Shown here: in pieces, positions 1-64,000 of the stretch
Layout of the letters: each line of letters starts with the position of its first letter
How positions within the stretch are numbered: position 1 is the stretch's first letter
Assembly: GCA_001941135.1 (NCBI GenBank)
Contig: MSHL01000042.1
Span: 1 to 64,000, forward strand
Length of the DNA stretch: 64,000 nucleotides
Origin: Ruminococcus sp. Zagget11
Lineage (GTDB): Bacteria > Bacillota > Clostridia > Oscillospirales > Ruminococcaceae
Reading direction: 5' to 3'
Made by a program: the position numbers and the translations under genes
Notes under the pieces: generated by a model
The model's database searches: none
The model's input: only the letters and a program-made list of their open reading frames with translations
Told to the model about the DNA's origin: nothing

Positions 1-3
1 CTT

Positions 4-354
4 CTATGCTGTCCGCCATCTGTTCTTATCCGTCACATGAAACTGCTTTTTATTGCCGATTTTGTTGCTCCTTGCCTCAAGCTCCGCCTCAACCTCGGCT
101 ATGTCCAATCCACGCTCCGCACAAAGCACACAGACATGATAAAATAAATCCGCTACCTCGTTCTTCAATTCGTTATTGTCGTTGTTCTTTGCGGCTATTA
201 CCATTTCGGTACATTCCTCACCGCACTTTTTGCATATCTTATCCACTCCCTTGGAGTAAAGATAACAGGTGTAAGAGCTTTCATCGGCTGTTCCGTTTTC
301 ATAATCAGCCTTACGGCTCATGCATACCTCGTAAAGTATATTAAGCTCGCTCAT
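4..354 (-). CDS. hisE: Phosphoribosyl-ATP pyrophosphatase
   Basis: Translation has MazG-like HisE signature (KKCGEECTEMVIAAKN..NELKNEVADLFYHVCVLCAERGLD); adjacent to hisI. Confidence 0.93.
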   Translation of the reverse strand: MSELNILYEVCMSRKADYENGTADESSYTCYLYSKGVDKICKKCGEECTEMVIAAKNNDNNELKNEVADLFYHVCVLCAERGLDIAEVEAELEARSNKIGNKKQFHVTDKNRWRTA

Positions 355-776
355 TTTATTTCCCTCTCATTCAGATTTATAAGTTTCATATTTTCCATAT
401 CCAATTCGCGGTAAAAGCAGTTGTTCGCCACGCCTTTATAGCTTGTGTGACAAATATTACCCTTATCGGGCAACACCTGATATACCAGTGAATTTTGCTC
501 GCAGTTCACAAAAATATGGCACAGGGTAAATGTATTACCCGACTCCGCTCCCTTGAACCAAAGCTTTTTCCTCGATGTACTCCAGAACACCGCCTTTTTC
601 AGCCTTATGGATTCACGCAGGGCTTCCTCGTTTACATATGCCACAAGGATAACCTCTTTTGTATCGTAATTCTGCACGGCAACGGGTATCACTTTATTTT
701 GCGGGTCAATCGACGCTATTTTGTCAAAATCCAGCATAAGGCTGTCCGTTTCTTCTATAAAGCCCATTTCTATCAC
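351..776 (-). CDS. hisI: Phosphoribosyl-AMP cyclohydrolase
   Basis: PRA-CH motifs ([42 protein letters not shown]). Confidence 0.93.
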
Positions 777-1534
777 ACCATTCTCACGGGTATACCGTGT
801 TTCTTAAGCTCCGTCTTTACCTCGCCCACGGTAAGCTCTCCGTAGTGGAAAAGCGATGCCGCCAATGCCGCCGCCGAATTGGTCTTCTCAAAGACATCTG
901 TGAAATGCTCCAACGACCCGCAGCCTCCGCTGGCGATAACAGGAATTTTTACCACACTGCAAACCGCATTCAGCATATCGATATCGAATCCGCCCTTTAC
1001 GCCGTCGGTATCCATACTGGTAAGCAGTATTTCACCCGCGCCCAGGGCTTCAACCCTTTTAGCCCATTTCACTGCGTCCATCTGCATATCTATTCTGCCC
1101 CCGTTGATTACGACAGTATAATGACCGTCGGGACATTTTTTCGCGTCAATTGCGGTGACCACGCACTGACAGCCGAATATATCCGCCGCTTGGGAAATAA
1201 GCTGTGGATTTCTCACCGCCGCGGAATTTACCGAAACCTTGTCGGCGCCCGCTCTGAGTGTGTCACGAAAATCATCTATTGTACGTATTCCGCCGCCAAC
1301 GGTAAGGGGTACAAAGACCTTTTTCGCCGTTCGTCTTACAACGTCAAGCATTGTACCCCGACCCTCGTGGGAGGCGATTATATCGAGGAAAACGATCTCG
1401 TCCGCGCCCTGTGCGTCATATGCGGCGGCACATTCCACGGGGTCGCCCACTTCTTTTATTCCGACGAAATTTACACCCTTGACGACCTTTCCCTCCCGCA
1501 CATCAAGGCAAGGTATAATTCTCTTTGCAAGCAT
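773..1534 (-). CDS. hisF: Imidazole glycerol phosphate synthase cyclase subunit
   Basis: [24 protein letters not shown]-terminus and (beta/alpha)8 motifs typical of HisF. Confidence 0.97.
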
Positions 1535-1550
1535 ATTAAATTCCTCCTGA

Positions 1551-1785
1551 ATAGAAAATAGAAATTAGAGAATAGAGCGGTCTGTGACCGCAGCCACCGC
1601 CTCAACCGCCGCCTTTAGATATTCTTGAATTGCCCTGCTTTATTGCCCGCCTTTAACCGTCGGTTGGCTTACTTGCGCTCTTCAAGAACGGCAAAAAGCA
1701 TTGCGTAGCTATGCACGGCGGTTGAGGCGGTGGCAGCGGGAACACCCCGCCCGCCCAAATCTATCCTCTTACTTCTATTTTCTAT
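1551..1785. repeat. Long inverted-repeat (MITE/REP-like) intergenic element between hisH and hisF
   Basis: Outer arms 1551-1576 vs 1760-1785 (23/26 complementary) and inner arms 1588-1611 vs 1716-1739 (CCGCAGCCACCGCCTCAACCGCCG / CGGCGGTTGAGGCGGTGGCAGCGG, 23/24 complementary); additional TTCTTGAA/TTCAAGAA inside. Confidence 0.7.
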
Positions 1786-2386
1786 CTTCCATTAAAGCTG
1801 CAAAATTCTTCAATATTGCAAGCCCCGTCTTACTGCTTTTTTCGGGGTGGAACTGGCAGCCGTACACATTGCCCTTTGCGGCAAGCGCCGTAACCATGTC
1901 CCCGTATTCGCAGTATGCCATAAGGTTTTCATCTGCGCACTTTGCCCCGTAGGAATGAACGAAATATACATATTCATCATCGGAAAGACCGTGCAGCAGC
2001 GGACAATCATGATTTACAATAAGCTTATTCCAGCCGATATGGGGAATTGACAGCCCCTCGGGACGCATTAGCTCCACACTTCCCTCAATCAGCCCCAAGC
2101 CCTCCGTTTCCTCAAATTCATATCCCTTTGAGAAAAGCATTTGCATACCAAGACATATCCCCAACAGCGGTTTTTCCTCCGCCTGCTCCTTGATGGTTTC
2201 CACAAGGTTCGCCTGTTCAAGCTGCTTCATCGCCCACGGAAAAGCACCCACTCCCGGAAGTATCATTCCGTCAGCCGACTCTATTTCACCCTTGTCCTTG
2301 GTAAGGACGGCAGGCAGTCCCAAATAATCACAGGCATTTTTCACGGAAAATATATTTCCCGCACCGTAATCGATAATCGCAATCAT
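1775..2386 (-). CDS. hisH: Imidazole glycerol phosphate synthase glutamine amidotransferase subunit
   Basis: MIAIIDYGAGNIFSVKNAC, GICLGMQMLF, CQFHPEKSS triad-type GATase I motifs. Confidence 0.96.
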   Translation of the reverse strand: MIAIIDYGAGNIFSVKNACDYLGLPAVLTKDKGEIESADGMILPGVGAFPWAMKQLEQANLVETIKEQAEEKPLLGICLGMQMLFSKGYEFEETEGLGLIEGSVELMRPEGLSIPHIGWNKLIVNHDCPLLHGLSDDEYVYFVHSYGAKCADENLMAYCEYGDMVTALAAKGNVYGCQFHPEKSSKTGLAILKNFAALMEDRK

Positions 2387-2388
2387 CT

Positions 2389-2982
2389 TTAAAGCACCCC
2401 TTTTGTGGACAGAAGCATATCGTCACCGTTGTACGCACACGCCTTTGCAAGAGCATGGGCGAAAGCCTTGAATAAAGCCTCCATCTTGTGGTGGTCGTTT
2501 TTGCCGTAAGGGCACTTCAAATGCAATGTAATACCCGCATTAAAGGCGAATGCCCTGAAAAATTCCTCCGTAAGGCAGTTGTCGTAATCCCCTGTTCGGC
2601 TGTCGCTGTAATCACATTCAAACACAATAAAGGGTCTGTTGCTTATATCCAGACAGCAAAATCCAAGGCTTTCGTCCATGGGAATAAATGCTGTTCCGTA
2701 GCGATTAATACCCTTTGCGCTTCCGAGAGCCTTTTTAAAAGCCATTCCCAGCACAATGCCCGCATCCTCCACGGAGTGATGACCGTCAACGTACAAATCG
2801 CCCTCAACAGCCATATCTAAGTCAAACCCCGAATGAACGCTAAATGCTGTCAGCATATGGTCAAAAAAGCCTATTCCCGTATCAATATTGTGCTTGCCGC
2901 TGCCATCAAGGTTTATGGAAACGGATATATCGGTTTCATTGGTTTTACGGGAAACGGCTGCTCTTCTTGAAAAGTCCTCCAT
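2389..2982 (-). CDS. hisB: Imidazoleglycerol-phosphate dehydratase
   Basis: GIGFFDHMLTAFSVHSGFDL, DGHHSVEDAGIVLG, KCPYGKNDHHKMEALFKAFA motifs. Confidence 0.96.
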   Translation of the reverse strand: MEDFSRRAAVSRKTNETDISVSINLDGSGKHNIDTGIGFFDHMLTAFSVHSGFDLDMAVEGDLYVDGHHSVEDAGIVLGMAFKKALGSAKGINRYGTAFIPMDESLGFCCLDISNRPFIVFECDYSDSRTGDYDNCLTEEFFRAFAFNAGITLHLKCPYGKNDHHKMEALFKAFAHALAKACAYNGDDMLLSTKGVL

Positions 2983-2994
2983 AAAAATACCTCC

Positions 2995-4065
2995 CTATTC
3001 CTCCGTGTAGTCCGCGGCAAGAATTTTTTCAAGCTCCGTTAAGAATATTTCGTCCTCCTCCAAAGTACCCGCCGTAACACGGAAATATGACCCAAGACAG
3101 TATACGGATATGGATTTCTCCAGCAGCTTATCGCATATCATCTCGGACACCGAGGACTTGACGAAAACAAAGTTTGTAACGGAGTCATATACCTTTTCCA
3201 GTGCGGAATACTTTTTGGAAAGAGCGTGCAGCCTGCTTTGAAGCAGCTTGCGGCTCTCAATGATCTCAACGGTATGCTCGCTGATAAGCGCCTTGTTTTT
3301 CAGTACCGCACTGCAAACAGCCTGTGTAAGGGAATTGACGTTATAGGGTGATTTTACCGTTCTAAGGGCGGTGCTTATATTCTCTCCCGCCACGGCAAAG
3401 CCCAATCGCAGTCCCGCCATGCCCATAGCCTTTGAACAGGTTTTCAGCACCACAAGATTATCGTATTCGTCCACCAAATCCATAACCGATTCGCCGTAAA
3501 AGTCCATATACGCTTCATCGATGACCACAAGGCAGAACACGTTTTTGACAAGACGCACCACGTCCTCACGGCTAAGTCCCAGCGATGTGGGATTGCAGGG
3601 GTTGGAGAAGATAAGCGCCTTTACATCGTGGGTGTTGCAGTAATCTATAACCTTTCCCACATTTATCTGCAAGGAATTATCCTTTGGAAGATTGGTGATT
3701 TTCGCCTCGTAGAGATACCCGTAAAACGCATACATGGAGAAGTCGGGGGAAAGAGTAACCACCATATCGTCCTTTTCGATAAAGGCACTGAGCAGTATAC
3801 TTATCATCTCGTCAGAGCCGTTGGCGGCAGTGACATATTCCGGTCGAATACCGTAATACTGTGCAAACCTTATCACTACCTCCGCCGCGGTGGGATCGGG
3901 GTAGCGGTTAAAGCTGACGTTCTTCACCGCTTCGGCAATTTCGTCCACCATTTCACGGCTTATATCAAAGCATGATTCGTTTGCGTCCAGTTTAATGTCG
4001 TAGTACTTGTAAACAGCCTCGTAAGGCTCTATCTTGCGGATTTTCTTATTAAGCTCATAAGACAC
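2995..4065 (-). CDS. hisC: Histidinol-phosphate aminotransferase
   Basis: Class I/II PLP aminotransferase (LDANES..., NGSDEMI, SNPCNPT, KTCSKAMGMAGLRLGF) in his operon. Confidence 0.94.
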   Translation of the reverse strand: MSYELNKKIRKIEPYEAVYKYYDIKLDANESCFDISREMVDEIAEAVKNVSFNRYPDPTAAEVVIRFAQYYGIRPEYVTAANGSDEMISILLSAFIEKDDMVVTLSPDFSMYAFYGYLYEAKITNLPKDNSLQINVGKVIDYCNTHDVKALIFSNPCNPTSLGLSREDVVRLVKNVFCLVVIDEAYMDFYGESVMDLVDEYDNLVVLKTCSKAMGMAGLRLGFAVAGENISTALRTVKSPYNVNSLTQAVCSAVLKNKALISEHTVEIIESRKLLQSRLHALSKKYSALEKVYDSVTNFVFVKSSVSEMICDKLLEKSISVYCLGSYFRVTAGTLEEDEIFLTELEKILAADYTEE

Positions 4066-4095
4066 TGTTATCTACCCTCCGAACATAAATCAGCT

Positions 4096-5382
4096 TTATT
4101 CAAATCTCACCTTAATTGCGTGAGCGTGGGCGGTAAGACCCTCCCTGTCGGCTACGGTAACTATATCGTCCTTAGCGTCCAGAAGCGCCTGCTCGGTGTA
4201 ATATATAAACTGTGACCGCTTTGTAAAGCTGTTTACGGAAAGAGGGGAGAAAAATCTTGCCGTACCTCCTGTGGGAAGAACGTGGTTAGGTCCCGCAAAG
4301 TAATCTCCCAAGGGCTCGGGACTGTATTTACCCATAAACACAGAACCTGCGTTGTCCACCTTACCAAGCCATGACATGGGATTATCCACCATAAGCTCCA
4401 AATGCTCGGGGGCAAGGGAGTTGGCAAGCTCCACAGCCTTATCCACGCTCTCGGTAACAATTACCGCACCAAAGCTGTCGATAGATGCGCGGATAATATC
4501 CTTTCTCTCCAGTGCAGTCATCTGTTTTTCAAGCTCCTCAATGGTCTTGTCGGCAATTTCCTCGCTGTCGGTAATAAGTATTGCGCTTGCGATTTTATCA
4601 TGCTCCGCTTGGGACATAAGATCCGCCGCGCAGAAAACGGGATTGGCGGTTTTATCCGCAACAATAAGTATTTCACTGGGACCCGCTATCATATCTATAT
4701 CAACCTTGCCGTAAAGAAGCTTCTTGGCAGTGGCAACAAATATATTTCCGGGACCCACTATCTTATCCACTCTCGGTATAGCGTCCGTGCCGTAAGCAAG
4801 AGCCGCCACAGCCTGCGCGCCCCCGCACATGAATACCCTGTCCACTCCCGCAATTGCGGCAGCGGCAAGTATATCGGGATTGGGCTTTCCGTCCTTTCCG
4901 GGAGGGGTTGTCATAATAATTTCCTTTACCCCCGCAATCTTTGCGGGAACAGCGTTCATAAGCACGCTGGAGGGATATGCGGCAGTCCCTCCGGGAACAT
5001 ACAGCCCCACCCTTTCAAGACCGCGGACTCTCTGACCCAGTATACAGCCATTGCCCTTAGGATCGATAAAGCTCTGCTCTTTCTGCCTGTTGTGAAATTC
5101 GGAAATATTCTCCATGCAGTTGAGAAGTGCGGTGGTGAAATCGCTGTCCGCATTTGTAAGGGCATCGTTAATCACATCACGGGGAACTTCATAATATTCG
5201 GGCAGCTTGCCGTCGAATTTCAGAGTATATTCCTTAACAGCCTCATCGCCCTTTTCCCTAACATTTTCTATAATATCCGAAACAATCTGGGAAATCTTCT
5301 TATCCGTTTCGCCGTTCCGCTTTTCCACCTCTTTGAGAAAGCTTTTCTCGGTAGTACCGTCGGCTATTATTTTTTTTATCAT
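4096..5382 (-). CDS. hisD: Histidinol dehydrogenase
   Basis: YVPGGTAAYPSSVLMNAVPAKIAGV, GPGNIFVATAKK, GPNHVLPTGGTARFFSPLSV motifs. Confidence 0.97.
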   Translation of the reverse strand: MIKKIIADGTTEKSFLKEVEKRNGETDKKISQIVSDIIENVREKGDEAVKEYTLKFDGKLPEYYEVPRDVINDALTNADSDFTTALLNCMENISEFHNRQKEQSFIDPKGNGCILGQRVRGLERVGLYVPGGTAAYPSSVLMNAVPAKIAGVKEIIMTTPPGKDGKPNPDILAAAAIAGVDRVFMCGGAQAVAALAYGTDAIPRVDKIVGPGNIFVATAKKLLYGKVDIDMIAGPSEILIVADKTANPVFCAADLMSQAEHDKIASAILITDSEEIADKTIEELEKQMTALERKDIIRASIDSFGAVIVTESVDKAVELANSLAPEHLELMVDNPMSWLGKVDNAGSVFMGKYSPEPLGDYFAGPNHVLPTGGTARFFSPLSVNSFTKRSQFIYYTEQALLDAKDDIVTVADREGLTAHAHAIKVRFE

Positions 5383-5397
5383 TGCTCCGTAAACCTC

Positions 5398-6033
5398 CTA
5401 TTCCTTTGTCTTTTCCTCAATCTCCGCAATCAGAGCCTCAATCTCCGATTTTCTCAGCTTCAGTGAAACCATATTCGCTATGAGCCTTGCGGAAATGGGG
5501 CATATTTCCTCGTACACCTCAAGACCGTTTTCCTTAAGGGTTGTACCCGTTTCAACTATATCCACAATCGCATGGGACAGTCCGAGAAGAGGTGCAAGCT
5601 CCACGCTTCCCTCAATCTTGACTATATCCACGTCCATATTCTTTTTCTCGAAAAACGAACGGGCTACATTGGGGTATTTTGTGGCAATCGTCTTTACTCC
5701 GTAGCCGCCGTAAAAGCTTCCGCCCTTTTTACCCGCAAGGGCAAATCTGCATCTTCCGAAGCCTAAATCGGAAAGCTCAAAGAACTTGCCGCCCATTTCC
5801 ATTATGGTATCCTTGCCCACAACGCCCAAATCGCAAACGCCGTTTTCCACATAGGTAATTACGTCCGCCGCCTTTGCAAGAACAACCTCAATCGAATCTC
5901 CCACAGGGAGAATAAGCCGTCTGCCCTTATCCCTTATGGCGGAGCAGTCATATCCCAGCTTTTCGAGAAGTCCCACTGTATCCTTTTCAAGTCTGCCCTT
6001 GGTAAGGGCAATTCTTATAGGTCTGTTTTCCAC
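5398..6033 (-). CDS. hisG: ATP phosphoribosyltransferase catalytic subunit, short form
   Basis: RIALTKGRLEKDTV... 211 aa short-form HisG, consistent with adjacent hisZ. Confidence 0.95.
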   Translation of the reverse strand: MENRPIRIALTKGRLEKDTVGLLEKLGYDCSAIRDKGRRLILPVGDSIEVVLAKAADVITYVENGVCDLGVVGKDTIMEMGGKFFELSDLGFGRCRFALAGKKGGSFYGGYGVKTIATKYPNVARSFFEKKNMDVDIVKIEGSVELAPLLGLSHAIVDIVETGTTLKENGLEVYEEICPISARLIANMVSLKLRKSEIEALIAEIEEKTKE

Positions 6034-6051
6034 TGAAAAATTTCCCCCAAT

Positions 6052-7242
6052 CTATTCCTCGGTTACACTGTTGTCGGAAACAATCTCTATCCGTGAAATT
6101 CCCTTTTCCACAGCATAGGCTCTTGCCTCCTCAATGGTTTCCGCAACGCTGTTTTCGGCAGTCACACCGCTTTCGCACAGCTTACGGCAAAGATTAAGCG
6201 CCTTTGCCTCGCAGCCCTGCTCACCGAAAACAAGCACCTCACATGGGCTTAGCTCACAGCCGCAATGCTTTTTGTACGACTCCGCAGCGGCGTTCACATT
6301 AACCGCAAATCCCGCAGCGGGGACATCGTAACCGAATTCATTAAGCAGACCGTCATACCGTCCGCCCGAAATAACTGCGTCCGCACACCCTGCAATATAT
6401 CCCTTGATGACCGTCCCCGTATAGTAATCCATACGGTTTACCAGTCCCAAATCAATGGTTATTTCCACATCAAAGCCCAGTCTGCACGCTTGACTGTAGA
6501 TATCCCTAAGCTCCTCCAATACCTGCTTTAGCTCATCGTCCTCGTAAAGCACAGCCGCCGACTCGAATACCTCCTCGCCGCCAAACAGCCTTGGCAAGAG
6601 CTTTAAAGTCTTTGCGGCACGATTATCCCCGAAGCTGTCAAGGACATCGTTAAGAACAGGGTAATTCTTTACCTCAATCAGCGAGCGTATCTGCTCAACC
6701 TCATCATATGTAGCGCCAAGGAGTGCCACAAGCCTTTTGAAAAAGCCTATATGACCGATTTCAAGCCTTGCTCCGCTTCTGTGGCAGAATGTCAGTGCTT
6801 CCAGCGCATTCGCAATTATCTCCAAATCCGCTCTCTTTGAGGACGAGCCTATAAGCTCAATTCCCGTCTGGCGGATTTCATCACTGCGCCCTCTCATACC
6901 AGGTCTGCTTCTGAATACGCTCTGGCTGTAGCAAAGTCTGATGGGCAGTGACTGGGTTCTCAGCCTTGTAGCGGCAAGCCTAGCTATAGGCATGGTGGAA
7001 TCGGGGCGAACCACGAGAAGCCGATTTTTTGCATCGGTCAGCTTATAAAGGGTTTCTTGGGGAAAATAGCGTGACTTCATGTTAAAAACATCGTAAAATT
7101 CAAGTCCCGGTGTCATAACCTGTGAATATCCCTTTGCCTTGAATATACCCTGTAAACCGTTCTCAACCGCTGTAACGGCTGAACAGTCCTCAAACAGTAA
7201 ATCCCTCGTTCCCTCCGGGGTAATTAAATCATAGCTTTTCAT
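6052..7242 (-). CDS. hisZ: ATP phosphoribosyltransferase regulatory subunit
   Basis: HisRS-like class II fold (TPEGTRDLLFEDC, RPDSTMPIARLAATRL, GGRYDGLLNEFG) without anticodon-binding domain; next to short hisG. Confidence 0.92.
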   Translation of the reverse strand: MKSYDLITPEGTRDLLFEDCSAVTAVENGLQGIFKAKGYSQVMTPGLEFYDVFNMKSRYFPQETLYKLTDAKNRLLVVRPDSTMPIARLAATRLRTQSLPIRLCYSQSVFRSRPGMRGRSDEIRQTGIELIGSSSKRADLEIIANALEALTFCHRSGARLEIGHIGFFKRLVALLGATYDEVEQIRSLIEVKNYPVLNDVLDSFGDNRAAKTLKLLPRLFGGEEVFESAAVLYEDDELKQVLEELRDIYSQACRLGFDVEITIDLGLVNRMDYYTGTVIKGYIAGCADAVISGGRYDGLLNEFGYDVPAAGFAVNVNAAAESYKKHCGCELSPCEVLVFGEQGCEAKALNLCRKLCESGVTAENSVAETIEEARAYAVEKGISRIEIVSDNSVTEE

Positions 7243-7302
7243 TTATACTCTCCTACTTTATTGCATTAAAGTGATAATGCGGTATCATGCTATCACAACA
7301 AA

Positions 7303-7331
7303 ATGATACCATATGCCGCAGCTTTTGTCAA
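7303..7331 (-). promoter_or_regulatory. Putative sigma-A promoter of his operon with overlapping palindromes
   Basis: Minus strand TTGACA-17 nt-TATCAT; GGTATCAT (7281-7288)/ATGATACC (7303-7310) inverted repeat overlaps the -10. Confidence 0.6.
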
Positions 7332-7423
7332 GTCAATCCCGAAACGCCGAATATTTTTCGGCTATTACAACAACCTGTTCCGAATTTCGGCAGTGATTTT
7401 TGTAAAAATAGTCTATTACATCT

Positions 7424-10400
7424 CTAAAATAGGGATATTTGCGCAGTCTTGGGAAGATCGCCCATTGCCCCTATGCTTTCAAGTGTTTCAATGATAGTTG
7501 CCGAAACACCGCTCTTTTCCTGAAGCTCCTCAATGGAGATAAAATCTCCCTCGTGGACAGCCTTGTACAGATATTTTGCGGCATTTTCTCCCACGCCCTT
7601 TACGGAGCAGAAAGGCAGCCTTATTTTGCCGTCCTCCACCACGTATTTTGTGGCGTGGGACTTGTAAATATCTATCGGCAGGAAGCTGTACCCTCTCGCC
7701 ATCATCTCGTTTACGATAAGCAGCATATCATACGTGCCGTCGTCCTTTGCGGTTTTATCATTTCCCTTAGCCTTGATAGCAGCCATCTTTGCCTTTACCG
7801 CATCTCTACCCATTATAGCCGTTTCCGCATCGAAGTCCTCACCTCTTACGGTAAATACCGTAGCGTAAAATTCCAAGGGGTAATATACCTTGTACCAAGC
7901 AAGCTTGTTGGCGGCAATTACATATGCAGCCGCATGGGCTTTCGGGAACATATATTTTATCTTCAGACAGCTGTCTATATACCACTCGGGCACATCATGC
8001 TCCCGCATAGTCTGTTTCATTTCCTCGGTAAGAAGCTTGGGAGCTTTTCCCTTACGGGTAATCTCCATTATCTGGAACGAAAGGCTCGGGTCAACGCCGT
8101 GATAAATAAGATATGTCATAATACCATCACGACAGCCTATAACCTCGGAAATGGTACAGGTGCCGTTTCTGATAAGATCCTGGGCATTTCCCAGCCATAC
8201 GTCCGTACCGTGGGAGAGTCCCGAAATTTGCAGCAAATCGGAGAACTTGGTGGGCTTTGCCTCCACAAGCATCTGCATAGCAAATCCCGTACCCATCTCG
8301 GGAATAGCCAGCGTTCCCGTCTGCCAGCCTATATCCTCGGCGGTAACGCCAAGAGCCTCGGGCGAAAGATAAAGGCTCATAACCTTTTCATCCGCCGTGA
8401 AAATATCCTTTGTCATTACACCCGTCATATCCTCCAAATGCTTATAAAGTGTGGGTACATCGTGACCCAGCTCATCAAGCTTGAGTATGGTATCATGGAG
8501 GGAATGGAAGTCAAAGTGGGTTGTAACTATATCCGACTTGGGATCTTCGGCAGGATGCTGAACAGCTGTGAAATCGTAAACCTCGTAATCGGAGGGAACA
8601 ACGACCATTCCTCCGGGGTGCTGACCTGTGGTACGCTTTACGCCCGTACAGCCCAGTGCAAGCCGACTTACCTCCGCCTTGGAAACGTGCTGTCCCGTAT
8701 CCTCAAGATAATGCTGAACATAACCGAACGCGGTCTTTTCCATTACCGCAGATATAGTACCCGCCTTGAACACGTTTTCACTACCGAAAAGGGTTTCTGT
8801 ATATTTATGCGCTTGGGACTGGTATTCGCCCGAAAAATTAAGGTCGATATCGGGGGCTTTTTCGCCGTGAAATCCCAAAAATGTTTCAAAGGGAATATCG
8901 TGACCGTCCCTTATATAATCCACACCGCACACGGGGCACTTTTTCGGAGGCATATCATAACCCGAACCGTACTCGCCGTTTGTAAAAAATTCGCTGCGAT
9001 GACACTTGGGACAAAGATAATGGGGCGGCAGTGAATTAACCTCGGAAATTCCCGACATATTGGCAACAAAGGACGATCCCACAGAACCTCTCGAACCAAC
9101 CTGATAGCCATTTTCATTGGAATTTGCAACCAGCTTTTGGGCAATCATATAAAGAACCGCAAATCCGTTCTTTATGATAGAGCCAAGCTCCTTATCCAGT
9201 CTTTCCCTCACTATATCGGGCAGCGGATCTCCGTAAACCGCTTTAGCCCTTTCCCATGTAATACGGGGCAGCTCCTCCTCGGCATTATCCATACTGGGTG
9301 TAAATGTTCCGGGAGGGATCGGCTGTATATCAGGGTCTACCATATCGGCGATTTTATTGGTATTGGTCACGCAAACCTCGTAAGCCTTTTCCTCGCCCAG
9401 ATATTGAAATTCAGCCAGCATCTCCTCGGTGGTTCTAAGGTAAAGGGGCGGCTGATGCTCCGCATCGTCAAACTTGTCGTACATAAGTATTTTCCTGAAA
9501 ACAGAGTCCTCTGGATTCATAAAATGCACGTCACAGGTAGCGACCACAGGTATATCCAGTGCATCGCCAAGCTCCACTATTTTGCGGTTAAGCTCCTGCA
9601 AATCCTCAACCGAGTTAATATCCTCGTAATCCTCGTCCCTTATAAGAAACTCGTTGTTGGGTATAGGCTGTATCTCCAGGTAATCGTAAAAGGAGGCTAT
9701 TTTGCAAAGCACGTCCCAAGGTCTGCCCTCACGGACAGCCGTATACAATTCACCCTGCTCGCAGGCACTTCCGATAATAAGTCCCTCTCTGTGCTTTATA
9801 AGCTGTGACATGGGTATTCTCGGTCGGCGGCTGTAGTAGTTCAGGTGACCCATAGAAACCAGCTTGTACAGATTTTTAAGTCCCGCATTGTTTTTCACAA
9901 GGATAATCTGGTGATAGGGCTTCAGCTTTTTCAGGTCAACATTCTTCATGCAGACATTTATCTCGCTGATCCTTGTAATTCTGCTCTCGTCCATAAGCCT
10001 CTGGGCAAGCTTTACAAAAATCCTCGCAAGCATTCTTGCGTCCTCATAGGCTCTGTGGTGGTCAAATTCACCCAGTCCCAAATGCTTTGCAACTATATCC
10101 AGCTTATGCTTTTTCAGTTCGGGAAGCATACTGCGGCACAGCACCACCGTATCGATAACGGAAAAGCGGAAATCTATACCGTACCTTTCGCAGGCTGTCT
10201 TGATAAACGACGTGTCAAATCCCGCATTGTGGGCGATAAGCACGGGATTTTCCCCGCAAAACTCCACAAATTTCCGAAGTGCCTCCTCTTGGCCGGGCGC
10301 GTCCTTGACCATTTCATCGGTAATTCCCGTCAGCTTTACCACCCTTTCGGGAATAGGCTTTTCAGGGTTTGCAAAGGTGGAGAAATTCTCCCCCAGCTCC

Positions 10401-11752
10401 AAATCGTCCACAGCAACCGCACCGTATTCCGTTATCCTGTCGGAAACGGCGTTAAAGCCCGTTGTTTCCAAGTCAAACACAATAAGCCGTCCCGTAACCT
10501 CCGCATCGGTGTTTACCTGAACGGCGCTTGTAAGGTCATTTACCGAATATCCCTCACAGCCGTATATTATCTTAAAGTCCTTGCCCTCCTTGCGAATTGC
10601 CTTGCAGGCGGCGGCAGCCTCGGGAAATGCTTGTACTCCGCCGTGGTCGGTTATAGCAATGGCGGTATGTCCCCATGATGCGGCACGTTTAACCAGCTTT
10701 TCGGCAGGAGTAAGCGCATCCATAGTTGACATATTTGTATGCATATGCAGCTCAACACGCTTAACCTCGCTGTTGTCGGTGCGTTCCCTTTTCTTCACAA
10801 CCATAATATCATAGGGACGGAGGATAAGCTCTCCCTCAAAGGTATCAAAATCCACTCTACCCCTTATAACGCAGGTTACGCCCTTTTTCAGCGGAGAAAG
10901 CAGGTTCTCGCTGTCCTTATCCGCAAAATCCTTTATGCTGATTGAACCTGTATAGTCGGTTATGCTGATTGTGGTAATACGCTTTTCCTCGCCCTTTTTG
11001 TTGCGTATCTCCTTTTCGGTATAATCAAAGACATCGCCCCATACCACAATTTCCTGCTTTGCCTCGTAAATATCGCCGATATTCACCGCACTGTCGGCAT
11101 ATATCTTCTTCCCCTTGATGATTGTCGCACCCTCGGAAAGCGCCGGCAATGTCTTGAAATCAACGGACACGGTCTGTTCGGAGACAGATCTTTGCACTGT
11201 GGGGGTATCCGCTGCGTTTGCCCCCACAACAGAATCGGCATAGGCAGCGGAAAGAGTTTCCATATACTCGTTTCTATCGTCCTCGGCGGAAGCTTCATCA
11301 GCGGACAGCTTAACGCTTATCTTTCGGGAAAATTCCTCGCTTAGCAGCTTTGACAAAGCCTCCTCAAATCCCGCTTTAAGCAGCAAAGCAGTGCCGCCCT
11401 TTTTCAGCTGAACAGAAAGGGTGTCACCGTCTAAGGTATATATCGCTCCGTTAAGATGACCGTTTATAACAGCCATATCCTGTTTTAGGCGCAAAACCGC
11501 CTCCGCACCGTATTTCGGCACAAACATATCGGGGGTATAGCGGCACTTAATCCGTATAAAATCCACACCCACCGCCGTCCCGCAGGAACGTTCAAAATCA
11601 TTCAGATTTTCAAAACGCTGAAGCTGCGGAAAGCTTGCATAGATATACAAACCCTTTCCGTCCGCACTTCGGCATATTTTCAGCAGCTCTCCCCGTCCCA
11701 CAGGCGCGGGAATATTATCGCTGTATTCGTTAAAAAGCTCTTTTATAAGCAT
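7424..11752 (-). CDS. polC: DNA polymerase III alpha subunit, PolC type
   Basis: 1442 aa; PHP domain ([16 protein letters not shown]), DEDDh exonuclease ([10 protein letters not shown]), Gram-positive PolC C-terminal motifs. Confidence 0.97.
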
Positions 11753-11758
11753 TACTCA

Positions 11759-12829
11759 TCAACCCACTATATTATCAGCCGTTATCCGTTTAACCTCCGC
11801 CATAAGCTCTTCAAGCAGCTTGTCCTCATCTACCTTGCGGAGAATTTCGCCCTTTCGGAAAATAATTCCGCAGCCGTCGCCTCCCGCAACGCCCACATCT
11901 GCCTCTCTTGCTTCTCCGGGACCATTTACGGCACAGCCCATTATCGCAACGGTTATATCGCTGTCAATCCGAGAAAGCTCCTCCTCCGCGCGCTTCGCCA
12001 GTGAAACCAGGTCAATCTTGGTTCTTCCGCAGGTGGGGCAGGAAACCAGTCTTACGCCGTGACCCTTGCCTATGCTGCGAAGAATATCCCTTGCGGCGTA
12101 AATTTCCTTTACGGGGTCATCTGTGAGGGATACACGAATTGTTTCACCTATCCCATCGCACAGAAGCGAGCCTATTCCCACGGCGGACTTAATAAGTCCC
12201 ATTCTCTCCATCCCCGCTTCCGTAACGCCCAAATGCAAGGGATAATCGCAGGTCTGTGCCGCCAAACGGTAAGCCTCTATTGTAGTGGGTACATTACTGG
12301 ACTTTATGGAAACGACTATATCGTCAAAATCACACTGCTCCAAAAGCCGAACATGACCCATAGCGCTTTCCACCAAAGCTTGCGGAGTGGGAGAACCGTA
12401 TTTCGCAAGTATTTCCTTTTCCACCGAACCGGAATTAACCCCTATTCTGATAGGAACAGAGCGGCGGGCACATTCGTCCGCAACAGCCTTTACCCTGTCC
12501 ATACTTCCGATATTTCCGGGATTTATCCTTATTTTATCCGCTCCCGCAGCTGCGCTTTCCAGTGCAAGCTTGTAATCAAAGTGAATGTCAGCCACAAGCG
12601 GTATAGATATATTTTCCTTAATAGCGGATATAAGCGACACAGCGGATTTATTTGGCACTGAAACCCTTACTATCTCGCAGCCTGCCTTTTCCAAAGCCGC
12701 CGCCTGCCTTACATTGCCCTCAATATCCTCGGAGGGCACGTTCAGCATTGACTGCACATATATTTTCTCACCGTCAAGTGTGAGCTTGCCGACCTTGACG
12801 GGCTTTACCTTTCTTGACACGTCAATCAC
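11759..12829 (-). CDS. ispG: 4-hydroxy-3-methylbut-2-en-1-yl diphosphate synthase
   Basis: VQSMLNVPSEDIEGN, HFDYKLALESAAAGADKIRINPGNIG, CPTCGRTKIDL, GCAVNGPGEAREADVG. Confidence 0.97.
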   Translation of the reverse strand: MIDVSRKVKPVKVGKLTLDGEKIYVQSMLNVPSEDIEGNVRQAAALEKAGCEIVRVSVPNKSAVSLISAIKENISIPLVADIHFDYKLALESAAAGADKIRINPGNIGSMDRVKAVADECARRSVPIRIGVNSGSVEKEILAKYGSPTPQALVESAMGHVRLLEQCDFDDIVVSIKSSNVPTTIEAYRLAAQTCDYPLHLGVTEAGMERMGLIKSAVGIGSLLCDGIGETIRVSLTDDPVKEIYAARDILRSIGKGHGVRLVSCPTCGRTKIDLVSLAKRAEEELSRIDSDITVAIMGCAVNGPGEAREADVGVAGGDGCGIIFRKGEILRKVDEDKLLEELMAEVKRITADNIVG

Positions 12830-12840
12830 CCCTACAAAAT

Positions 12841-13881
12841 CTATCTGAATAAGCCTATAACATCCTTGCAGGTAACCACAAATCCCAGTCCCATCACAAG
12901 TATCAGTCCCGCAAAATGTATCATTCCCTCTGTTTCCGCTTTTATAGGCTTACGCCTTATCGCCTCGATAAGCAGGAAAACAAAGCGTCCTCCGTCAAGA
13001 GCGGGAAATGGTATAAGGTTGAATATTCCCACATTCACCGTGATAAGCAAAGCCATTTCAAGGGTATATTCCAAGTCAAAGCCCGTTTCACTGACAACAT
13101 CGCTGATAACCGTAACTATACCCACAGGACCCGAAAGATCATTTATACCGTATTTTCCTCGGATAATATCACGCAGGGAAATGAGTATAAGGCGTCCGTT
13201 ATACGCCCATTTTTTTAACGCTGTGGGGACAAGCTGAGAGGGGGTAAGCTTCTTTGCAAGCACCTTAAAATCATAGGTAAGGGTTCTTGCACCTGTTTCC
13301 TCGTCAACAGTAATGTTGAACTTCACGGAATTAAACTCCAGCCTCTGTCCGTCACGTTCAACCACAAAATCAATATAGCCGTCCTCATCGTTGGCAAGCT
13401 GAAAAATTATATCATTCGCCGTGAGAACATACATACCGTTGACCTTGACTACCCTGTCGCCCACCTGTATTCCCGACGCTTCAAAGGACGAACCCTCGGT
13501 AATTTGGGCAATCTCGGTTGTCACAACTCTTCCGGAAAGAATAACTACAATAAATGACAGCACAAGTCCCAGCAGCAAATTCATAAACGCTCCCGCCACT
13601 ATTACAAGCATACGCTTATAAACAGGCTTGCTGCGAAATCCTGTACCGTCCAAATCCTCCTCGTCCTCGCCCATAGAGCAAAAGCCTCCTATAGGCAGGG
13701 CGCGTATGGTAAAAAGAGTTTCCTTTCCCTGCTTTTTGAAAAGAATAGGCCCCATTCCTATGGCAAATTCACTTACGGGAATACCGTTAAGCTTTGCCAC
13801 GATAAAATGACCAAACTCATGAACTATGACAATCACGAAAAAAATTACAACAGCAATCAAAATTGAAAGCAATGTACTCAT
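12841..13881 (-). CDS. rseP: RIP metalloprotease (site-2 protease, RseP/RasP family)
   Basis: HEFGHFIVAKLNGI zinc motif, PDZ domain, NLIPFPALDGGRF motif. Confidence 0.94.
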   Translation of the reverse strand: MSTLLSILIAVVIFFVIVIVHEFGHFIVAKLNGIPVSEFAIGMGPILFKKQGKETLFTIRALPIGGFCSMGEDEEDLDGTGFRSKPVYKRMLVIVAGAFMNLLLGLVLSFIVVILSGRVVTTEIAQITEGSSFEASGIQVGDRVVKVNGMYVLTANDIIFQLANDEDGYIDFVVERDGQRLEFNSVKFNITVDEETGARTLTYDFKVLAKKLTPSQLVPTALKKWAYNGRLILISLRDIIRGKYGINDLSGPVGIVTVISDVVSETGFDLEYTLEMALLITVNVGIFNLIPFPALDGGRFVFLLIEAIRRKPIKAETEGMIHFAGLILVMGLGFVVTCKDVIGLFR

Positions 13882-13908
13882 AAAACGAAAATCCTTTCAG
13901 GAAAACCA

Positions 13909-15090
13909 TTATCGGCTGCACAACTCAGCCTTTGACATTGAATTAACGTATTCCCTTGCTTTCCTATCCGCCCTCAGGCAGTCGGAAATATCGGTTATAT
14001 CCGTGGATTTTATTTCATCAAACGCGCCCCTAACAAGCTCTCCTATACGTGTAAAGCCTATTTTCCCGTCAATGAACAATGCTGTCGCCGCTTCATTTGC
14101 GCCGTTCACCACCGCAGGGGCTGTTCCTCCGATTTTCGCCGCTTCCACAGCGGTTTTCAAGCAGACAAATGTATCAAAATCCGGCTTTTCAAAGGTAAGT
14201 GTGCCGATTTCGGTGAGCTTCAGCGGCTTTGAAAGGGATTCATAGCGTTCGGGATAGGTAAGTGCAAACTGTATAGGTATCTTCATATCGGGTACGCCCA
14301 TCTGACCTATCACCGCATTGTCGGAAAATACAACAGCGGAATGGAGTATGCTCTGCCTGTGAATCACAATCTCTATACTTTCGGGAGGCAGATCAAAAAG
14401 CCACATCGCCTCGATAAGCTCCAGTCCCTTGTTCATCATTGTTGCGCTGTCAACGGTGATTTTCTTTCCCATTGACCAATTGGGGTGAGCCAGAGCCTGT
14501 TCTATGGTTACGTTTTCCAGCTCCTCCGCCTTTTTTCCGTAAAACGGACCTCCCGATGCAGTAAGTATAATGCCCTTAAACTGATTGCCCCTTTCCCCCC
14601 GCAGTGCCATTATGCTCTGGAAAATTGCGCTGTGCTCGCTGTCAATGGGGAGTATTTTCACGCCCTTTTTCGCCGCAGATTCCATAACAAGCTTTCCTCC
14701 GCAGACAAGGGTTTCCTTATTGGCAAGGGCAATATCCATACCGCTTTCAATAGCTGCAAGGGTCGGCCGCAACCCAACCATTCCCACAACTGCATTTACG
14801 GTAATATCCGCATTACTGTCGGCAGCGAGGGTACACAGTCCCTCCATACCGCATAAAACCTTAATACCCGAACCGAAAAGCTCGTTTTTCAGCTTGGTAT
14901 AACAGTCCTCGTCATAGATACAAACGGCAGTCGGATTAAACTCCCTTGCCTGCCCTATAAGCATATCACAGCTTGACCTTGCGGCAAGGCTGTTAACGGA
15001 AATACCGTATTTCCTGCATACCTCAAGGGTCTGAGTGCCGATAGAACCGGTAGAACCCAGTAAATTTACAGTTTTATTCAAAACAATCAC
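13909..15090 (-). CDS. dxr: 1-deoxy-D-xylulose 5-phosphate reductoisomerase
   Basis: NLLGSTGSIGTQTLEVCRK, ANKETLVCGG, LPIDSEHSAIFQ, TASGGPF motifs. Confidence 0.97.
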   Translation of the reverse strand: MIVLNKTVNLLGSTGSIGTQTLEVCRKYGISVNSLAARSSCDMLIGQAREFNPTAVCIYDEDCYTKLKNELFGSGIKVLCGMEGLCTLAADSNADITVNAVVGMVGLRPTLAAIESGMDIALANKETLVCGGKLVMESAAKKGVKILPIDSEHSAIFQSIMALRGERGNQFKGIILTASGGPFYGKKAEELENVTIEQALAHPNWSMGKKITVDSATMMNKGLELIEAMWLFDLPPESIEIVIHRQSILHSAVVFSDNAVIGQMGVPDMKIPIQFALTYPERYESLSKPLKLTEIGTLTFEKPDFDTFVCLKTAVEAAKIGGTAPAVVNGANEAATALFIDGKIGFTRIGELVRGAFDEIKSTDITDISDCLRADRKAREYVNSMSKAELCSR

Positions 15091-15111
15091 CCTAATTGTT
15101 ATTTTTCACAT

Positions 15112-15273
15112 TTAATAGTCAATCAGCAGAGCGTGTCTGCCTGTCATTCTGAAAAATTCCTCCTCATATTCCTTCATTGCTTTCTTTATTTCCTCCGGTG
15201 CGTCATCCTTGACTCTATCAATCGGAGAATCCTTAACGTGTTCTTTCCATTTACGAAACTCACTTGGCATCAT
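15112..15273 (-). CDS. Small uncharacterised protein (53 aa), below the ORF-track length cutoff
   Basis: Manual translation: MMPSEFRKWKEHVKDSPIDRVKDDAPEEIKKAMKEYEEEFFRMTGRHALLIDY*; AGGAG Shine-Dalgarno a short distance upstream (caggagatggtgaataATGATG). Confidence 0.6.
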   Translation of the reverse strand: MMPSEFRKWKEHVKDSPIDRVKDDAPEEIKKAMKEYEEEFFRMTGRHALLIDY

Positions 15274-15347
15274 TATTCACCATCTCCTGAGAATATTTTT
15301 ATTGCGATATGCTCCAATTAAGCTGCATTGACCTATCTCAACGAGAG

Positions 15348-15381
15348 AAAAGGTGCCGACGCCGACAGACGCTACAGCACC
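15348..15381 (-). terminator. Possible intrinsic terminator after cdsA
   Basis: Minus strand GGTGC...GCACC hairpin followed by TTTT; stem short and loop long. Confidence 0.35.
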
Positions 15382-15399
15382 CCGTTAAAATCGTTAATT

Positions 15400-16239
15400 T
15401 TATGCCGCGGGAAATACATCGAAAACGGAAAAGATAATCAGCAGAAACGGCAGTATGAAATACACGCTGTCAAAGCGGTCAACAATGCCGCCGTGTCCCG
15501 GCATTAAATTGCCAAAGTTCTTAAGCTCATTTTCCCGCTTGATAAGAGATGCGGACAAATCCCCGACTATAGCTATAACCGCACAAACCAAAACAGCAAT
15601 GATAAGCAGCGGATAATTTACCGTGAACATTACTCCCCTCGCAGCCATAATACTCTGATAGCAAACGGCAAAAATTACAAATACTATGACAGAAACCACA
15701 GCACCGCCTATAGCGCCCTCCACGGTCTTTTTCGGGGAAATATCGGGACACAGCTTATGCTTACCCAGCGCCGTTCCCACAAAGTATGCGCCGCCGTCGG
15801 GCAGCCATGCCGCCATAAGAGCCATTACTACATATATTATGCCGTGAACATCGTCAATATTCTTTAAAGAAATTATACAGGTGACGGAAAGGGATATAAG
15901 AGCCGTGACAGCTATCATCACGCAAAGCTTTTCAAAGGGAAGCTTTTTGTGGTCTCCAACATATCCCGCAAACATCACAAATACCGTTATAAAAACTATA
16001 ACGTACCTTATACCGTAATCGACCCTAAAGTATGCCAAAAAAGGCATCGCAGCCGTGAAAACAAGGCATCCGGCAAAATGAACCGGATATTTCCGCATCC
16101 GACACACATTAAGCAGCTCATATACAGAGTAAGCGGAGATGAACGCCACAGCAATGGGAAATATGATAGTATCGCTGAGGAAAACAATCACAAGACCGAT
16201 TGAAATTCCCACAATAGCGGTAATAATCCTCTGTTTCAC
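15400..16239 (-). CDS. cdsA: Phosphatidate cytidylyltransferase
   Basis: Multi-TM protein with CTP transferase signature (KKTVEGAIGG, GDLSASLIKRENELKNFGNLMPGHGGIVDRFDS). Confidence 0.95.
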   Translation of the reverse strand: MKQRIITAIVGISIGLVIVFLSDTIIFPIAVAFISAYSVYELLNVCRMRKYPVHFAGCLVFTAAMPFLAYFRVDYGIRYVIVFITVFVMFAGYVGDHKKLPFEKLCVMIAVTALISLSVTCIISLKNIDDVHGIIYVVMALMAAWLPDGGAYFVGTALGKHKLCPDISPKKTVEGAIGGAVVSVIVFVIFAVCYQSIMAARGVMFTVNYPLLIIAVLVCAVIAIVGDLSASLIKRENELKNFGNLMPGHGGIVDRFDSVYFILPFLLIIFSVFDVFPAA

Positions 16240-16241
16240 GC

Positions 16242-16967
16242 TTATACACCTCCGAAACGCCTGCTGCGTAAAGCAAACTCGTTTAGCGCCTTATCTAACT
16301 CCTTTTCGTCAAAATCAGGCCAAAGTACATCTGAAAAATAAAGCTCCGCATATGCCGACTGCCAAAGGAGAAAGTTGGACAGTCTTTTCTCGCCGCCCGG
16401 ACGTATTATAAGGTCTGCATCGGCAGCACCTGAGGTATACAGGAGGCTGTCAAGCATTTTTTCGTCAATGTCTCCGGGGTCTGCTCCGCCCTCAACGACA
16501 AGCTGTGCTGCCCTGCGTGCGGCATGGACTATATCATCTCTGCCCCCGTAATTCATGGCAAACATAACCGTAGTGCGATCGGAATATTCCTCCGACTCAC
16601 GTTCAAGCTTCTCCATCTTCACACGCAGCGGGGCAGGAAAAGGGGCTTTATCTCCCAAGAAAAGGATTCGCGCTTTCTGCTTCCGATTATCGAATATCTC
16701 ATCGAGATACTTGTCAAAAAGGCGCATAAGCTCATCCACCTCGTCTTGCGGGCGCTTCCAATTCTCCGTGGAAAAAGCGTAAAGGGTAAGATACTTTATC
16801 CCCAAATCAATGCACCTGTTCACTATTTTCTTGCAAACCTTTGCACCCTCACGATGACCGTAGGTTCTGGGCATACCTCGTTTTTTCGCCCATCTCCCGT
16901 TACCGTCCATGATTATCCCGATATGAGTCGGCAAGACTTTACTTTCCGTCAAGACAACAGACACCAC
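16242..16967 (-). CDS. uppS: Isoprenyl transferase (undecaprenyl diphosphate synthase)
   Basis: HIGIIMDGNGRWAKKRGMPRTYGHREG, YAFSTENWKRP, RPGGEKRLSNFLLWQSAYAE. Confidence 0.97.
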   Translation of the reverse strand: MVSVVLTESKVLPTHIGIIMDGNGRWAKKRGMPRTYGHREGAKVCKKIVNRCIDLGIKYLTLYAFSTENWKRPQDEVDELMRLFDKYLDEIFDNRKQKARILFLGDKAPFPAPLRVKMEKLERESEEYSDRTTVMFAMNYGGRDDIVHAARRAAQLVVEGGADPGDIDEKMLDSLLYTSGAADADLIIRPGGEKRLSNFLLWQSAYAELYFSDVLWPDFDEKELDKALNEFALRSRRFGGV

Positions 16968-16991
16968 CCTCTAAAGGAAAATAAATAAGGA

Positions 16992-17570
16992 TTATACGGT
17001 CATTATTTCCTTTTCCTTGTCGGCAACAGCGGCATCAACCGCAGCAATAGCCTTGTCTGTAACCTTTTGCAGCTCCTTTTTCAAATCCTTTACATCGTCC
17101 TCGGTAATCTCGCCGTTTTTCTTAGCCGCCTTGAACTTATCCATAGCATCTCTGCGGGCATTTCTTACAACAACCTTTGCTTCCTCGCCGTTGCCCTTAA
17201 CCTGCTTAACAAGCTCTTTTCTTCTTTCCTCGGTGGGCTGAGGGAAAGCAAGGCGCAGGCATCTTCCGTCATTTGTGGGGGTGATACCTATATCGCTGGC
17301 AAGAATAGCCTTTTCAATGTTTTTAAGCGAGGACACGTCCCACGGCTGAATAACCAAAACACGTGCCTCGGAAGCGGAAACCGCAGCCATTGCGTTAATA
17401 GCGGTGGGCATTCCGTAATAATCAACCTGAACCTTATCCAAAACAGCGGGATTGGCTCTGCCCGCTCTTACAGTGGAAAGCTCTCTTTCTAAGCTGGCAA
17501 TGCATTTATCCATTTTTACCTGTGCGGCTTTAACCATTTCGTTCATAATAACAATTCCTTTCAATATCAA
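16992..17570 (-). CDS. frr: Ribosome recycling factor (start probably at internal ATG near 17546)
   Basis: ERELSTVRAGRANPAVLDKVQVDYYG, IQPWDVSSLKNIEKAI, RKELVKQVK. Confidence 0.97.
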   Translation of the reverse strand: MILKGIVIMNEMVKAAQVKMDKCIASLERELSTVRAGRANPAVLDKVQVDYYGMPTAINAMAAVSASEARVLVIQPWDVSSLKNIEKAILASDIGITPTNDGRCLRLAFPQPTEERRKELVKQVKGNGEEAKVVVRNARRDAMDKFKAAKKNGEITEDDVKDLKKELQKVTDKAIAAVDAAVADKEKEIMTV

Positions 17571-18287
17571 TTATTCGGCTACGACAAATGTACCCACATT
17601 TTCACCCATACACGCATCGTATATGTTATCCGGTCTGCTCAGGTCAAAAACCAAGATAGGCAGCTTATTGTCACGGCACATCGACGCCGCGGTGCTGTCC
17701 ATGACCTCCAGTCCCTTTACCAGAATATCATTAAATGTAATGGTGTCATATTTAACGGCGTCATCATACTTATTGGGGTCTTTGTCGTAAACTCCGTCAA
17801 CCATTGTGGCTTTAAGCACGATATCCGCCTCGATTTCGACAGCTCTCAAGGTTGATGCCGTATCGGTGGAGAAAAAGGGATTTCCCGTACCGCATCCGAA
17901 GATAACTACTCTCCCCTTTTCCAGGTGACGGACAGCCCTATTTCTTATATAAGGCTCCGCAACCGCCGGCATGGAAATTGCGGTCTGTACTCTTACGTCA
18001 AGCCCTAGGGATTCCAGTACATCGGCAACAGCAAGGGCATTCATGGTAGTGGCAAGCATACCGATATGATCCGCACGCGTCCTGTCCATAGCGCCGCTGG
18101 AACGTCCTCTCCAGAAGTTTCCTCCTCCCACAACAATGCCTATCTGTATGCCCGCATCCACACACTTTTTAATGCTTTCGCAAATAGGTGTTATAACGCC
18201 GTAATCAAGACCGGTCTTTTTATCCCCGGCAAGCGCCTCTCCGCTGAGCTTGAGAAGAACTCTCTTATACTTTGGCTGGGTCGCCAT
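17571..18287 (-). CDS. pyrH: UMP kinase
   Basis: [50 protein letters not shown]. Confidence 0.97.
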
Positions 18288-18406
18288 AAATTAAACATTC
18301 CTTTCATAAGAAAAGTATATTAGCCTACAACGTATATTTTACACTAAAAAGACAGATTTGTAAAGCCTTTTTTGTAAAAAATATTAAAAGAACCGTGCAG
18401 ATCCTC

Positions 18407-19045
18407 TCAATTGGCATTAACAAAGCTCTCGAATATCTCAACAGCCTTGTCGTTATCCGCCGTTACCGAGAAAAGCAGATACCCGTTGCTTTCCTTTATT
18501 ACCGTGTCCTCAAGCTTTTTGGATTCATCGGGATTATAGTCCTCGAAATCCTTCATTCTTGTTTCCACACGGCTTTCAATGGCATCCTCAAGGGCGGATT
18601 CATCTATATTTTCCAGGAAAAACACGGCAATTTCGTCCGCAAATCCTCCCGAACCGCATATGTACATGGAAAAGTCCTCGTCAGCGGGCGCATCAATATC
18701 CAAATAGTACCCTATCCTGTCAGAACCCACCTGCACCATTGAGGACATGGAAACCTCCTCAAGAATTTTCGCCGTAATGTCGGCACAGCTGAACTCCACC
18801 GCTTCCGCAGCGGTTTCGGTCTGAGTATCCACCGTGGTTTCCGTTTCGGACTGAGCCTCTGTCACAGCCTCCGTATAGGCGGTGGAATCCTCTGTTTGTG
18901 TTTCCTCCGAGGAAAGTGCGGAAGCATTGGTATTTACCGCAGGAATCGCATCGTCCTCCGCAGATACGGTATCGCTCTCGGCATTTGCGGAGCAGCCTGT
19001 AAGCATTACAGCCGCCAACACCGCAGCGGCAATTGTTTTCTTCAT
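18407..19045 (-). CDS. Putative lipoprotein with DUF4358-like domain
   Basis: Lipobox LTGC; Thr/Ser/Glu-rich linker; domain pattern IGYYLDIDAP..DEIAVFFLENID..VETRMKDFEDYNPDESKKLED resembling DUF4358. Confidence 0.7.
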   Translation of the reverse strand: MKKTIAAAVLAAVMLTGCSANAESDTVSAEDDAIPAVNTNASALSSEETQTEDSTAYTEAVTEAQSETETTVDTQTETAAEAVEFSCADITAKILEEVSMSSMVQVGSDRIGYYLDIDAPADEDFSMYICGSGGFADEIAVFFLENIDESALEDAIESRVETRMKDFEDYNPDESKKLEDTVIKESNGYLLFSVTADNDKAVEIFESFVNAN

Positions 19046-19076
19046 ATCATTTTACCATCCTTACTCTAAGGTATTA

Positions 19077-19937
19077 TCAGCCATTGTAAACGTGTGTGCG
19101 GATATATTCCAGCATCACCGTATAGGTTTCCGATTTGAAATGTATACCGTCCGCCTCGGCGTCATCCTCCGAAAAGCGTCCGTCCGCGCCCTTGAGCGCA
19201 GTATTCAGGTCAATGTAGTACAGTCCCCTGCTGTTGGCAAATTTCAGCAAATCCGAATTGAAGCTGTCAATATCGGAATTAAGTATTGGATTTTCCTCGT
19301 CCTCTTCCCTTGCGGCAGTCACAGGGGGAACGGAAATCACGTAAATATTGGTATTTGTCCTGTCAATGCTGTCCACAAAATCTCCATATGCCGCAAGAAG
19401 CTGCTCGTCCGTATAGTAGCTCATAAGGTTAAGCCCTAAAAGTATGTACAGATTTTCGGGTGCGGCGGCGTTCACCATATCGCAGGCAAGCATAGATGTG
19501 CCATCAGCCAGCTCAATAGAAGTATCGTTTATAGTCATGGTACTCATGCCGATGCTTGCCACGACCCTGTCCTCAGGTATAATTCCGTAGCTTGAAAGAC
19601 CCACTACCAGCGAATCCCCCACAAACATACAGCTTTCCAAATACTCCTCCCCCACGTCATCGCAAAGGGCAATGGGATTTATCCCCGCTGTGGAAACAAT
19701 CTCCCCCTCATCATCAAGGGCAATGCTCTCTGTTTCCACCGCCGAAGAGGCAGCCTGTGTGGTAACAATGGGGGCTTGCAGTGTGGTATCGCCCTCATCG
19801 GAAATATCTATATCACTTCTCATATACAGAGTAAAGCAAGCTACAAAGCTGGCAAAAATAAGCAGAAAAACAAAGGATATCCTGAATTTAGGCTTGTCCT
19901 TGTCCTTTTTCTTCTTTCTGTTTCCCGAAACAGTCAC
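19077..19937 (-). CDS. Membrane-anchored SGNH/GDSL-type hydrolase
   Basis: N-terminal TM; CMFVGDSLVVGLSSYGI (block I GDS), C-terminal ADGIHFKSETY (D..H block V). Confidence 0.75.
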   Translation of the reverse strand: MTVSGNRKKKKDKDKPKFRISFVFLLIFASFVACFTLYMRSDIDISDEGDTTLQAPIVTTQAASSAVETESIALDDEGEIVSTAGINPIALCDDVGEEYLESCMFVGDSLVVGLSSYGIIPEDRVVASIGMSTMTINDTSIELADGTSMLACDMVNAAAPENLYILLGLNLMSYYTDEQLLAAYGDFVDSIDRTNTNIYVISVPPVTAAREEDEENPILNSDIDSFNSDLLKFANSRGLYYIDLNTALKGADGRFSEDDAEADGIHFKSETYTVMLEYIRTHVYNG

Positions 19938-20117
19938 AGCTATTCTCCTTACATATAATAACGGGACAAACCCCTTATTGAATAATTTCTCAAAAAAATA
20001 AAACCGACCAACAACATTATACTACATTCAAAAGCAAAAATCAACAGTAAGTGACATTAAATTTTTCGTGATTCCACATTTTTGCTACCAAATGTCCTAT
20101 TTGAAAACAAGCCTGCA

Positions 20118-20606
20118 TTATTCCTTATATTGTAAATACACCGTTTCCAATAGTGCCAAGTTACAACAGCGGGATTTTATATGCTTGTCATAACTCGTTA
20201 AATTACTATCCTCCGTTAAAATTAAATCCCTCAGTTTTTTTGCAGTTTCCTCTATCTCTTTCATATCTTCCTTAATAGCACGATATTGGTTCTGTAATAA
20301 TCTCCTATATGATAAATCACGCACGCTGTTAAAATCTAACATTATTAACACATTATCAGGCACAGGTATCATGTTGTTAAAGTTTATTGCACCCAATTTC
20401 CCATCTGCAATTTTGCGAAAATCCTTACCGTTTTTCATTCTTTGATGTTTAGCCTTAGGAGAAGTAAACGGTGCATAGTATTTAATATCGCCAACTTGAA
20501 ACACTATTCCCACATATGGTCTGCTTTCGTTTTTATTTAATTCTACCTTGTTATCAAAACGTTGCAAATAATGTATATATTCATCTTTTATGTAATAAAA
20601 CCTCAT
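20118..20606 (-). CDS. toxN: Type III toxin-antitoxin system endoribonuclease toxin, ToxN/AbiQ family
   Basis: 162 aa; FYYIKDEYIHYLQRFDNKV...YVGIVFQVGDIKYYAPFTSPKAKHQ..LGAINFNNMIPV...YRRLLQNQYRAIKE matches the ToxN/AbiQ pattern as recalled; preceded by tandem repeats and terminator. Confidence 0.88.
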   Translation of the reverse strand: MRFYYIKDEYIHYLQRFDNKVELNKNESRPYVGIVFQVGDIKYYAPFTSPKAKHQRMKNGKDFRKIADGKLGAINFNNMIPVPDNVLIMLDFNSVRDLSYRRLLQNQYRAIKEDMKEIEETAKKLRDLILTEDSNLTSYDKHIKSRCCNLALLETVYLQYKE

Positions 20607-20624
20607 ACTACCCCCATCACATAG

Positions 20625-20651
20625 AAAAAGGGGAACAAATGAATGCTCCCC
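20625..20651 (-). terminator. Intrinsic terminator between antitoxin repeats and toxin gene
   Basis: Minus strand GGGGAGCA-TTCATT-TGTTCCCC followed by TTTTT; position matches the regulatory terminator of known type III TA loci. Confidence 0.8.
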
Positions 20652-20659
20652 ATTTTTTT

Positions 20660-20773
20660 GGTTCTCTCTTTACGGCGGAGACTCGCCGGCTTTTTTAGGT
20701 TCTCTCTTTACGGCGGAGACTCACCGGCTTTTTTAGGTTCTCTCTTTACGGCGGAGACTCGCCGGCTTTTTAA
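20660..20773 (-). ncRNA. Type III antitoxin RNA (ToxI-like), 3 x 38-nt tandem repeats
   Basis: Three near-identical 38-bp direct repeats (plus strand ggttctctctttacggcggagactcgccggctttttta) starting at 20660, 20698 and 20736, immediately upstream of toxN and downstream of a consensus promoter on the minus strand. Confidence 0.85.
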
Positions 20774-20788
20774 TATTTCACTGAATCC

Positions 20789-20809
20789 GATAACGGTATA
20801 TCCGTTATC
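20789..20809. promoter_or_regulatory. Palindrome in the 5' leader of the antitoxin transcript
   Basis: GATAACGG-TATAT-CCGTTATC, perfect 8-bp arms between promoter and first repeat. Confidence 0.6.
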
Positions 20810-20817
20810 CTATCCTT

Positions 20818-20846
20818 ATTATACACTATTGACCTGCTTTTGTCAA
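20818..20846 (-). promoter_or_regulatory. Consensus sigma-A promoter for antitoxin/toxin
   Basis: Minus strand TTGACA (20846-20841), 17-nt spacer, TATAAT (20823-20818). Confidence 0.85.
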
Positions 20847-20966
20847 GGATTATTATATGTATATATTTGGAATATAAGCGGTATAATCCATATGGAGCGG
20901 CTCTGTGCATATAATCCGCGAATAAATCATATACTACACTTATCCTACGAAATCGGAGAAAAGACC

Positions 20967-21833
20967 ATGACCACAAAAAATACCCTTTGCTTTACAGCAG
21001 CGGCGGTGATTGTCGCTTTTATTCTCGGAGGCATTTTCCTTTGCAGACAGGGTAAGGGGAATTATGCTATTTCCCCGCAAAATAACGTGCGTCTGCCCGT
21101 TATAATGTACCACAGCGTTTTAAAGGACACCTCCCGCACGGGGGATTATATAATTACTCCCGATTCACTGGAGGAGGACATGGCATATCTCGAAAAAAAC
21201 GGCTACACCGCCGTTTCGGCACAGCAGGTACTGGACTATTGCAAAAATAACGGCTCACTCCCCGATAAGCCTGTTATGATAACCTTTGACGATGGATTTT
21301 TGAACAATCTCACCTACGCCCTGCCCATTCTGGAAAAATATCACATGAAGGGTATTGTCAATATCGTGGGCAGCTACTGCGAATCCGCTGTGGAGCAGGG
21401 CGACCACAATCCCTATTACCAATATCTCACATGGAAGGAAATATCCGCTCTTTCCGCTGACGGCACCGTTGAAATAGGCGCGCACACCTATTCCATGCAT
21501 TCCCTTGACGGCAGAAAGGGCTGTTCAAGGCTTGAATGGGAAAGCGTTGACGACTACCAATCGCTGTTTTCCGAGGATCTTTCCGCCGTCACCGATTTAC
21601 TTCGGGAAAATTGCGGTATATCCCCCGTTGTTTTCGCCTATCCATTTGGCTTTATATCCGAGGAAAGCTATCCTATATTGTCCGAATACGGATATGAAAT
21701 TGCCCTCACCTGCACGGAAAGGGTAAACTATCTTTCCCAAAACAGCGAGGGCAATGAAATTATTATACTCGACAGATTTAACCGTTCGGGTAACTACACT
21801 ACCGAGGAGTTTATGGAAAAGCTGGGGTGTTAG
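20967..21833 (+). CDS. Polysaccharide deacetylase family protein, membrane-anchored
   Basis: MTTKNTLCFTAAAVIVAFILGG signal/TM; LPVIMYHSVL, PVMITFDDGFLNN, EIGAHTYSMHSL NodB motifs; start chosen at ATG 20967 rather than track start 20643. Confidence 0.88.
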   Translation: MTTKNTLCFTAAAVIVAFILGGIFLCRQGKGNYAISPQNNVRLPVIMYHSVLKDTSRTGDYIITPDSLEEDMAYLEKNGYTAVSAQQVLDYCKNNGSLPDKPVMITFDDGFLNNLTYALPILEKYHMKGIVNIVGSYCESAVEQGDHNPYYQYLTWKEISALSADGTVEIGAHTYSMHSLDGRKGCSRLEWESVDDYQSLFSEDLSAVTDLLRENCGISPVVFAYPFGFISEESYPILSEYGYEIALTCTERVNYLSQNSEGNEIIILDRFNRSGNYTTEEFMEKLGC

Positions 21834-23236
21834 ACACCTACCGCCGATTTTTCTTCGGTGAGAAGCGCCTGCTCAAGCTTATTTATCTTGCTCATCTCTA
21901 TGGCAATCATAATTACGGAAACCAAAAACGCTGCAAATTCGGCAATGGGTCCCGCATACATTATCCCGTCAATACCCTTGTAATAAGCCAGTATGAGGGT
22001 GGCGGGAAGCAGGAATATTATCTGCCTTGTAAGGGACAGGAAAATACCCTTGTACGCCTTGCCGATAGATGTGAAAAACGTTGATGTAATCGGCTGCATA
22101 AAGGAAACTATTGCACCGAAAAGATATATGCGGAAAAATCTTACGCCAAATTCAAAATACATCTCTCCGCCGTCCTGTCCGAAAATGGAAATAATCTGAC
22201 GGGGGAAAATCTGATAAAGCAGGAACGATATTACGGCAACCGCACCGCCTGCATAGAGGGCATATCTGTATGCCGCCTTTACCCTGGAATACCTTTGCGC
22301 ACCGTAATTAAAGCTCTCTATCGGCTGTGTACCCTGGGATATTCCTATGACAATCGAGAACATAACCTGGCTTACCTTTATAACCACGCCCGAACAGGAA
22401 AGGGGTATGGATTCGCCGTATTGGGAAAGCGCTCCGTAGTAGGACATAAGGTTGTTCATTACAACCTGCACTATCATAATAGCTATCTGATTGAAAAATG
22501 ACGCAGTTCCCAGCATTGCAATTCCGCCCACACAATGCAATGAGGGTCTGAAATGCTTAGGGAAAAGCTTAACGGTCTTGTACCGTGAAAGGTAGACAAT
22601 TACCATAATTCCCGACACAACCTGACCTATTACCGTGGCAATTGCGGCGCCCTCCATTCCCCATTTAAAGCCCACCACGAAAATTGCATCGAGAACGGTA
22701 TTTATAACCGCACCGGTTATGCTGCAAAGCATAGTCATTCCCGGGCTTCCATCGGCTCTCATAAGGTGTCCACCGCCTGTGGTAAGTATCAGAAAGGGAA
22801 ATCCGAATGCGGTTATGCGGACATAGGGCATTGCGTATGCCAGCACCTCCTCCGTTGAGCCGAAAAGCATCAGCATGGGGCGGAGGAAAATCGTAGCCAC
22901 AGCAAAAAGCACGATACCGCTGATTACAAGCATTGAAGCCGCATTCCCCACATAGTATGCCGCCTTGTCCTTTTCACCCCTGCCCATTGCAAGGTTAAAG
23001 CTGGATGCACCGCCTATTCCGAACAGCAGCGCTATTGCAACGCAGGAGGTAGTAAAGGGGAACGCCACGTTGGTGGCTGCATTTCCCAAAATTCCTACCT
23101 CTCTGCCTATAAAAATTTGGTCCACAATGTTGTAAAGCGCACCCACAAGCATTGCAACGATACTCGGCACGGCAAACTTAACCATAAGACGTTTAATATC
23201 GCCTGTCCCAAGAATATTACGATTTTCACTCTCCAT
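21830..23236 (-). CDS. MATE family efflux transporter
   Basis: 12-TM MATE pattern (AVPSIVAMLVGALYNIVDQIFIGR...); start chosen at MESENRNILGTGDIKRLM. Confidence 0.93.
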   Translation of the reverse strand: MESENRNILGTGDIKRLMVKFAVPSIVAMLVGALYNIVDQIFIGREVGILGNAATNVAFPFTTSCVAIALLFGIGGASSFNLAMGRGEKDKAAYYVGNAASMLVISGIVLFAVATIFLRPMLMLFGSTEEVLAYAMPYVRITAFGFPFLILTTGGGHLMRADGSPGMTMLCSITGAVINTVLDAIFVVGFKWGMEGAAIATVIGQVVSGIMVIVYLSRYKTVKLFPKHFRPSLHCVGGIAMLGTASFFNQIAIMIVQVVMNNLMSYYGALSQYGESIPLSCSGVVIKVSQVMFSIVIGISQGTQPIESFNYGAQRYSRVKAAYRYALYAGGAVAVISFLLYQIFPRQIISIFGQDGGEMYFEFGVRFFRIYLFGAIVSFMQPITSTFFTSIGKAYKGIFLSLTRQIIFLLPATLILAYYKGIDGIMYAGPIAEFAAFLVSVIMIAIEMSKINKLEQALLTEEKSAVGV

Positions 23237-23326
23237 AAATCTTCCGCCTTTTCTTCTTAAAATAACATATAATATTATAGACCCTTGTGTTAAAAAAGTC
23301 AAGGGGGAATATTTTTCGGCAAAAAT

Positions 23327-23353
23327 ACCCATTCCGCAAAAAACGGAATGGGT
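23327..23353 (-). terminator. Intrinsic terminator of lysA (potentially bidirectional)
   Basis: ACCCATTCCG-caaaaaa-CGGAATGGGT perfect 10-bp stem flanked by A/T runs. Confidence 0.85.
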
Positions 23354-23370
23354 AAAAAATTTATATGAAC

Positions 23371-24672
23371 CTACTCAACATCGTTGCGCACTATATCCTC
23401 AAGTGTTTCACGCTTAACCACAACTCTGCTGCTGTCGCCGTTTACAAAAACGACCGCAGGCTTGGGTATTCTGTTGTAATTTGAGGACATGGAATAGTTA
23501 TATGCGCCTGTCGCAAGGACAGCAATTATATCGCCTACCTCAACGGGCTGTATCTTCATGCCCTCGCCGATAAGGTCGCCCGTTTCGCAGCATTTTCCCG
23601 CAAGGGTAATGGTTTCCGTCCTCTCAAGTCCTGCCTTGTTGGCAACAACGGCATCATACTTGGACTGATAAAGGGCATATCTGGGATTATCTCCCATTCC
23701 TCCGTCAATGGAAACATATGTACGGATATTCGGTATGGTTTTCTTGCCTCCCGCCTTGTAAAGGGTAAGACCTGCAGGGCCTGCAATGGAACGTCCCGGC
23801 TCGATAAGAATAAAGGGCTGCTTTAAATTCTTTTCCCTGCATATTTCCTTTACTCGTGCCGAAACTCTCTCCATATATTTATCATATCCCACGGGATTAT
23901 CCTCATCGGTATAGCGTATGCCAAAGCCGCCGCCAAGGTCAAGCTGCTCCGTTTCGTAGCCCAGCTCATCCTTGATTTTCGCGATAAAATCAAGCATAAC
24001 CTCCGCAGCCTTTACAAAGGGATCTATGTCGAATATCTGACTGCCTATGTGGCAATGAAGTCCCACAAGTCTGATGTTTTTCAGGGAAAGAGCTTTCTTG
24101 ACAGCCTCATAAGCCTCGCCTGTTTCAAGAGCAAATCCGAACTTGGAATCAATCTGACCTGTCATGATAAAGCTGTGGGTGTGGGCATCTATACCGGGTT
24201 TAATGCGGTACATGATATTTGCCACGATTCCGCTTTCCTCCGCCAGCTCGTTAAGGCGGTTAAGCTCGTATACATTGTCCACAACAATATGTCCTATACG
24301 GCTTTCAAGGGCATAGCGTATTTCCTCGTCCGTCTTGTTGTTGCCGTGAAAGCACAGCTTTTCGGGAGAAAATCCCACGGACAGCGCAGTATAAAGCTCG
24401 CCGATTGAAGCAACGTCAAGACCTATTCCCTCCTCAAGGGCAAGCCTGCACATAGCCTTGCAGCAGAAAGCCTTTGATGCAAAGCATACAAGACCGTTTC
24501 CGCCATAGTATTTATCAATAGAGCTTTTAAAGCTTCGGCAGTTTTCACGGAGCAGATTTTCGTCCATTACATACAGTGGTGTGCCGTACTTCTCCGCAAG
24601 CTCCACAGTATCCGCACCGCTCACCGTAAGATGTCCCTCTTCATTCACCGAAAGATTATCAGAAATAAACAT
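23371..24672 (-). CDS. lysA: Diaminopimelate decarboxylase
   Basis: PLP fold III decarboxylase (YVMDENLLRENCRSF, HGNNKTDEEI, HCHIGSQIFD, LDLGGGFGIRYT, CCETGDLIGE). Confidence 0.95.
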   Translation of the reverse strand: MFISDNLSVNEEGHLTVSGADTVELAEKYGTPLYVMDENLLRENCRSFKSSIDKYYGGNGLVCFASKAFCCKAMCRLALEEGIGLDVASIGELYTALSVGFSPEKLCFHGNNKTDEEIRYALESRIGHIVVDNVYELNRLNELAEESGIVANIMYRIKPGIDAHTHSFIMTGQIDSKFGFALETGEAYEAVKKALSLKNIRLVGLHCHIGSQIFDIDPFVKAAEVMLDFIAKIKDELGYETEQLDLGGGFGIRYTDEDNPVGYDKYMERVSARVKEICREKNLKQPFILIEPGRSIAGPAGLTLYKAGGKKTIPNIRTYVSIDGGMGDNPRYALYQSKYDAVVANKAGLERTETITLAGKCCETGDLIGEGMKIQPVEVGDIIAVLATGAYNYSMSSNYNRIPKPAVVFVNGDSSRVVVKRETLEDIVRNDVE

Positions 24673-24714
24673 ATAAATTCTCCTTTTACAATTTTATCAT
24701 GTCAAATATACCGA

Positions 24715-25305
24715 TTATGTCACTACCTCCTGTATTATTTTCCGTATCTCATCCGTTCCCTCGCCTGTCTGTGCGGAAAACGGTATGCTGACTATATGGT
24801 CAAAGCAGGGTATTTCCTTTGCAAAGCCCTCCATGCGCTCTGTACGTTCACGCTTGGTAAGCTTATCCGCCTTTGTAAATACAATGACAAAAGGAATTTC
24901 GCTGTCGATAAGGAAATTTATCATATGCAGATCGTCTGCGGAGGGCGGGTGGCGCATATCTATAAGCTGGAAAATAAGCGCCATTTCCCTATCGTCATGG
25001 AGATAACCCTCGATAAGCTCCGCCCAACGAGCTTTTTCCGATTTTGCAACCTTGGCGTAGCCGTATCCGGGAAGATCCACCAGATATATACCGTCAAGGT
25101 CATAGAAATTGATGGTTGCGGTTTTTCCCGGAACAGAGGACACCCTCGCCAAGGACTTACGGTTAAGAGCCTTGTTTATCAGGGAAGATTTTCCCACATT
25201 GGAGCGTCCCGCCATAGCAATTTCCACTCTATCCGATGGTGGGATCTGCGAATACACGCCGTATGAGTGGAAAAAATCCGCATTATTGAAATTGATTTCG
25301 GACAA
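24715..25305 (-). CDS. engB: Ribosome biogenesis GTP-binding protein
   Basis: AMAGRSNVGKSSLINKAL, DLPGYGYAKV, VFTKADKL. Confidence 0.96.
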   Translation of the reverse strand: MSEINFNNADFFHSYGVYSQIPPSDRVEIAMAGRSNVGKSSLINKALNRKSLARVSSVPGKTATINFYDLDGIYLVDLPGYGYAKVAKSEKARWAELIEGYLHDDREMALIFQLIDMRHPPSADDLHMINFLIDSEIPFVIVFTKADKLTKRERTERMEGFAKEIPCFDHIVSIPFSAQTGEGTDEIRKIIQEVVT

Positions 25306-25321
25306 TAGCTTTCACCGCCTT

Positions 25322-27751
25322 TTATGAGTGTACGGGCACTCGGCTTTTATCATCGTTCTTTGCGGGATTTACCCTTACATCATCGCCGTTGTATATATGC
25401 TCCCTGCCTCCGCTTTTCGGCTTTTGGGTAAGGGCGGCATCAAGCACCTCGGTAATTCTGTCTGCAAGCACAAACTCCAGTCCGTCCTTTACAACAGGGT
25501 CAACATCGTCCAAATCACCCTTGTTGGCTGCGGGAATAACTACGGTTTTCATTCCCTCCTTGTAAGCCGCCATAGTCTTTTCCCTAAGTCCTCCTATGGG
25601 AAGCACCTTGCCGTGGAGAGTGATTTCCCCTGTCATAGCCACATCGTGACGAACAGGTATTCCCGAAAGAGCCGAAACAAGCGCCGTTGTCATGGTAACG
25701 CCTGCGGAGGGTCCGTCCTTGGGAGTAGCGCCCTCGGGAGCGTGAATGTGTATATCCTTTTCCTTATGGAAATTCTTGTCTATACCGTACTTGTCCGCAA
25801 TGGAGCGCACATAGCTTACCGCCAGTCCCGAGCTTTCCTTCATAACATCGCCCAGAGAGCCTGTAGCGGTAACATTGCCCTTGCCCTCCATAACCAAAAC
25901 CTCCAGGGGCATAATAACTCCCCCCGCGGCAGTCCATGCAAGACCGTTTACCACACCCACCTCATCAACGTTTGAAAGGCTGCTTTCAAGGTATTTTCTG
26001 TGACCTAAGTAGCTTTCGAGATTTGATGCGGTAATGCTTACCTTTTGAAGATCGTTTTCGATAATCTCCTTTGCCGCCTTTCTGCAAAGGGAGGCAATGC
26101 ACCTTTCAAGCTGTCTTACTCCCGCCTCACGGGTATAGCCGTCTATAACAAGGCGCAAAGCCGCATCGTTTATCCTCAGCATGGTACGCTTCATACCATG
26201 CTTTTTAAGCTGCTTGGGAACAAGATGCTCCTTGGCAATATGGAATTTTTCCTCGGCAGTGTAGCTGTTAAGCTCGATAACCTCCATTCTGTCAAGGAGA
26301 GGGGGATCTATCTCGGAAATGTTGTTTGCGGTTGTCACAAACATAACATTGCTAAGGTCAAAGGGAACCTCTATATAATGGTCACGGAAAGCGGTGTTCT
26401 GTTCGCTGTCCAATACCTCTAACAGTGCGGAGGATGGATCCCCCTTATAGCTGTCGGAAATCTTGTCCACCTCGTCCAGCAGCAGCAGCGGATTATTGGT
26501 TTCCGCTTCGGAAATTGCGTTAATTATTCTTCCCGCCATTGCGCCCACATAGGTTTTGCGGTGACCTCTTATATCAGCCTCATCGCGTATGCCGCCCAAT
26601 GATACACGGACATATTTCCGACCCAGCGCCCTTGCAATTGACTTGGCAACGGAGGTTTTTCCCACTCCGGGAGGGCCGTACAGACAGATAATCTGTCCCT
26701 TTATCTCAGGCTCAAGCTGCCTTACGGCAATGGTTTCCAGTATTCTGTCCTTTACCTTATCCATACCGTAATGATCCTTGTCAAGGACAGCCTTAACCTT
26801 TTTAATATCGTTCTTTTCCTTGCTTGATACGTTCCAAGGCAGATCAAGGACGGTATCGAGATAATTTCTGATTACATATGCCTCTTGGGACGAGGGCGCC
26901 GTTGAGGACAGCCGCTGTGCCTCACGCATAAGCTTGCTTTCCGAGGCTTCGGGGAGATTAAGCTGAGCTATTTTCTCCATATACTCAAAGGCGTCAGTAC
27001 CCATGTCGCCTTCCCCAAGCTCCTCTTGGATAGCCTTAAGCTGCTCCCGCAGATAATATTCCCGCTGATTTTCGTCAAGCTGGCTGTGAACCCTCTCATG
27101 CAGCTCTCTTTCCAAGCTCATAACCTGCGATTCACGGGTAAGCATGGACAGCAGCAGCGAAAGCTTTTCCACAAGACCGTTTGCCTCTAACAGCATCTGC
27201 TTTTCCTCCACGGAAAGGGGCATACTAACGGCAATATTGTCAAAGACGGTACGGGGGTCTTTGTTGTTAAGAACGTTGTTTATGTACTCCTCCGGCATAC
27301 GGGGCATATTCATGCTGCACGCTTGAAATTCATCCTTAACCGCTCTTAAAAGTGCTTCCATTTCCTCATCGGAAGCCTTGGGTGTACGGTCGGGATAACG
27401 CTTGACCTGTGCCGTAAGGTATGGTTCTTCGGAAACCGTTTTGACAAGCTTGGCTCTATACAGTCCCTCCACCATAACTCTTGTACCCGAATGTGTCCGC
27501 AGCATCTGCCTTACAGATGCAACGATACCCACCTTGCAGATATTATCCTGTGTAATATCCTCGCTGTAGTCGCTTTGTGCGGTAATGAAAATCTGCTTGT
27601 CCTCCTTGACAGCCGCCGCCAGCGCCTCCATGGATTTTTCACGGGACACATCAAAGTGTATAATGATTTTAGGAAAGAGAACAAGTCCTCTCAACACAAG
27701 CATTGGCAATGTCTGTACCGCGGGCGTTCTCTTTTTTGCAGTTTCACTCAT
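25322..27751 (-). CDS. lon: ATP-dependent protease La
   Basis: LON N-domain, [29 protein letters not shown], catalytic [11 protein letters not shown]. Confidence 0.98.
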
Positions 27752-27940
27752 AAAACAAATATCCTCCCGAAGCGCGGGGCGGTATATGGATATTACCCCA
27801 ACACTTCAATATAATTCGGCATCATAGTCGAAAAAATTCGATTACACGGTTTATAAGGTATATTATAATACATTGTGAGCGATTTTGCAAGAGACAATTA
27901 TTATTATTTTTATTTGCAATTGTTTTTGCGATTAAATAGT

Positions 27941-27978
27941 AAAATCAGCCGCATTTCCAAAAGAAAACGCAGCTGATA
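27941..27978 (-). terminator. Intrinsic terminator downstream of amt-PII gene
   Basis: Minus strand ATCAGCTGCG...TGCGGCTGAT hairpin followed by TTTT. Confidence 0.6.
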
Positions 27979-27999
27979 AAAGCTGTAAATTATGAAGCC

Positions 28000-29772
28000 T
28001 TAGTTTTCGGCATCCTGAAGTGCATCGTAGCCTACTTCACCGGTTCTTACTCTTACTACGTCCTCAATATTGTAAGCGAAGATCTTACCGTCGCCTATAT
28101 GACCGCTGTAGAGAGCCTTACGCGCTGTGTTGACCACAGTTTCAACGGGAACCTTGCAAACTACAACCTCAACCTTTGTCTTAGGCAGCAGCGAGGGTTC
28201 GATAGGAGTACCTCTGTAGTACTCGCTTGCGCCCTTCTGTGCGCCGCAGCCGAGAACGGAGGTTACGGTCAAGCCTGTTACGCCGATTTCACCGAGTGCA
28301 GCCCTGAGAGCCTCAAACTTGTTCTGCTTACAGATAATCTCAATCTTGGTGTACTTCTTGCCGTCCGCAGATACGGATTCATTGTAGCTGGGTGCCAGCC
28401 TAACGGGAACAGCAGCCTCAACGGGAACCTCAGCGGAAGTGTCCTCAACGCCTGTGTTAAGCATTTCGGTCATTACGAAGCCTGCATAAGAGGAAGCAAG
28501 ACCGTGCTCTTCAATGTCAAGACCAACAAGCTCTTCATGCTCGGTAACTCTAAGACCGATTATAGCCTTGATAACAGCGAATACGATTGTCATTGTAACA
28601 GCAACCCATGCGCATACGGTGATGATACCTGTGCACTGTCTGCCGAGAAGTGCAGCACCGCCGCCGTAGAAAAGACCTGCAAGGAGATTGCCGTTCTGAT
28701 CTGCGAGGGAATAACCGGGAACTGAGGGGTTAGCAAGCAAACCTACTGCCAATGTACCCCAAACACCGTTGAGGAAGTGAACAGCGACTGCACCAACCGG
28801 GTCGTCAACGTGGATAACGTGATCCAAGAACCAAACGCCGAATACAATCAGCAGACCTGAAACTATACCTACTACAAGCGCGCCGCCCGCATCGAGAACA
28901 TCACAGCCTGCCGTAATACCTACAAGACCTGCGAGAGATGCGTTAAGACACATTGAAACATCGGGCTTGCCGTACTTGAGCCATGTGAAAATCATGCATA
29001 TAACAGTAGCGGTTGCCGGAGCGATTGTTGTTGTAACGAAGATAGATGCAAGCTGTCCGCCGGAGGTTGCAGCTGCGCCGTTAAATCCGTACCAACCGAA
29101 CCAAAGAATGAAGCAGCCCAGTGCGCCGATTGTAAGGGAGTGTCCGGGGAAAGCCTTAACCTTAGTAACCTTGCCGTCCTTATCCTTAACGAACTTGCCG
29201 ATACGGGGACCAACCATTGAAGCGCCGATAAGAGCTGTCAGACCGCCCACCATATGTATTGCGCAGGAGCCTGCAAAATCGTGGAAGCCCCACTGTGCAA
29301 GCCAGCCGCCGCCCCAAATCCAGTGTGCCTCGATGGGGTAGATGACCGCTGAAATAATTGCGGAATAAATACAGTAGGAAAGGAACTTTGTTCTCTCTGC
29401 CATAGCACCGGAAACGATAGTAGCCGTAGTAGCACAGAAAACCAGATTGAATACGAAATTGGAGAAATCGAAGTTAGCATAGTCGGTAAGTATGCCCAGT
29501 GTGGGAGCACCGATAAAGCCCCCGATATCCTCGCCGAGAAGAAGACCAAAGCCCAAGAAAATGAAAGCCACAGTACCGATACAGAAGTCCATCAGGTTCT
29601 TCATTATAATGTTACCTGCGTTCTTCGCTCTGGTAAAGCCTGTTTCGACCATTGCAAAGCCCGCCTGCATAAAGAATACCAGTGCGGCACCGATTAAAAA
29701 CCATATGCCGAAGGCTTCTTCCGCAACAACGTCCTTGACCTGGGTCAACAATTCTTCTGTCATAAAAATCAC
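28000..29772 (-). CDS. amt: Ammonium transporter with fused C-terminal P-II (GlnB/GlnK-like) domain
   Basis: 11-TM Amt core (FWLIGAALVFFMQAGFAMVETGFTRAKN..., GGLTALIGASMVGPR) followed by ~110 aa P-II domain (YTKIEIICKQNKFEALRAALGEIGVTGLTVTSVLGCGAQKGASEYYRGTPIEPSLLPKTKVEVVV...GHIGDGKIFAYNIEDVVRVRTGEVG). Confidence 0.95.
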   Translation of the reverse strand: MIFMTEELLTQVKDVVAEEAFGIWFLIGAALVFFMQAGFAMVETGFTRAKNAGNIIMKNLMDFCIGTVAFIFLGFGLLLGEDIGGFIGAPTLGILTDYANFDFSNFVFNLVFCATTATIVSGAMAERTKFLSYCIYSAIISAVIYPIEAHWIWGGGWLAQWGFHDFAGSCAIHMVGGLTALIGASMVGPRIGKFVKDKDGKVTKVKAFPGHSLTIGALGCFILWFGWYGFNGAAATSGGQLASIFVTTTIAPATATVICMIFTWLKYGKPDVSMCLNASLAGLVGITAGCDVLDAGGALVVGIVSGLLIVFGVWFLDHVIHVDDPVGAVAVHFLNGVWGTLAVGLLANPSVPGYSLADQNGNLLAGLFYGGGAALLGRQCTGIITVCAWVAVTMTIVFAVIKAIIGLRVTEHEELVGLDIEEHGLASSYAGFVMTEMLNTGVEDTSAEVPVEAAVPVRLAPSYNESVSADGKKYTKIEIICKQNKFEALRAALGEIGVTGLTVTSVLGCGAQKGASEYYRGTPIEPSLLPKTKVEVVVCKVPVETVVNTARKALYSGHIGDGKIFAYNIEDVVRVRTGEVGYDALQDAEN

Positions 29773-29784
29773 CCTCCATTTTTA

Positions 29785-29867
29785 TCTTTGCAGAAAGGCA
29801 AAGGTGCTGTGACACCGCCGGTTAAAGACATCCCTGAATTCAACTGCCGTCGCCACAGCACCTTTGC
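29785..29867 (-). promoter_or_regulatory. Candidate structured 5' leader RNA of amt-PII gene
   Basis: Perfect 14-bp inverted repeat GCAAAGGTGCTGTG (29798-29811)/CACAGCACCTTTGC (29854-29867) enclosing 42 nt, plus mutually exclusive CTTTGC-CTTTCT-GCAAAG hairpin using the same 3' arm. Confidence 0.6.
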
Positions 29868-29884
29868 TGTTTTCCTATATCCGT

Positions 29885-29913
29885 ATTATATACCTACTTG
29901 CCCCATTTGTCAA
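29885..29913 (-). promoter_or_regulatory. Sigma-A promoter of amt-PII gene
   Basis: Minus strand TTGACA-17-TATAAT. Confidence 0.8.
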
Positions 29914-30111
29914 GGGCTTTTTTGAAATTTGTGAAATTTTTTAAATTAAAACTTGCAAAACTCGTCCCTATTGTGCTATTTTCACTATTTTCGATTATAT
30001 TATGAATTTCTCAAGAATTTTCTGCACATTATTCAGATTTTCGTGGAGTAAAAAGCTCTGTTCAAATCCCATTTTGGAACTTGAGCAGAGCCATTTCCTT
30101 ATTATTCGTGG

Positions 30112-31335
30112 TTATTCGGTGAAATCGGCGGAGGTGTCATACAATTCATCCGAGGAGGATTCCTCCGCGGAAGTCTCCAAATTTGCAATGCTTGTCCACG
30201 TTTCCGTCATTTCTTCGGTGTCGTATATTTCACTCTCCGATCCCGTTTCCCAAGTGTCATCTGAAATATCATAGCTTGTTTCCGTCAAATCGCTGTCAAT
30301 ATATTCCGTTTCATCGACGTAGGCAGATGTTTCCTCCTTATAGCTGTCCTCGGAAGCGCTGTCGGGAATAATCACAATCGCCTGTGAATACATCTGCTGA
30401 AAACGGGTTTCAAACTTATCTATGTTGTAATCGATAATCCCTTTCATGGGGTCGTTCAGCGTTACCGTTCCCGCGCTCATATTAAATCCCGCCAACACAA
30501 AGCAATGCTCATTGAGATACCAGTCAAGCTGCTCTCCCGTTGCGTTATCATACCATGTTTCGTAATACTCCGGCTCAATCATTCCGTCCGTACCCCAGCA
30601 AAGCACGGGAGTACCCACTATCAGATATTCATACAGAGTGTCGGGACTGCAGCCGCTTATATTTTTTACGGTATACCCGCCACCGTGGGAGCTTATGTAG
30701 CTGTTTGCGGCAGTTTCAATGGCATAGGAAAAGCAGCCATAGCCTGTGGAAAAGGGATCGCCTATGAAGTAATAGAAAAAGCTGTCCTTGTAGGTTTTCC
30801 CGTCCTCATACCGCGCGTTTCCCCAAGACTTAGGTAGATAGTTGCTTGCAAGGTCGGTTTTTTCCGCATCAAAGCCGTAGTATCTAAGCAATATGGTTAA
30901 TGTGGTTATTTCACAGCCCACAGGCAGCTCGGGCAGCTGAAGGATATTTTCCATATCAATATAAACGGAATTGCTGTCATATTCCTTGCGCTGTCTGCTG
31001 GTTATAATGGTTCGTGAAACGGAGGTAACTGTGGTTTCCGCCGCCTCGTCCTCCCCCTCGGCTTCGGTATAATCCGTTTCCTCCTCCAATTCCGCAGATA
31101 CGGTTTCGGTGTTAAGCTCATCGGTATCAACGTATATTTCAAGGTCATGACCGCCATGCGCCTCGGTTTCCGACTCCGTTTCGGATATATAGGCATATTC
31201 GGAGGGAAAGGTTACGATTGTGTCCACATTTTCCGCATCATCATTCTGCGACAGTATAATAGCCCCCACTACCAACACCGCCGCCGACAGCAGGGTAAGC
31301 GCCGCCGCACGAACTATAGAGCCTTTCATTTTCAT
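30112..31335 (-). CDS. Secreted/membrane C39-like cysteine peptidase with acidic Ser/Thr/Tyr/Glu-rich tail
   Basis: N-terminal TM, PELPVGCEITTLTILLRYYGFDAEK, WLNEHCFVLAGFN-type region (DWYLNEHCFVLAGF), NDPMKGIIDY; matches C39_2-like domain organisation; start at 31335 (MKMKGSIVRAAAL). Confidence 0.75.
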   Translation of the reverse strand: MKMKGSIVRAAALTLLSAAVLVVGAIILSQNDDAENVDTIVTFPSEYAYISETESETEAHGGHDLEIYVDTDELNTETVSAELEEETDYTEAEGEDEAAETTVTSVSRTIITSRQRKEYDSNSVYIDMENILQLPELPVGCEITTLTILLRYYGFDAEKTDLASNYLPKSWGNARYEDGKTYKDSFFYYFIGDPFSTGYGCFSYAIETAANSYISSHGGGYTVKNISGCSPDTLYEYLIVGTPVLCWGTDGMIEPEYYETWYDNATGEQLDWYLNEHCFVLAGFNMSAGTVTLNDPMKGIIDYNIDKFETRFQQMYSQAIVIIPDSASEDSYKEETSAYVDETEYIDSDLTETSYDISDDTWETGSESEIYDTEEMTETWTSIANLETSAEESSSDELYDTSADFTE

Positions 31336-31464
31336 ATCCCCCTTAGCTTCGCTAGAACGCAAGAAATTTACGGGGTAATTATAACACATTTCTTTCAATT
31401 TGTAAAGCATATTTTTTTTACTGTGCTTTTTTCGGCGCAAATCGCAAAACCTTTAAAAATTCCC

Positions 31465-31493
31465 TTGCACTTAATAAAAAACTGTGCTATAAT
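31465..31493 (+). promoter_or_regulatory. Sigma-A promoter upstream of AEC transporter
   Basis: TTGCAC-17-TATAAT. Confidence 0.65.
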
Positions 31494-31527
31494 TGTATGG
31501 ATACATAAAAAAGGAAGATGATTACCC

Positions 31528-32487
31528 TTGGAAAGCCTCCAATACAGTCTCAACGCCACTATGCCCGTGTTTTTGGTAATGGTTGTGGGTTGGGTGCTGA
31601 TGAAGATAGGGATGCTCGATAACCGGCAGTTTTTATCCGTTGCCAATAAGTTTATATTCAACGTGTCCCTGCCGCTTATGCTCTTTACGGATATGATGAA
31701 TACCGACCTGAAAACCGATTTGGACGTAAAGCTGATTGTATACTCCGCAGTTATAACCACCATTGCCTTTGCACTTATATGGATATGCGCGCGGCTCTTT
31801 ATCAAGGACAAAAGCATGATAGGCGCTTTTGTACAGGCGGCGTACCGCAGCTCCATAGCGGTACTGGGCGTATCGTTTATGACGAATATTTACGGCTCGG
31901 CGGGACTTATCCCCATGATAATCATAGGCAGCGTGCCCCTTTACAACATATACGCGGTGATTGTACTGACAGTTGAGGGCGAGGATTCCAGAGAAATCAC
32001 CGACAAAAAGCAGATTGCGAAAAAAGCCGCTGTGGGCGTAGCCAAAAACCCTATTATAATAGGTATAGTTTTGGGAACGCTTGCTTCCCTTGCGGGACTT
32101 CAGCTGCCTACAATTATATCCAAAGCCGTGGACAGCATTGCGAATATTTGCTCTCCCCTTTCGCTGATTGTCATAGGCGCATCCTTTGAGGGAAAAAAGG
32201 CGCTGGCAAAGGTTGCTCCCGCAGCAATATGCGCCGCTGTCAAGCTGATAGTTCTGCCCGCGGCGTTTCTTTTTCCGGCGGTTTTATGGTTCGGCTTTAG
32301 GGACGAGGCTCTTACGGCACTTATTATTATGCTGGGTTCTCCCACAACGCCATCATGCTACATAATGGCGAAAAACATGAAAAACGACAGTGTGCTGACC
32401 TCAAGCGTTATCGCCATGACAACGCTGCTTTCCTCGGTAACGCTGACATTTTGGATATTTATTATGCGATATTTGGGATATATTTAA
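31528..32487 (+). CDS. AEC family (auxin efflux carrier-like) transporter
   Basis: 10-TM protein; ANKFIFNVSLPLMLFTDMM, SPLSLIVIGASF, GSPTTPSCYIMAKNM motifs. Confidence 0.88.
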   Translation: MESLQYSLNATMPVFLVMVVGWVLMKIGMLDNRQFLSVANKFIFNVSLPLMLFTDMMNTDLKTDLDVKLIVYSAVITTIAFALIWICARLFIKDKSMIGAFVQAAYRSSIAVLGVSFMTNIYGSAGLIPMIIIGSVPLYNIYAVIVLTVEGEDSREITDKKQIAKKAAVGVAKNPIIIGIVLGTLASLAGLQLPTIISKAVDSIANICSPLSLIVIGASFEGKKALAKVAPAAICAAVKLIVLPAAFLFPAVLWFGFRDEALTALIIMLGSPTTPSCYIMAKNMKNDSVLTSSVIAMTTLLSSVTLTFWIFIMRYLGYI

Positions 32488-32505
32488 TCAGAAAGGAACA
32501 TAGCA

Positions 32506-34482
32506 ATGCCACAGGTTCGGGTTCTCGATAAAGAGCTTGCGGAGCTGATTGCCGCAGGCGAGGTAATAGAACGGCCAAGCTCTGTTATAAAGGAGCTTGT
32601 GGAAAATTCCATAGACAGCGGTGCAAGCGTCATAACCGTGGAAATAAAGCGGGGCGGCGTTTCCTATATCCGTATTACGGACAACGGTTGCGGTATGAGC
32701 TATGATGAAGTACCCACAGCCTTTCTTCGCCATGCCACAAGTAAGATAAAGGATAAAAACGACCTTACAAATATCCTCACATTGGGATTCAGAGGGGAAG
32801 CCCTTGCTTCGATCTGCGCTGTTTCCAAGACGGAGATTTTCACAAGACCCGCAAATGAGGAATTCGGCACACATTATGTTATAGAGGGTACCGTGGAAAA
32901 GCTTTACGAAAAAAGCGGCTGTCCCGAGGGCACTACAATTATAATATGGGATATATTCTACAACGTTCCCGCAAGGCTGAAATTTCTGAAAAAGGATCAA
33001 TATGAGGGCAACAATGTTGCCTCACTGGTGAATAAAATAGCCGTATCTCACCCAGAAATATGCTTTAGGTTTATTCGTGACAGCAGGCAGGAGCTGTTCA
33101 CTCCGGGAGATAATCAGCTTTTTTCGGCGATTTACTCGGTTTTCGGGAAGGAGTTTGCAGCCTCGCTGCTGCCCGTCAACTACCGCATGAACGGAATTTC
33201 CGTGAACGGCTATACCGTAAAGCCCCTTTGGAGCAGAAAAAATCGCACTATGCAGCATTTCTACGTCAACGGAAGATATGTAAAATCCCTGACCTGTATG
33301 TATGCCCTTGAGGAGGCGTACCGCAACTGCATTATGGAGGGTAAATTCCCCGCTTGCGTGCTTAATATAGAAATTCCCCCTAATATTGTGGACGTAAACG
33401 TTCATCCCGCAAAAATCGAGGTTCGCTTCTCCGATGACAAGCTAATTTACGACTGTGTGTATTTTGCGGTGAAAAACGCCGTTTTGGCGGATCAAAAGCC
33501 CGCAGAAATTGTAGTACCGGAGCATAAGCGCACCGCAGAGGATTACGCTATGCCTATTTTCACCGATTCAACGGGTGAACAAACCGCTATGGAGGACACA
33601 TCCGTTTCTCCGAAAAGCGTTACCGTCCCTATTCGGACGCAAGTGTCCTATGTGGAAGAAAGCAAAAAGCAGGGCTCGGAATATCCTCCTTTTCAGGATA
33701 AGCTTATTATTGCACCCCGTGACGTACCGGAAATTAAAGACGAGGACGAGGGTCAAGAGAATAATCCCCCTCTTTCCAATTTGAAAAACAGCGTTGCGGC
33801 TCCGTCACTGGATTCATTCAAATACATAAACAGCAGCTCTTTGGAAAAACACTCCCAAAAAAAGGATGCTCCCGATGAAACGACCGGGGAGTGCGGGACG
33901 CCCAAAAGCGATATTTATTTCAGAATTATCGGGGAAGCGTTCAAAAATTACGCAATTGCGGAAACCGAGGACGGTCTGCTGATAGTGGACAAGCACGCCG
34001 CCCACGAGAGAATTAACTTTGAACGGCTGCGCACGGGCAAGGAGCATTTAACCTGCCAAACCCTGCTTGAACCCGTAAAGCTGCGCCTTGATTACAGTGA
34101 ATATGATGCCCTTATGAAAAATGCTGATGCCTGTGAAAAGGCGGCTTTTCTTATAGAGCCTCTTGAAGCGCCCTATGTGCTGGTAAAGGGTATACCCACC
34201 ATGCTGCAGGGCGTTGATGCAGGCGATGTGGTAACCGAGCTGGCGGAGAATTTTGCCGCCCATAGACATGACCCGCTGCCCGAACGAATTGACGATATGT
34301 ACCACACTATTGCCTGCCGCAGTGCAATTAAGGCAAACGATATAACCGACACCGAGGAGCTAAAGTCCCTAATTGCACAGATTTTAGCCGATGAACGTAT
34401 ACGGTACTGCCCTCACGGCAGACCCGTAATGTTCAGGCTCTCGAAAAAAGAGCTTGAAAAGCAGTTTAGGAGAATAGTCTGA
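32506..34482 (+). CDS. mutL: DNA mismatch repair protein MutL
   Basis: IAAGEVIERPSSVIKELVENSIDSG, GFRGEALASI; C-terminal dimerisation domain. Confidence 0.97.
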   Translation: MPQVRVLDKELAELIAAGEVIERPSSVIKELVENSIDSGASVITVEIKRGGVSYIRITDNGCGMSYDEVPTAFLRHATSKIKDKNDLTNILTLGFRGEALASICAVSKTEIFTRPANEEFGTHYVIEGTVEKLYEKSGCPEGTTIIIWDIFYNVPARLKFLKKDQYEGNNVASLVNKIAVSHPEICFRFIRDSRQELFTPGDNQLFSAIYSVFGKEFAASLLPVNYRMNGISVNGYTVKPLWSRKNRTMQHFYVNGRYVKSLTCMYALEEAYRNCIMEGKFPACVLNIEIPPNIVDVNVHPAKIEVRFSDDKLIYDCVYFAVKNAVLADQKPAEIVVPEHKRTAEDYAMPIFTDSTGEQTAMEDTSVSPKSVTVPIRTQVSYVEESKKQGSEYPPFQDKLIIAPRDVPEIKDEDEGQENNPPLSNLKNSVAAPSLDSFKYINSSSLEKHSQKKDAPDETTGECGTPKSDIYFRIIGEAFKNYAIAETEDGLLIVDKHAAHERINFERLRTGKEHLTCQTLLEPVKLRLDYSEYDALMKNADACEKAAFLIEPLEAPYVLVKGIPTMLQGVDAGDVVTELAENFAAHRHDPLPERIDDMYHTIACRSAIKANDITDTEELKSLIAQILADERIRYCPHGRPVMFRLSKKELEKQFRRIV

Positions 34483-35684
34483 TGAAGCTTGTACATACCT
34501 CTGATCTGCATTTGGGAATATACCTTTTCAGTCTTTCGCTTCTGCCGTTTCAGCAGAAGCTGGCAAGGGTTATTACCGACTGTGCCGAGAGTGAAAATGC
34601 CGACTGTATTATCATTTCCGGTGATGTATACAATACCAAGGACCCCTCGGGGGAAAGCGTAAAAGCATTTGACGGCTTTATAAAGGAGCTGTTTTCCGCA
34701 AAAAGACATATACCCGTGATTATTATATCGGGAAATCACGATTATGCCCCAAGGCTTTCCGTTCACTCATCACTGCTTGAAAGCTGCGGTCTGCATATAA
34801 GGGGCACTCTTTCGGACTATCTGCGCCCCGTTGAAATAGGCGATGCACAGATTTACTGCCTGCCCTTTTTCACGGTAAGCGAGGTAAAGGCAATTGCCGC
34901 AGCGGAAAATTCGGAGGATGAAATAAAAATCGAAAGCCAAACAGATGCATTCCGCTATTTAACCGATAGAATAAAGGAAAATTGGAATAATTCCAAAAAG
35001 CATATAATTGCCGCGCACTGCTTTGCCGTGGGCGGGATTACCTCCGACAGCGAAAAGGCGACAAAATCCGCTCTTTCCGCAAGGTTTGCGGGGGGCGCAC
35101 AGCTTACCGATGCCTCACTGTTTGCGGATTTTGACTATGCGGCACTGGGTCATCTCCACAGCGCACAGACCATAGACAGCGGCGGAAAGGCTGTGGTGCG
35201 ATACAGCGGCACACCCCTGCCCTACTCCTTTTCCGAGGGAAATGAGTACAGTAACGGATTTCCCCCGAAAATCCGTGAAAAAAGCCTGTCCGTCTTTGAC
35301 ACCGATACACGGGTGCTAAAGGCAGTTCCCGTAGAAAATATTCTTTCGCTGAAAACCGTATCGGGCAGCCTTGAGGAAATAACCGCTATGGCGGCCGATA
35401 CGCGGGAAAACGAATATGTACGGCTTATTTTTACCGACAGAGCCACCGCAGCGGGTCTGTCGGACACCATAAGCTCCCTCTACCCAAACAAACTGGTAGC
35501 AGATTGCCGTCCCCAAAGCTTAGGCGGCGCAAGGGACAGCGTGACCGCAGAACAGGTAAAGGGTATGTCCGCCGAGGAGCTGGCGGAAAGATTTATCACG
35601 GAATATCATAAACGGGAATTTACCGATGAAATGAGGAAGTGGATTTCCGACGCAGTGACAGCCAACGAAAGGGATGACCGATAG
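34482..35684 (+). CDS. sbcD: Exonuclease SbcCD subunit D
   Basis: KLVHTSDLHLGIYL, ISGDVYNTKDPS, ISGNHDYAPRL, LGHLHSAQ metallophosphoesterase motifs. Confidence 0.94.
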   Translation: MKLVHTSDLHLGIYLFSLSLLPFQQKLARVITDCAESENADCIIISGDVYNTKDPSGESVKAFDGFIKELFSAKRHIPVIIISGNHDYAPRLSVHSSLLESCGLHIRGTLSDYLRPVEIGDAQIYCLPFFTVSEVKAIAAAENSEDEIKIESQTDAFRYLTDRIKENWNNSKKHIIAAHCFAVGGITSDSEKATKSALSARFAGGAQLTDASLFADFDYAALGHLHSAQTIDSGGKAVVRYSGTPLPYSFSEGNEYSNGFPPKIREKSLSVFDTDTRVLKAVPVENILSLKTVSGSLEEITAMAADTRENEYVRLIFTDRATAAGLSDTISSLYPNKLVADCRPQSLGGARDSVTAEQVKGMSAEELAERFITEYHKREFTDEMRKWISDAVTANERDDR

Positions 35685-37352
35685 ATGAAAGCAAAAACAA
35701 ATAAAGATAATTCCGGCATTTATTTTATGTTCTATATTTTTGCGGCAGTTCTCACCTTGGCAATATTTTTTATCGGCATTATTTTTGGATATTCTCCCCA
35801 ATTTGGAACGGACAGTGAGCTTTATTCCTACGGGGATAGGTGGTACACGGATGAGGAAATGACGGAGGAAGCCGACCTTAAGCACCCGAATTTGGTGCAA
35901 TACACCGAAGCCTGCTTTTATTCGGCAGTCCCCGATACCGTTAAGAGCGGGGATAATCTATGGTTTAAGGTGAAAAACTGTTTCATATCCGTTGATGTGA
36001 ACGGCGTGACTATGGCAGAAATATCCAAAAGCGATTTTCCCAACGAAAAATCTCCCGGTACCGCATGGATTTCTGTACCCCTTGACTCGTCCGATATCGG
36101 AAAAACCATGACAATACGCCTTACCACCTATTACAATGACAGCAGTGCCTGCATTGATAACGTATACATAGGATCAGGCATATCCTCCTTTCAGACCGCT
36201 TTAAAAGGGCGCCTTGCGGGCTCTGTCACCTGTATTTTGCTGATATTTGTGGGATTTATGCTTGTTGTGTCCTATTTCATACTCTCATTTTATGTCAAGG
36301 ATATTCCCAAGCAGCTGCTTTACTTAGGTTGCTTTTCATTTATGACTGCGCTGTGGTCTTTCTCGGAGCTAAAGGTTTTTCAGCTTTTCACCGACAAAAC
36401 CCCCGCTCTCCATACCCTTTCATGTATGTCCCTTATGCTTATTGCAATGCCGCTGTTTATGATATACAAAAATGAGCTTGACAAGCAAAATAAAGCAATA
36501 ATCCCCCTAATATCCTTTGTCACTATCCTGAATTTTGCCGTCTGTACAATACTTCACTTTACAGGACTGTATGATTTCCACGAAGCCCTTACCTGCACAC
36601 ATATTGCAATCGGAATAGGTGCTGTGGGAATAGTTTACGCAAACTATCTGCTCTGCTTTAAGGCGGAGAAAAAATCGCGGGCGGATATTCTTGCCGCCTG
36701 CGGAATGGTTTCCATAGCTATTGCCGCGGTAGTTGACATTGTCAGATACAGGCAGGGCGGCATTGACGATTCATCGCTGTTCACCCGAATTGCCCTGCTG
36801 TTTTATGTAATAACCCTTGGTATACGCAGCCTTGGTTATGTAATCAAGCTGGTGACAAAGGGACTAAAAACCGACATTATTTCAAGGCTGGCGTATGAGG
36901 ACGGTCTGACGGGACTGGGCAACCGAACGGCTTACAAGGAAAGGCTTGCGGAAATTTCATCGGCTGCGCAGCCCTTTACCGTATTTGTATTTGATATCAA
37001 CAATCTCAAAGCGGTAAACGACAATCTGGGTCACACCCATGGCGATGAGCTTATCATTTTAGGCGCAAAGGCTATTTCCGATACCTTCGGGAATATTGGT
37101 AAATGCTACCGTATAGGCGGCGATGAGTTTATCTGTCTTATCACGGATAAATGTGATCCCGCCGCTCTCTCGGAAAAATTCTGTGAAAGCATAGCCTGCG
37201 AAAATGAAACCCTTGAGGAGTTTACGCTCTCTGTAGCATACGGATTCTCCGTATACAACGGAACAGGAAGCGCCGACAGCGCCGTAAGCAGCGCCGATAA
37301 GCGTATGTATGAAAAGAAAAAGGAATTAAAGGAAAATCCTTGCAACGCATAA
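35685..37352 (+). CDS. Membrane GGDEF diguanylate cyclase with extracellular sensor-like and multi-TM region
   Basis: C-terminal DGLTGLGNRTAYKERL...RIGGDEFICL; N-terminal TM, extracellular beta-rich segment, then multiple TMs. Confidence 0.92.
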   Translation: MKAKTNKDNSGIYFMFYIFAAVLTLAIFFIGIIFGYSPQFGTDSELYSYGDRWYTDEEMTEEADLKHPNLVQYTEACFYSAVPDTVKSGDNLWFKVKNCFISVDVNGVTMAEISKSDFPNEKSPGTAWISVPLDSSDIGKTMTIRLTTYYNDSSACIDNVYIGSGISSFQTALKGRLAGSVTCILLIFVGFMLVVSYFILSFYVKDIPKQLLYLGCFSFMTALWSFSELKVFQLFTDKTPALHTLSCMSLMLIAMPLFMIYKNELDKQNKAIIPLISFVTILNFAVCTILHFTGLYDFHEALTCTHIAIGIGAVGIVYANYLLCFKAEKKSRADILAACGMVSIAIAAVVDIVRYRQGGIDDSSLFTRIALLFYVITLGIRSLGYVIKLVTKGLKTDIISRLAYEDGLTGLGNRTAYKERLAEISSAAQPFTVFVFDINNLKAVNDNLGHTHGDELIILGAKAISDTFGNIGKCYRIGGDEFICLITDKCDPAALSEKFCESIACENETLEEFTLSVAYGFSVYNGTGSADSAVSSADKRMYEKKKELKENPCNA

Positions 37353-37376
37353 TACCCAAAGGGGAGGTTTACCCAA

Positions 37377-40300
37377 TTGACGCCGATTATACTTGAATTT
37401 CAGTGGATAGGCTCTTATCTTCAAAAAACGGTGCTTAACTTTGCCGATATCAACGAAAATGTTTTCCTTATAAGCGGCAAAACAGGTTCGGGCAAAACCA
37501 CCATACTTGACGCTATGGTCTACGCTCTTTACGGTGAAAGCAGCGGCGGAGAAAGAGATGTTCCCGTGTCCCGCTTTCTCAGCGACAAAAAGGAAATACC
37601 CTATGTAAGCTTCACCTTTGATATAGGCGGAGCGCGCTATAGGTTTACCAGAAGATACATAAAAAGTGCCGCAGGCTATACCCCCCAAGGGGAAGCCCTC
37701 AAGCTGGTTCGGACGGACAGCGGCGAAATCTGGGAACCGTATATTAACAGCACAAGAAGTAAGGATCTTACCGCAGCCGCAGAAAAGCTTATCGGTCTGA
37801 CAGCCGAGCAATTCAGACAGGTTGTCATTCTCCCACAGGGAAAATGCGAACGGCTTCTAACCGCTAAAAGCAAGGACAAGGAGGCTGTATTAAGCACTCT
37901 TTTCAGTGCGGATATATACAACGCCATCACGGATAACCTATCCTCACAGGCTGCGGATATGCGCCGAAGAACGGAGGATATTAAAAAAAGCTGTGAAACC
38001 ATGCTTGCGGCATTCGATTTTGGCAGTGCTGATGATGCCAAGGCCACACTTGATAAAAGCCGCGAAAGCTATACTATCCTTGAAAAAAAGCTTGCGGAAA
38101 GTAAAGCCGCCAAGGAGAATGCCGACAAAAGGCGCAGCGACGGAGCGCTTGCCGCAAAGCGCTTTGAAGCGCTGGATTTGGCGGAAAGCAATCTGAAATC
38201 CCTTGAAAATCGCCTTGATGCCCACAAAACAGCGGGAGAACGCATAAAACGTCTTGAAACGGAACTATCCGTGCTTTCCGACTATAACCAATGTGTCAGA
38301 GCCGATAACGAATATAACCGCAGAAAATTTGTAGCCGATGCTGCCGATGCTTCCTTGAAAAAGGCTGCTTTTCGCGTGGATAAAATCACCGAACGCCTTG
38401 AAGTCCATAAGACTGCGGAGCAGGATAACGAAAAGCTCGCCGCTGAAACGGTTCGGCTGGAGGGACTGCGTGAAGCATATATCTGTGCGGTTGACAGCGA
38501 AAAGGCTGTCAAGGCTCTTTCCGAAAAGGGTCAAGGTGTACGGAAAAAGCACGACAATGCCAAAAAGCAATATGACGATATAGCCGAGAAAATAGCGCAG
38601 CTTTCCCAAAAGAAATCGAAAACAGAAAAAGCCGCCGCGGAAGTGGCGCAGCTTGCGGAGAAATATTATTTTCTCAACGGAGAGAGGAAAAACTACCGTG
38701 AACAGCTGCGCCTTGAAACGGATATTTCACGGAAAAAGGCAAAGACAGATAAGCTTGCCGAAGATATCGGTATGATGAAAGCCAAGGAGCAGGCTCTTTC
38801 CGAGGAGAACACGGCTCTGCACATCCGCTTCACCGCGGAAATCTCCGCACAATTGGCGGCAAGCCTGCACAAGGGCGACTGCTGTCCCGTATGCGGCAGC
38901 CTTATAACCGAGGAATGCAGCCATTTCACCGAAAATGAGGGCCTTATAAACGAAAGTGAAATTGAGCGCTCCGATAAACAGCTTAGCGATTTAAGAAGAG
39001 ATATATCCGCTCTCACCGCCGAATATGATGCGGCAATGGGCATTCTGGACGAGCTTGGCAGACAGGCGGAAAGCATAAAGACCTCCCTTGCCATATCAGG
39101 CTACAGCGAAAACCTTTTCACCGAAACAGAAAAGGCATACCGAGGCGCAATGGAAAAAAGCGATTTGCTTAAATCACTAAAGGATGAAATTTCCGAAGCC
39201 ACACTCCAAGCGGAGAAAGCCGAAAAAAGCCTTCGCGAATATCACGAGGAGCTTACCGCTCTGCGGGAGGATTATATAGCCGCAAACGGCGAGCTTAGCG
39301 CCTTGAAAAAGCGTCTTGATCCGAATATACCGAATATCTCCGCCTTAGAGGAAAGGATAAGGGACTATTCCGCACAGGTTAAGGGCTATAGGGACGAGGA
39401 TAAGGCTCTGTCACAGGAAAATATGACCGCCGTTTCCGAATACAGCCGTGCAAAATCGGATTACGACAACGCAAAGGCCGAGGAGAAAAAATCCTCGGAG
39501 GATTTTGATGCGATTAAAGCCCCGCTGAACATCAGGCTTTCGGAGAACGGTCTGCCCGAATACGGCGAATTTGCCCCCGATAAGGACGGTATCGCCTCCT
39601 TGGAGCGGCTGAAAGCAGAATACGGCGACTTTGAAAACCGCCTATCCTCTGCCCGTGATGCCTATAAAACAATTTCCGAGGAGCTTAAAGATGCTGACCG
39701 TCCGAATATGGAAGCTTTGGAGAAGCAATATACCGAGGCAGACAGCCTTCGCACCGAAACGGAAAAGGCGCTTACACTGATTTCCTCACAGATTGAAAAG
39801 CTGAAATCATTGATAGAAAGGTACACAGCGCTTTCGGAAAAATACTCCGAACAGTCCGCTGTCTGCGAAAGACGAGAGGAATTTGCCAAGCTGATGAAGG
39901 GCGCAAAGGACGTATCCTTTACGCGCTATGTTTTGGGAATTTTCTTAGACATGGTGACCGATGAGGCTAACCGTATGCTTGCGGAGAAAATGGGCGGGAG
40001 ATTTAGGATATCCCGCTGCGGCGAGGAAACCGCACAGCGCGGCGTAAAGACCTCAAGCGGAAGCAAGGGACTGGATTTTGCGGCGGAAAACTTCCTTTCC
40101 GATGATAAATCCGCCATGTTTGATGTAAGGCAGCTTTCGGGCGGTGAAAAGTTTCAGATTTCTCTCGTGCTGGCAGTGGCTCTTTCAAGAACAATGCAGA
40201 TGCATTTCGGCGCAGCGTCCATAGACTCCATGTTCATTGACGAGGGCTTCGGCTCTCTTGACAGCGATGCGCTTAACGAAGCCGTGGAGGTTGTAAACGA

Positions 40301-40412
40301 CATTTGCGGCAGCAGACTTGTGGGAATAATTTCCCATGTGGAGGAGCTTAAAAGCCACATAAACTGCGTTATACATATAGAAAAAACCGCTCATGGCAGC
40401 AGTATAGAATAG
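37377..40412 (+). CDS. sbcC: Exonuclease SbcCD subunit C (TTG start)
   Basis: Walker A SGKTGSGKTTILDAMVYALYGESSGG, long coiled coils with CPVC zinc-hook-type motif (CCPVCGSL), LSGGEKFQISLVLAVALS signature. Confidence 0.95.
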   Translation: MTPIILEFQWIGSYLQKTVLNFADINENVFLISGKTGSGKTTILDAMVYALYGESSGGERDVPVSRFLSDKKEIPYVSFTFDIGGARYRFTRRYIKSAAGYTPQGEALKLVRTDSGEIWEPYINSTRSKDLTAAAEKLIGLTAEQFRQVVILPQGKCERLLTAKSKDKEAVLSTLFSADIYNAITDNLSSQAADMRRRTEDIKKSCETMLAAFDFGSADDAKATLDKSRESYTILEKKLAESKAAKENADKRRSDGALAAKRFEALDLAESNLKSLENRLDAHKTAGERIKRLETELSVLSDYNQCVRADNEYNRRKFVADAADASLKKAAFRVDKITERLEVHKTAEQDNEKLAAETVRLEGLREAYICAVDSEKAVKALSEKGQGVRKKHDNAKKQYDDIAEKIAQLSQKKSKTEKAAAEVAQLAEKYYFLNGERKNYREQLRLETDISRKKAKTDKLAEDIGMMKAKEQALSEENTALHIRFTAEISAQLAASLHKGDCCPVCGSLITEECSHFTENEGLINESEIERSDKQLSDLRRDISALTAEYDAAMGILDELGRQAESIKTSLAISGYSENLFTETEKAYRGAMEKSDLLKSLKDEISEATLQAEKAEKSLREYHEELTALREDYIAANGELSALKKRLDPNIPNISALEERIRDYSAQVKGYRDEDKALSQENMTAVSEYSRAKSDYDNAKAEEKKSSEDFDAIKAPLNIRLSENGLPEYGEFAPDKDGIASLERLKAEYGDFENRLSSARDAYKTISEELKDADRPNMEALEKQYTEADSLRTETEKALTLISSQIEKLKSLIERYTALSEKYSEQSAVCERREEFAKLMKGAKDVSFTRYVLGIFLDMVTDEANRMLAEKMGGRFRISRCGEETAQRGVKTSSGSKGLDFAAENFLSDDKSAMFDVRQLSGGEKFQISLVLAVALSRTMQMHFGAASIDSMFIDEGFGSLDSDALNEAVEVVNDICGSRLVGIISHVEELKSHINCVIHIEKTAHGSSIE

Positions 40413-40432
40413 GATTATACGAAAGGCTTTAA

Positions 40433-41401
40433 ATGGAAAATACAAATAAAATTCCCCTTTTGGTGATCTGCGGCCCCACAGCCTCGGGAAAAACCGCCGT
40501 GGGAGCAGAGCTTGCCCTGCAGCTTGGCGGAGAGATTGTTTCCGCAGACTCCATGCAGATATACAAAGAACCCGCCATTGCCACCGCGAAGCCGACTGCG
40601 GAGGAAATGCGGGGCGTACCTCATCACATGATAGGCTTTCTCAGCCCCGAGCAGGATTTTTCTGTGGCGGAATATGTGGAAATGGCGAGCGGACACATTG
40701 CCGATATCCACAGCCGCGGTCTTTTGCCGATTGTTGTGGGAGGTACGGGACTGTATATAAACTCCCTTATCGACAATATAGATTTCGGATATGCCGTTTC
40801 CGATCCCGCTCTGCGGCAAAGGCTTGAGGACGATGTAAAAAGCATCGGAGCGGAAGCTATGCACAAGCGCCTTTCGGAGCTTGACCCAAAGGCAGCCGAA
40901 AGGATTCACCCGAATAATACCGTTAGGGTTATACGGGCAATAGAAATGTGTATGCTTTCCGGAAGAACTGCCGAGGAAAATATGGCGCTCAGCCGAAAAA
41001 ACGAATCCCCTTACGATGTCTGTATGATAGGTCTTACCTGCTTTGACAGGAGTATTCTCTATGACAGGATAAACCGCCGTGTGGACGAAATGATCGGAAT
41101 GGGGCTTGTGGAAGAGGCAAGGGGGATTTATGAAAAATACCGATTAAAGACTGCCTCCAACGCTATCGGATATAAGGAGCTTATACCTTATTTCGATAAT
41201 CAGTGTACTCTTGAAGATGCAATTGAGAAAATTAAGCGTGAAACACGGCGATATGCCAAAAGACAGCTCACATGGTTTCGTCGAGATGCACGAATTTCAT
41301 GGATTGATACCGCAAATTCTGAACAATTTGACGGAATTATAAATATGTGCAAGTTTAATATAGCCAAATCGAAAATTATGTGTTATAATATAAAAGAGTA
41401 G
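40433..41401 (+). CDS. miaA: tRNA dimethylallyltransferase
   Basis: VICGPTASGKTAVGAELALQLGGEIVSADSMQIYK, VGGTGLYINSL, RQLTWFRRD. Confidence 0.96.
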   Translation: MENTNKIPLLVICGPTASGKTAVGAELALQLGGEIVSADSMQIYKEPAIATAKPTAEEMRGVPHHMIGFLSPEQDFSVAEYVEMASGHIADIHSRGLLPIVVGGTGLYINSLIDNIDFGYAVSDPALRQRLEDDVKSIGAEAMHKRLSELDPKAAERIHPNNTVRVIRAIEMCMLSGRTAEENMALSRKNESPYDVCMIGLTCFDRSILYDRINRRVDEMIGMGLVEEARGIYEKYRLKTASNAIGYKELIPYFDNQCTLEDAIEKIKRETRRYAKRQLTWFRRDARISWIDTANSEQFDGIINMCKFNIAKSKIMCYNIKE

Positions 41402-41511
41402 CATGGCACAGCTGTTTCTTTACGGACACCGCCATGCCCTTAGGATAAACCATAACGAACCTATCAGATTTATATACTGTGGTTTTACATTGCCAAGAAA
41501 GGAACATAAAT

Positions 41512-41748
41512 ATGAATAAAGCTTTAAATCTTCAGGATGTCTTTTTAAATCAGGCAAGAAAGGACAGAATCCCCATTACCTGCATACTCACCAACGGATT
41601 TCAGTTCAAGGGTCTTATCAAGGGCTTTGACAGCTACTCCGTTATAATTGAAACCGAGGGAAAGCAGGAGCTTGTTTTCAAGCACGCTATCTCCACAATT
41701 ATCCCCGCAAGACCGGTTTCAATACTTGATACCGAGGAAAATGACTGA
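41512..41748 (+). CDS. hfq: RNA chaperone Hfq
   Basis: [41 protein letters not shown]...[14 protein letters not shown]. Confidence 0.96.
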
Positions 41749-41766
41749 CCTTTACGGGCGGTGTAA

Positions 41767-43188
41767 TTGAAAATGAATGACCGTTTAATGAAATTGGTCA
41801 TAGCTCTTGTTGCCGTGGGTTTGTTCATTATAATAGCTTATCAGGCTTATGCCGGCGTTACCGATGAGTATAAGACCGAAACCGCTGTTATATATTCGTC
41901 CGCCGATGCCGTTTCGTTCAGAGGCGTTTACATACGCAACGAATCCGTAATAAACCAATATGTCAACGGAATGCTCTACTTTGAGGTTTCGGACGGAAGT
42001 AAGGTTGGCAACGGCTCTGCGGTTGCAAGGGTTTATGACAGCGAGGATGAGATCAATACCATTCAGCGCATAAGTGAGGTTGAAGATGAAATTGATCTGC
42101 TTGAAGCTGCACAAAATCCCGGTACCACCTCCACTGCACAGCCGGAATTTATTTCAAACCTTATAAGCGAGGACTATCAGACACTCGCTACCTCACTTGC
42201 CAAGGCGGATGTGTCCAATATAGGAGATCAGCGGGATAATCTGCTGACGCTTATGTCCATATACCAAATATCCATAGGCAAGGAAACCAATTACAACACC
42301 CGCATAAACAGCCTGTATAATGAGCTGTCCTCACTGCTAAGCCTTAATGTAACCGAAAAAAGCACAGTTCTCTCCCCCGATTCGGGATACTTTGTAAGCT
42401 ATACCGATGGGTATGAAAGCATACTCAGCATTGATACAACCGACGATTTGACCGCCGATGAAATCAAAACTATTACAAGCGGGCAGGGTGCCAATGAAAT
42501 AAAGGACACGGAAATCGGCAAGCTTATCAAGGGCTACAACTGGAAAATTGCCGGAGTAATAGATAACTCCGCTCATGTTTACAATGCCGGAGATACCGTT
42601 ACATTAAGCTTTACGTCCACCCCCGATGTGGTAAACGCCGTTATTGAACGGCTCGACGCCACAGAGTCCGAGGATGAATCGGTGACTGTACTGCGCTGCG
42701 AGGAAATGACCTACGACTTAGTGCAGAAGCGTGTGGAAAGAGTTGAAATGACCCTTAACGACTTTGAGGGTATACGGGTTTCGCGGGATGCCATACGTTT
42801 TGACAAGGATAATAACATGGGCGTCTATGTCCTTTGGGGACAAAGAGTGCTGTTCAAGAAGCTGGACGTTATATTTGAAAGCGATGATTACCTGCTTTCA
42901 AGGATAACCTCCGACAGCGACTATGTTGCTGTTTATGATGAAATAATACTTGACGGTGTCAATACCGCCGACTATATGTCAAATCTGGACGATGAAGGTC
43001 TTGATGAAACCGAGGATGAGGAGTATGAAATTATCCGATATACCTTGGAGGATATCAAGGACGAGGAGGACACTGCACAGGAAAACGATGCGTCGGACGA
43101 TAATACCGTGTCGGAGTCGGATGACGAAAGCGCGAATACCGAAAGCAGCGAAAATTCCTCCGGCGGGGAGGTAATTAACTTTGAATAA
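41767..43188 (+). CDS. HlyD/membrane-fusion-like protein linked to cell-division cluster
   Basis: Single N-terminal TM, coiled/lipoyl-like segments, location directly upstream of yggS-sepF; acidic C-terminal tail. Confidence 0.65.
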   Translation: MKMNDRLMKLVIALVAVGLFIIIAYQAYAGVTDEYKTETAVIYSSADAVSFRGVYIRNESVINQYVNGMLYFEVSDGSKVGNGSAVARVYDSEDEINTIQRISEVEDEIDLLEAAQNPGTTSTAQPEFISNLISEDYQTLATSLAKADVSNIGDQRDNLLTLMSIYQISIGKETNYNTRINSLYNELSSLLSLNVTEKSTVLSPDSGYFVSYTDGYESILSIDTTDDLTADEIKTITSGQGANEIKDTEIGKLIKGYNWKIAGVIDNSAHVYNAGDTVTLSFTSTPDVVNAVIERLDATESEDESVTVLRCEEMTYDLVQKRVERVEMTLNDFEGIRVSRDAIRFDKDNNMGVYVLWGQRVLFKKLDVIFESDDYLLSRITSDSDYVAVYDEIILDGVNTADYMSNLDDEGLDETEDEEYEIIRYTLEDIKDEEDTAQENDASDDNTVSESDDESANTESSENSSGGEVINFE

Positions 43189-43879
43189 TGACAGCCGCTG
43201 CGATATGATTGCCGAAAACATTAAGGTAATCCTCCATAACGTGGCTGAAGCTAAGGCAAGCTGCGGCCGTGAGAGTGATGATATAAAAATTATGGCGGTA
43301 TCGAAAACTGTCCCGCCGGAATACGTCAACTTTGCGGTTTCCAAAGGATTTAGCCTTATCGGCGAGAACCGAGTTCAGGAATTTTTACAAAAGAAAGAAT
43401 ATTATGTAAACAATGCTGAAATTCAGTTCATTGGGCACTTGCAATCCAACAAAATAAAGTATATTATAGATAGTGTATCGATGATACAGTCCGTGGACAG
43501 CGTTTCCCTTGCCAAGGAAATTGGCAGACAGGCGCTGAAAAACGGAAAATGTATGGATATACTCTGCGAGGTAAATATCGGAGGAGAGAACAGCAAAAGC
43601 GGTTTTTCTCCCGACAGCCTGGCGGATGCCGTGTATGAGCTTGCACAGACTGACGGTATAAAGGTGAGGGGATTTATGACAATCCCCCCGAAATCCGACA
43701 GTCCCATCTATTTGGAAAAAATGCAGCGGCTATACATGGATATAAAAGCGGCAAAAATCGATAATACGGATATATCCGTGCTTTCAATGGGTATGTCGGG
43801 TGATTATGTCGATGCGGTCAAATACGGCAGCACAATGGTGCGAATCGGCACAGGACTTTTTGGCGCAAGGCAAAAATAA
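43181..43879 (+). CDS. YggS-family pyridoxal phosphate homeostasis protein
   Basis: IMAVSKTVPPEYVNFAV, LIGENRVQEFLQKK, FIGHLQSNKIKYI, LSMGMSGDYVDAVKYGSTMVRIGTGLFG. Confidence 0.95.
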   Translation: MNNDSRCDMIAENIKVILHNVAEAKASCGRESDDIKIMAVSKTVPPEYVNFAVSKGFSLIGENRVQEFLQKKEYYVNNAEIQFIGHLQSNKIKYIIDSVSMIQSVDSVSLAKEIGRQALKNGKCMDILCEVNIGGENSKSGFSPDSLADAVYELAQTDGIKVRGFMTIPPKSDSPIYLEKMQRLYMDIKAAKIDNTDISVLSMGMSGDYVDAVKYGSTMVRIGTGLFGARQK

Positions 43880-43940
43880 CAGAATAACAGAATTTGGCGA
43901 CAGCTCGCCTGAATAAAAAACGAAAGGGAGAAAAAATAAA

Positions 43941-44405
43941 ATGGGTTTTTTGGATAGCGTTAAGGATGCATTGGGATTCGGTGACGACTACGGTTCGGAC
44001 GAATACGATTCCCAGGAGTATGGACAGAATAATCAGTCGCAGGGCAGAGATTATCGCCAGGACAGCTACGACGATGGGGGCTATGGAAACAATAAGCCCA
44101 ACAGAGTGATGAATATAACCGCAACAGCACAGCTGCAGGTTATATTGGTAAAGCCCAGCAAGTTCCAAGAAACAAAGGAAATCGCCGATCACCTTAACAA
44201 CAAGAAAACGGTTGTCCTTAACCTTGAGGTTACCACACCCGATATTACCAGGAGAATTATCGATTTTCTTGGCGGTGTGGCTTACGCAAACGGAGGCAGC
44301 ATAAAGCCTGTTGCCCACAATACCTTTATAATTACCCCCTACAACGTGGGATTTCAGGGTGATGAGCTTTCCGCCGAGCTTGAAAACAACGGCGTTCAGC
44401 TTTAA
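43941..44405 (+). CDS. sepF: Cell division protein SepF
   Basis: MGFLDSVKDALGFG..., VVLNLEVTTPDITRRIIDFLGGVAYANGGSIKPVAHNTFIITP. Confidence 0.95.
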   Translation: MGFLDSVKDALGFGDDYGSDEYDSQEYGQNNQSQGRDYRQDSYDDGGYGNNKPNRVMNITATAQLQVILVKPSKFQETKEIADHLNNKKTVVLNLEVTTPDITRRIIDFLGGVAYANGGSIKPVAHNTFIITPYNVGFQGDELSAELENNGVQL

Positions 44406-44419
44406 CAGCCTTTCGGATT

Positions 44420-45208
44420 ATGGTGAGTATTTCCGAAGCGGAGCTTAACCGCGATGAAAAAATCCTCGCCGCACATCTGTCGGATATGGTTGAGGACTGC
44501 TGCAAGAGCTTTCGACCCTGCTTCACCTTTTTCCTCACAGAGAGAGAATGTGTGGTGGCGGAGAATGTGCTGGGGCGTCTTTGCGGTTCAGAGGACACAC
44601 CCTGCTTTCTCGCATACGGTGGCTATGAGGGCGCACAGCGCAGAGTTATGGGAATTTTCCCGCCTTATGGAGAAGCGGATTTTTCGCTTTTCCCTATAAC
44701 TGCGGTGAAATTTACCTATCGCCGCGAGGACAAGCTTTCTCACCGTGATTTTCTCGGCTGCCTTATGAATTTGCAAATTGAACGTCGGCTTATCGGAGAT
44801 ATTATCTGCGATGAGGGAAAAGCCTTTGCCCTTATGAACGATAATGCCGCAGAGCTTGCGGCTTCATCTGTCACAAAGGTGGGACGAGTGGGCGTTAAGA
44901 CTGCCATTGCGGATAAATCCGATTTGATAGTCCATCACGATTTTTTCAAGGAAACGAGCGCTTCGGTTGCTTCAATGCGGCTTGACTGTATTCTCGCGTC
45001 AGCCGTGAACATAAGCCGTGAAAAAGCGGCGATACTTATACGCTCCGGAGGAGTCAGTGTCAATCATATACAGCGGGAAAGCGTTTCCCATACTGTAAAT
45101 GACGGCGATTTGCTGTCTGTAAAGGGCTTCGGGAGATTTCTTATTTCCGCAGATGGCGGTGAAACGCGAAAAGGGCGGCTGCATATAACCGTGAAAAAGT
45201 ATCTTTAA
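44420..45208 (+). CDS. YlmH-like S4-domain RNA-binding protein
   Basis: S4 domain (MRLDCILASAVNISREKAAILIRSGGVSVNHIQRE), position between sepF and divIVA. Confidence 0.92.
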   Translation: MVSISEAELNRDEKILAAHLSDMVEDCCKSFRPCFTFFLTERECVVAENVLGRLCGSEDTPCFLAYGGYEGAQRRVMGIFPPYGEADFSLFPITAVKFTYRREDKLSHRDFLGCLMNLQIERRLIGDIICDEGKAFALMNDNAAELAASSVTKVGRVGVKTAIADKSDLIVHHDFFKETSASVASMRLDCILASAVNISREKAAILIRSGGVSVNHIQRESVSHTVNDGDLLSVKGFGRFLISADGGETRKGRLHITVKKYL

Positions 45209-45273
45209 ATAAAAAAATAATGCCAAGATGCGGTAGTATAAATAACCGCATTGTCGGGGAAAGAGGGATAATA

Positions 45274-45924
45274 ATGATTACCGCAAACGATGTCAATATG
45301 AAACGCTTTGAGCAGGCAAGACCCGGTTACAAAACAGAAGAGGTTGACGAATTTCTTAAGGAAATTGCGGATCAGCTTGAAGAGATGATCCGTGAAAAGG
45401 ATGATTCCGAAAATAAGATCGGTATCCTTGTTGAGAGCATAAGAGAATATAAGAACGATGAGGAGGCTCTTAAGGAGGCTCTTATCGGTGCGCATAAACA
45501 GGCAAAGGTCGTAACGGCTCAGGCTGAAGAGGAGGCTGCCGCTATAGTTGCCGAGGCTAAGGCAAAGGCTGACGCCATCATTGCCGAGGCCAATGCAAAG
45601 GCTGACGAAATTATCGGATCTACAGGCATTCGCGCCGAAAAGGCAAGGGCGGAGTTCAACAACATGAAGAAAGAGGTTTCCGATTTCAAGTCGGAGATCC
45701 TCGGTATGTATAAGAAGCATATTACCCTTATAACATCCCTCCCCGACCTAAGTGATGATGAAACGGATCAGCAGAGTGCCGACCCCGCACCTGCCAAGGC
45801 TCCCGAAAAGGTAAGACCTACGGGCAGAGTAAAGGCGGCCGATACACCTGCGGATATGGATTCCACCGTTGTTTTTGGCACACCGGAAGCGGCATCCAAT
45901 CACCTTAATTCCCTTAAAAAATAA
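45274..45924 (+). CDS. DivIVA domain protein
   Basis: MITANDVNMKRFEQARPGYKTEEVDEFLKEIADQLEEM; coiled coil. Confidence 0.93.
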   Translation: MITANDVNMKRFEQARPGYKTEEVDEFLKEIADQLEEMIREKDDSENKIGILVESIREYKNDEEALKEALIGAHKQAKVVTAQAEEEAAAIVAEAKAKADAIIAEANAKADEIIGSTGIRAEKARAEFNNMKKEVSDFKSEILGMYKKHITLITSLPDLSDDETDQQSADPAPAKAPEKVRPTGRVKAADTPADMDSTVVFGTPEAASNHLNSLKK

Positions 45925-45934
45925 TAGCCGGTAT

Positions 45935-45960
45935 ACCGCATGACGTAAATCATGCGGTTT
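45935..45960 (+). terminator. Hairpin between divIVA and ileS (weak terminator/attenuator)
   Basis: ACCGCATGA-cgtaaa-TCATGCGGT followed by TT. Confidence 0.4.
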
Positions 45961-46008
45961 ATGCAGGTTATATGAATTTATAAAAAGCATTCAAGGAGAG
46001 AATACCCT

Positions 46009-48819
46009 ATGTCACAGGATTATAATTCCACGCTTAATCTTCCCTCTACCGAGTTTTCCATGAGAGGAAATCTCACCACAAAAGAGCCTGTTATGATTGA
46101 AGATTGGGACAAAAACGAAATTTACCGCAAGATGATAGAAAAGAACAGCTCAAAGCCTACCTATGTCCTCCATGACGGACCTCCCTATGCCAACGGAGAT
46201 ATTCACATGGGAACAGCCCTTAATAAGGTACTCAAGGATATTATCGTTAAGGATAAGAACATGAGCGGCTACTGCTCCCCCTATATCCCCGGTTGGGATA
46301 CCCACGGTCTGCCAATTGAGCTTAAGGTACTGAAGCAGCTGGGCGTTGAGAACGGCGCTGTTGAGCCTGTGGAGCTGCGCAAGAAATGCACGGAATATGC
46401 CCATGAGCAGGTAAACAGCCAAATGGCGCAGTTCAAGCGTCTTGGTGTTTGGGGCGATTTCGATAATCCCTACCTTACCCTCACCCATGAATTTGAGGCA
46501 AGGGAAATTGAGGTATTCGGCGAAATGTACAGCAAGGGATATATTTACAAGGGGTTAAAGCCCGTTTATTGGTGTCCCGACTGCCAAACAGCTCTTGCGG
46601 AGGCTGAAATTGAGTATGCCAACGATCCCTGCCGCTCTATCTTCGTAAAATTCAAGGTAAAGAATGATAAGGGGCTGCTTACCGCCAAGGGAATTGATCC
46701 TAACAAGACATACTTCGTTATATGGACCACCACCACATGGACGCTCCCCGGAAACCTTGCTATTGCACTGGGGCCTGAGTATGAATACACCGTATTCAAT
46801 GCGGGGGACGAAAACTATATAATGGCCACAGAGCTTGCAGGCGGAGCAATGAAGGCTGCGGGAATTGAGGATTATACCGCCGTTGCCTCATTTAAGGGCA
46901 GCGAGCTGGAATATATGACTGCGGAGCATCCCTTTATGGGAAGAGATTCGCTGGTTATCGTAGGCGATCATGTCACGCTGGAAAGCGGTACAGGCTGCGT
47001 TCACACCGCCCCCGGCTTTGGTGTTGACGACTTTGAGGTATGCAAGAAATATCCCGAAATAGGAATGACAGTGCCTGTTGATTTCAAGGGAATTTTGACC
47101 GAGGAAGCCGGAAAATATCAAGGACTTACCACTGCTGCCGCAAATAAGGTTATAGCTGCGGATTTGATTGAGAGCGGCGCAATGTTCGCCTCGGAAAATA
47201 TTGAGCACCAATATCCCCACTGCTGGAGATGTAAAAAGCCCGTGCTTTTCCGCGCAACCGAACAGTGGTTTTGCTCCGTAAAGGACTTTAAGGATGATGC
47301 CGTTAAGGCGATAGAGGACGTACAATGGATTCCCGCATGGGGCGAGGACAGAATCAAGGGAATGGTAACAGACAGAAGCGACTGGTGCATTTCCCGTCAG
47401 AGGACATGGGGCGTACCTATTCCCGTCGTATACTGCAAGGACTGCGGAAAGCCTGTTGTTACACCGGAAACCATTAAGGCTGTTTCCGATATGTTCCGTG
47501 AGGAAGGCTCGGATTCATGGTATATAAAGGATCCTGCCCGGTTCATACCCGCAAGCGTTAAGTGTGAATGCGGCTGCGGCGAGTTTATCAAGGAAAAGGA
47601 TATTTTCGATGTATGGTTCGACAGCGGTGTTACACACAGGGCTGTTATGAAGGAAAGAGGCTTTGATCTCCCCGTAGATCTTTACCTTGAGGGTGCAGAC
47701 CAATACAGAGGCTGGTTCCAGTCCTCACTTCTCACCTCCGCCGCTACCACGGGCACAGCTCCCTATAAGGCTGTCTGCACCCACGGCTGGGTTGTTGACG
47801 GCGAAGGAAGAGCCATGCACAAATCCTTAGGCAACGGCATCGACCCCAAGGATATAATCGGTCAAAACGGCGCGGATATACTCCGTCTGTGGGTTGCCTC
47901 CTCGGATTATCATGCGGATATAAGAATATCCAAGGATATTATAAAGCAGCTTTCCGATATGTACAAGAAGATAAGGAATACCGCAAGATTTATGCTTGGA
48001 AACCTCTCTAACGGCAGCGGCTTCAACCCCGATACCGATATGGTTTACGTAAATGATATGCCCGAAATAGATAAATGGGCGCTTATTAAGCTGAACAGCC
48101 TTATTGACAAGGTAAAGGAGGCTTATAACGCGTTCGACTTCCATATTGTCGTACACAGCATTCATAACTTCTGCGTAGTGGATATGTCCAGCTTCTACCT
48201 TGATATTATCAAGGACAGACTTTACTGCGACGGCGAAAAATCCCTTGACAGACGCAGCGCACAGACCGTTATGTACACAGTCCTCAGCGCGGTTTCAAGG
48301 CTTATTGCCCCGATACTTTCATTTACCGCAGAGGAAATTTGGAAATACAGCCCCCACTACGCACAGGATGACAAGGAAAGCATTTTCCTTAATTCAATGC
48401 CCGAAAAGGTTGCTGTCACCGTTTCCGATGACTTCACCGCAAGGTGGGATGAAATATACAATGTCCGTACTGCCGTTTCAAAGGCATTGGAGCTTAAGAG
48501 AGCGCAAAAGTTTATCGGCGCATCTCTTGAAGCAAGGGTAATACTCCATGCGGAGGATAAGGCACTTTACGAAAGACTGAAATCCTACGAGGATATACTC
48601 CCAACCGTGATTATCGTTTCAGGACTGGAAATAGTCAACGACAATGCAGGTGAATTTAAGTGCGAGGATCAGAATTTTGCGGATAAGCTTTCATTCAGCG
48701 TTGAACGTGCCCTTGGCGATAAATGCGAACGCTGCTGGAGCTACAGCACCACTGTGGGCGAAAACTCACAGCACCCCACCCTCTGCTCACGGTGCTGCGG
48801 ACAGGTAACGGGTAATTAA
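46009..48819 (+). CDS. ileS: Isoleucyl-tRNA synthetase
   Basis: PYANGDIHMGTALNK (HIGH), AMHKSLGNGIDP (KMSKS variant), C-terminal zinc motif CERCW...CSRC. Confidence 0.98.
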   Translation: MSQDYNSTLNLPSTEFSMRGNLTTKEPVMIEDWDKNEIYRKMIEKNSSKPTYVLHDGPPYANGDIHMGTALNKVLKDIIVKDKNMSGYCSPYIPGWDTHGLPIELKVLKQLGVENGAVEPVELRKKCTEYAHEQVNSQMAQFKRLGVWGDFDNPYLTLTHEFEAREIEVFGEMYSKGYIYKGLKPVYWCPDCQTALAEAEIEYANDPCRSIFVKFKVKNDKGLLTAKGIDPNKTYFVIWTTTTWTLPGNLAIALGPEYEYTVFNAGDENYIMATELAGGAMKAAGIEDYTAVASFKGSELEYMTAEHPFMGRDSLVIVGDHVTLESGTGCVHTAPGFGVDDFEVCKKYPEIGMTVPVDFKGILTEEAGKYQGLTTAAANKVIAADLIESGAMFASENIEHQYPHCWRCKKPVLFRATEQWFCSVKDFKDDAVKAIEDVQWIPAWGEDRIKGMVTDRSDWCISRQRTWGVPIPVVYCKDCGKPVVTPETIKAVSDMFREEGSDSWYIKDPARFIPASVKCECGCGEFIKEKDIFDVWFDSGVTHRAVMKERGFDLPVDLYLEGADQYRGWFQSSLLTSAATTGTAPYKAVCTHGWVVDGEGRAMHKSLGNGIDPKDIIGQNGADILRLWVASSDYHADIRISKDIIKQLSDMYKKIRNTARFMLGNLSNGSGFNPDTDMVYVNDMPEIDKWALIKLNSLIDKVKEAYNAFDFHIVVHSIHNFCVVDMSSFYLDIIKDRLYCDGEKSLDRRSAQTVMYTVLSAVSRLIAPILSFTAEEIWKYSPHYAQDDKESIFLNSMPEKVAVTVSDDFTARWDEIYNVRTAVSKALELKRAQKFIGASLEARVILHAEDKALYERLKSYEDILPTVIIVSGLEIVNDNAGEFKCEDQNFADKLSFSVERALGDKCERCWSYSTTVGENSQHPTLCSRCCGQVTGN

Positions 48820-48832
48820 GGACTGATTGAAG

Positions 48833-49351
48833 ATGGTCTTGCTATTTTGGCTCTGCATTGCTGCGGCGGTTATAATTGACAGAATAACAAAGTACTGTGC
48901 CGTAAACGCCCTTACCGAGGGCGAGGTTGTAAAGGTAATCGGAATTGGCGACACAGATATATTATCCTTTACCATTCACCGCAACACAGGTGCGGCGTTC
49001 AGCAGCTTTTCGGATAAAACCGTAGTGCTGATAGCCGTCACCGCAATTGCCCTTATCGCTATGATAATATTTTTCCACAGGGAAAAACACAAGCACCCAC
49101 TTATGACCGTAACCTTTGCAATGGTAATAGGGGGCGGAATAGGCAATTTAATCGACCGCTGTATGCAGCTTTACGTTGTGGATTTCATCAAGCTGTTCCC
49201 CTTTTCGTTTATATTCAACATAGCCGATGTTTTTGTGGTGATAGGCGCAATTCTGCTGCTTATTTACTATATTTTCATAGACGAGAAATACAAAAAGCAG
49301 TTTGAGGAAAATCCCCCCGACACTGCCGAGGTGGAGAATAATGGAGAATGA
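48833..49351 (+). CDS. lspA: Lipoprotein signal peptidase
   Basis: IIDRITKYCAV, HRNTGAAFSSF, GGGIGNLIDRCM, VVDFIKLFPFSFIFNIADVFVVIGAILL. Confidence 0.95.
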   Translation: MVLLFWLCIAAAVIIDRITKYCAVNALTEGEVVKVIGIGDTDILSFTIHRNTGAAFSSFSDKTVVLIAVTAIALIAMIIFFHREKHKHPLMTVTFAMVIGGGIGNLIDRCMQLYVVDFIKLFPFSFIFNIADVFVVIGAILLLIYYIFIDEKYKKQFEENPPDTAEVENNGE

Positions 49352-50255
49352 TAACACCGTTTATATATCCGCCGAGACTTGTCACAACGGAACAAGGATA
49401 GATAAGCTGCTGTCCGAATACTGCTCCGATATAAGCCGCTCAATGGCTGTGAAAATGCTGGAAAGCGGACTTGTGACGGTAGACGGAAAAGCGGTAAAGA
49501 AAAGCTATATCGTCAGCGAGGGGGACGAAATATCAGCAATAATTCCCGAGCCGGAAATTATTGACGTTGTTCCCGAAAACATACCTATTGAAATAGTTTA
49601 CGAGGATAGCTCCCTCCTTGTGGTTAATAAACCCCAGGGAATGGTGGTTCACCCCGCGCCGGGAAATTACAGCGGCACGCTGGTAAATGCGCTGATGTAC
49701 CATTGCGTGGGAAAGCTTTCCTCCATAAACGGGATTATTCGTCCCGGAATAGTACACAGAATCGACAAGAATACAGGGGGACTGCTTATGGTTGCAAAGA
49801 CCGATGAAGCCCACACCTTTCTTGCCGAACAGATAAAGACACATAGCTTTACACGGGAATATGAGGCTATTGTCTGCGGACATCTGCCAAAGGACAGCGA
49901 CACCGTAAATGCGCCTATCGGCAGACACCCGGTGGACAGAAAGAAAATGGCTGTTACGGAAAAAAATTCCCGTGAGGCAATTACACATTATACGGTAATA
50001 AGGGGGCTTAAGGGCTATACCCATGTACGGCTGCGGCTGGAAACGGGACGAACCCACCAAATCCGCGTGCATATGGCATATATAGGACACCCCATAATCG
50101 GTGACGATGTCTACGGAAAGCCCTTTAAGGGACTTTTGGGGCAATGCCTTTTCGCCAAGAAAATCGGCTTTATACATCCGATTTCCCGCGAGTACATGGA
50201 ATTTGAAAGTCCCCTTCCCGATTATTTTACCGAAACCCTTGAAAGGCTTACTTAA
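49341..50255 (+). CDS. RluA/RluD-family 23S rRNA pseudouridine synthase
   Basis: S4 domain; NKPQGMVVHPAPGNYSGTLVNAL, RPGIVHRIDKNTGGLLMVAKTDEAH, GRTHQIRVHMAYIGHPIIGD. Confidence 0.95.
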   Translation: MENDNTVYISAETCHNGTRIDKLLSEYCSDISRSMAVKMLESGLVTVDGKAVKKSYIVSEGDEISAIIPEPEIIDVVPENIPIEIVYEDSSLLVVNKPQGMVVHPAPGNYSGTLVNALMYHCVGKLSSINGIIRPGIVHRIDKNTGGLLMVAKTDEAHTFLAEQIKTHSFTREYEAIVCGHLPKDSDTVNAPIGRHPVDRKKMAVTEKNSREAITHYTVIRGLKGYTHVRLRLETGRTHQIRVHMAYIGHPIIGDDVYGKPFKGLLGQCLFAKKIGFIHPISREYMEFESPLPDYFTETLERLT

Positions 50256-50258
50256 TTT

Positions 50259-51086
50259 ATGTTTGAGGATATATCGAAAATTTTGCTGCTGACGGATATG
50301 GACGGCACTCTGCTTTCCAAGGACAAGAGCGTTTCCCCTGAAAATCTTGCGGCTCTGTCCCGTTTTCGCAAGGCAGGTGGACGATTCGGCATTGCCACGG
50401 GACGGGTTATCCAGGCAACGCAGCAATATGCCGAAACACTCAGCCTTGACGGGCCGTCGGTTCTATGCAACGGCTGTATGATATACGATTTCGGCGATAA
50501 AACAGTGAAGTGGCAGGAAACCTTGCCCGAGGATAAGGCAAAGGTCATGATTACGGAGCTTTTGAACCGTTTTCCCCAAGTATCTGCGGAGATAAATACG
50601 CCCTTTACCGCCTATGTGGTGCAGTGCAATGATATTTCACGGCAGCACAGGGTAATTGCGGGTATGACAGCGGTTGAAGAGGTAAACTCCATTGAGGACG
50701 TACCGAGGGGAAGCTGGAACAAGGTGCTTTTTGCGATGGAAAGCCGTTTTGTATCCGAATTTGCCCAGTACGCGAAAAGCCTGCAATATTACGACTGTGC
50801 CGAGTTTGTCACCTCGGATGCGGTTTATCACGAAATGCTCCCTCCCCATTGCTCCAAGGGCGATGCCATGAGGAAGATAGTTTCCCTTTACAAGCTTGAC
50901 GGCTATACCGTTGTCGCTATGGGTGACTACAACAATGACCTACGAATGCTGGAGCTTGCCGACTTTGCAGCCTGCCCCTCAACGGCAATACCCGAAGTGA
51001 AGGCAGCTGCCGACATGGTTTGCAAGGCTGACAGCAGCACCGCTGTGGCGGAGGTATTAAGCTATATTATGGATAGAAAGGATTGA
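50259..51086 (+). CDS. Cof-type HAD superfamily phosphatase
   Basis: LLTDMDGTLLSKDKSVS, FGIATGR, KGDAMRKI, AMGDYNNDLRMLELADF. Confidence 0.92.
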   Translation: MFEDISKILLLTDMDGTLLSKDKSVSPENLAALSRFRKAGGRFGIATGRVIQATQQYAETLSLDGPSVLCNGCMIYDFGDKTVKWQETLPEDKAKVMITELLNRFPQVSAEINTPFTAYVVQCNDISRQHRVIAGMTAVEEVNSIEDVPRGSWNKVLFAMESRFVSEFAQYAKSLQYYDCAEFVTSDAVYHEMLPPHCSKGDAMRKIVSLYKLDGYTVVAMGDYNNDLRMLELADFAACPSTAIPEVKAAADMVCKADSSTAVAEVLSYIMDRKD

Positions 51087-51091
51087 ATTAC

Positions 51092-51934
51092 ATGGATGAG
51101 GTTATGAAAAAGCAGCTGGAAGCTACAGCTGTTAAGGTGAGAATGGGGATTATCGAGGGGGTTTATAACGCTAAATCCGGACATCCCGGCGGTTCTCTTT
51201 CCGTTGCCGATGTTCTGACATATCTCTATTTCGCAAGAATGCACGTTGACCCCAAGGACCCCAAGAAGCCCGACAGGGATCGCCTTGTTCTTTCAAAGGG
51301 TCACACCGCCCCCGCACTTTACTCCGTGCTTGCACAGAGGGGCTTTTTCGAGGTTGAGGAGCTTAAAACCCTGAGAAAAATCGGCTCACGCCTCCAAGGT
51401 CACCCCGACATGAAGTATATTCCCGGAGTTGACATGAGCTCGGGATCACTGGGTCAGGGCATATCCTGCGCAGTGGGAATGGCTCTTTCGGGTAAGATTT
51501 CCTGCGACAGCTACAGAGTTTACGCAGTTCTGGGCGATGGCGAGCTTGAAGAGGGTCAGGTTTGGGAGGCTGCTATGTTTGCCGCCCACAACAAGCTTGA
51601 TAATCTTACCGCTGTTGTAGACAACAACGGGCTCCAGATAGACGGAAAAATCACCGATGTATGCTCCCCTATGCCTATTACCGATAAGTTTGCGGCTTTC
51701 GGCTGGCACGTTATCATAGCTGATGCACATGACTTCGATTCCCTTGAAAAGGCATTTGACGAGGCTGAATCGGTTGTGGGACAGCCCAGCGTGATTGTTC
51801 AGACATCCGTCAAGGGCAAGGGCGTTTCATTTATGGAAAATCAAGTTGGCTGGCATGGTACTGCGCCGAATGCGGAGCAGTATGCACAGGCAATGAGTGA
51901 GCTTCAAGCACAGCTTGACAGCATAGAGCAGTAA
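51092..51934 (+). CDS. Transketolase, N-terminal (TPP-binding) subunit
   Basis: GHPGGSLSVADVLTYLYFARM, LSKGHTAPALY, LGDGELEEGQVWEAAMFAAHNKLDNLTAVVDNNGLQ. Confidence 0.95.
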   Translation: MDEVMKKQLEATAVKVRMGIIEGVYNAKSGHPGGSLSVADVLTYLYFARMHVDPKDPKKPDRDRLVLSKGHTAPALYSVLAQRGFFEVEELKTLRKIGSRLQGHPDMKYIPGVDMSSGSLGQGISCAVGMALSGKISCDSYRVYAVLGDGELEEGQVWEAAMFAAHNKLDNLTAVVDNNGLQIDGKITDVCSPMPITDKFAAFGWHVIIADAHDFDSLEKAFDEAESVVGQPSVIVQTSVKGKGVSFMENQVGWHGTAPNAEQYAQAMSELQAQLDSIEQ

Positions 51935-51954
51935 TGGAATAGGAGTGAAATACA

Positions 51955-52902
51955 ATGGCTGATATAGTAAAAAAGGCAACGAGAGAGAGCTACGGCGAGG
52001 CTCTTGCGGAGCTTAGCGAGGTTTATCCCGACCTTATCGTCCTTGATGCCGATCTTGCGGCTGCAACAAAAACGGGAATTTTCAAAAAGGCTTGTCCCGA
52101 ACGTTTCTACGACTGCGGTATAGCCGAGGCTAATATGATGGGTATTGCCGCGGGTCTTGCAGCTACGGGCAAGAAGGTTTTTGCCAGCTCCTTTGCAATG
52201 TTTGCCGCAGGGCGTGCGTTTGAGCAGGTCAGAAACTCCATAGGCTATCCCCACCTTAATGTAAAAATCGGCGCTACTCACGCAGGTATATCCGTTGGTG
52301 AGGACGGTGCAACACACCAGTGCAACGAGGATATTGCCCTTATGCGTACAATCCCCGGAATGGTTGTTATTAACCCTGCCGACCATGTTGAGGCAAAGGC
52401 TGCGGTTAAGGCTGCACTGGAATATGAAGGACCTGTTTATCTGCGATTCGGCAGACTTGCCGTTCCCGTATTCAACGATGAAAGCACATACAAGTTTGAA
52501 ATGGGCAAGGGCGTACAGCTTAAGGACGGCAGCGATGTTACGATTATCGCTACGGGTCTTATGGTAAACGAGGCAATGGGTGCTGCCGAAAAGCTTTCCT
52601 CCGAGGGCATAAGCGCAAGAGTTATCAACATTCACACCATAAAGCCTATTGACAGAGAAATCATTACAAAGGCTGCCAAGGAAACAGGGGTTATCGTAAC
52701 CGCCGAGGAACACAGCGTTATAGGCGGTCTTGGCTCTGCCGTTGCCGAGGTTGTAACGGAAACCGCTCCCGTACCTGTAATCAAGGTTGGCGTAAACGAT
52801 GTATTCGGGCATTCAGGTCCTGCCGTTGACCTGCTTAAGGAATTCGGACTTTCCGCCGACAATATTGCCGCAAAGGCAAAAGAGGCTGTTAAGCTGAAGT
52901 AA
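51955..52902 (+). CDS. Transketolase, C-terminal (pyrimidine-binding) subunit
   Basis: DADLAAATKTGIF, FYDCGIAEANMMGIAAGLAA, GATHQCNEDIALMR, transketolase_C domain. Confidence 0.95.
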   Translation: MADIVKKATRESYGEALAELSEVYPDLIVLDADLAAATKTGIFKKACPERFYDCGIAEANMMGIAAGLAATGKKVFASSFAMFAAGRAFEQVRNSIGYPHLNVKIGATHAGISVGEDGATHQCNEDIALMRTIPGMVVINPADHVEAKAAVKAALEYEGPVYLRFGRLAVPVFNDESTYKFEMGKGVQLKDGSDVTIIATGLMVNEAMGAAEKLSSEGISARVINIHTIKPIDREIITKAAKETGVIVTAEEHSVIGGLGSAVAEVVTETAPVPVIKVGVNDVFGHSGPAVDLLKEFGLSADNIAAKAKEAVKLK

Positions 52903-52919
52903 TTATTATCACATAAATT

Positions 52920-52962
52920 AATCCCTCACGCCGCTTTGCAATGCGGTGCGAGGGATTTTGCT
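52920..52962. terminator. Bidirectional intrinsic terminator between transketolase and antiporter genes
   Basis: AATCCCTCacGCCGC-tttgcaat-GCGGtgcGAGGGATTTT hairpin between convergent genes. Confidence 0.75.
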
Positions 52963-52975
52963 TTGTATTTTTTCA

Positions 52976-54197
52976 TTAACCTATGCTTATGGGTTCCGCC
53001 TTTGTCTGCGCTTCGAAATTGGGTGAACTTTTTTCCTTAAAGACAAGCTTTAGGAGTATCGGTGTAATTACCGTGGTCACTACAACCATTATAACCACAG
53101 GCGCGAAAAAATCATCATTCATAAGTCCGACAGCCTCGCCCTTGTTAGCTACGATAAGAGCAACCTCGCCTCTTGAAATCATTCCTACGCCGATTTGCAG
53201 GGATTCCTTTCCGCTGTAGTGACATAGCTTTGCGCCCAGTCCGCAGCCGATAACCTTTGTAAGTGCCGCAACAACGCAAAGCAGAACCGTCAGAACCACT
53301 ATTCTCATACTCATTTGGGGCAGCTCGACCTTTAATCCGATGCTTGCAAAGAATATAGGTGACAGGAGCATATATGAAAGGGTATCAACACGCTTCTCCA
53401 CATAGTCGGATTTCTTTGTTCCGGAAAGTGCAAGTCCCGCAAAGAACGCACCTGTAATATCCGCAACTCCGAAAAATTCCTCCGCGCAATAAGAAAGCGC
53501 AAGACAGAATGCAAAGCTTATTACCACGTATCTTCTAAGCTTTACGGGACTGGAATCCGACCATTTTTTGAATGCATAATGATAGCCCACGGCCGCTATC
53601 GCAGTAAACAGGAAAAATCCCAATATTTTCAGCAGAACCATCCCGATGCCCGCAGCGTCAACGCCGCCGCTGCCAAGGCTTATAACCAGCGTAAGACAGA
53701 TAATACCCAGTATATCATCGATAATCGCAGCACCCAGTATAGCATTTCCCGCAGGGGTATTAAGCTTACCCATCTCCTTGAGGGTTTCAACGGTAATGCT
53801 TACGGAGGTTGCGGTAAGGATTATGCCGATAAAGATATTTTGCAGCATGAAATTGTCAAGCGAACTGTCATTGTAAAAGTATGCCACCGCAAATCCGCCA
53901 AGCAGAGGGACTATTACCCCGATTAGAGCTATCACAAAGGTAGCTTTACCGCACCTGCGCAGCTCGCTTATATCCGTACCCAAGCCTGCGGTGAACATAA
54001 GCACGATAACGCCTATTTCGGACAGATTTGAAAGCATTTCAGTGTTCTGAACCCAGCCCAAGCAGGCAGGTCCCAAAACAACTCCGGCAATAAGCGCGCC
54101 AACAACCTGCGGCAGCTTTACCACTTTGGAAAAAAAGCCCTAAAACCTTTGTGCCCAGCAAAATAAGCACAATTGACATAAGATATGTATAATCCAT
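52976..54197 (-). pseudogene. CPA2-family Na+/H+ (K+/H+) antiporter, frameshifted near N-terminus
   Basis: Start MDYTYLMSIVLILLGTKVLGLFF in one frame and (S)K(V)VKLPQVVGALIAGVVLGPACLGW... in the next; frames join if the T7 run (A7 on plus, 54130-54136) is T8. Confidence 0.8.
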
Positions 54198-54742
54198 AAA
54201 AAAGATTCTCTCCTCCAAAAAAACATAACAACCTATTTTTTTACCAAACGGCATTATAGCACAATAAACAAGGATTTTCAAGTATTTTTGATGCTTTTTC
54301 ATAAATTTTTGTTGTTTTGTTGTAATTTTTCAAATGGTAAAATAGAATTATTATTTAATTTCACAAGCGTATATTTACTGTGCAAATTATTGGCAATACT
54401 CCCTGATGAAACGGTGATTTTTTAGTGAAAATAGCTATATTTCATATGCGCTTCAAGACTTTTTTAAGAAAAGATGTTTATAATATGGATTATAGAAGCT
54501 CCCCGCCTTAAAAGTTGATAGAAAGGATGTCAGATATGAAAGACTATACCACCACTAAAATCATGTTCATAGCTTTTGCTCTGCTGTCAGACAGCATATC
54601 AGAAGCAGAAAGTCCGACAGACAATTCCGATTTTCAGCTTAACGGTCATATTTCTCACAATTCAACCCTATGTCACAAAGGGCACAGCGGAAGAAAACAC
54701 ATATTTATGACACTGTATACCTGATTTCAAGATATAGAAAGG

Positions 54743-54773
54743 GCTGCACTCCCGCATATGGCGAGGGTGCAGC
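54743..54773. terminator. Hairpin downstream of EAL gene
   Basis: GCTGCAC...GTGCAGC stem with partially paired interior, 3' side followed by TATATTT. Confidence 0.5.
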
Positions 54774-54807
54774 TATATTTGTATTTATTTGGGCGGCGTA
54801 CCTGCCG

Positions 54808-56469
54808 TTATGCCTCCATAGGCGGGAAAACCATCTTTTCAAAAGCATCTATATCAATAGGCCTTGAATAGTAAAAGCCTTGAGCCACATTACAGCTGCA
54901 GCTGCAAAGGAAATCAGCCTGCTCCTTAGTTTCCACACCCTCTGCCACAAGTCCCAGTCCGATATCCTTGGACATGGATATTGTGTGAGAAATAATCTTC
55001 TTTCCTCTGTCGGAAAGCATAAACTCGTTGAGGAACTCCTTATCGATTTTGATGATGTCAAAGGGCGTGCTCTTGAGCATATTCAGTGTGGAATATCCGG
55101 AGCCGAAATCGTCCATAAGCAGCATATAGCCGCGCTCCTTAAGGCTCTTTATCATATTTTCCGCATTGATATTGTCAATGGTTTCGGTTATCTCTATTTC
55201 AAGCAGGCGCTTGTCAAGTCCGTACTTCTCGATAAGCCTGTCAAAGGTAGCTATAAACCTGTTGTTTTTAAGGTGTATCCTCGACACATTCACGGACACA
55301 GGTATGGGAGATAAGCCGAAATCTATCCATTTGCGCAGCAGACTGCAAACTCTCTCCCAGACAAATTCATCAGGCTTTATAATAAAACCGTTCTGCTCGA
55401 ATATGGGGACAAAATCGCCGGGAGAAATAATGTCCTTTTCGGGATGAATCCAACGTACAAGTGCCTCTGCACCAACTATTTCCTCGGTAGCTATGCTGTA
55501 CTTGGGTTGGAGATATACGGTAAACTCCCCCGCTTCAAGGGCGTACTCCATTCTCTCCTCCACCATATGACGCATATTGACGCTTTCAAAAAGGCTCTCC
55601 GAGAAATATCCCACATTCTGAAGGGCATTTCCCTTTATGCTTTATCTTGCCATAGATGCACAGTCGCACATCGTCCTTACGGATACGGATTTATCCTCGG
55701 CAATATAGACACCGAAAGCATATCTCAGCCGTATACCGTCACATTCGCTTATATCGTTTTCTATGTTATAAACAATGCGCTCAACATCGGACATACCGTT
55801 AAATACCGCTGCCACAAGGAATATATCCGCCGACATACGGAAATGCACACAGCTATCCCCGCACATCTCGTCCAGCTTGCGGGAAACATAGTCCAGAACT
55901 TCATTTCCCTCTTTTTCGGAATATTGAGTATTAATATACTTGAAATTAACTATATCAAACTGTACGAGTACAACTCTTTGAGCGCCGCATGAATCTATAA
56001 GCGCTCTGATATCCTCAAGGTAATCGGCTTGACTTTTGCCTACTCCGTGAATTTGCAGCGCCCTTACCTTCATAATTTCTGAGGGAGTCATAAAGTGCAT
56101 TCTGCCCACTATGCTTTCGGGATTATTGTCATCGCCGCAATAAACCATACAGGTAAGGCGAACCCATCTTACCATATCATCGAGGATAATTCTGAACTCA
56201 ATCTTGTATCTGTTTTCCCTAAGGGCAAAATCGTCAGACACCGGCTCTTTCAGGGAAATAAGCTCTCTGCAAAAGGCAGCCGCCATTGCCCTGTCATCAT
56301 CGATAATATTTTTGGCGAAAACAATCTGTGACAACGGTTCCTTATCTTCGGACAGAAAACCGCCCACTGCGTCGGTATGTGCTATATAATACTCATCACT
56401 GTTAAGGCTGCTCACAAAAGTACATTCTAATCTGCCTGTACATTTTTCAATGATTTCATTCATGCCCAT
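54808..56469 (-). pseudogene. GGDEF-EAL protein interrupted by one in-frame TAA (or split into two ORFs)
   Basis: ORF 55642-56469 (PAS-like + degenerate GGDEF: FRMSADIFLVAAVF) ends ...CDCASMAR*; same frame continues SIKGNALQNVGYFSESLFESV...AEALVRW...EITET...DDFGSGYSTLN...KIDKEFL...AEGVET (EAL) in ORF 54808-55614. Confidence 0.8.
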
Positions 56470-56697
56470 TCGTTAATCACCCGTCTTTACCAATGGTTAA
56501 GGTATATGAAGATAGCTCGACCGATAAAGGATAATATCTATCCACACTAAGTATAGCACTAATTTCAGACTATTTCAAGCTAAATTAAAATAATTTTCAA
56601 TTAATACGATATTTGGCACAGAATATTTATGCAAATTTAACAATTGACAATCGCTAAAAGGCAATTCTCAAATTATGCCACTGTATCAGCATTACCC

Positions 56698-56726
56698 TTG
56701 ACAAGCATTTTAAAGAATGTTATAAT
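56698..56726 (+). promoter_or_regulatory. Consensus sigma-A promoter upstream of TIM-barrel gene
   Basis: TTGACA-17-TATAAT. Confidence 0.75.
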
Positions 56727-56759
56727 GAAAACACATTTTCGGGAGGATGGTGAACAGAG

Positions 56760-57605
56760 TTGCACGAAATATTATGCTCCACCGGCTGTCTTGTGGGCAG
56801 ACCAAACGGAAGAAATCACAGGATAATAACAGAATATGCCCCCTATATTCACTGCGATGGCTTTGAATTTATGATATATGATACATGGTACGACAGCCTT
56901 GACAGCATTACCGCCGAGCTGGCTGACAGCGGTATTCCCTTTCGTGTCGTTCACTGCGATAAGAAAATAGGGGAGCTTATTTCACAGGGTGATGATAAGC
57001 AGGGGCTTGCGCTTTTTGAAACAAACTGCCGTGCCGCTGCCGCACTGGGTGCAAAAACTCTTGTGCTGCACCTTTGGAACGGACTTATCTCCGATTCCCA
57101 TATGGACAAGTGCGTTGAGGCTTACCCGAAGCTTTGGAAAATCGCCGAGGACTGCGGCGAAACTCTGACTGTGGAAAATGTTGTATGCAATGTACATTCC
57201 CCCATGTCAAACCTTAGGCTGCTTCATGAGGAATATCCTCAAATACCGTTTACCTTTGATACAAAAATGGCTGAATTTCACAACGAGCTGTCCGATGCTT
57301 TCAGCGATGAAAACCGCTGGCTGTGGGATGAAAGACATATTAAGCATATGCATATAAACGATTACGACGGCGGTTATATGGACTGGAGCAGTCTGAAAAC
57401 CCCGCAAATCGGCGAGGGACATATTGATTTCACCGCATTTTTTGAAAATCTTACCCAATTTGATTACACAGGCGATTATACAATAGAGGCAACTTCATTT
57501 CTCCCAAGCGGCGAAATAGACCTTATTTCACTGAACAAAAGCCTTGACAGGGTCAGGGAATATGTAAGGCTAAGCGAGGACAAATACGGGAGTATTCGGG
57601 AGTAA
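56760..57605 (+). CDS. Xylose isomerase-like TIM-barrel (sugar phosphate isomerase/epimerase) protein (TTG start)
   Basis: LVLHLWNG, LTVENVVCNVHSP, FTFDTKMAEFH, HMHINDYDGGYMDW, GEGHIDFTAFFENLTQFDYTGDYTIE. Confidence 0.85.
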   Translation: MHEILCSTGCLVGRPNGRNHRIITEYAPYIHCDGFEFMIYDTWYDSLDSITAELADSGIPFRVVHCDKKIGELISQGDDKQGLALFETNCRAAAALGAKTLVLHLWNGLISDSHMDKCVEAYPKLWKIAEDCGETLTVENVVCNVHSPMSNLRLLHEEYPQIPFTFDTKMAEFHNELSDAFSDENRWLWDERHIKHMHINDYDGGYMDWSSLKTPQIGEGHIDFTAFFENLTQFDYTGDYTIEATSFLPSGEIDLISLNKSLDRVREYVRLSEDKYGSIRE

Positions 57606-57669
57606 TGCCTTGATTAAAAGGGCAATGGGGCTTTGACCGCTTAAAATTCCTTGAAATATATCGGTTTCA

Positions 57670-57701
57670 CAGCGTTTTTAATCGGAAAACGCTGTTTTTT
57701 T
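57670..57701 (+). terminator. Intrinsic terminator
   Basis: CAGCGTTTT-taatcgg-AAAACGCTG followed by TTTTTTT. Confidence 0.85.
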
Positions 57702-57711
57702 CGTTAAACTC

Positions 57712-57740
57712 TTGAAAAATCCTTCAAGCTGTGGTATACT
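57712..57740 (+). promoter_or_regulatory. Sigma-A promoter of gatCAB
   Basis: TTGAAA-17-TATACT. Confidence 0.65.
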
Positions 57741-57805
57741 GTTAAGGAGATTTCATCGCTATACCTGCCGATGAGTATTATTTTTCGTGAAACGAGGTAG
57801 ATTTT

Positions 57806-58084
57806 ATGGATTTGGAAATGGTCAAGTATCTTGCAAAGCTGGGTAAGCTCAGCTTTACCGATGAAGAGCTTGAACAGGCTGTTAAGGATATGACGAGCAT
57901 TATTGAAATTATGGACACCATTAAGGAAATAGACATCACCTATGATCCCCTAAAGGATAATCACAACGTCTATCTCAAGGATCTCCGCAAGGACGAGGCT
58001 ATGCCGTCGCTTCCAACGGACAAGCTGCTTATGAATGCGGTAAACAGCGAAAGCTGCTTCGTTGTACCTAAGGTAGTAGAATAA
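57806..58084 (+). CDS. gatC: Asp-tRNA(Asn)/Glu-tRNA(Gln) amidotransferase subunit C
   Basis: VKYLAKLGKLSFTDEELEQAVKDMTSIIEIMDTIKEID; upstream of gatA. Confidence 0.93.
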   Translation: MDLEMVKYLAKLGKLSFTDEELEQAVKDMTSIIEIMDTIKEIDITYDPLKDNHNVYLKDLRKDEAMPSLPTDKLLMNAVNSESCFVVPKVVE

Positions 58085-58101
58085 AAGGAGCTGATAAAAA
58101 T

Positions 58102-59553
58102 ATGGACGTTACTTCACTCACTATAAAAGAACAGCACAAAATGCTGGATTCAAAGGAAATTTCCGCGGCGGAGCTTGCCAACTCTTACCTTGTGAGAATT
58201 GCGGAAAAGGAGCCCTCCGTTAAAAGCTATATAGCCGTTACCCCCGAAGCTGCGGCTAAGACTGCCGAGGCTGCGCAAAAGAAAATAGATGCAGGCGAAA
58301 GCACTCCCCTTTGCGGTATTCCCCTTGCAATTAAGGATAATATCTGCACCGACGGCATAAAAACAACCTGTGCTTCAAGAATGCTGGAAAATTTCATTCC
58401 GCCCTATAACGCTACCGTTATGGAAAAGCTGAATGCCGAAAACATCGTTATTCTGGGCAAAACCTCTATGGACGAATTTGCTATGGGCGGTTCAACCCAG
58501 ACCTCCGCATTTAAGAAAACACGCAACCCCTACAACACGGAAAGAGTGCCCGGCGGTTCATCGGGCGGCTCGGCTGCAGCTGTAAGCGCAAATCTCTGTA
58601 CCGCCGCTATCGGCTCGGACACAGGCGGCTCTATAAGACAGCCCTCCTCATTCTGCGGTGTAACAGGACTTAAACCCACCTACGGAAGAGTTTCCCGTTA
58701 CGGTCTTGTGGCTTTTGCAAGCTCCCTTGACCAAATAGGTCCTATAGCAAAATGCGCCGAGGACTGCGGTACTATTCTCAATGCAATTGCGGGCTACGAT
58801 TACCATGACGGCACCGTTTCCAAGCTGCCTGTAGATGACTATACCGCAAAAATAGGCATGGATATGAAGGGCGTTAAAATCGCCCTCCCTGCAGAATTTT
58901 ACGCACAGGGCATAGATGACGATGTAAAGACCGCCGTTCTCTCTGCCGCTCAAAAATACAAGGATATGGGTGCGGAAATAATAGATTGCAGTATGCCCTC
59001 GCTGAAATACGCCGTTGCCGCATACTACCTTATTTCCTCCGCCGAAGCGTCCTCCAATCTTTCCAGATATGACGGAATAAAGTACGGTCATCGCTCCGAT
59101 GTTTCCGGCAATTACAATGACCTTATTATCGCATCCAGAAGCGAGGGCTTCGGTGACGAGGTAAAGCGCCGTATTCTGCTTGGCAACTACGCCCTCTGCT
59201 CGGGATATTACGATGCGTACTACGGCAAGGCTATGGCGCTTAAACAGAAAATCCGCGAGGAATACACACAGATATTTGAAAAGTGCGATTTGGTGCTTAC
59301 TCCCACCGCTCCCACAGTGGCTTACGGCATAAACGAAAATATTGACGATCCCGCAAAGATGTATCAGGCGGATATATGCACCGTAACGGTAAACATCGCA
59401 TCTCTCCCCGCTATTTCCACAACCTGCGGCTACAATGGGGACGGTATGCCTATCGGTATGTCGCTTATCGGCAAAATGTGGGACGAAGCTACGGTTATCG
59501 GTGCGGCTGATGCCTTTGAAAAGACGTTTACCCGCACAGAGCCTAAGATATAA
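58102..59553 (+). CDS. gatA: Asp-tRNA(Asn)/Glu-tRNA(Gln) amidotransferase subunit A
   Basis: Amidase signature GGSSGGSAAAVSANLCTAAIGSDTGGSIRQPSSFCGVTGLKPTYGRVSRYGL. Confidence 0.98.
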   Translation: MDVTSLTIKEQHKMLDSKEISAAELANSYLVRIAEKEPSVKSYIAVTPEAAAKTAEAAQKKIDAGESTPLCGIPLAIKDNICTDGIKTTCASRMLENFIPPYNATVMEKLNAENIVILGKTSMDEFAMGGSTQTSAFKKTRNPYNTERVPGGSSGGSAAAVSANLCTAAIGSDTGGSIRQPSSFCGVTGLKPTYGRVSRYGLVAFASSLDQIGPIAKCAEDCGTILNAIAGYDYHDGTVSKLPVDDYTAKIGMDMKGVKIALPAEFYAQGIDDDVKTAVLSAAQKYKDMGAEIIDCSMPSLKYAVAAYYLISSAEASSNLSRYDGIKYGHRSDVSGNYNDLIIASRSEGFGDEVKRRILLGNYALCSGYYDAYYGKAMALKQKIREEYTQIFEKCDLVLTPTAPTVAYGINENIDDPAKMYQADICTVTVNIASLPAISTTCGYNGDGMPIGMSLIGKMWDEATVIGAADAFEKTFTRTEPKI

Positions 59554-59568
59554 GGGAGGTTTTCGGTT

Positions 59569-61020
59569 ATGTCATCATATATTCCCGTAATAGGACTTGA
59601 AATACACTCGGAGCTGCTTACAAAATCAAAGGTTTTCTGTACCTGCTCCGCTGAATTCGGCGGCGATAAGAACAGCCGCTGCTGCCCCGTTTGCTCCGGT
59701 ATGCCCGGAACACTGCCCATTATCAACCAAACCGCCGTTGAATATGCGGTAAAGGCAGGCTATGCGCTGGGCTGCTCCATTAACAAATTTTCCGTATTTG
59801 ACAGAAAAAACTATTTTTACCCCGATCTGCCAAAGGCGTACCAAATTTCACAGCTCAATCTGCCCCTTTGCATAAACGGTCTCGTACCTATCGAGTATGA
59901 GGAGGACGGCGTAAAGAAGTCCAAAAATATAAGAATTAACCGTATTCACTTGGAGGAGGACGCAGGAAAGCTTATTCATGACGATTTAAACGGCGTTTCC
60001 CTTGCGGACTATAACCGCTGCGGTATTCCTCTTATTGAGATAGTTACCGAGCCGGATATTGGCTCCGCCGAGGAGGCACGGTGCTTTGTGGAGAAGATTG
60101 CACTGCTGCTGCAATATGTGGGGGTTTCCGACTGTAAGATGGAACAAGGCTCTATCCGCTGTGATGTAAATATTTCCCTGATGAAGCCCACCGATACCGA
60201 GTTCGGCACAAGAGCGGAAATCAAGAACCTTAATTCCCTCAAGTCCATTTACAGAACCATTGAATTTGAAATTAAGCGCCAGTCAAGACTGCTTGACAGG
60301 GGCGAGCGTGTCGTCCAGGAAACAAGACGTTACGATGATAACAAGGGCGAAACCAGAACTATGAGAAGTAAAGAGGACGCCCACGATTACAAGTATTTCC
60401 CCGATCCCGATATTCTACAGGTAAACTTTACCGATGAGGATCTTGCAAGAATCAAAGGCTCTCTCCCCGAAATGCCTTACCAAAGACTGGAGCGCTACAT
60501 TTCCGCAGGTATTCAGGAGAAGGATGCAAAGATAATCGTCAACTCAAAACGCCTTTCCGACCTTTTTGACGACACGCTTAAGGTATACAACAACCCCAAG
60601 TCTGTTGCAAACTTCGTTATAGGCGAGCTTATGCGCCGCATTAATTTGGGCGAGATTGACCTTGAAAAGCTGAATTTCACCGCCGAGGAATTTGCAAAGG
60701 TAATAGAAATGGCGGACACCGAAAAGGTAAGCAAGGGCGATGCAAAGGAAATCTTCCGTGAAATGTCCGAAAAGGGCGGCTCTCCCGAGGAGATCGCCAA
60801 GGCAAGAGGTATGCTCATTGTCACAGATACGGGCAAGGTTCTTGAGGCTATCGACGAGGTAATTGCCGCCAACGAAAAGGCTGTAAATCAGTATGTCAGC
60901 GGAGATGTTAAGGTATTCGGATTCCTTATGGGACAATGCTCCAAGGCACTTAGAGGTTCCGCTACACCAAAGGTAATTAAGGAAGAGCTTGAGAAGAAGC
61001 TTAAAAGCCTTGTAGGATAA
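59569..61020 (+). CDS. gatB: Asp-tRNA(Asn)/Glu-tRNA(Gln) amidotransferase subunit B
   Basis: IGLEIHSELLTKSKVFC, RKNYFYPDLPKAYQISQ, RIHLEEDAGKL, KYFPDPDI. Confidence 0.98.
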   Translation: MSSYIPVIGLEIHSELLTKSKVFCTCSAEFGGDKNSRCCPVCSGMPGTLPIINQTAVEYAVKAGYALGCSINKFSVFDRKNYFYPDLPKAYQISQLNLPLCINGLVPIEYEEDGVKKSKNIRINRIHLEEDAGKLIHDDLNGVSLADYNRCGIPLIEIVTEPDIGSAEEARCFVEKIALLLQYVGVSDCKMEQGSIRCDVNISLMKPTDTEFGTRAEIKNLNSLKSIYRTIEFEIKRQSRLLDRGERVVQETRRYDDNKGETRTMRSKEDAHDYKYFPDPDILQVNFTDEDLARIKGSLPEMPYQRLERYISAGIQEKDAKIIVNSKRLSDLFDDTLKVYNNPKSVANFVIGELMRRINLGEIDLEKLNFTAEEFAKVIEMADTEKVSKGDAKEIFREMSEKGGSPEEIAKARGMLIVTDTGKVLEAIDEVIAANEKAVNQYVSGDVKVFGFLMGQCSKALRGSATPKVIKEELEKKLKSLVG

Positions 61021-61049
61021 AATACCATTTTCAAAATAAAGCAAAAATA

Positions 61050-61087
61050 CCGCAGACTGTCGTTAAAAGACAATCTGCGGATTTTTT
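61050..61087. terminator. Intrinsic terminator between gatB and galT
   Basis: CCGCAGACTGTC-gttaaaa-GACAATCTGCGG followed by ATTTTTT. Confidence 0.8.
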
Positions 61088-61103
61088 ATCATTGCTTTGC
61101 GGG

Positions 61104-62597
61104 TTAATTAAGCGTATCAACAAACCTGTCAAATGCAGCCATTCCCTCCGAGTTTCTCTTGTAGACGCCTGCGTGTTCCAGAACCTGCATAAATACCTTG
61201 CCTATTTCATTGCGGATAACATCAAGCACATTATCCGAAGTAATTTCTGTACGGGAAGCAAACTCCTCCGCCCAATCTGCGTGCTTTTCAAGAATCGGGT
61301 CACTGCGTACAGCACCTATACCGTCATTTACAAGAACCTGTGCAAGGCGCTCCATCTCACCCTTTAAGCGTGAGGGAAGCACAGCCAGTCCCATAGCCTC
61401 AATAAGTCCTATATTTTCCTTTTTTATATGGTGCAGCTCTGCATGGGGGTGATATACGCCGAGGGGATGCTCCGCCGTGGTTATGTTGTTTCTCAGCACC
61501 AAATCCAGCTCGTATATTCTGCCGTTTTTCCGCGCTATAGGGGTAATGGTATTATGGGGCTCTCCCTCAGTTTCGGCGAATATAAACGCATTCTCGTCCG
61601 TGTAGCCACGCCATTTTTCCAGTATTACGGCGGCAAGCTCCGTAATCCTGTCGGTATTCTCCCCTGAAAGGCGGATAACGGACATAGGCCACTTTACCCT
61701 GCCCACAAGGACATCGTCATAGCCCTTGACAGTGTAATTTTTCTCGATAGGCGCTTTTGCCATTGTGAAATCGTATCTTCCCCCTTGGAAATGCTCGTGA
61801 CTGAGAATAGATCCTCCCACTATGGGCAAATCCGCATTAGATCCCACAAAGTAGTGGGGAAACTGCCGTACAAAGTCAAAAAGCTTGTCAAATGCGCTTT
61901 TATCTATCACCATAGGCGTATGCTCATAGTTAAATACTATGCAATGCTCATTGTAGTAAACGTAGGGTGAATACTGAAATCCCCATTGTCCGCCGCAGAT
62001 ATCCACTGTAATTATCCTGTGGTTTTCTCTTGCGGGGTGATTGACTCTTCCCGCATATCCCACATTTTCCATGCACAGCTGGCATTTGGGGTAGCTGCTT
62101 TGCTTGGCAAGCTTTGCCGCAGCTATAGCCTTGGGGTCTTTTTCGGGCTTTGAAAGGTTGATGGTTATATCCAAAAGACCGTATTCCGTTTCGGTTTTCC
62201 ACTTAATATCCCTGCTCACCCTATCACGGCGAATATAGTTGGTATCACCGCTGAAACGGTAATAGTTGTCCGTAGCCAGCTCCGCAGACACCCCATAATC
62301 CTGCCAAAAAGCCGCCGATACCTGGGATGGACGAGGGGTAAGACAGCCCATAAGCTCCGTATCGAACAGATCACGGTAAACTATGCTGTCCTCGATAATT
62401 CCTTTTTCGCAGGCATAGTCACAGAGCGCACCAAGTATATCCTCCAAGGACGCACCCGACACACCGAAGGCTTCCTCGTAATCATCAAGGCGAAGTGATT
62501 TCAGCAATGAATTTACCGCAAAACACCTGTCCTCCTCCGTAATAAGACCATGCTCCAGTCCGTACTGTACAAGAGCGGTTATGTAATTGTAAATCAT
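61104..62597 (-). CDS. galT: Galactose-1-phosphate uridylyltransferase, Firmicutes type
   Basis: CQLCMENVGYAGRVNHPARENHR, IVGGSILSHEHFQGG, PHAELHHIKKENIGLIEAMGLAVLPSRL. Confidence 0.94.
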   Translation of the reverse strand: MIYNYITALVQYGLEHGLITEEDRCFAVNSLLKSLRLDDYEEAFGVSGASLEDILGALCDYACEKGIIEDSIVYRDLFDTELMGCLTPRPSQVSAAFWQDYGVSAELATDNYYRFSGDTNYIRRDRVSRDIKWKTETEYGLLDITINLSKPEKDPKAIAAAKLAKQSSYPKCQLCMENVGYAGRVNHPARENHRIITVDICGGQWGFQYSPYVYYNEHCIVFNYEHTPMVIDKSAFDKLFDFVRQFPHYFVGSNADLPIVGGSILSHEHFQGGRYDFTMAKAPIEKNYTVKGYDDVLVGRVKWPMSVIRLSGENTDRITELAAVILEKWRGYTDENAFIFAETEGEPHNTITPIARKNGRIYELDLVLRNNITTAEHPLGVYHPHAELHHIKKENIGLIEAMGLAVLPSRLKGEMERLAQVLVNDGIGAVRSDPILEKHADWAEEFASRTEITSDNVLDVIRNEIGKVFMQVLEHAGVYKRNSEGMAAFDRFVDTLN

Positions 62598-62654
62598 TTA
62601 ATTTACCTCCGTTTTTTGCAGCACACCAAAATTGTACCCAACCAAAGGTTTCCC

Positions 62655-62683
62655 TTGAAAATGGTGAAATACTGTGATATAAT
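62655..62683 (+). promoter_or_regulatory. Sigma-A promoter of addB
   Basis: TTGAAA-17-TATAAT. Confidence 0.65.
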
Positions 62684-62740
62684 AATAGCATATTACAACA
62701 AAATAATCAAGCCTTTACAATAAATTTTGGGGGTATTTAT

Positions 62741-64000
62741 ATGGTAACTATTTACTACGGGGCTTCAGGAACGGGAAAAACCACCGCTGTCATGGACGCA
62801 GTAACCGAAAGAGCCGTTGCGGGACAGCCCACTCTTGTTATCGTACCCGAACAATTTACCTTTGAATATGAACGTATGCTCTGTGACCGAATGGGCTGCA
62901 GGCTTTTTAATAACGGTTCTGCGGAGGTTCTTTCCCTGTCGCGGCTTAACAAGCGTATTTTCGATGAATGTAATGATACCCTTTCTCCCGCCGCAGCCGA
63001 CAGCACTATGAAAAATGCGCTTATGTACACCGCGCTGAAAAAGCTTTCCGATGGCGGTCAGCTTACCTATTATCGCCGCCAGGCTAAGCGTCCCACATTC
63101 GTAAATACCGCCCTGTCCGCCGTGGCGGAGCTTATTTGCAGCGGCATTACCCCCGAGCTGCTGGGAAACGTTCTCCCCACCGCTCCCGAGGGAATGAGGG
63201 ACAAGCTTACGGATTTATGGAGCATTTACACCGAATACATTACCCTGATAGAAAATCACAATCTTCGTGACGGTATGCTGGATACATACGCCGCCGCAGA
63301 GGCTGCACAGCGGCACGGATTTTTCAAGGGAATGTACGTTTACTTTGACGAGTTTGAAAGCTTTACCGGGGATCAGTACAGCATAGTTGAAGCAATTATT
63401 TCACAAAGTGAGGAAACGGTGTTCTCGCTTACCTCCGATGATCTTTACAGCACGGTTACGGAACCCTACAAATCGGTAGGTGCCACGGCGTCATCCGTTG
63501 AACACGCAGCCCAACATTACGGTAAAAAATGCGTGAAGCGAAAATTTACGGAATACCTCCGCTTTTCCTCCCCTGCCCTCATTCATCTGGCGGATAATCT
63601 TATGCGTGCCAAGGTAAAGGTATATGACGGCAATGCCGACTGCGTTACCCTTGTTACCGCACCCGACCCTTATGCCCAATGCGAGTATATTTGTGCGGAA
63701 ATAAGGCGCCTTGTCTGTGAAACCGATATGGGACTGCATTTCAGCGATATTGCCATACTCAGCAGAAATATGGATGAAACCCTTTCTGTGCTTGAATCGG
63801 CGCTTGCACGCTTTCAGATACCCTTTTACTCCGACAAAAAGCCCACAGCCGCCCACAAACCCCTTATTATGTATACCGTTGCCGCCATGCAGCTTGCCTC
63901 AAGTGATAAGATATCCACGGAAACTCTGCTGCGCTGTCTGAAAACAGGAATACCCGATATCACTGCCGAGGAAACGGCGGAGCTGGAGAACTTCTGCTAC
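62741..64000 (+). CDS. addB: ATP-dependent helicase/nuclease subunit B (partial, runs off window)
   Basis: MVTIYYGASGTGKTTAVMDAV, LVIVPEQFTFEYERML, VYFDEFESFTGDQYSIVEAI; ORF open to window end. Confidence 0.88.
   Translation, partial: MVTIYYGASGTGKTTAVMDAVTERAVAGQPTLVIVPEQFTFEYERMLCDRMGCRLFNNGSAEVLSLSRLNKRIFDECNDTLSPAAADSTMKNALMYTALKKLSDGGQLTYYRRQAKRPTFVNTALSAVAELICSGITPELLGNVLPTAPEGMRDKLTDLWSIYTEYITLIENHNLRDGMLDTYAAAEAAQRHGFFKGMYVYFDEFESFTGDQYSIVEAIISQSEETVFSLTSDDLYSTVTEPYKSVGATASSVEHAAQHYGKKCVKRKFTEYLRFSSPALIHLADNLMRAKVKVYDGNADCVTLVTAPDPYAQCEYICAEIRRLVCETDMGLHFSDIAILSRNMDETLSVLESALARFQIPFYSDKKPTAAHKPLIMYTVAAMQLASSDKISTETLLRCLKTGIPDITAEETAELENFCY

Follow-up and report, generated by a model that had tools for sequence, protein, structure and literature searches.

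What is the short AT-rich cassette on the minus strand of this 64-kb stretch of DNA (the window): a complete type III toxin-antitoxin locus, as the first-pass annotation had proposed, and if so, of which subfamily, with which mode of action and with which history? Since a ToxN/AbiQ profile match and a ToxN-like structure occur together with ToxI repeats, we assign the cassette with high confidence to the chromosomal type III toxin-antitoxin loci of the ToxN/AbiQ (ToxIN) subfamily, with a predicted ToxIN-type mechanism. Profile, structure, catalytic residues, repeats, pseudoknot and gene order agree on this identity. The cassette extends from 20846 down to 20118 in the order promoter, leader hairpin, repeats, terminator and 162-aa ORF:

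20841 to 20846, minus strand: -35 box TTGACA, perfect match
20818 to 20823, minus strand: -10 box TATAAT, perfect match
20789 to 20809, minus strand: 5' leader hairpin, 8-bp perfect palindrome with the loop ATATA (fold test, relatives)
20653 to 20771, minus strand: toxI antitoxin array, three 38-nt repeats plus a 5-nt remnant (arrays in relatives)
20630 to 20651, minus strand: intrinsic terminator between toxI and toxN, expected to be leaky (hairpin followed by a T run)
20118 to 20606, minus strand: toxN, ToxN/AbiQ-family endoribonuclease toxin, 162 aa (profile, structure, residues)

This order had already been read from the letters, and we recovered each element at the same position. The promoter, described beforehand as TTGACA-17-TATAAT, is of the sigma-70 type and matches the consensus at 12 of 12 positions with a spacer of 17 nt. 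toxN has a weak Shine-Dalgarno sequence (GGGGG), which lies close to its ATG. At 32.1% G+C compared with 46.8% in the whole window, the toxN segment belongs to the lowest 0.2% of 489-nt stretches, and it lies between core genes, i) pyrH, frr, uppS and dxr on one side and ii) genes for a polysaccharide deacetylase, a MATE protein, lysA and lon on the other (some named by Pfam match, the remainder read from the translations), so the description as an AT-richer insert between housekeeping-like genes holds. On the opposite (plus) strand, the deacetylase ORF extends backwards without a stop codon over 20643-20936 into the toxI array, with a possible start at 20643. Since the homology of the relatives' deacetylases begins only after 20937, this longer start is an ORF-calling trap.

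The toxin itself is readily recognized. Over residues 1-160, and thus at full length, the product matches Pfam PF13958 (ToxN_toxin) at 4.5e-49 with 167 bits (cutoff 25), and it shares the PADLOC AbiQ profile (1.9e-43) with the AbiQ/antiQ system of Lactococcus (4glk), which bears out the ToxN/AbiQ pattern first noticed in the ORF. In a phmmer search against solved structures, ToxN 7d8o was found at 1.9e-19, together with 4ato, 2xd0 and AbiQ 4glk. An AlphaFold2 model built from 26 aligned sequences (pLDDT 93) retrieved the same four structures in Foldseek (2xd0, 4ato, 7d8o and 4glk, TM 0.75-0.83) and no other PDB entry below E 0.001; on this model, the product is predicted to have the ToxN fold. 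With the ToxIN systems of Pectobacterium atrosepticum, Bacillus thuringiensis and Escherichia coli (2xd0, 4ato, 7d8o), the locus shares this fold (TM 0.80-0.83), the repeat-terminator-toxin order and the H-type pseudoknot, whereas the structure-based identity of the toxins is only 28-33%.

The active site points in the same direction. T48-S49-x-K51 aligns with T52-S53-x-K55 of ToxN, a T-S-x-K motif common to our toxin, 2xd0 and 7d8o, and in the alignments R29 occupies the position of K33 of E. coli ToxN. K33, T52, S53 and K55 are the active-site residues of ToxN, and E. coli ToxN clusters 4 and 5 likewise have Arg in place of K33 (PMC8860590). All residues that are invariant among the relatives in the 26-sequence alignment are present. 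Besides, Lys53 sits at the position of W57, a residue required for the toxicity of E. coli ToxN (PMC8860590); Lys is invariant at this position in the 26 aligned sequences, and the exchange gives a hint that toxins of this group contact RNA in another way. The two other type III families that we considered fit poorly: the TenpN profile NF047358 gave only 19.1 bits (cutoff 90), and no CptN structure was among the phmmer or Foldseek matches, while CptIN repeats have 45-46 nt compared with the 38 nt found here.

The antitoxin side of the locus consists of the units 20771-20734, 20733-20696 and 20695-20658. Tandem Repeats Finder (TRF) reported 38 nt in 3.1 copies with 96% matches, in line with the three 38-bp direct repeats seen at first reading, and the score of 224 is the highest in the window (runner-up 108). 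Of 80 homologous loci drawn from a genome collection (L001-L080), 68 have arrays of a single kind of repeat, in most cases 34-39 nt long, with AAAAAAGCGGTGAGTCTCCACCATAAAGAGAGAACCT as the typical repeat of the window's clade. Their pattern is that of the ToxI H-type pseudoknot, with stem 1 GG[C/T]...[G/A]CC and stem 2 UCUC...GAGA. Since an Rfam search of the locus gave zero matches at E<=1, the RNA call rests on the comparative analysis of these related repeats. In 39 units of the clade, pairing is complete in stem 1 (100% of the cells) and reaches 88.5% of the cells in stem 2; for the pseudoknot as a whole 91.3% of the cells are paired (84.4 in shuffles), and pairing falls from 91% to 45-55% if the partner is slid by one to three columns. 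Changes on both sides of a stem were found in 36 cells compared with 15.0 in the shuffles. Across all loci, stem 2 has at least 3 bp in 129 of 133 unique units (shuffled mean 84.5, maximum 95 in 2000 shuffles). The A residues at bases 19 and 20, which make A-minor contacts in ToxI (PMC8860590), occur in 97/105 and 95/105 units, respectively. Folding of one unit alone gives stem 1 only, because the program is unable to form pseudoknots. The GAGAGA run of the window units permits two registers of stem 2; relatives with GCGAGA allow a single one, which is the register used in our analysis. By these comparative features, we place the window repeats in the ToxI family of H-type pseudoknots.

The alignment of relatives also uncovered a pair of bases outside the two stems. 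Base 12 joins the pseudoknot stems and base 21 lies two bases before the 3' strand of stem 2. In E. coli ToxI, the conserved U12, U22 and G21 form a U12:U22:G21 triple (PMC8860590), whereas the window has C at base 12 and A at base 22. Of 105 unique units from relatives with an unambiguous register, 93 allow a Watson-Crick or GU pair between bases 12 and 21 (54.0 expected; reached by 0/5000 shuffles), with limited phylogenetic independence of these counts. The window units fit the pairing but were excluded because their stem-2 register is ambiguous. Base 12 showed no excess pairing with bases 18, 19 or 22 and only a slight excess with base 20. The states U-G, C-G, A-U and G-C all occur among the relatives, and compensation is seen even between units of one array (C-G and G-C in L007, C-G and G-U in L073, A-U and G-C in L077). 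On the toxin tree, we counted 13-14 base 12-21 changes. A sign test on this tree with two supported independent purine/pyrimidine contrasts (five on all branches) was not significant; since these contrasts are too few, the claim rests on the unit counts, the 13-14 changes and the within-array compensations. In an alignment restricted to the window's clade, only one of the two equivalent columns, 11 and 20, was variable. Read in this way, the three positions would form a triple that co-evolves, with the published U12:U22:G21 as one of its states and C12:G21 with A22, in the window, as another.

Upstream of the array, the leader palindrome GATAACGG-ATATA-CCGTTATC folds with -13.8 kcal/mol (z -4.5), a stability that was reached by none of 200 shuffles. 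At this place, downstream of the -10 box and upstream of the first repeat, 24 of 35 non-redundant loci have a hairpin (p<=0.025), compared with 2 of 35 control segments. An earlier test on leaders truncated by 8 nt gave a smaller excess (14/54 vs 6/54); the rules for choosing the segments were changed a single time, between this result and the 24/35 count. Over about 35 related loci the structure of these leader hairpins is conserved and their sequence variable. Possibly, the hairpin protects the 5' end of the antitoxin precursor or serves as an operator. In the ToxIN literature that we searched, with incomplete coverage, we found no description of the 12-21 covariation or of the leader hairpin, and both may be new. 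We see about an even chance that a co-evolving 12-21 triple and a structure-conserved but sequence-variable 5' cap hairpin are general features of ToxI.

At the other end of the array, a terminator-like hairpin (20651-20630) is followed by TTTTT. The region folds with -17 kcal/mol (z -2.2; 6/200 shuffles were not worse), and a comparable hairpin precedes toxN in 63 of 77 relatives checked. The arrangement thus looks like a rho-independent terminator between repeats and toxin, together with a single upstream promoter. Judged by its sequence, the locus has every feature by which type III ToxIN loci are recognized. Its architecture recurs at about 70 homologous loci.

How unusual is it, then? The repeat had been thought to differ from known family members; this did not hold, as it is almost that of the toxIN locus of [Ruminococcus] torques ATCC 27756, a gut bacterium (L017 in our set; PMC6315513). 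This locus is catalogued as toxIN with 163 aa and 38 nt x 3.2 (PMC6315513) and is the nearest catalogued relative that we found. Its toxin is 57% identical over 160 residues, and it has a 163-aa ORF, a terminator, a leader hairpin and the repeat AAAAAAGCGGTGAGTCTCCACCATAAAGAGAGAACCT; differences are a 37-nt spacing, a degenerate first unit and stem 1, which reads GGTG...CACC instead of GGCG...CGCC. The ToxN of the Lactococcus plasmid pCV56A is 44% identical with repeats AAAAAAGCGGTGAATCTCCACCATTAAGTGAGAATC, but differs in being plasmid-borne, in its Lactobacillales host and in its shorter repeat unit. Our locus is consequently an intact-looking, ordinary one, whose family and close relative are already known.

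Regarding its history, toxN is present in one copy in the genome (2.0 Mb, 69 contigs, 86.7% complete). No close copy was found in 19 genomes of the same genus, where the remaining ToxN homologs are 28-41% identical, and 2 of 396 genomes of the order, the window's own included, were positive at E<=1e-30. The order frr-pyrH-lipoprotein-GDSL lipase is kept in relatives of the same genus (GDSL 51-62% identical), the gene that follows GDSL is not the same in the three relatives with ORFs listed, and the remaining same-genus genomes have no contig with both a GDSL and a deacetylase match; we therefore place the cassette at a boundary of synteny that is variable. No clean empty site was found in the genus. 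Direct repeats of at least 10 nt flanking the cassette, such as a target-site repeat, were absent. Since PADLOC gave only cross-family matches (SbcC-like ATPase and Lon) for ten other window proteins, there is no defence island in view. In the toxin tree, the window toxN falls into a clade of Lachnospiraceae and Oscillospiraceae, in which a Treponema subclade (SH-aLRT 97) is nested, implying transfer between phyla. The Treponema copies are L008-L011 and L014; L013, from a 'Bacteroidales' bin, is nearly identical to L014, and its contig was probably misbinned. Homologs, named 'type III toxin-antitoxin system ToxN/AbiQ family toxin' by NCBI, occur on 192 plasmid records, many of them mobilizable or conjugative, and homologs are also found in 3 phage records; a scan of IMG/VR found no relatives of the locus. 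One phage, Clostridioides phage pCD1602_4 (L124), carries an unannotated homolog (record positions 5224-5673, 43% identical), in front of which lie three ToxI-like repeats and a terminator-like hairpin. Taken as a single AT-rich copy among core genes, our locus was probably acquired horizontally.

By homology to characterised ToxIN systems (PMC5086642, PMC8860590), we infer processing, inhibition, complex assembly and an anti-phage or maintenance role. One promoter would drive the repeat RNA, the repeats would fold as H-type pseudoknots, and ToxN would cleave the precursor within the A-run linkers between them. The resulting 38-nt units would assemble with ToxN in a head-to-tail manner and would occlude its active site. 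Owing to the terminator, a minority of transcripts would reach toxN, and since read-through is rare, the antitoxin is proposed to stay in excess. If its supply stops, for example because a phage takes over transcription, or if the locus is lost, unbound ToxN would cleave A-rich mRNAs and growth would stop.

Three other explanations have to be weighed. The locus could be a decayed or inactive ToxIN remnant that has lost its function: it is a single copy without a close counterpart in the 19 same-genus genomes, its ribosome-binding site is weak and it has Lys at the W57 position. However, the ORF and terminator are intact, the promoter is perfect, the three repeats are 96% alike and the residues invariant in relatives are all retained, which makes decay very improbable. 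Still harder to believe is that the repeats, instead of giving a protein-binding antitoxin, regulate an unrelated RNase gene as its leader or attenuator. Repeats and a terminator ahead of a gene do resemble attenuation and no RNA family was matched, but the units fit the ToxI pseudoknot including the conserved A19-A20 and accompany ToxN at about 68 loci.

The third explanation accepts the same module and sees its main role in selfish maintenance (addiction) after transfer rather than in phage defence. We consider this a real possibility, if short of probable. It is favoured by the patchy presence in the order, by the Treponema copies nested within the Clostridia clade and by the homologs on mobilizable and conjugative plasmids, and published ToxIN systems vary in anti-phage activity, which was found in some, not all, of the tested members (PMC5086642). 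On the other hand, a lone chromosomal cassette adjoining core genes would now gain little from addiction, and the anti-phage action of ToxIN-Pa and AbiQ is proven (PMC5086642). For the type III locus described here, anti-phage activity, and with it the abortive infection put forward in the first-pass annotation, is plausible.

In itself, the locus leaves the knowledge of type III systems unchanged. It is a well-formed addition to a ToxIN subclade that Lachnospiraceae and Oscillospiraceae share with Treponema and that is for the most part of gut and rumen origin. The alignment of this subclade and its relatives provides testable rules for the antitoxin RNA, an interstem triple and a 5' cap hairpin, which could bear on antitoxin specificity and stability.

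Follow-up and report, generated by a model that had tools for sequence, protein, structure and literature searches.

Identity and orientation of the repeat array

The question raised by this locus is whether three tandem repeats, lying within a 64,000-nt stretch of the Ruminococcus sp. Zagget11 genome (hereafter the window), belong to a functional RNA antitoxin and, if so, how that RNA is folded. A 38-nt array of 3.1 copies was delineated by TRF at 20653-20771 (96% matches, no indels), and its core was matched three times on the minus strand with at most three mismatches, against 0.00 matches expected by chance from shuffles of the window. Both searches bear out the three 38-nt units that the initial annotation had placed at 20660-20773. 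Unit 1 (20736-20773, minus strand) differs from unit 3 by one flank base; unit 3 (20660-20697, minus strand) was recovered as tandem repeat and as core match; unit 2 (20698-20735, minus strand) carries T (plus-strand A, 20723) where the two others carry C. ToxI units were absent from the rest of the 2.0-Mb genome when the latter was searched.

From 20846 down to 20118, the minus strand displays in this order a promoter, a leader hairpin, the three units, an A-run, a terminator and a 162-aa open reading frame. The promoter (20818-20846) is of the sigma-70 type, TTGACA-17-TATAAT, with 12/12 consensus bases. The leader hairpin (20789-20809; GATAACGG / CCGTTATC, 8 bp; leader z -3.3) lies where the predicted antitoxin transcript begins. 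A Rho-independent terminator (20630-20651) with an 8-bp stem and a T-run occupies the gap between antitoxin and toxin, and the reading frame (20118-20606) is the toxin gene toxN. Such an arrangement, with a short-repeat array directly 5' of the toxin on the same strand, one promoter and an intervening Rho-independent terminator, is the layout of type III toxin-antitoxin systems.

Promoter, terminator, toxin orientation and covariation (see below) all agree and constitute strong evidence that the functional antitoxin strand is the minus strand. The same strand had initially been proposed from the middle copy: the stem partner of 20723 is G (plus-strand C, 20714), giving U.G in the minus-strand RNA, where the U4.G13 wobble keeps stem 1, and A.C in the plus-strand RNA. 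The proposal was right and the wobble is real, but a single wobble in one copy is weak evidence, so that the strand could not be assigned from it alone. It is extremely improbable that the plus strand provides the functional structured RNA, or that the repeats function at the DNA level or as terminator-like hairpins serving the divergent neighbour gene. Although CGGCGGAGACTCGCCG followed by T-runs scores as terminator-like on the plus strand in two of the three copies, both promoter and terminator are on the minus strand, isolated plus-strand units are no more stably folded than shuffled sequences (z -1.0 and -0.4) and the A.C of the middle copy breaks the plus-strand stem. Moreover, in relatives the array stays on the toxN strand and covaries in the minus-strand pseudoknot.

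The toxin and its known relatives

The 162-aa protein was assigned by homology to the ToxN/AbiQ family of endoribonuclease toxins. It matches Pfam PF13958 (E=4.5e-49), the PADLOC AbiQ model (E=1.9e-43) and four solved ToxN/AbiQ chains (PDB 7d8o, 4ato, 2xd0 and 4glk; best 7d8o, E=1.9e-19), and is the sole ToxN found in the genome. With the TenpIN equivalog model (NCBIfam) it scores 19.1 of the 90 bits required. According to the alignment, residues T52, S53, K55, Y110 and Q117 of E. coli ToxN are kept as T48, S49, K51, Y100 and Q107. The active-site set K33, T52, S53 and K55 can be counted as present, the residue at the K33 position being R29, the same as in Bacillus thuringiensis ToxN. E. coli ToxN K33, W57, N79 and F88 are replaced by R29, K53, G69 and N78, hence the activity and cutting specificity of the window ToxN are not assured.

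The initial identification of the repeats as a ToxI-type antitoxin holds. The locus is very probably a complete type III toxin-antitoxin module that belongs to the ToxIN/AbiQ family, is located on the chromosome and acts through the mechanism proposed below. The analysis establishes its layout and homology, the pseudoknot by covariation and the covariation at the junction. ToxIN is a known kind of phage defence. The locus is an ordinary, intact ToxIN, which adds one chromosomal example and brings a structural refinement of the ToxI fold. No match above the gathering score was obtained with Rfam for the window locus; this absence is uninformative, since the E. coli ToxN/AbiQ-family locus used as positive control was likewise unmatched.

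The locus resembles the ToxIN systems of Pectobacterium atrosepticum and E. coli (PDB 2XDB, 7D8O; PMC8860590) in its toxin (E about 1e-17 to 1e-19), its operon layout, its H-type pseudoknot and the conserved G5, A6, A19, A20 and G21 of the antitoxin. It departs from them by C12/A22 in place of U12/U22 and by boundary A-runs in place of AAAU/GAAAU sites, and from E. coli ToxIN by 38-nt units in 3 copies, against 4.6 in E. coli cluster 1, as well as by the four toxin substitutions mentioned above. With ToxIN of B. thuringiensis pAW63 (PDB 4ATO), the toxin aligns over its full length (residues 2-162, E=1.4e-18) and has in common the arginine at the K33 position and an NNMIPVP segment. B. thuringiensis ToxN cuts A-run sites (PMC8860590, PMC5086642). 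The pAW63 system is plasmid-borne, unlike the chromosomal window locus. An AbiQ/antiQ-family ToxIN from a lactococcal plasmid (L198, NZ_PP589698.1) encodes a toxin 44% identical to that of the window and antitoxin units AAAAAAGCGGTGAATCTCCACCATTAAGTGAGAATC with the same pseudoknot and the same UCUC/GAGA stem 2; it differs in being plasmid-borne and in its junction, where U22 goes with C12 or U12. The type III layout is shared by CptIN (E. rectale) and TenpIN, but the CptI pseudoknot has no triplex (PMC5086642).

Folding of the ToxI unit

In ToxI numbering (PMC8860590), the window unit reads C1 G2 G3 C4 G5 A6 G7 U8 C9 U10 C11 C12 G13 C14 C15 G16 U17 A18 A19 A20 G21 A22 G23 A24 G25 A26. Its fold was assessed on 42 distinct units found in close relatives (the clade), aligned by sequence and anchored on the AAG motif (alignment A2). 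MAFFT on full units (alignment A1) misplaced the 3' part of those with a longer loop, and loop bases 17-18 were therefore omitted from A2. The tested structure comprised stem 1 (1-16, 2-15, 3-14, 4-13), stem 2 (8-26, 9-25, 10-24, 11-23) and the pair 12-21. Standard pairs filled 93.4% of its cells, against 83.8 +/- 0.8 in column shuffles, which disregard the relatedness of the sequences, and 35-54% in slid versions. Both sides had changed in 47 cells (13.8 in shuffles) and the covariation score reached 0.428 (0.230 shuffled). In stem 2, 100% of cells pair with 28 double changes, the variants being UCUC/GAGA, UCCC/GGGA, CCUC/GAGG, UUCC/GGAA, CUUC/GAAG and UUUC/GAAA. Stem 1 shows 15 double changes; its weakest pair is 1-16, unpaired in 25/42 units. 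Pair 4-13 is U-A in 32 units, C-G in 8 and U-G in 2, a spectrum into which U4.G13 of the window's middle copy fits. G5, A6, A19, A20 and G21 each occur in at least 90% of the clade units and are all present in those of the window.

The H-type pseudoknot predicted for the window unit, as the initial annotation had it, is thus confirmed by covariation. Through the relatives, the ToxI fold could be tested by comparing natural sequences, and they support the crystal topology. The same covariation across homologues contradicts two details of the original model, which combined a 5-bp stem 1 including G5-C12 with a UCUC loop able to use either GAGA. That version is improbable. The five-pair hairpin CGGCG/CGCCG does exist as the minimum-energy fold when one unit is taken alone (-8.6 kcal/mol, z -2.3; -6.7 kcal/mol, z -1.7 for the middle copy), and 38/42 clade units are able to form 5-12. 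Nevertheless, the pair has no two-sided change and fails in the remaining 4/42 units, those with A5 or G12/A12; in a wider set of 151 units it forms in 0.60 versus 0.58 in shuffled columns. G5-C12 was consequently rejected, leaving a stem 1 of 4 bp. Base 12 tracks 21/22 instead of 5, and the solved ToxI RNA has four stem-1 pairs with base 12 placed with 22 and 21 (PMC8860590). As for the loop, GAGAGA allows UCUC/GAGA pairing in two registers within the window sequence alone. The downstream pairing originally proposed is real and its partner is the second GAGA (23-26, 100% of cells); the first was rejected, pairing in 76.8% of the cells of the 42 clade units with zero covariation.

Covariation within the clade also links two bases outside the pairs, 7 and 28 (MI 0.49, z 6.4, alignment A2), base 28 lying in the 3' overhang. 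Both are among the toxin-contacting bases of the E. coli complex.

Covariation at the junction

The solved E. coli ToxI contains a U12:U22:G21 triplet that is conserved across all E. coli clusters (PMC8860590); this triplet is not a defining trait of the ToxIN/AbiQ family. All three window units have C12/G21/A22 instead, and U12/U22 is found in sister units of the same clade. Judging from the alignment, C12/G21/A22 is a variant triplet predicted to stand at the place of U12:U22:G21. Bases 12 and 21 form a standard pair in 42/42 clade units, through six pair types, and bases 12 and 22 covary (MI 0.68, z 12.4), with U/U in 19 units, C/A in 11, C/C in 6 and C/U in 2. Within the clade, therefore, the U:U:G triplet of the junction covaries rather than being fixed. 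In 151 units from 69 loci, 12-21 pairs in 87% versus 50 +/- 4% shuffled. A hold-out set was assembled at the levels of genus, order, class and phylum; in its genomes, 12-21 pairing amounted to 69% versus 58% overall, and to 0.86 versus 0.81 +/- 0.024 where the numbering was unambiguous; base 12 was pairable with 21 or 22 in 98%. In other clades C12 is also combined with U22 or G22. As the hold-out replication is weak, the 12-21 rule is claimed for the window's clade, with a looser constraint on the junction elsewhere.

The combinations observed at 12/21/22 are U/G/U, C/G/A, C/G/C, A/U/U, A/U/C, G/C/A and U/A/U, several of which would fit classic major-groove triples (U.A-U, C+.G-C). Joint changes of the junction occur between neighbouring units of one array in L013, L014, L018, L021, L023 and L027 (the automatic parse of L027 unit 1 was off by one base; by eye it reads U12/G21/U22), and such changes between adjacent units of single arrays argue for repeated events. 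The junction may accordingly evolve as a block, a recodable base triple in which 12 and 21 stay pairable and 22 changes along, a proposal given here slightly less than an even chance. If true, a base triple would be swapped even between neighbouring units and could help set the match between antitoxin and toxin.

Proposed antitoxin processing and mechanism

An A-run at each unit boundary had been pointed out initially, and is present: 5 A ahead of unit 1, 6 ahead of units 2 and 3, and 7 past unit 3 (20653-20659, minus strand), where the run closes the array as the start of a partial fourth unit and is a candidate ToxN cleavage context. The runs resemble the sites cut by known ToxN enzymes, namely AA/AU (P. 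atrosepticum), GAA/AU (E. coli) and AAA/AA (B. thuringiensis) (PMC8860590). Among relatives (80-locus set, see below), a run of at least 4 A is located just 5' of the unit in 175/205 parsed units. Given the known ToxN sites (PMC8860590, PMC5086642) and this conservation, ToxN cutting within the A-run is a likely processing route. The A-run is shorter in more distant loci, consistent with toxin-specific sites.

In the proposed mechanism, one strong promoter would drive a transcript carrying the three ToxI units behind a 5' hairpin, and the terminator would let only part of the transcripts reach toxN. The A-runs would be where ToxN cleaves this precursor, and every 38-nt unit would adopt an H-type pseudoknot with a 4-bp stem 1, a 4-bp stem 2 and a junction of base 12 with 21 and 22. 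With the ToxI units bound, probably in a 3:3 ring, the active sites of ToxN would be blocked. Should ToxI synthesis fail, for example upon phage infection, ToxN would be freed and would cut A-rich mRNAs. For the window locus, the cutting site, the ring, the toxicity and the anti-phage role are extrapolated from the family.

A conserved hairpin in the leader

The hairpin at the 5' end of the antitoxin RNA is also conserved among the relatives. In 54 promoter-bearing loci, the leader from the -10 box to the first unit was compared with dinucleotide shuffles, giving a median z of -4.3 with 96% of loci below -1; control stretches of equal length 5' of the -35 box gave a median z of 0.0 with 26% below -1. 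The hairpin is found in nearly every relative with a recognisable promoter, its sequence varying between loci and its position being constant. It may cap the antitoxin precursor and stabilise it. Neither a leader nor a 5' hairpin is mentioned in the type III literature searched (PMC5086642, PMC5772629), which is no proof of novelty.

Distribution and genomic context

One scan of species genomes recovered 80 loci with toxins 38-67% identical to that of the window, the records bearing, among others, the labels Oscillospiraceae, Lachnospiraceae, Bacilli and Treponema. Most relatives with enough upstream sequence carry an array, on the same strand as the toxin gene, whose units measure 34-39 nt. 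The Treponema toxins are 58-60% identical to the window ToxN and accompanied by the same antitoxin type, which suggests transfer between phyla, the records in question being metagenome-assembled.

The stretch of ~1 kb that contains the window locus has 33-38% GC versus 45-50% in its surroundings. Any ToxN was found in 7/20 congener genomes, and those congeners carry other repeat types. The AT-rich stretch, the patchy presence of ToxN and the differing repeats make a mobile, acquired module likely. In a search for an empty site, the flanking genes (SGNH hydrolase, polysaccharide deacetylase) were present in congeners, never adjacent. A low-GC insert whose ToxN is missing from most congeners, probably acquired and possibly dispensable, could also be a degraded, non-functional remnant of ToxIN; this is very unlikely, as the reading frame is intact, the catalytic residues are kept, the promoter is perfect, the terminator is present and three near-identical units retain an intact pseudoknot. 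The locus is best regarded as an intact ToxIN module.

Twelve ToxN loci (L097, L099-L102, L104, L130, L139, L140, L142, L144, L146) have three clearly different units per array upstream of toxN, in the order GGGTGTATCTCAGCCC..., CTTCTCTTGG..., GTTTCGC..., which is constant across several families, as though a separate pseudoknot belonged to each position. The window itself holds a second tandem repeat at 45533-45607 (33-nt unit, 2.3 copies, 85% matches), which probably lies inside a coding sequence.

ToxI-like units in phages

No close relative of the window ToxN was found in viral contigs by the first toxin scan. The degenerate ToxI core matched four viral contigs, three of them with ToxIN. 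The fourth (L195, MN689513.1) is Lactococcus phage CHPC1242 of the c2 group (Ceduovirus), with one unit at 7853-7890 and no ToxN in its 21-kb record. This unit equals a unit of a lactococcal plasmid ToxIN at 29/30 core positions. One to three ToxI-like units without ToxN were likewise seen in other lytic c2-type lactococcal phages (L200-L203, L208-L211). The phage units are flanked by the genes for the Holliday junction resolvase and the endolysin, and have the same orientation as the late genes. This site holds no unit in c2, bIL67, M6653, CHPC1170 and 5205F, one in CHPC1242, vL_6A, CHPC1183, 62402 and CHPC967, and two in vL_14A, vL_313A and vL_308A; 05802 has two plus one diverged.

AbiQ is active against c2-group phages (PMC5086642), its action on phage P008 is abolished when antiQ repeats are raised from 2.8 to 3.8 (PMC5772629), and PhiTE escapes ToxIN through expansion of ToxI-like repeats (PMC3475682). 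On these grounds the c2-type phage units are plausible candidates for natural RNA decoys against AbiQ/ToxIN, a role of which no report was found in the literature searched. Whether RNA mimicry is used naturally against a type III system can be tested directly on these toxin-less phage units.

A single ToxI-like stretch, AGGTGTTCCTCCACCTTAAGTGAGAATTGAAAAA, was also noticed beside the tRNA cluster of Acinetobacter phage Abraxas (L207:588-627, MT385367.1) and in about a dozen related T4-like phages; the match is weak (E-value 0.07-3), but stem 1 and the greater part of stem 2 can still pair.
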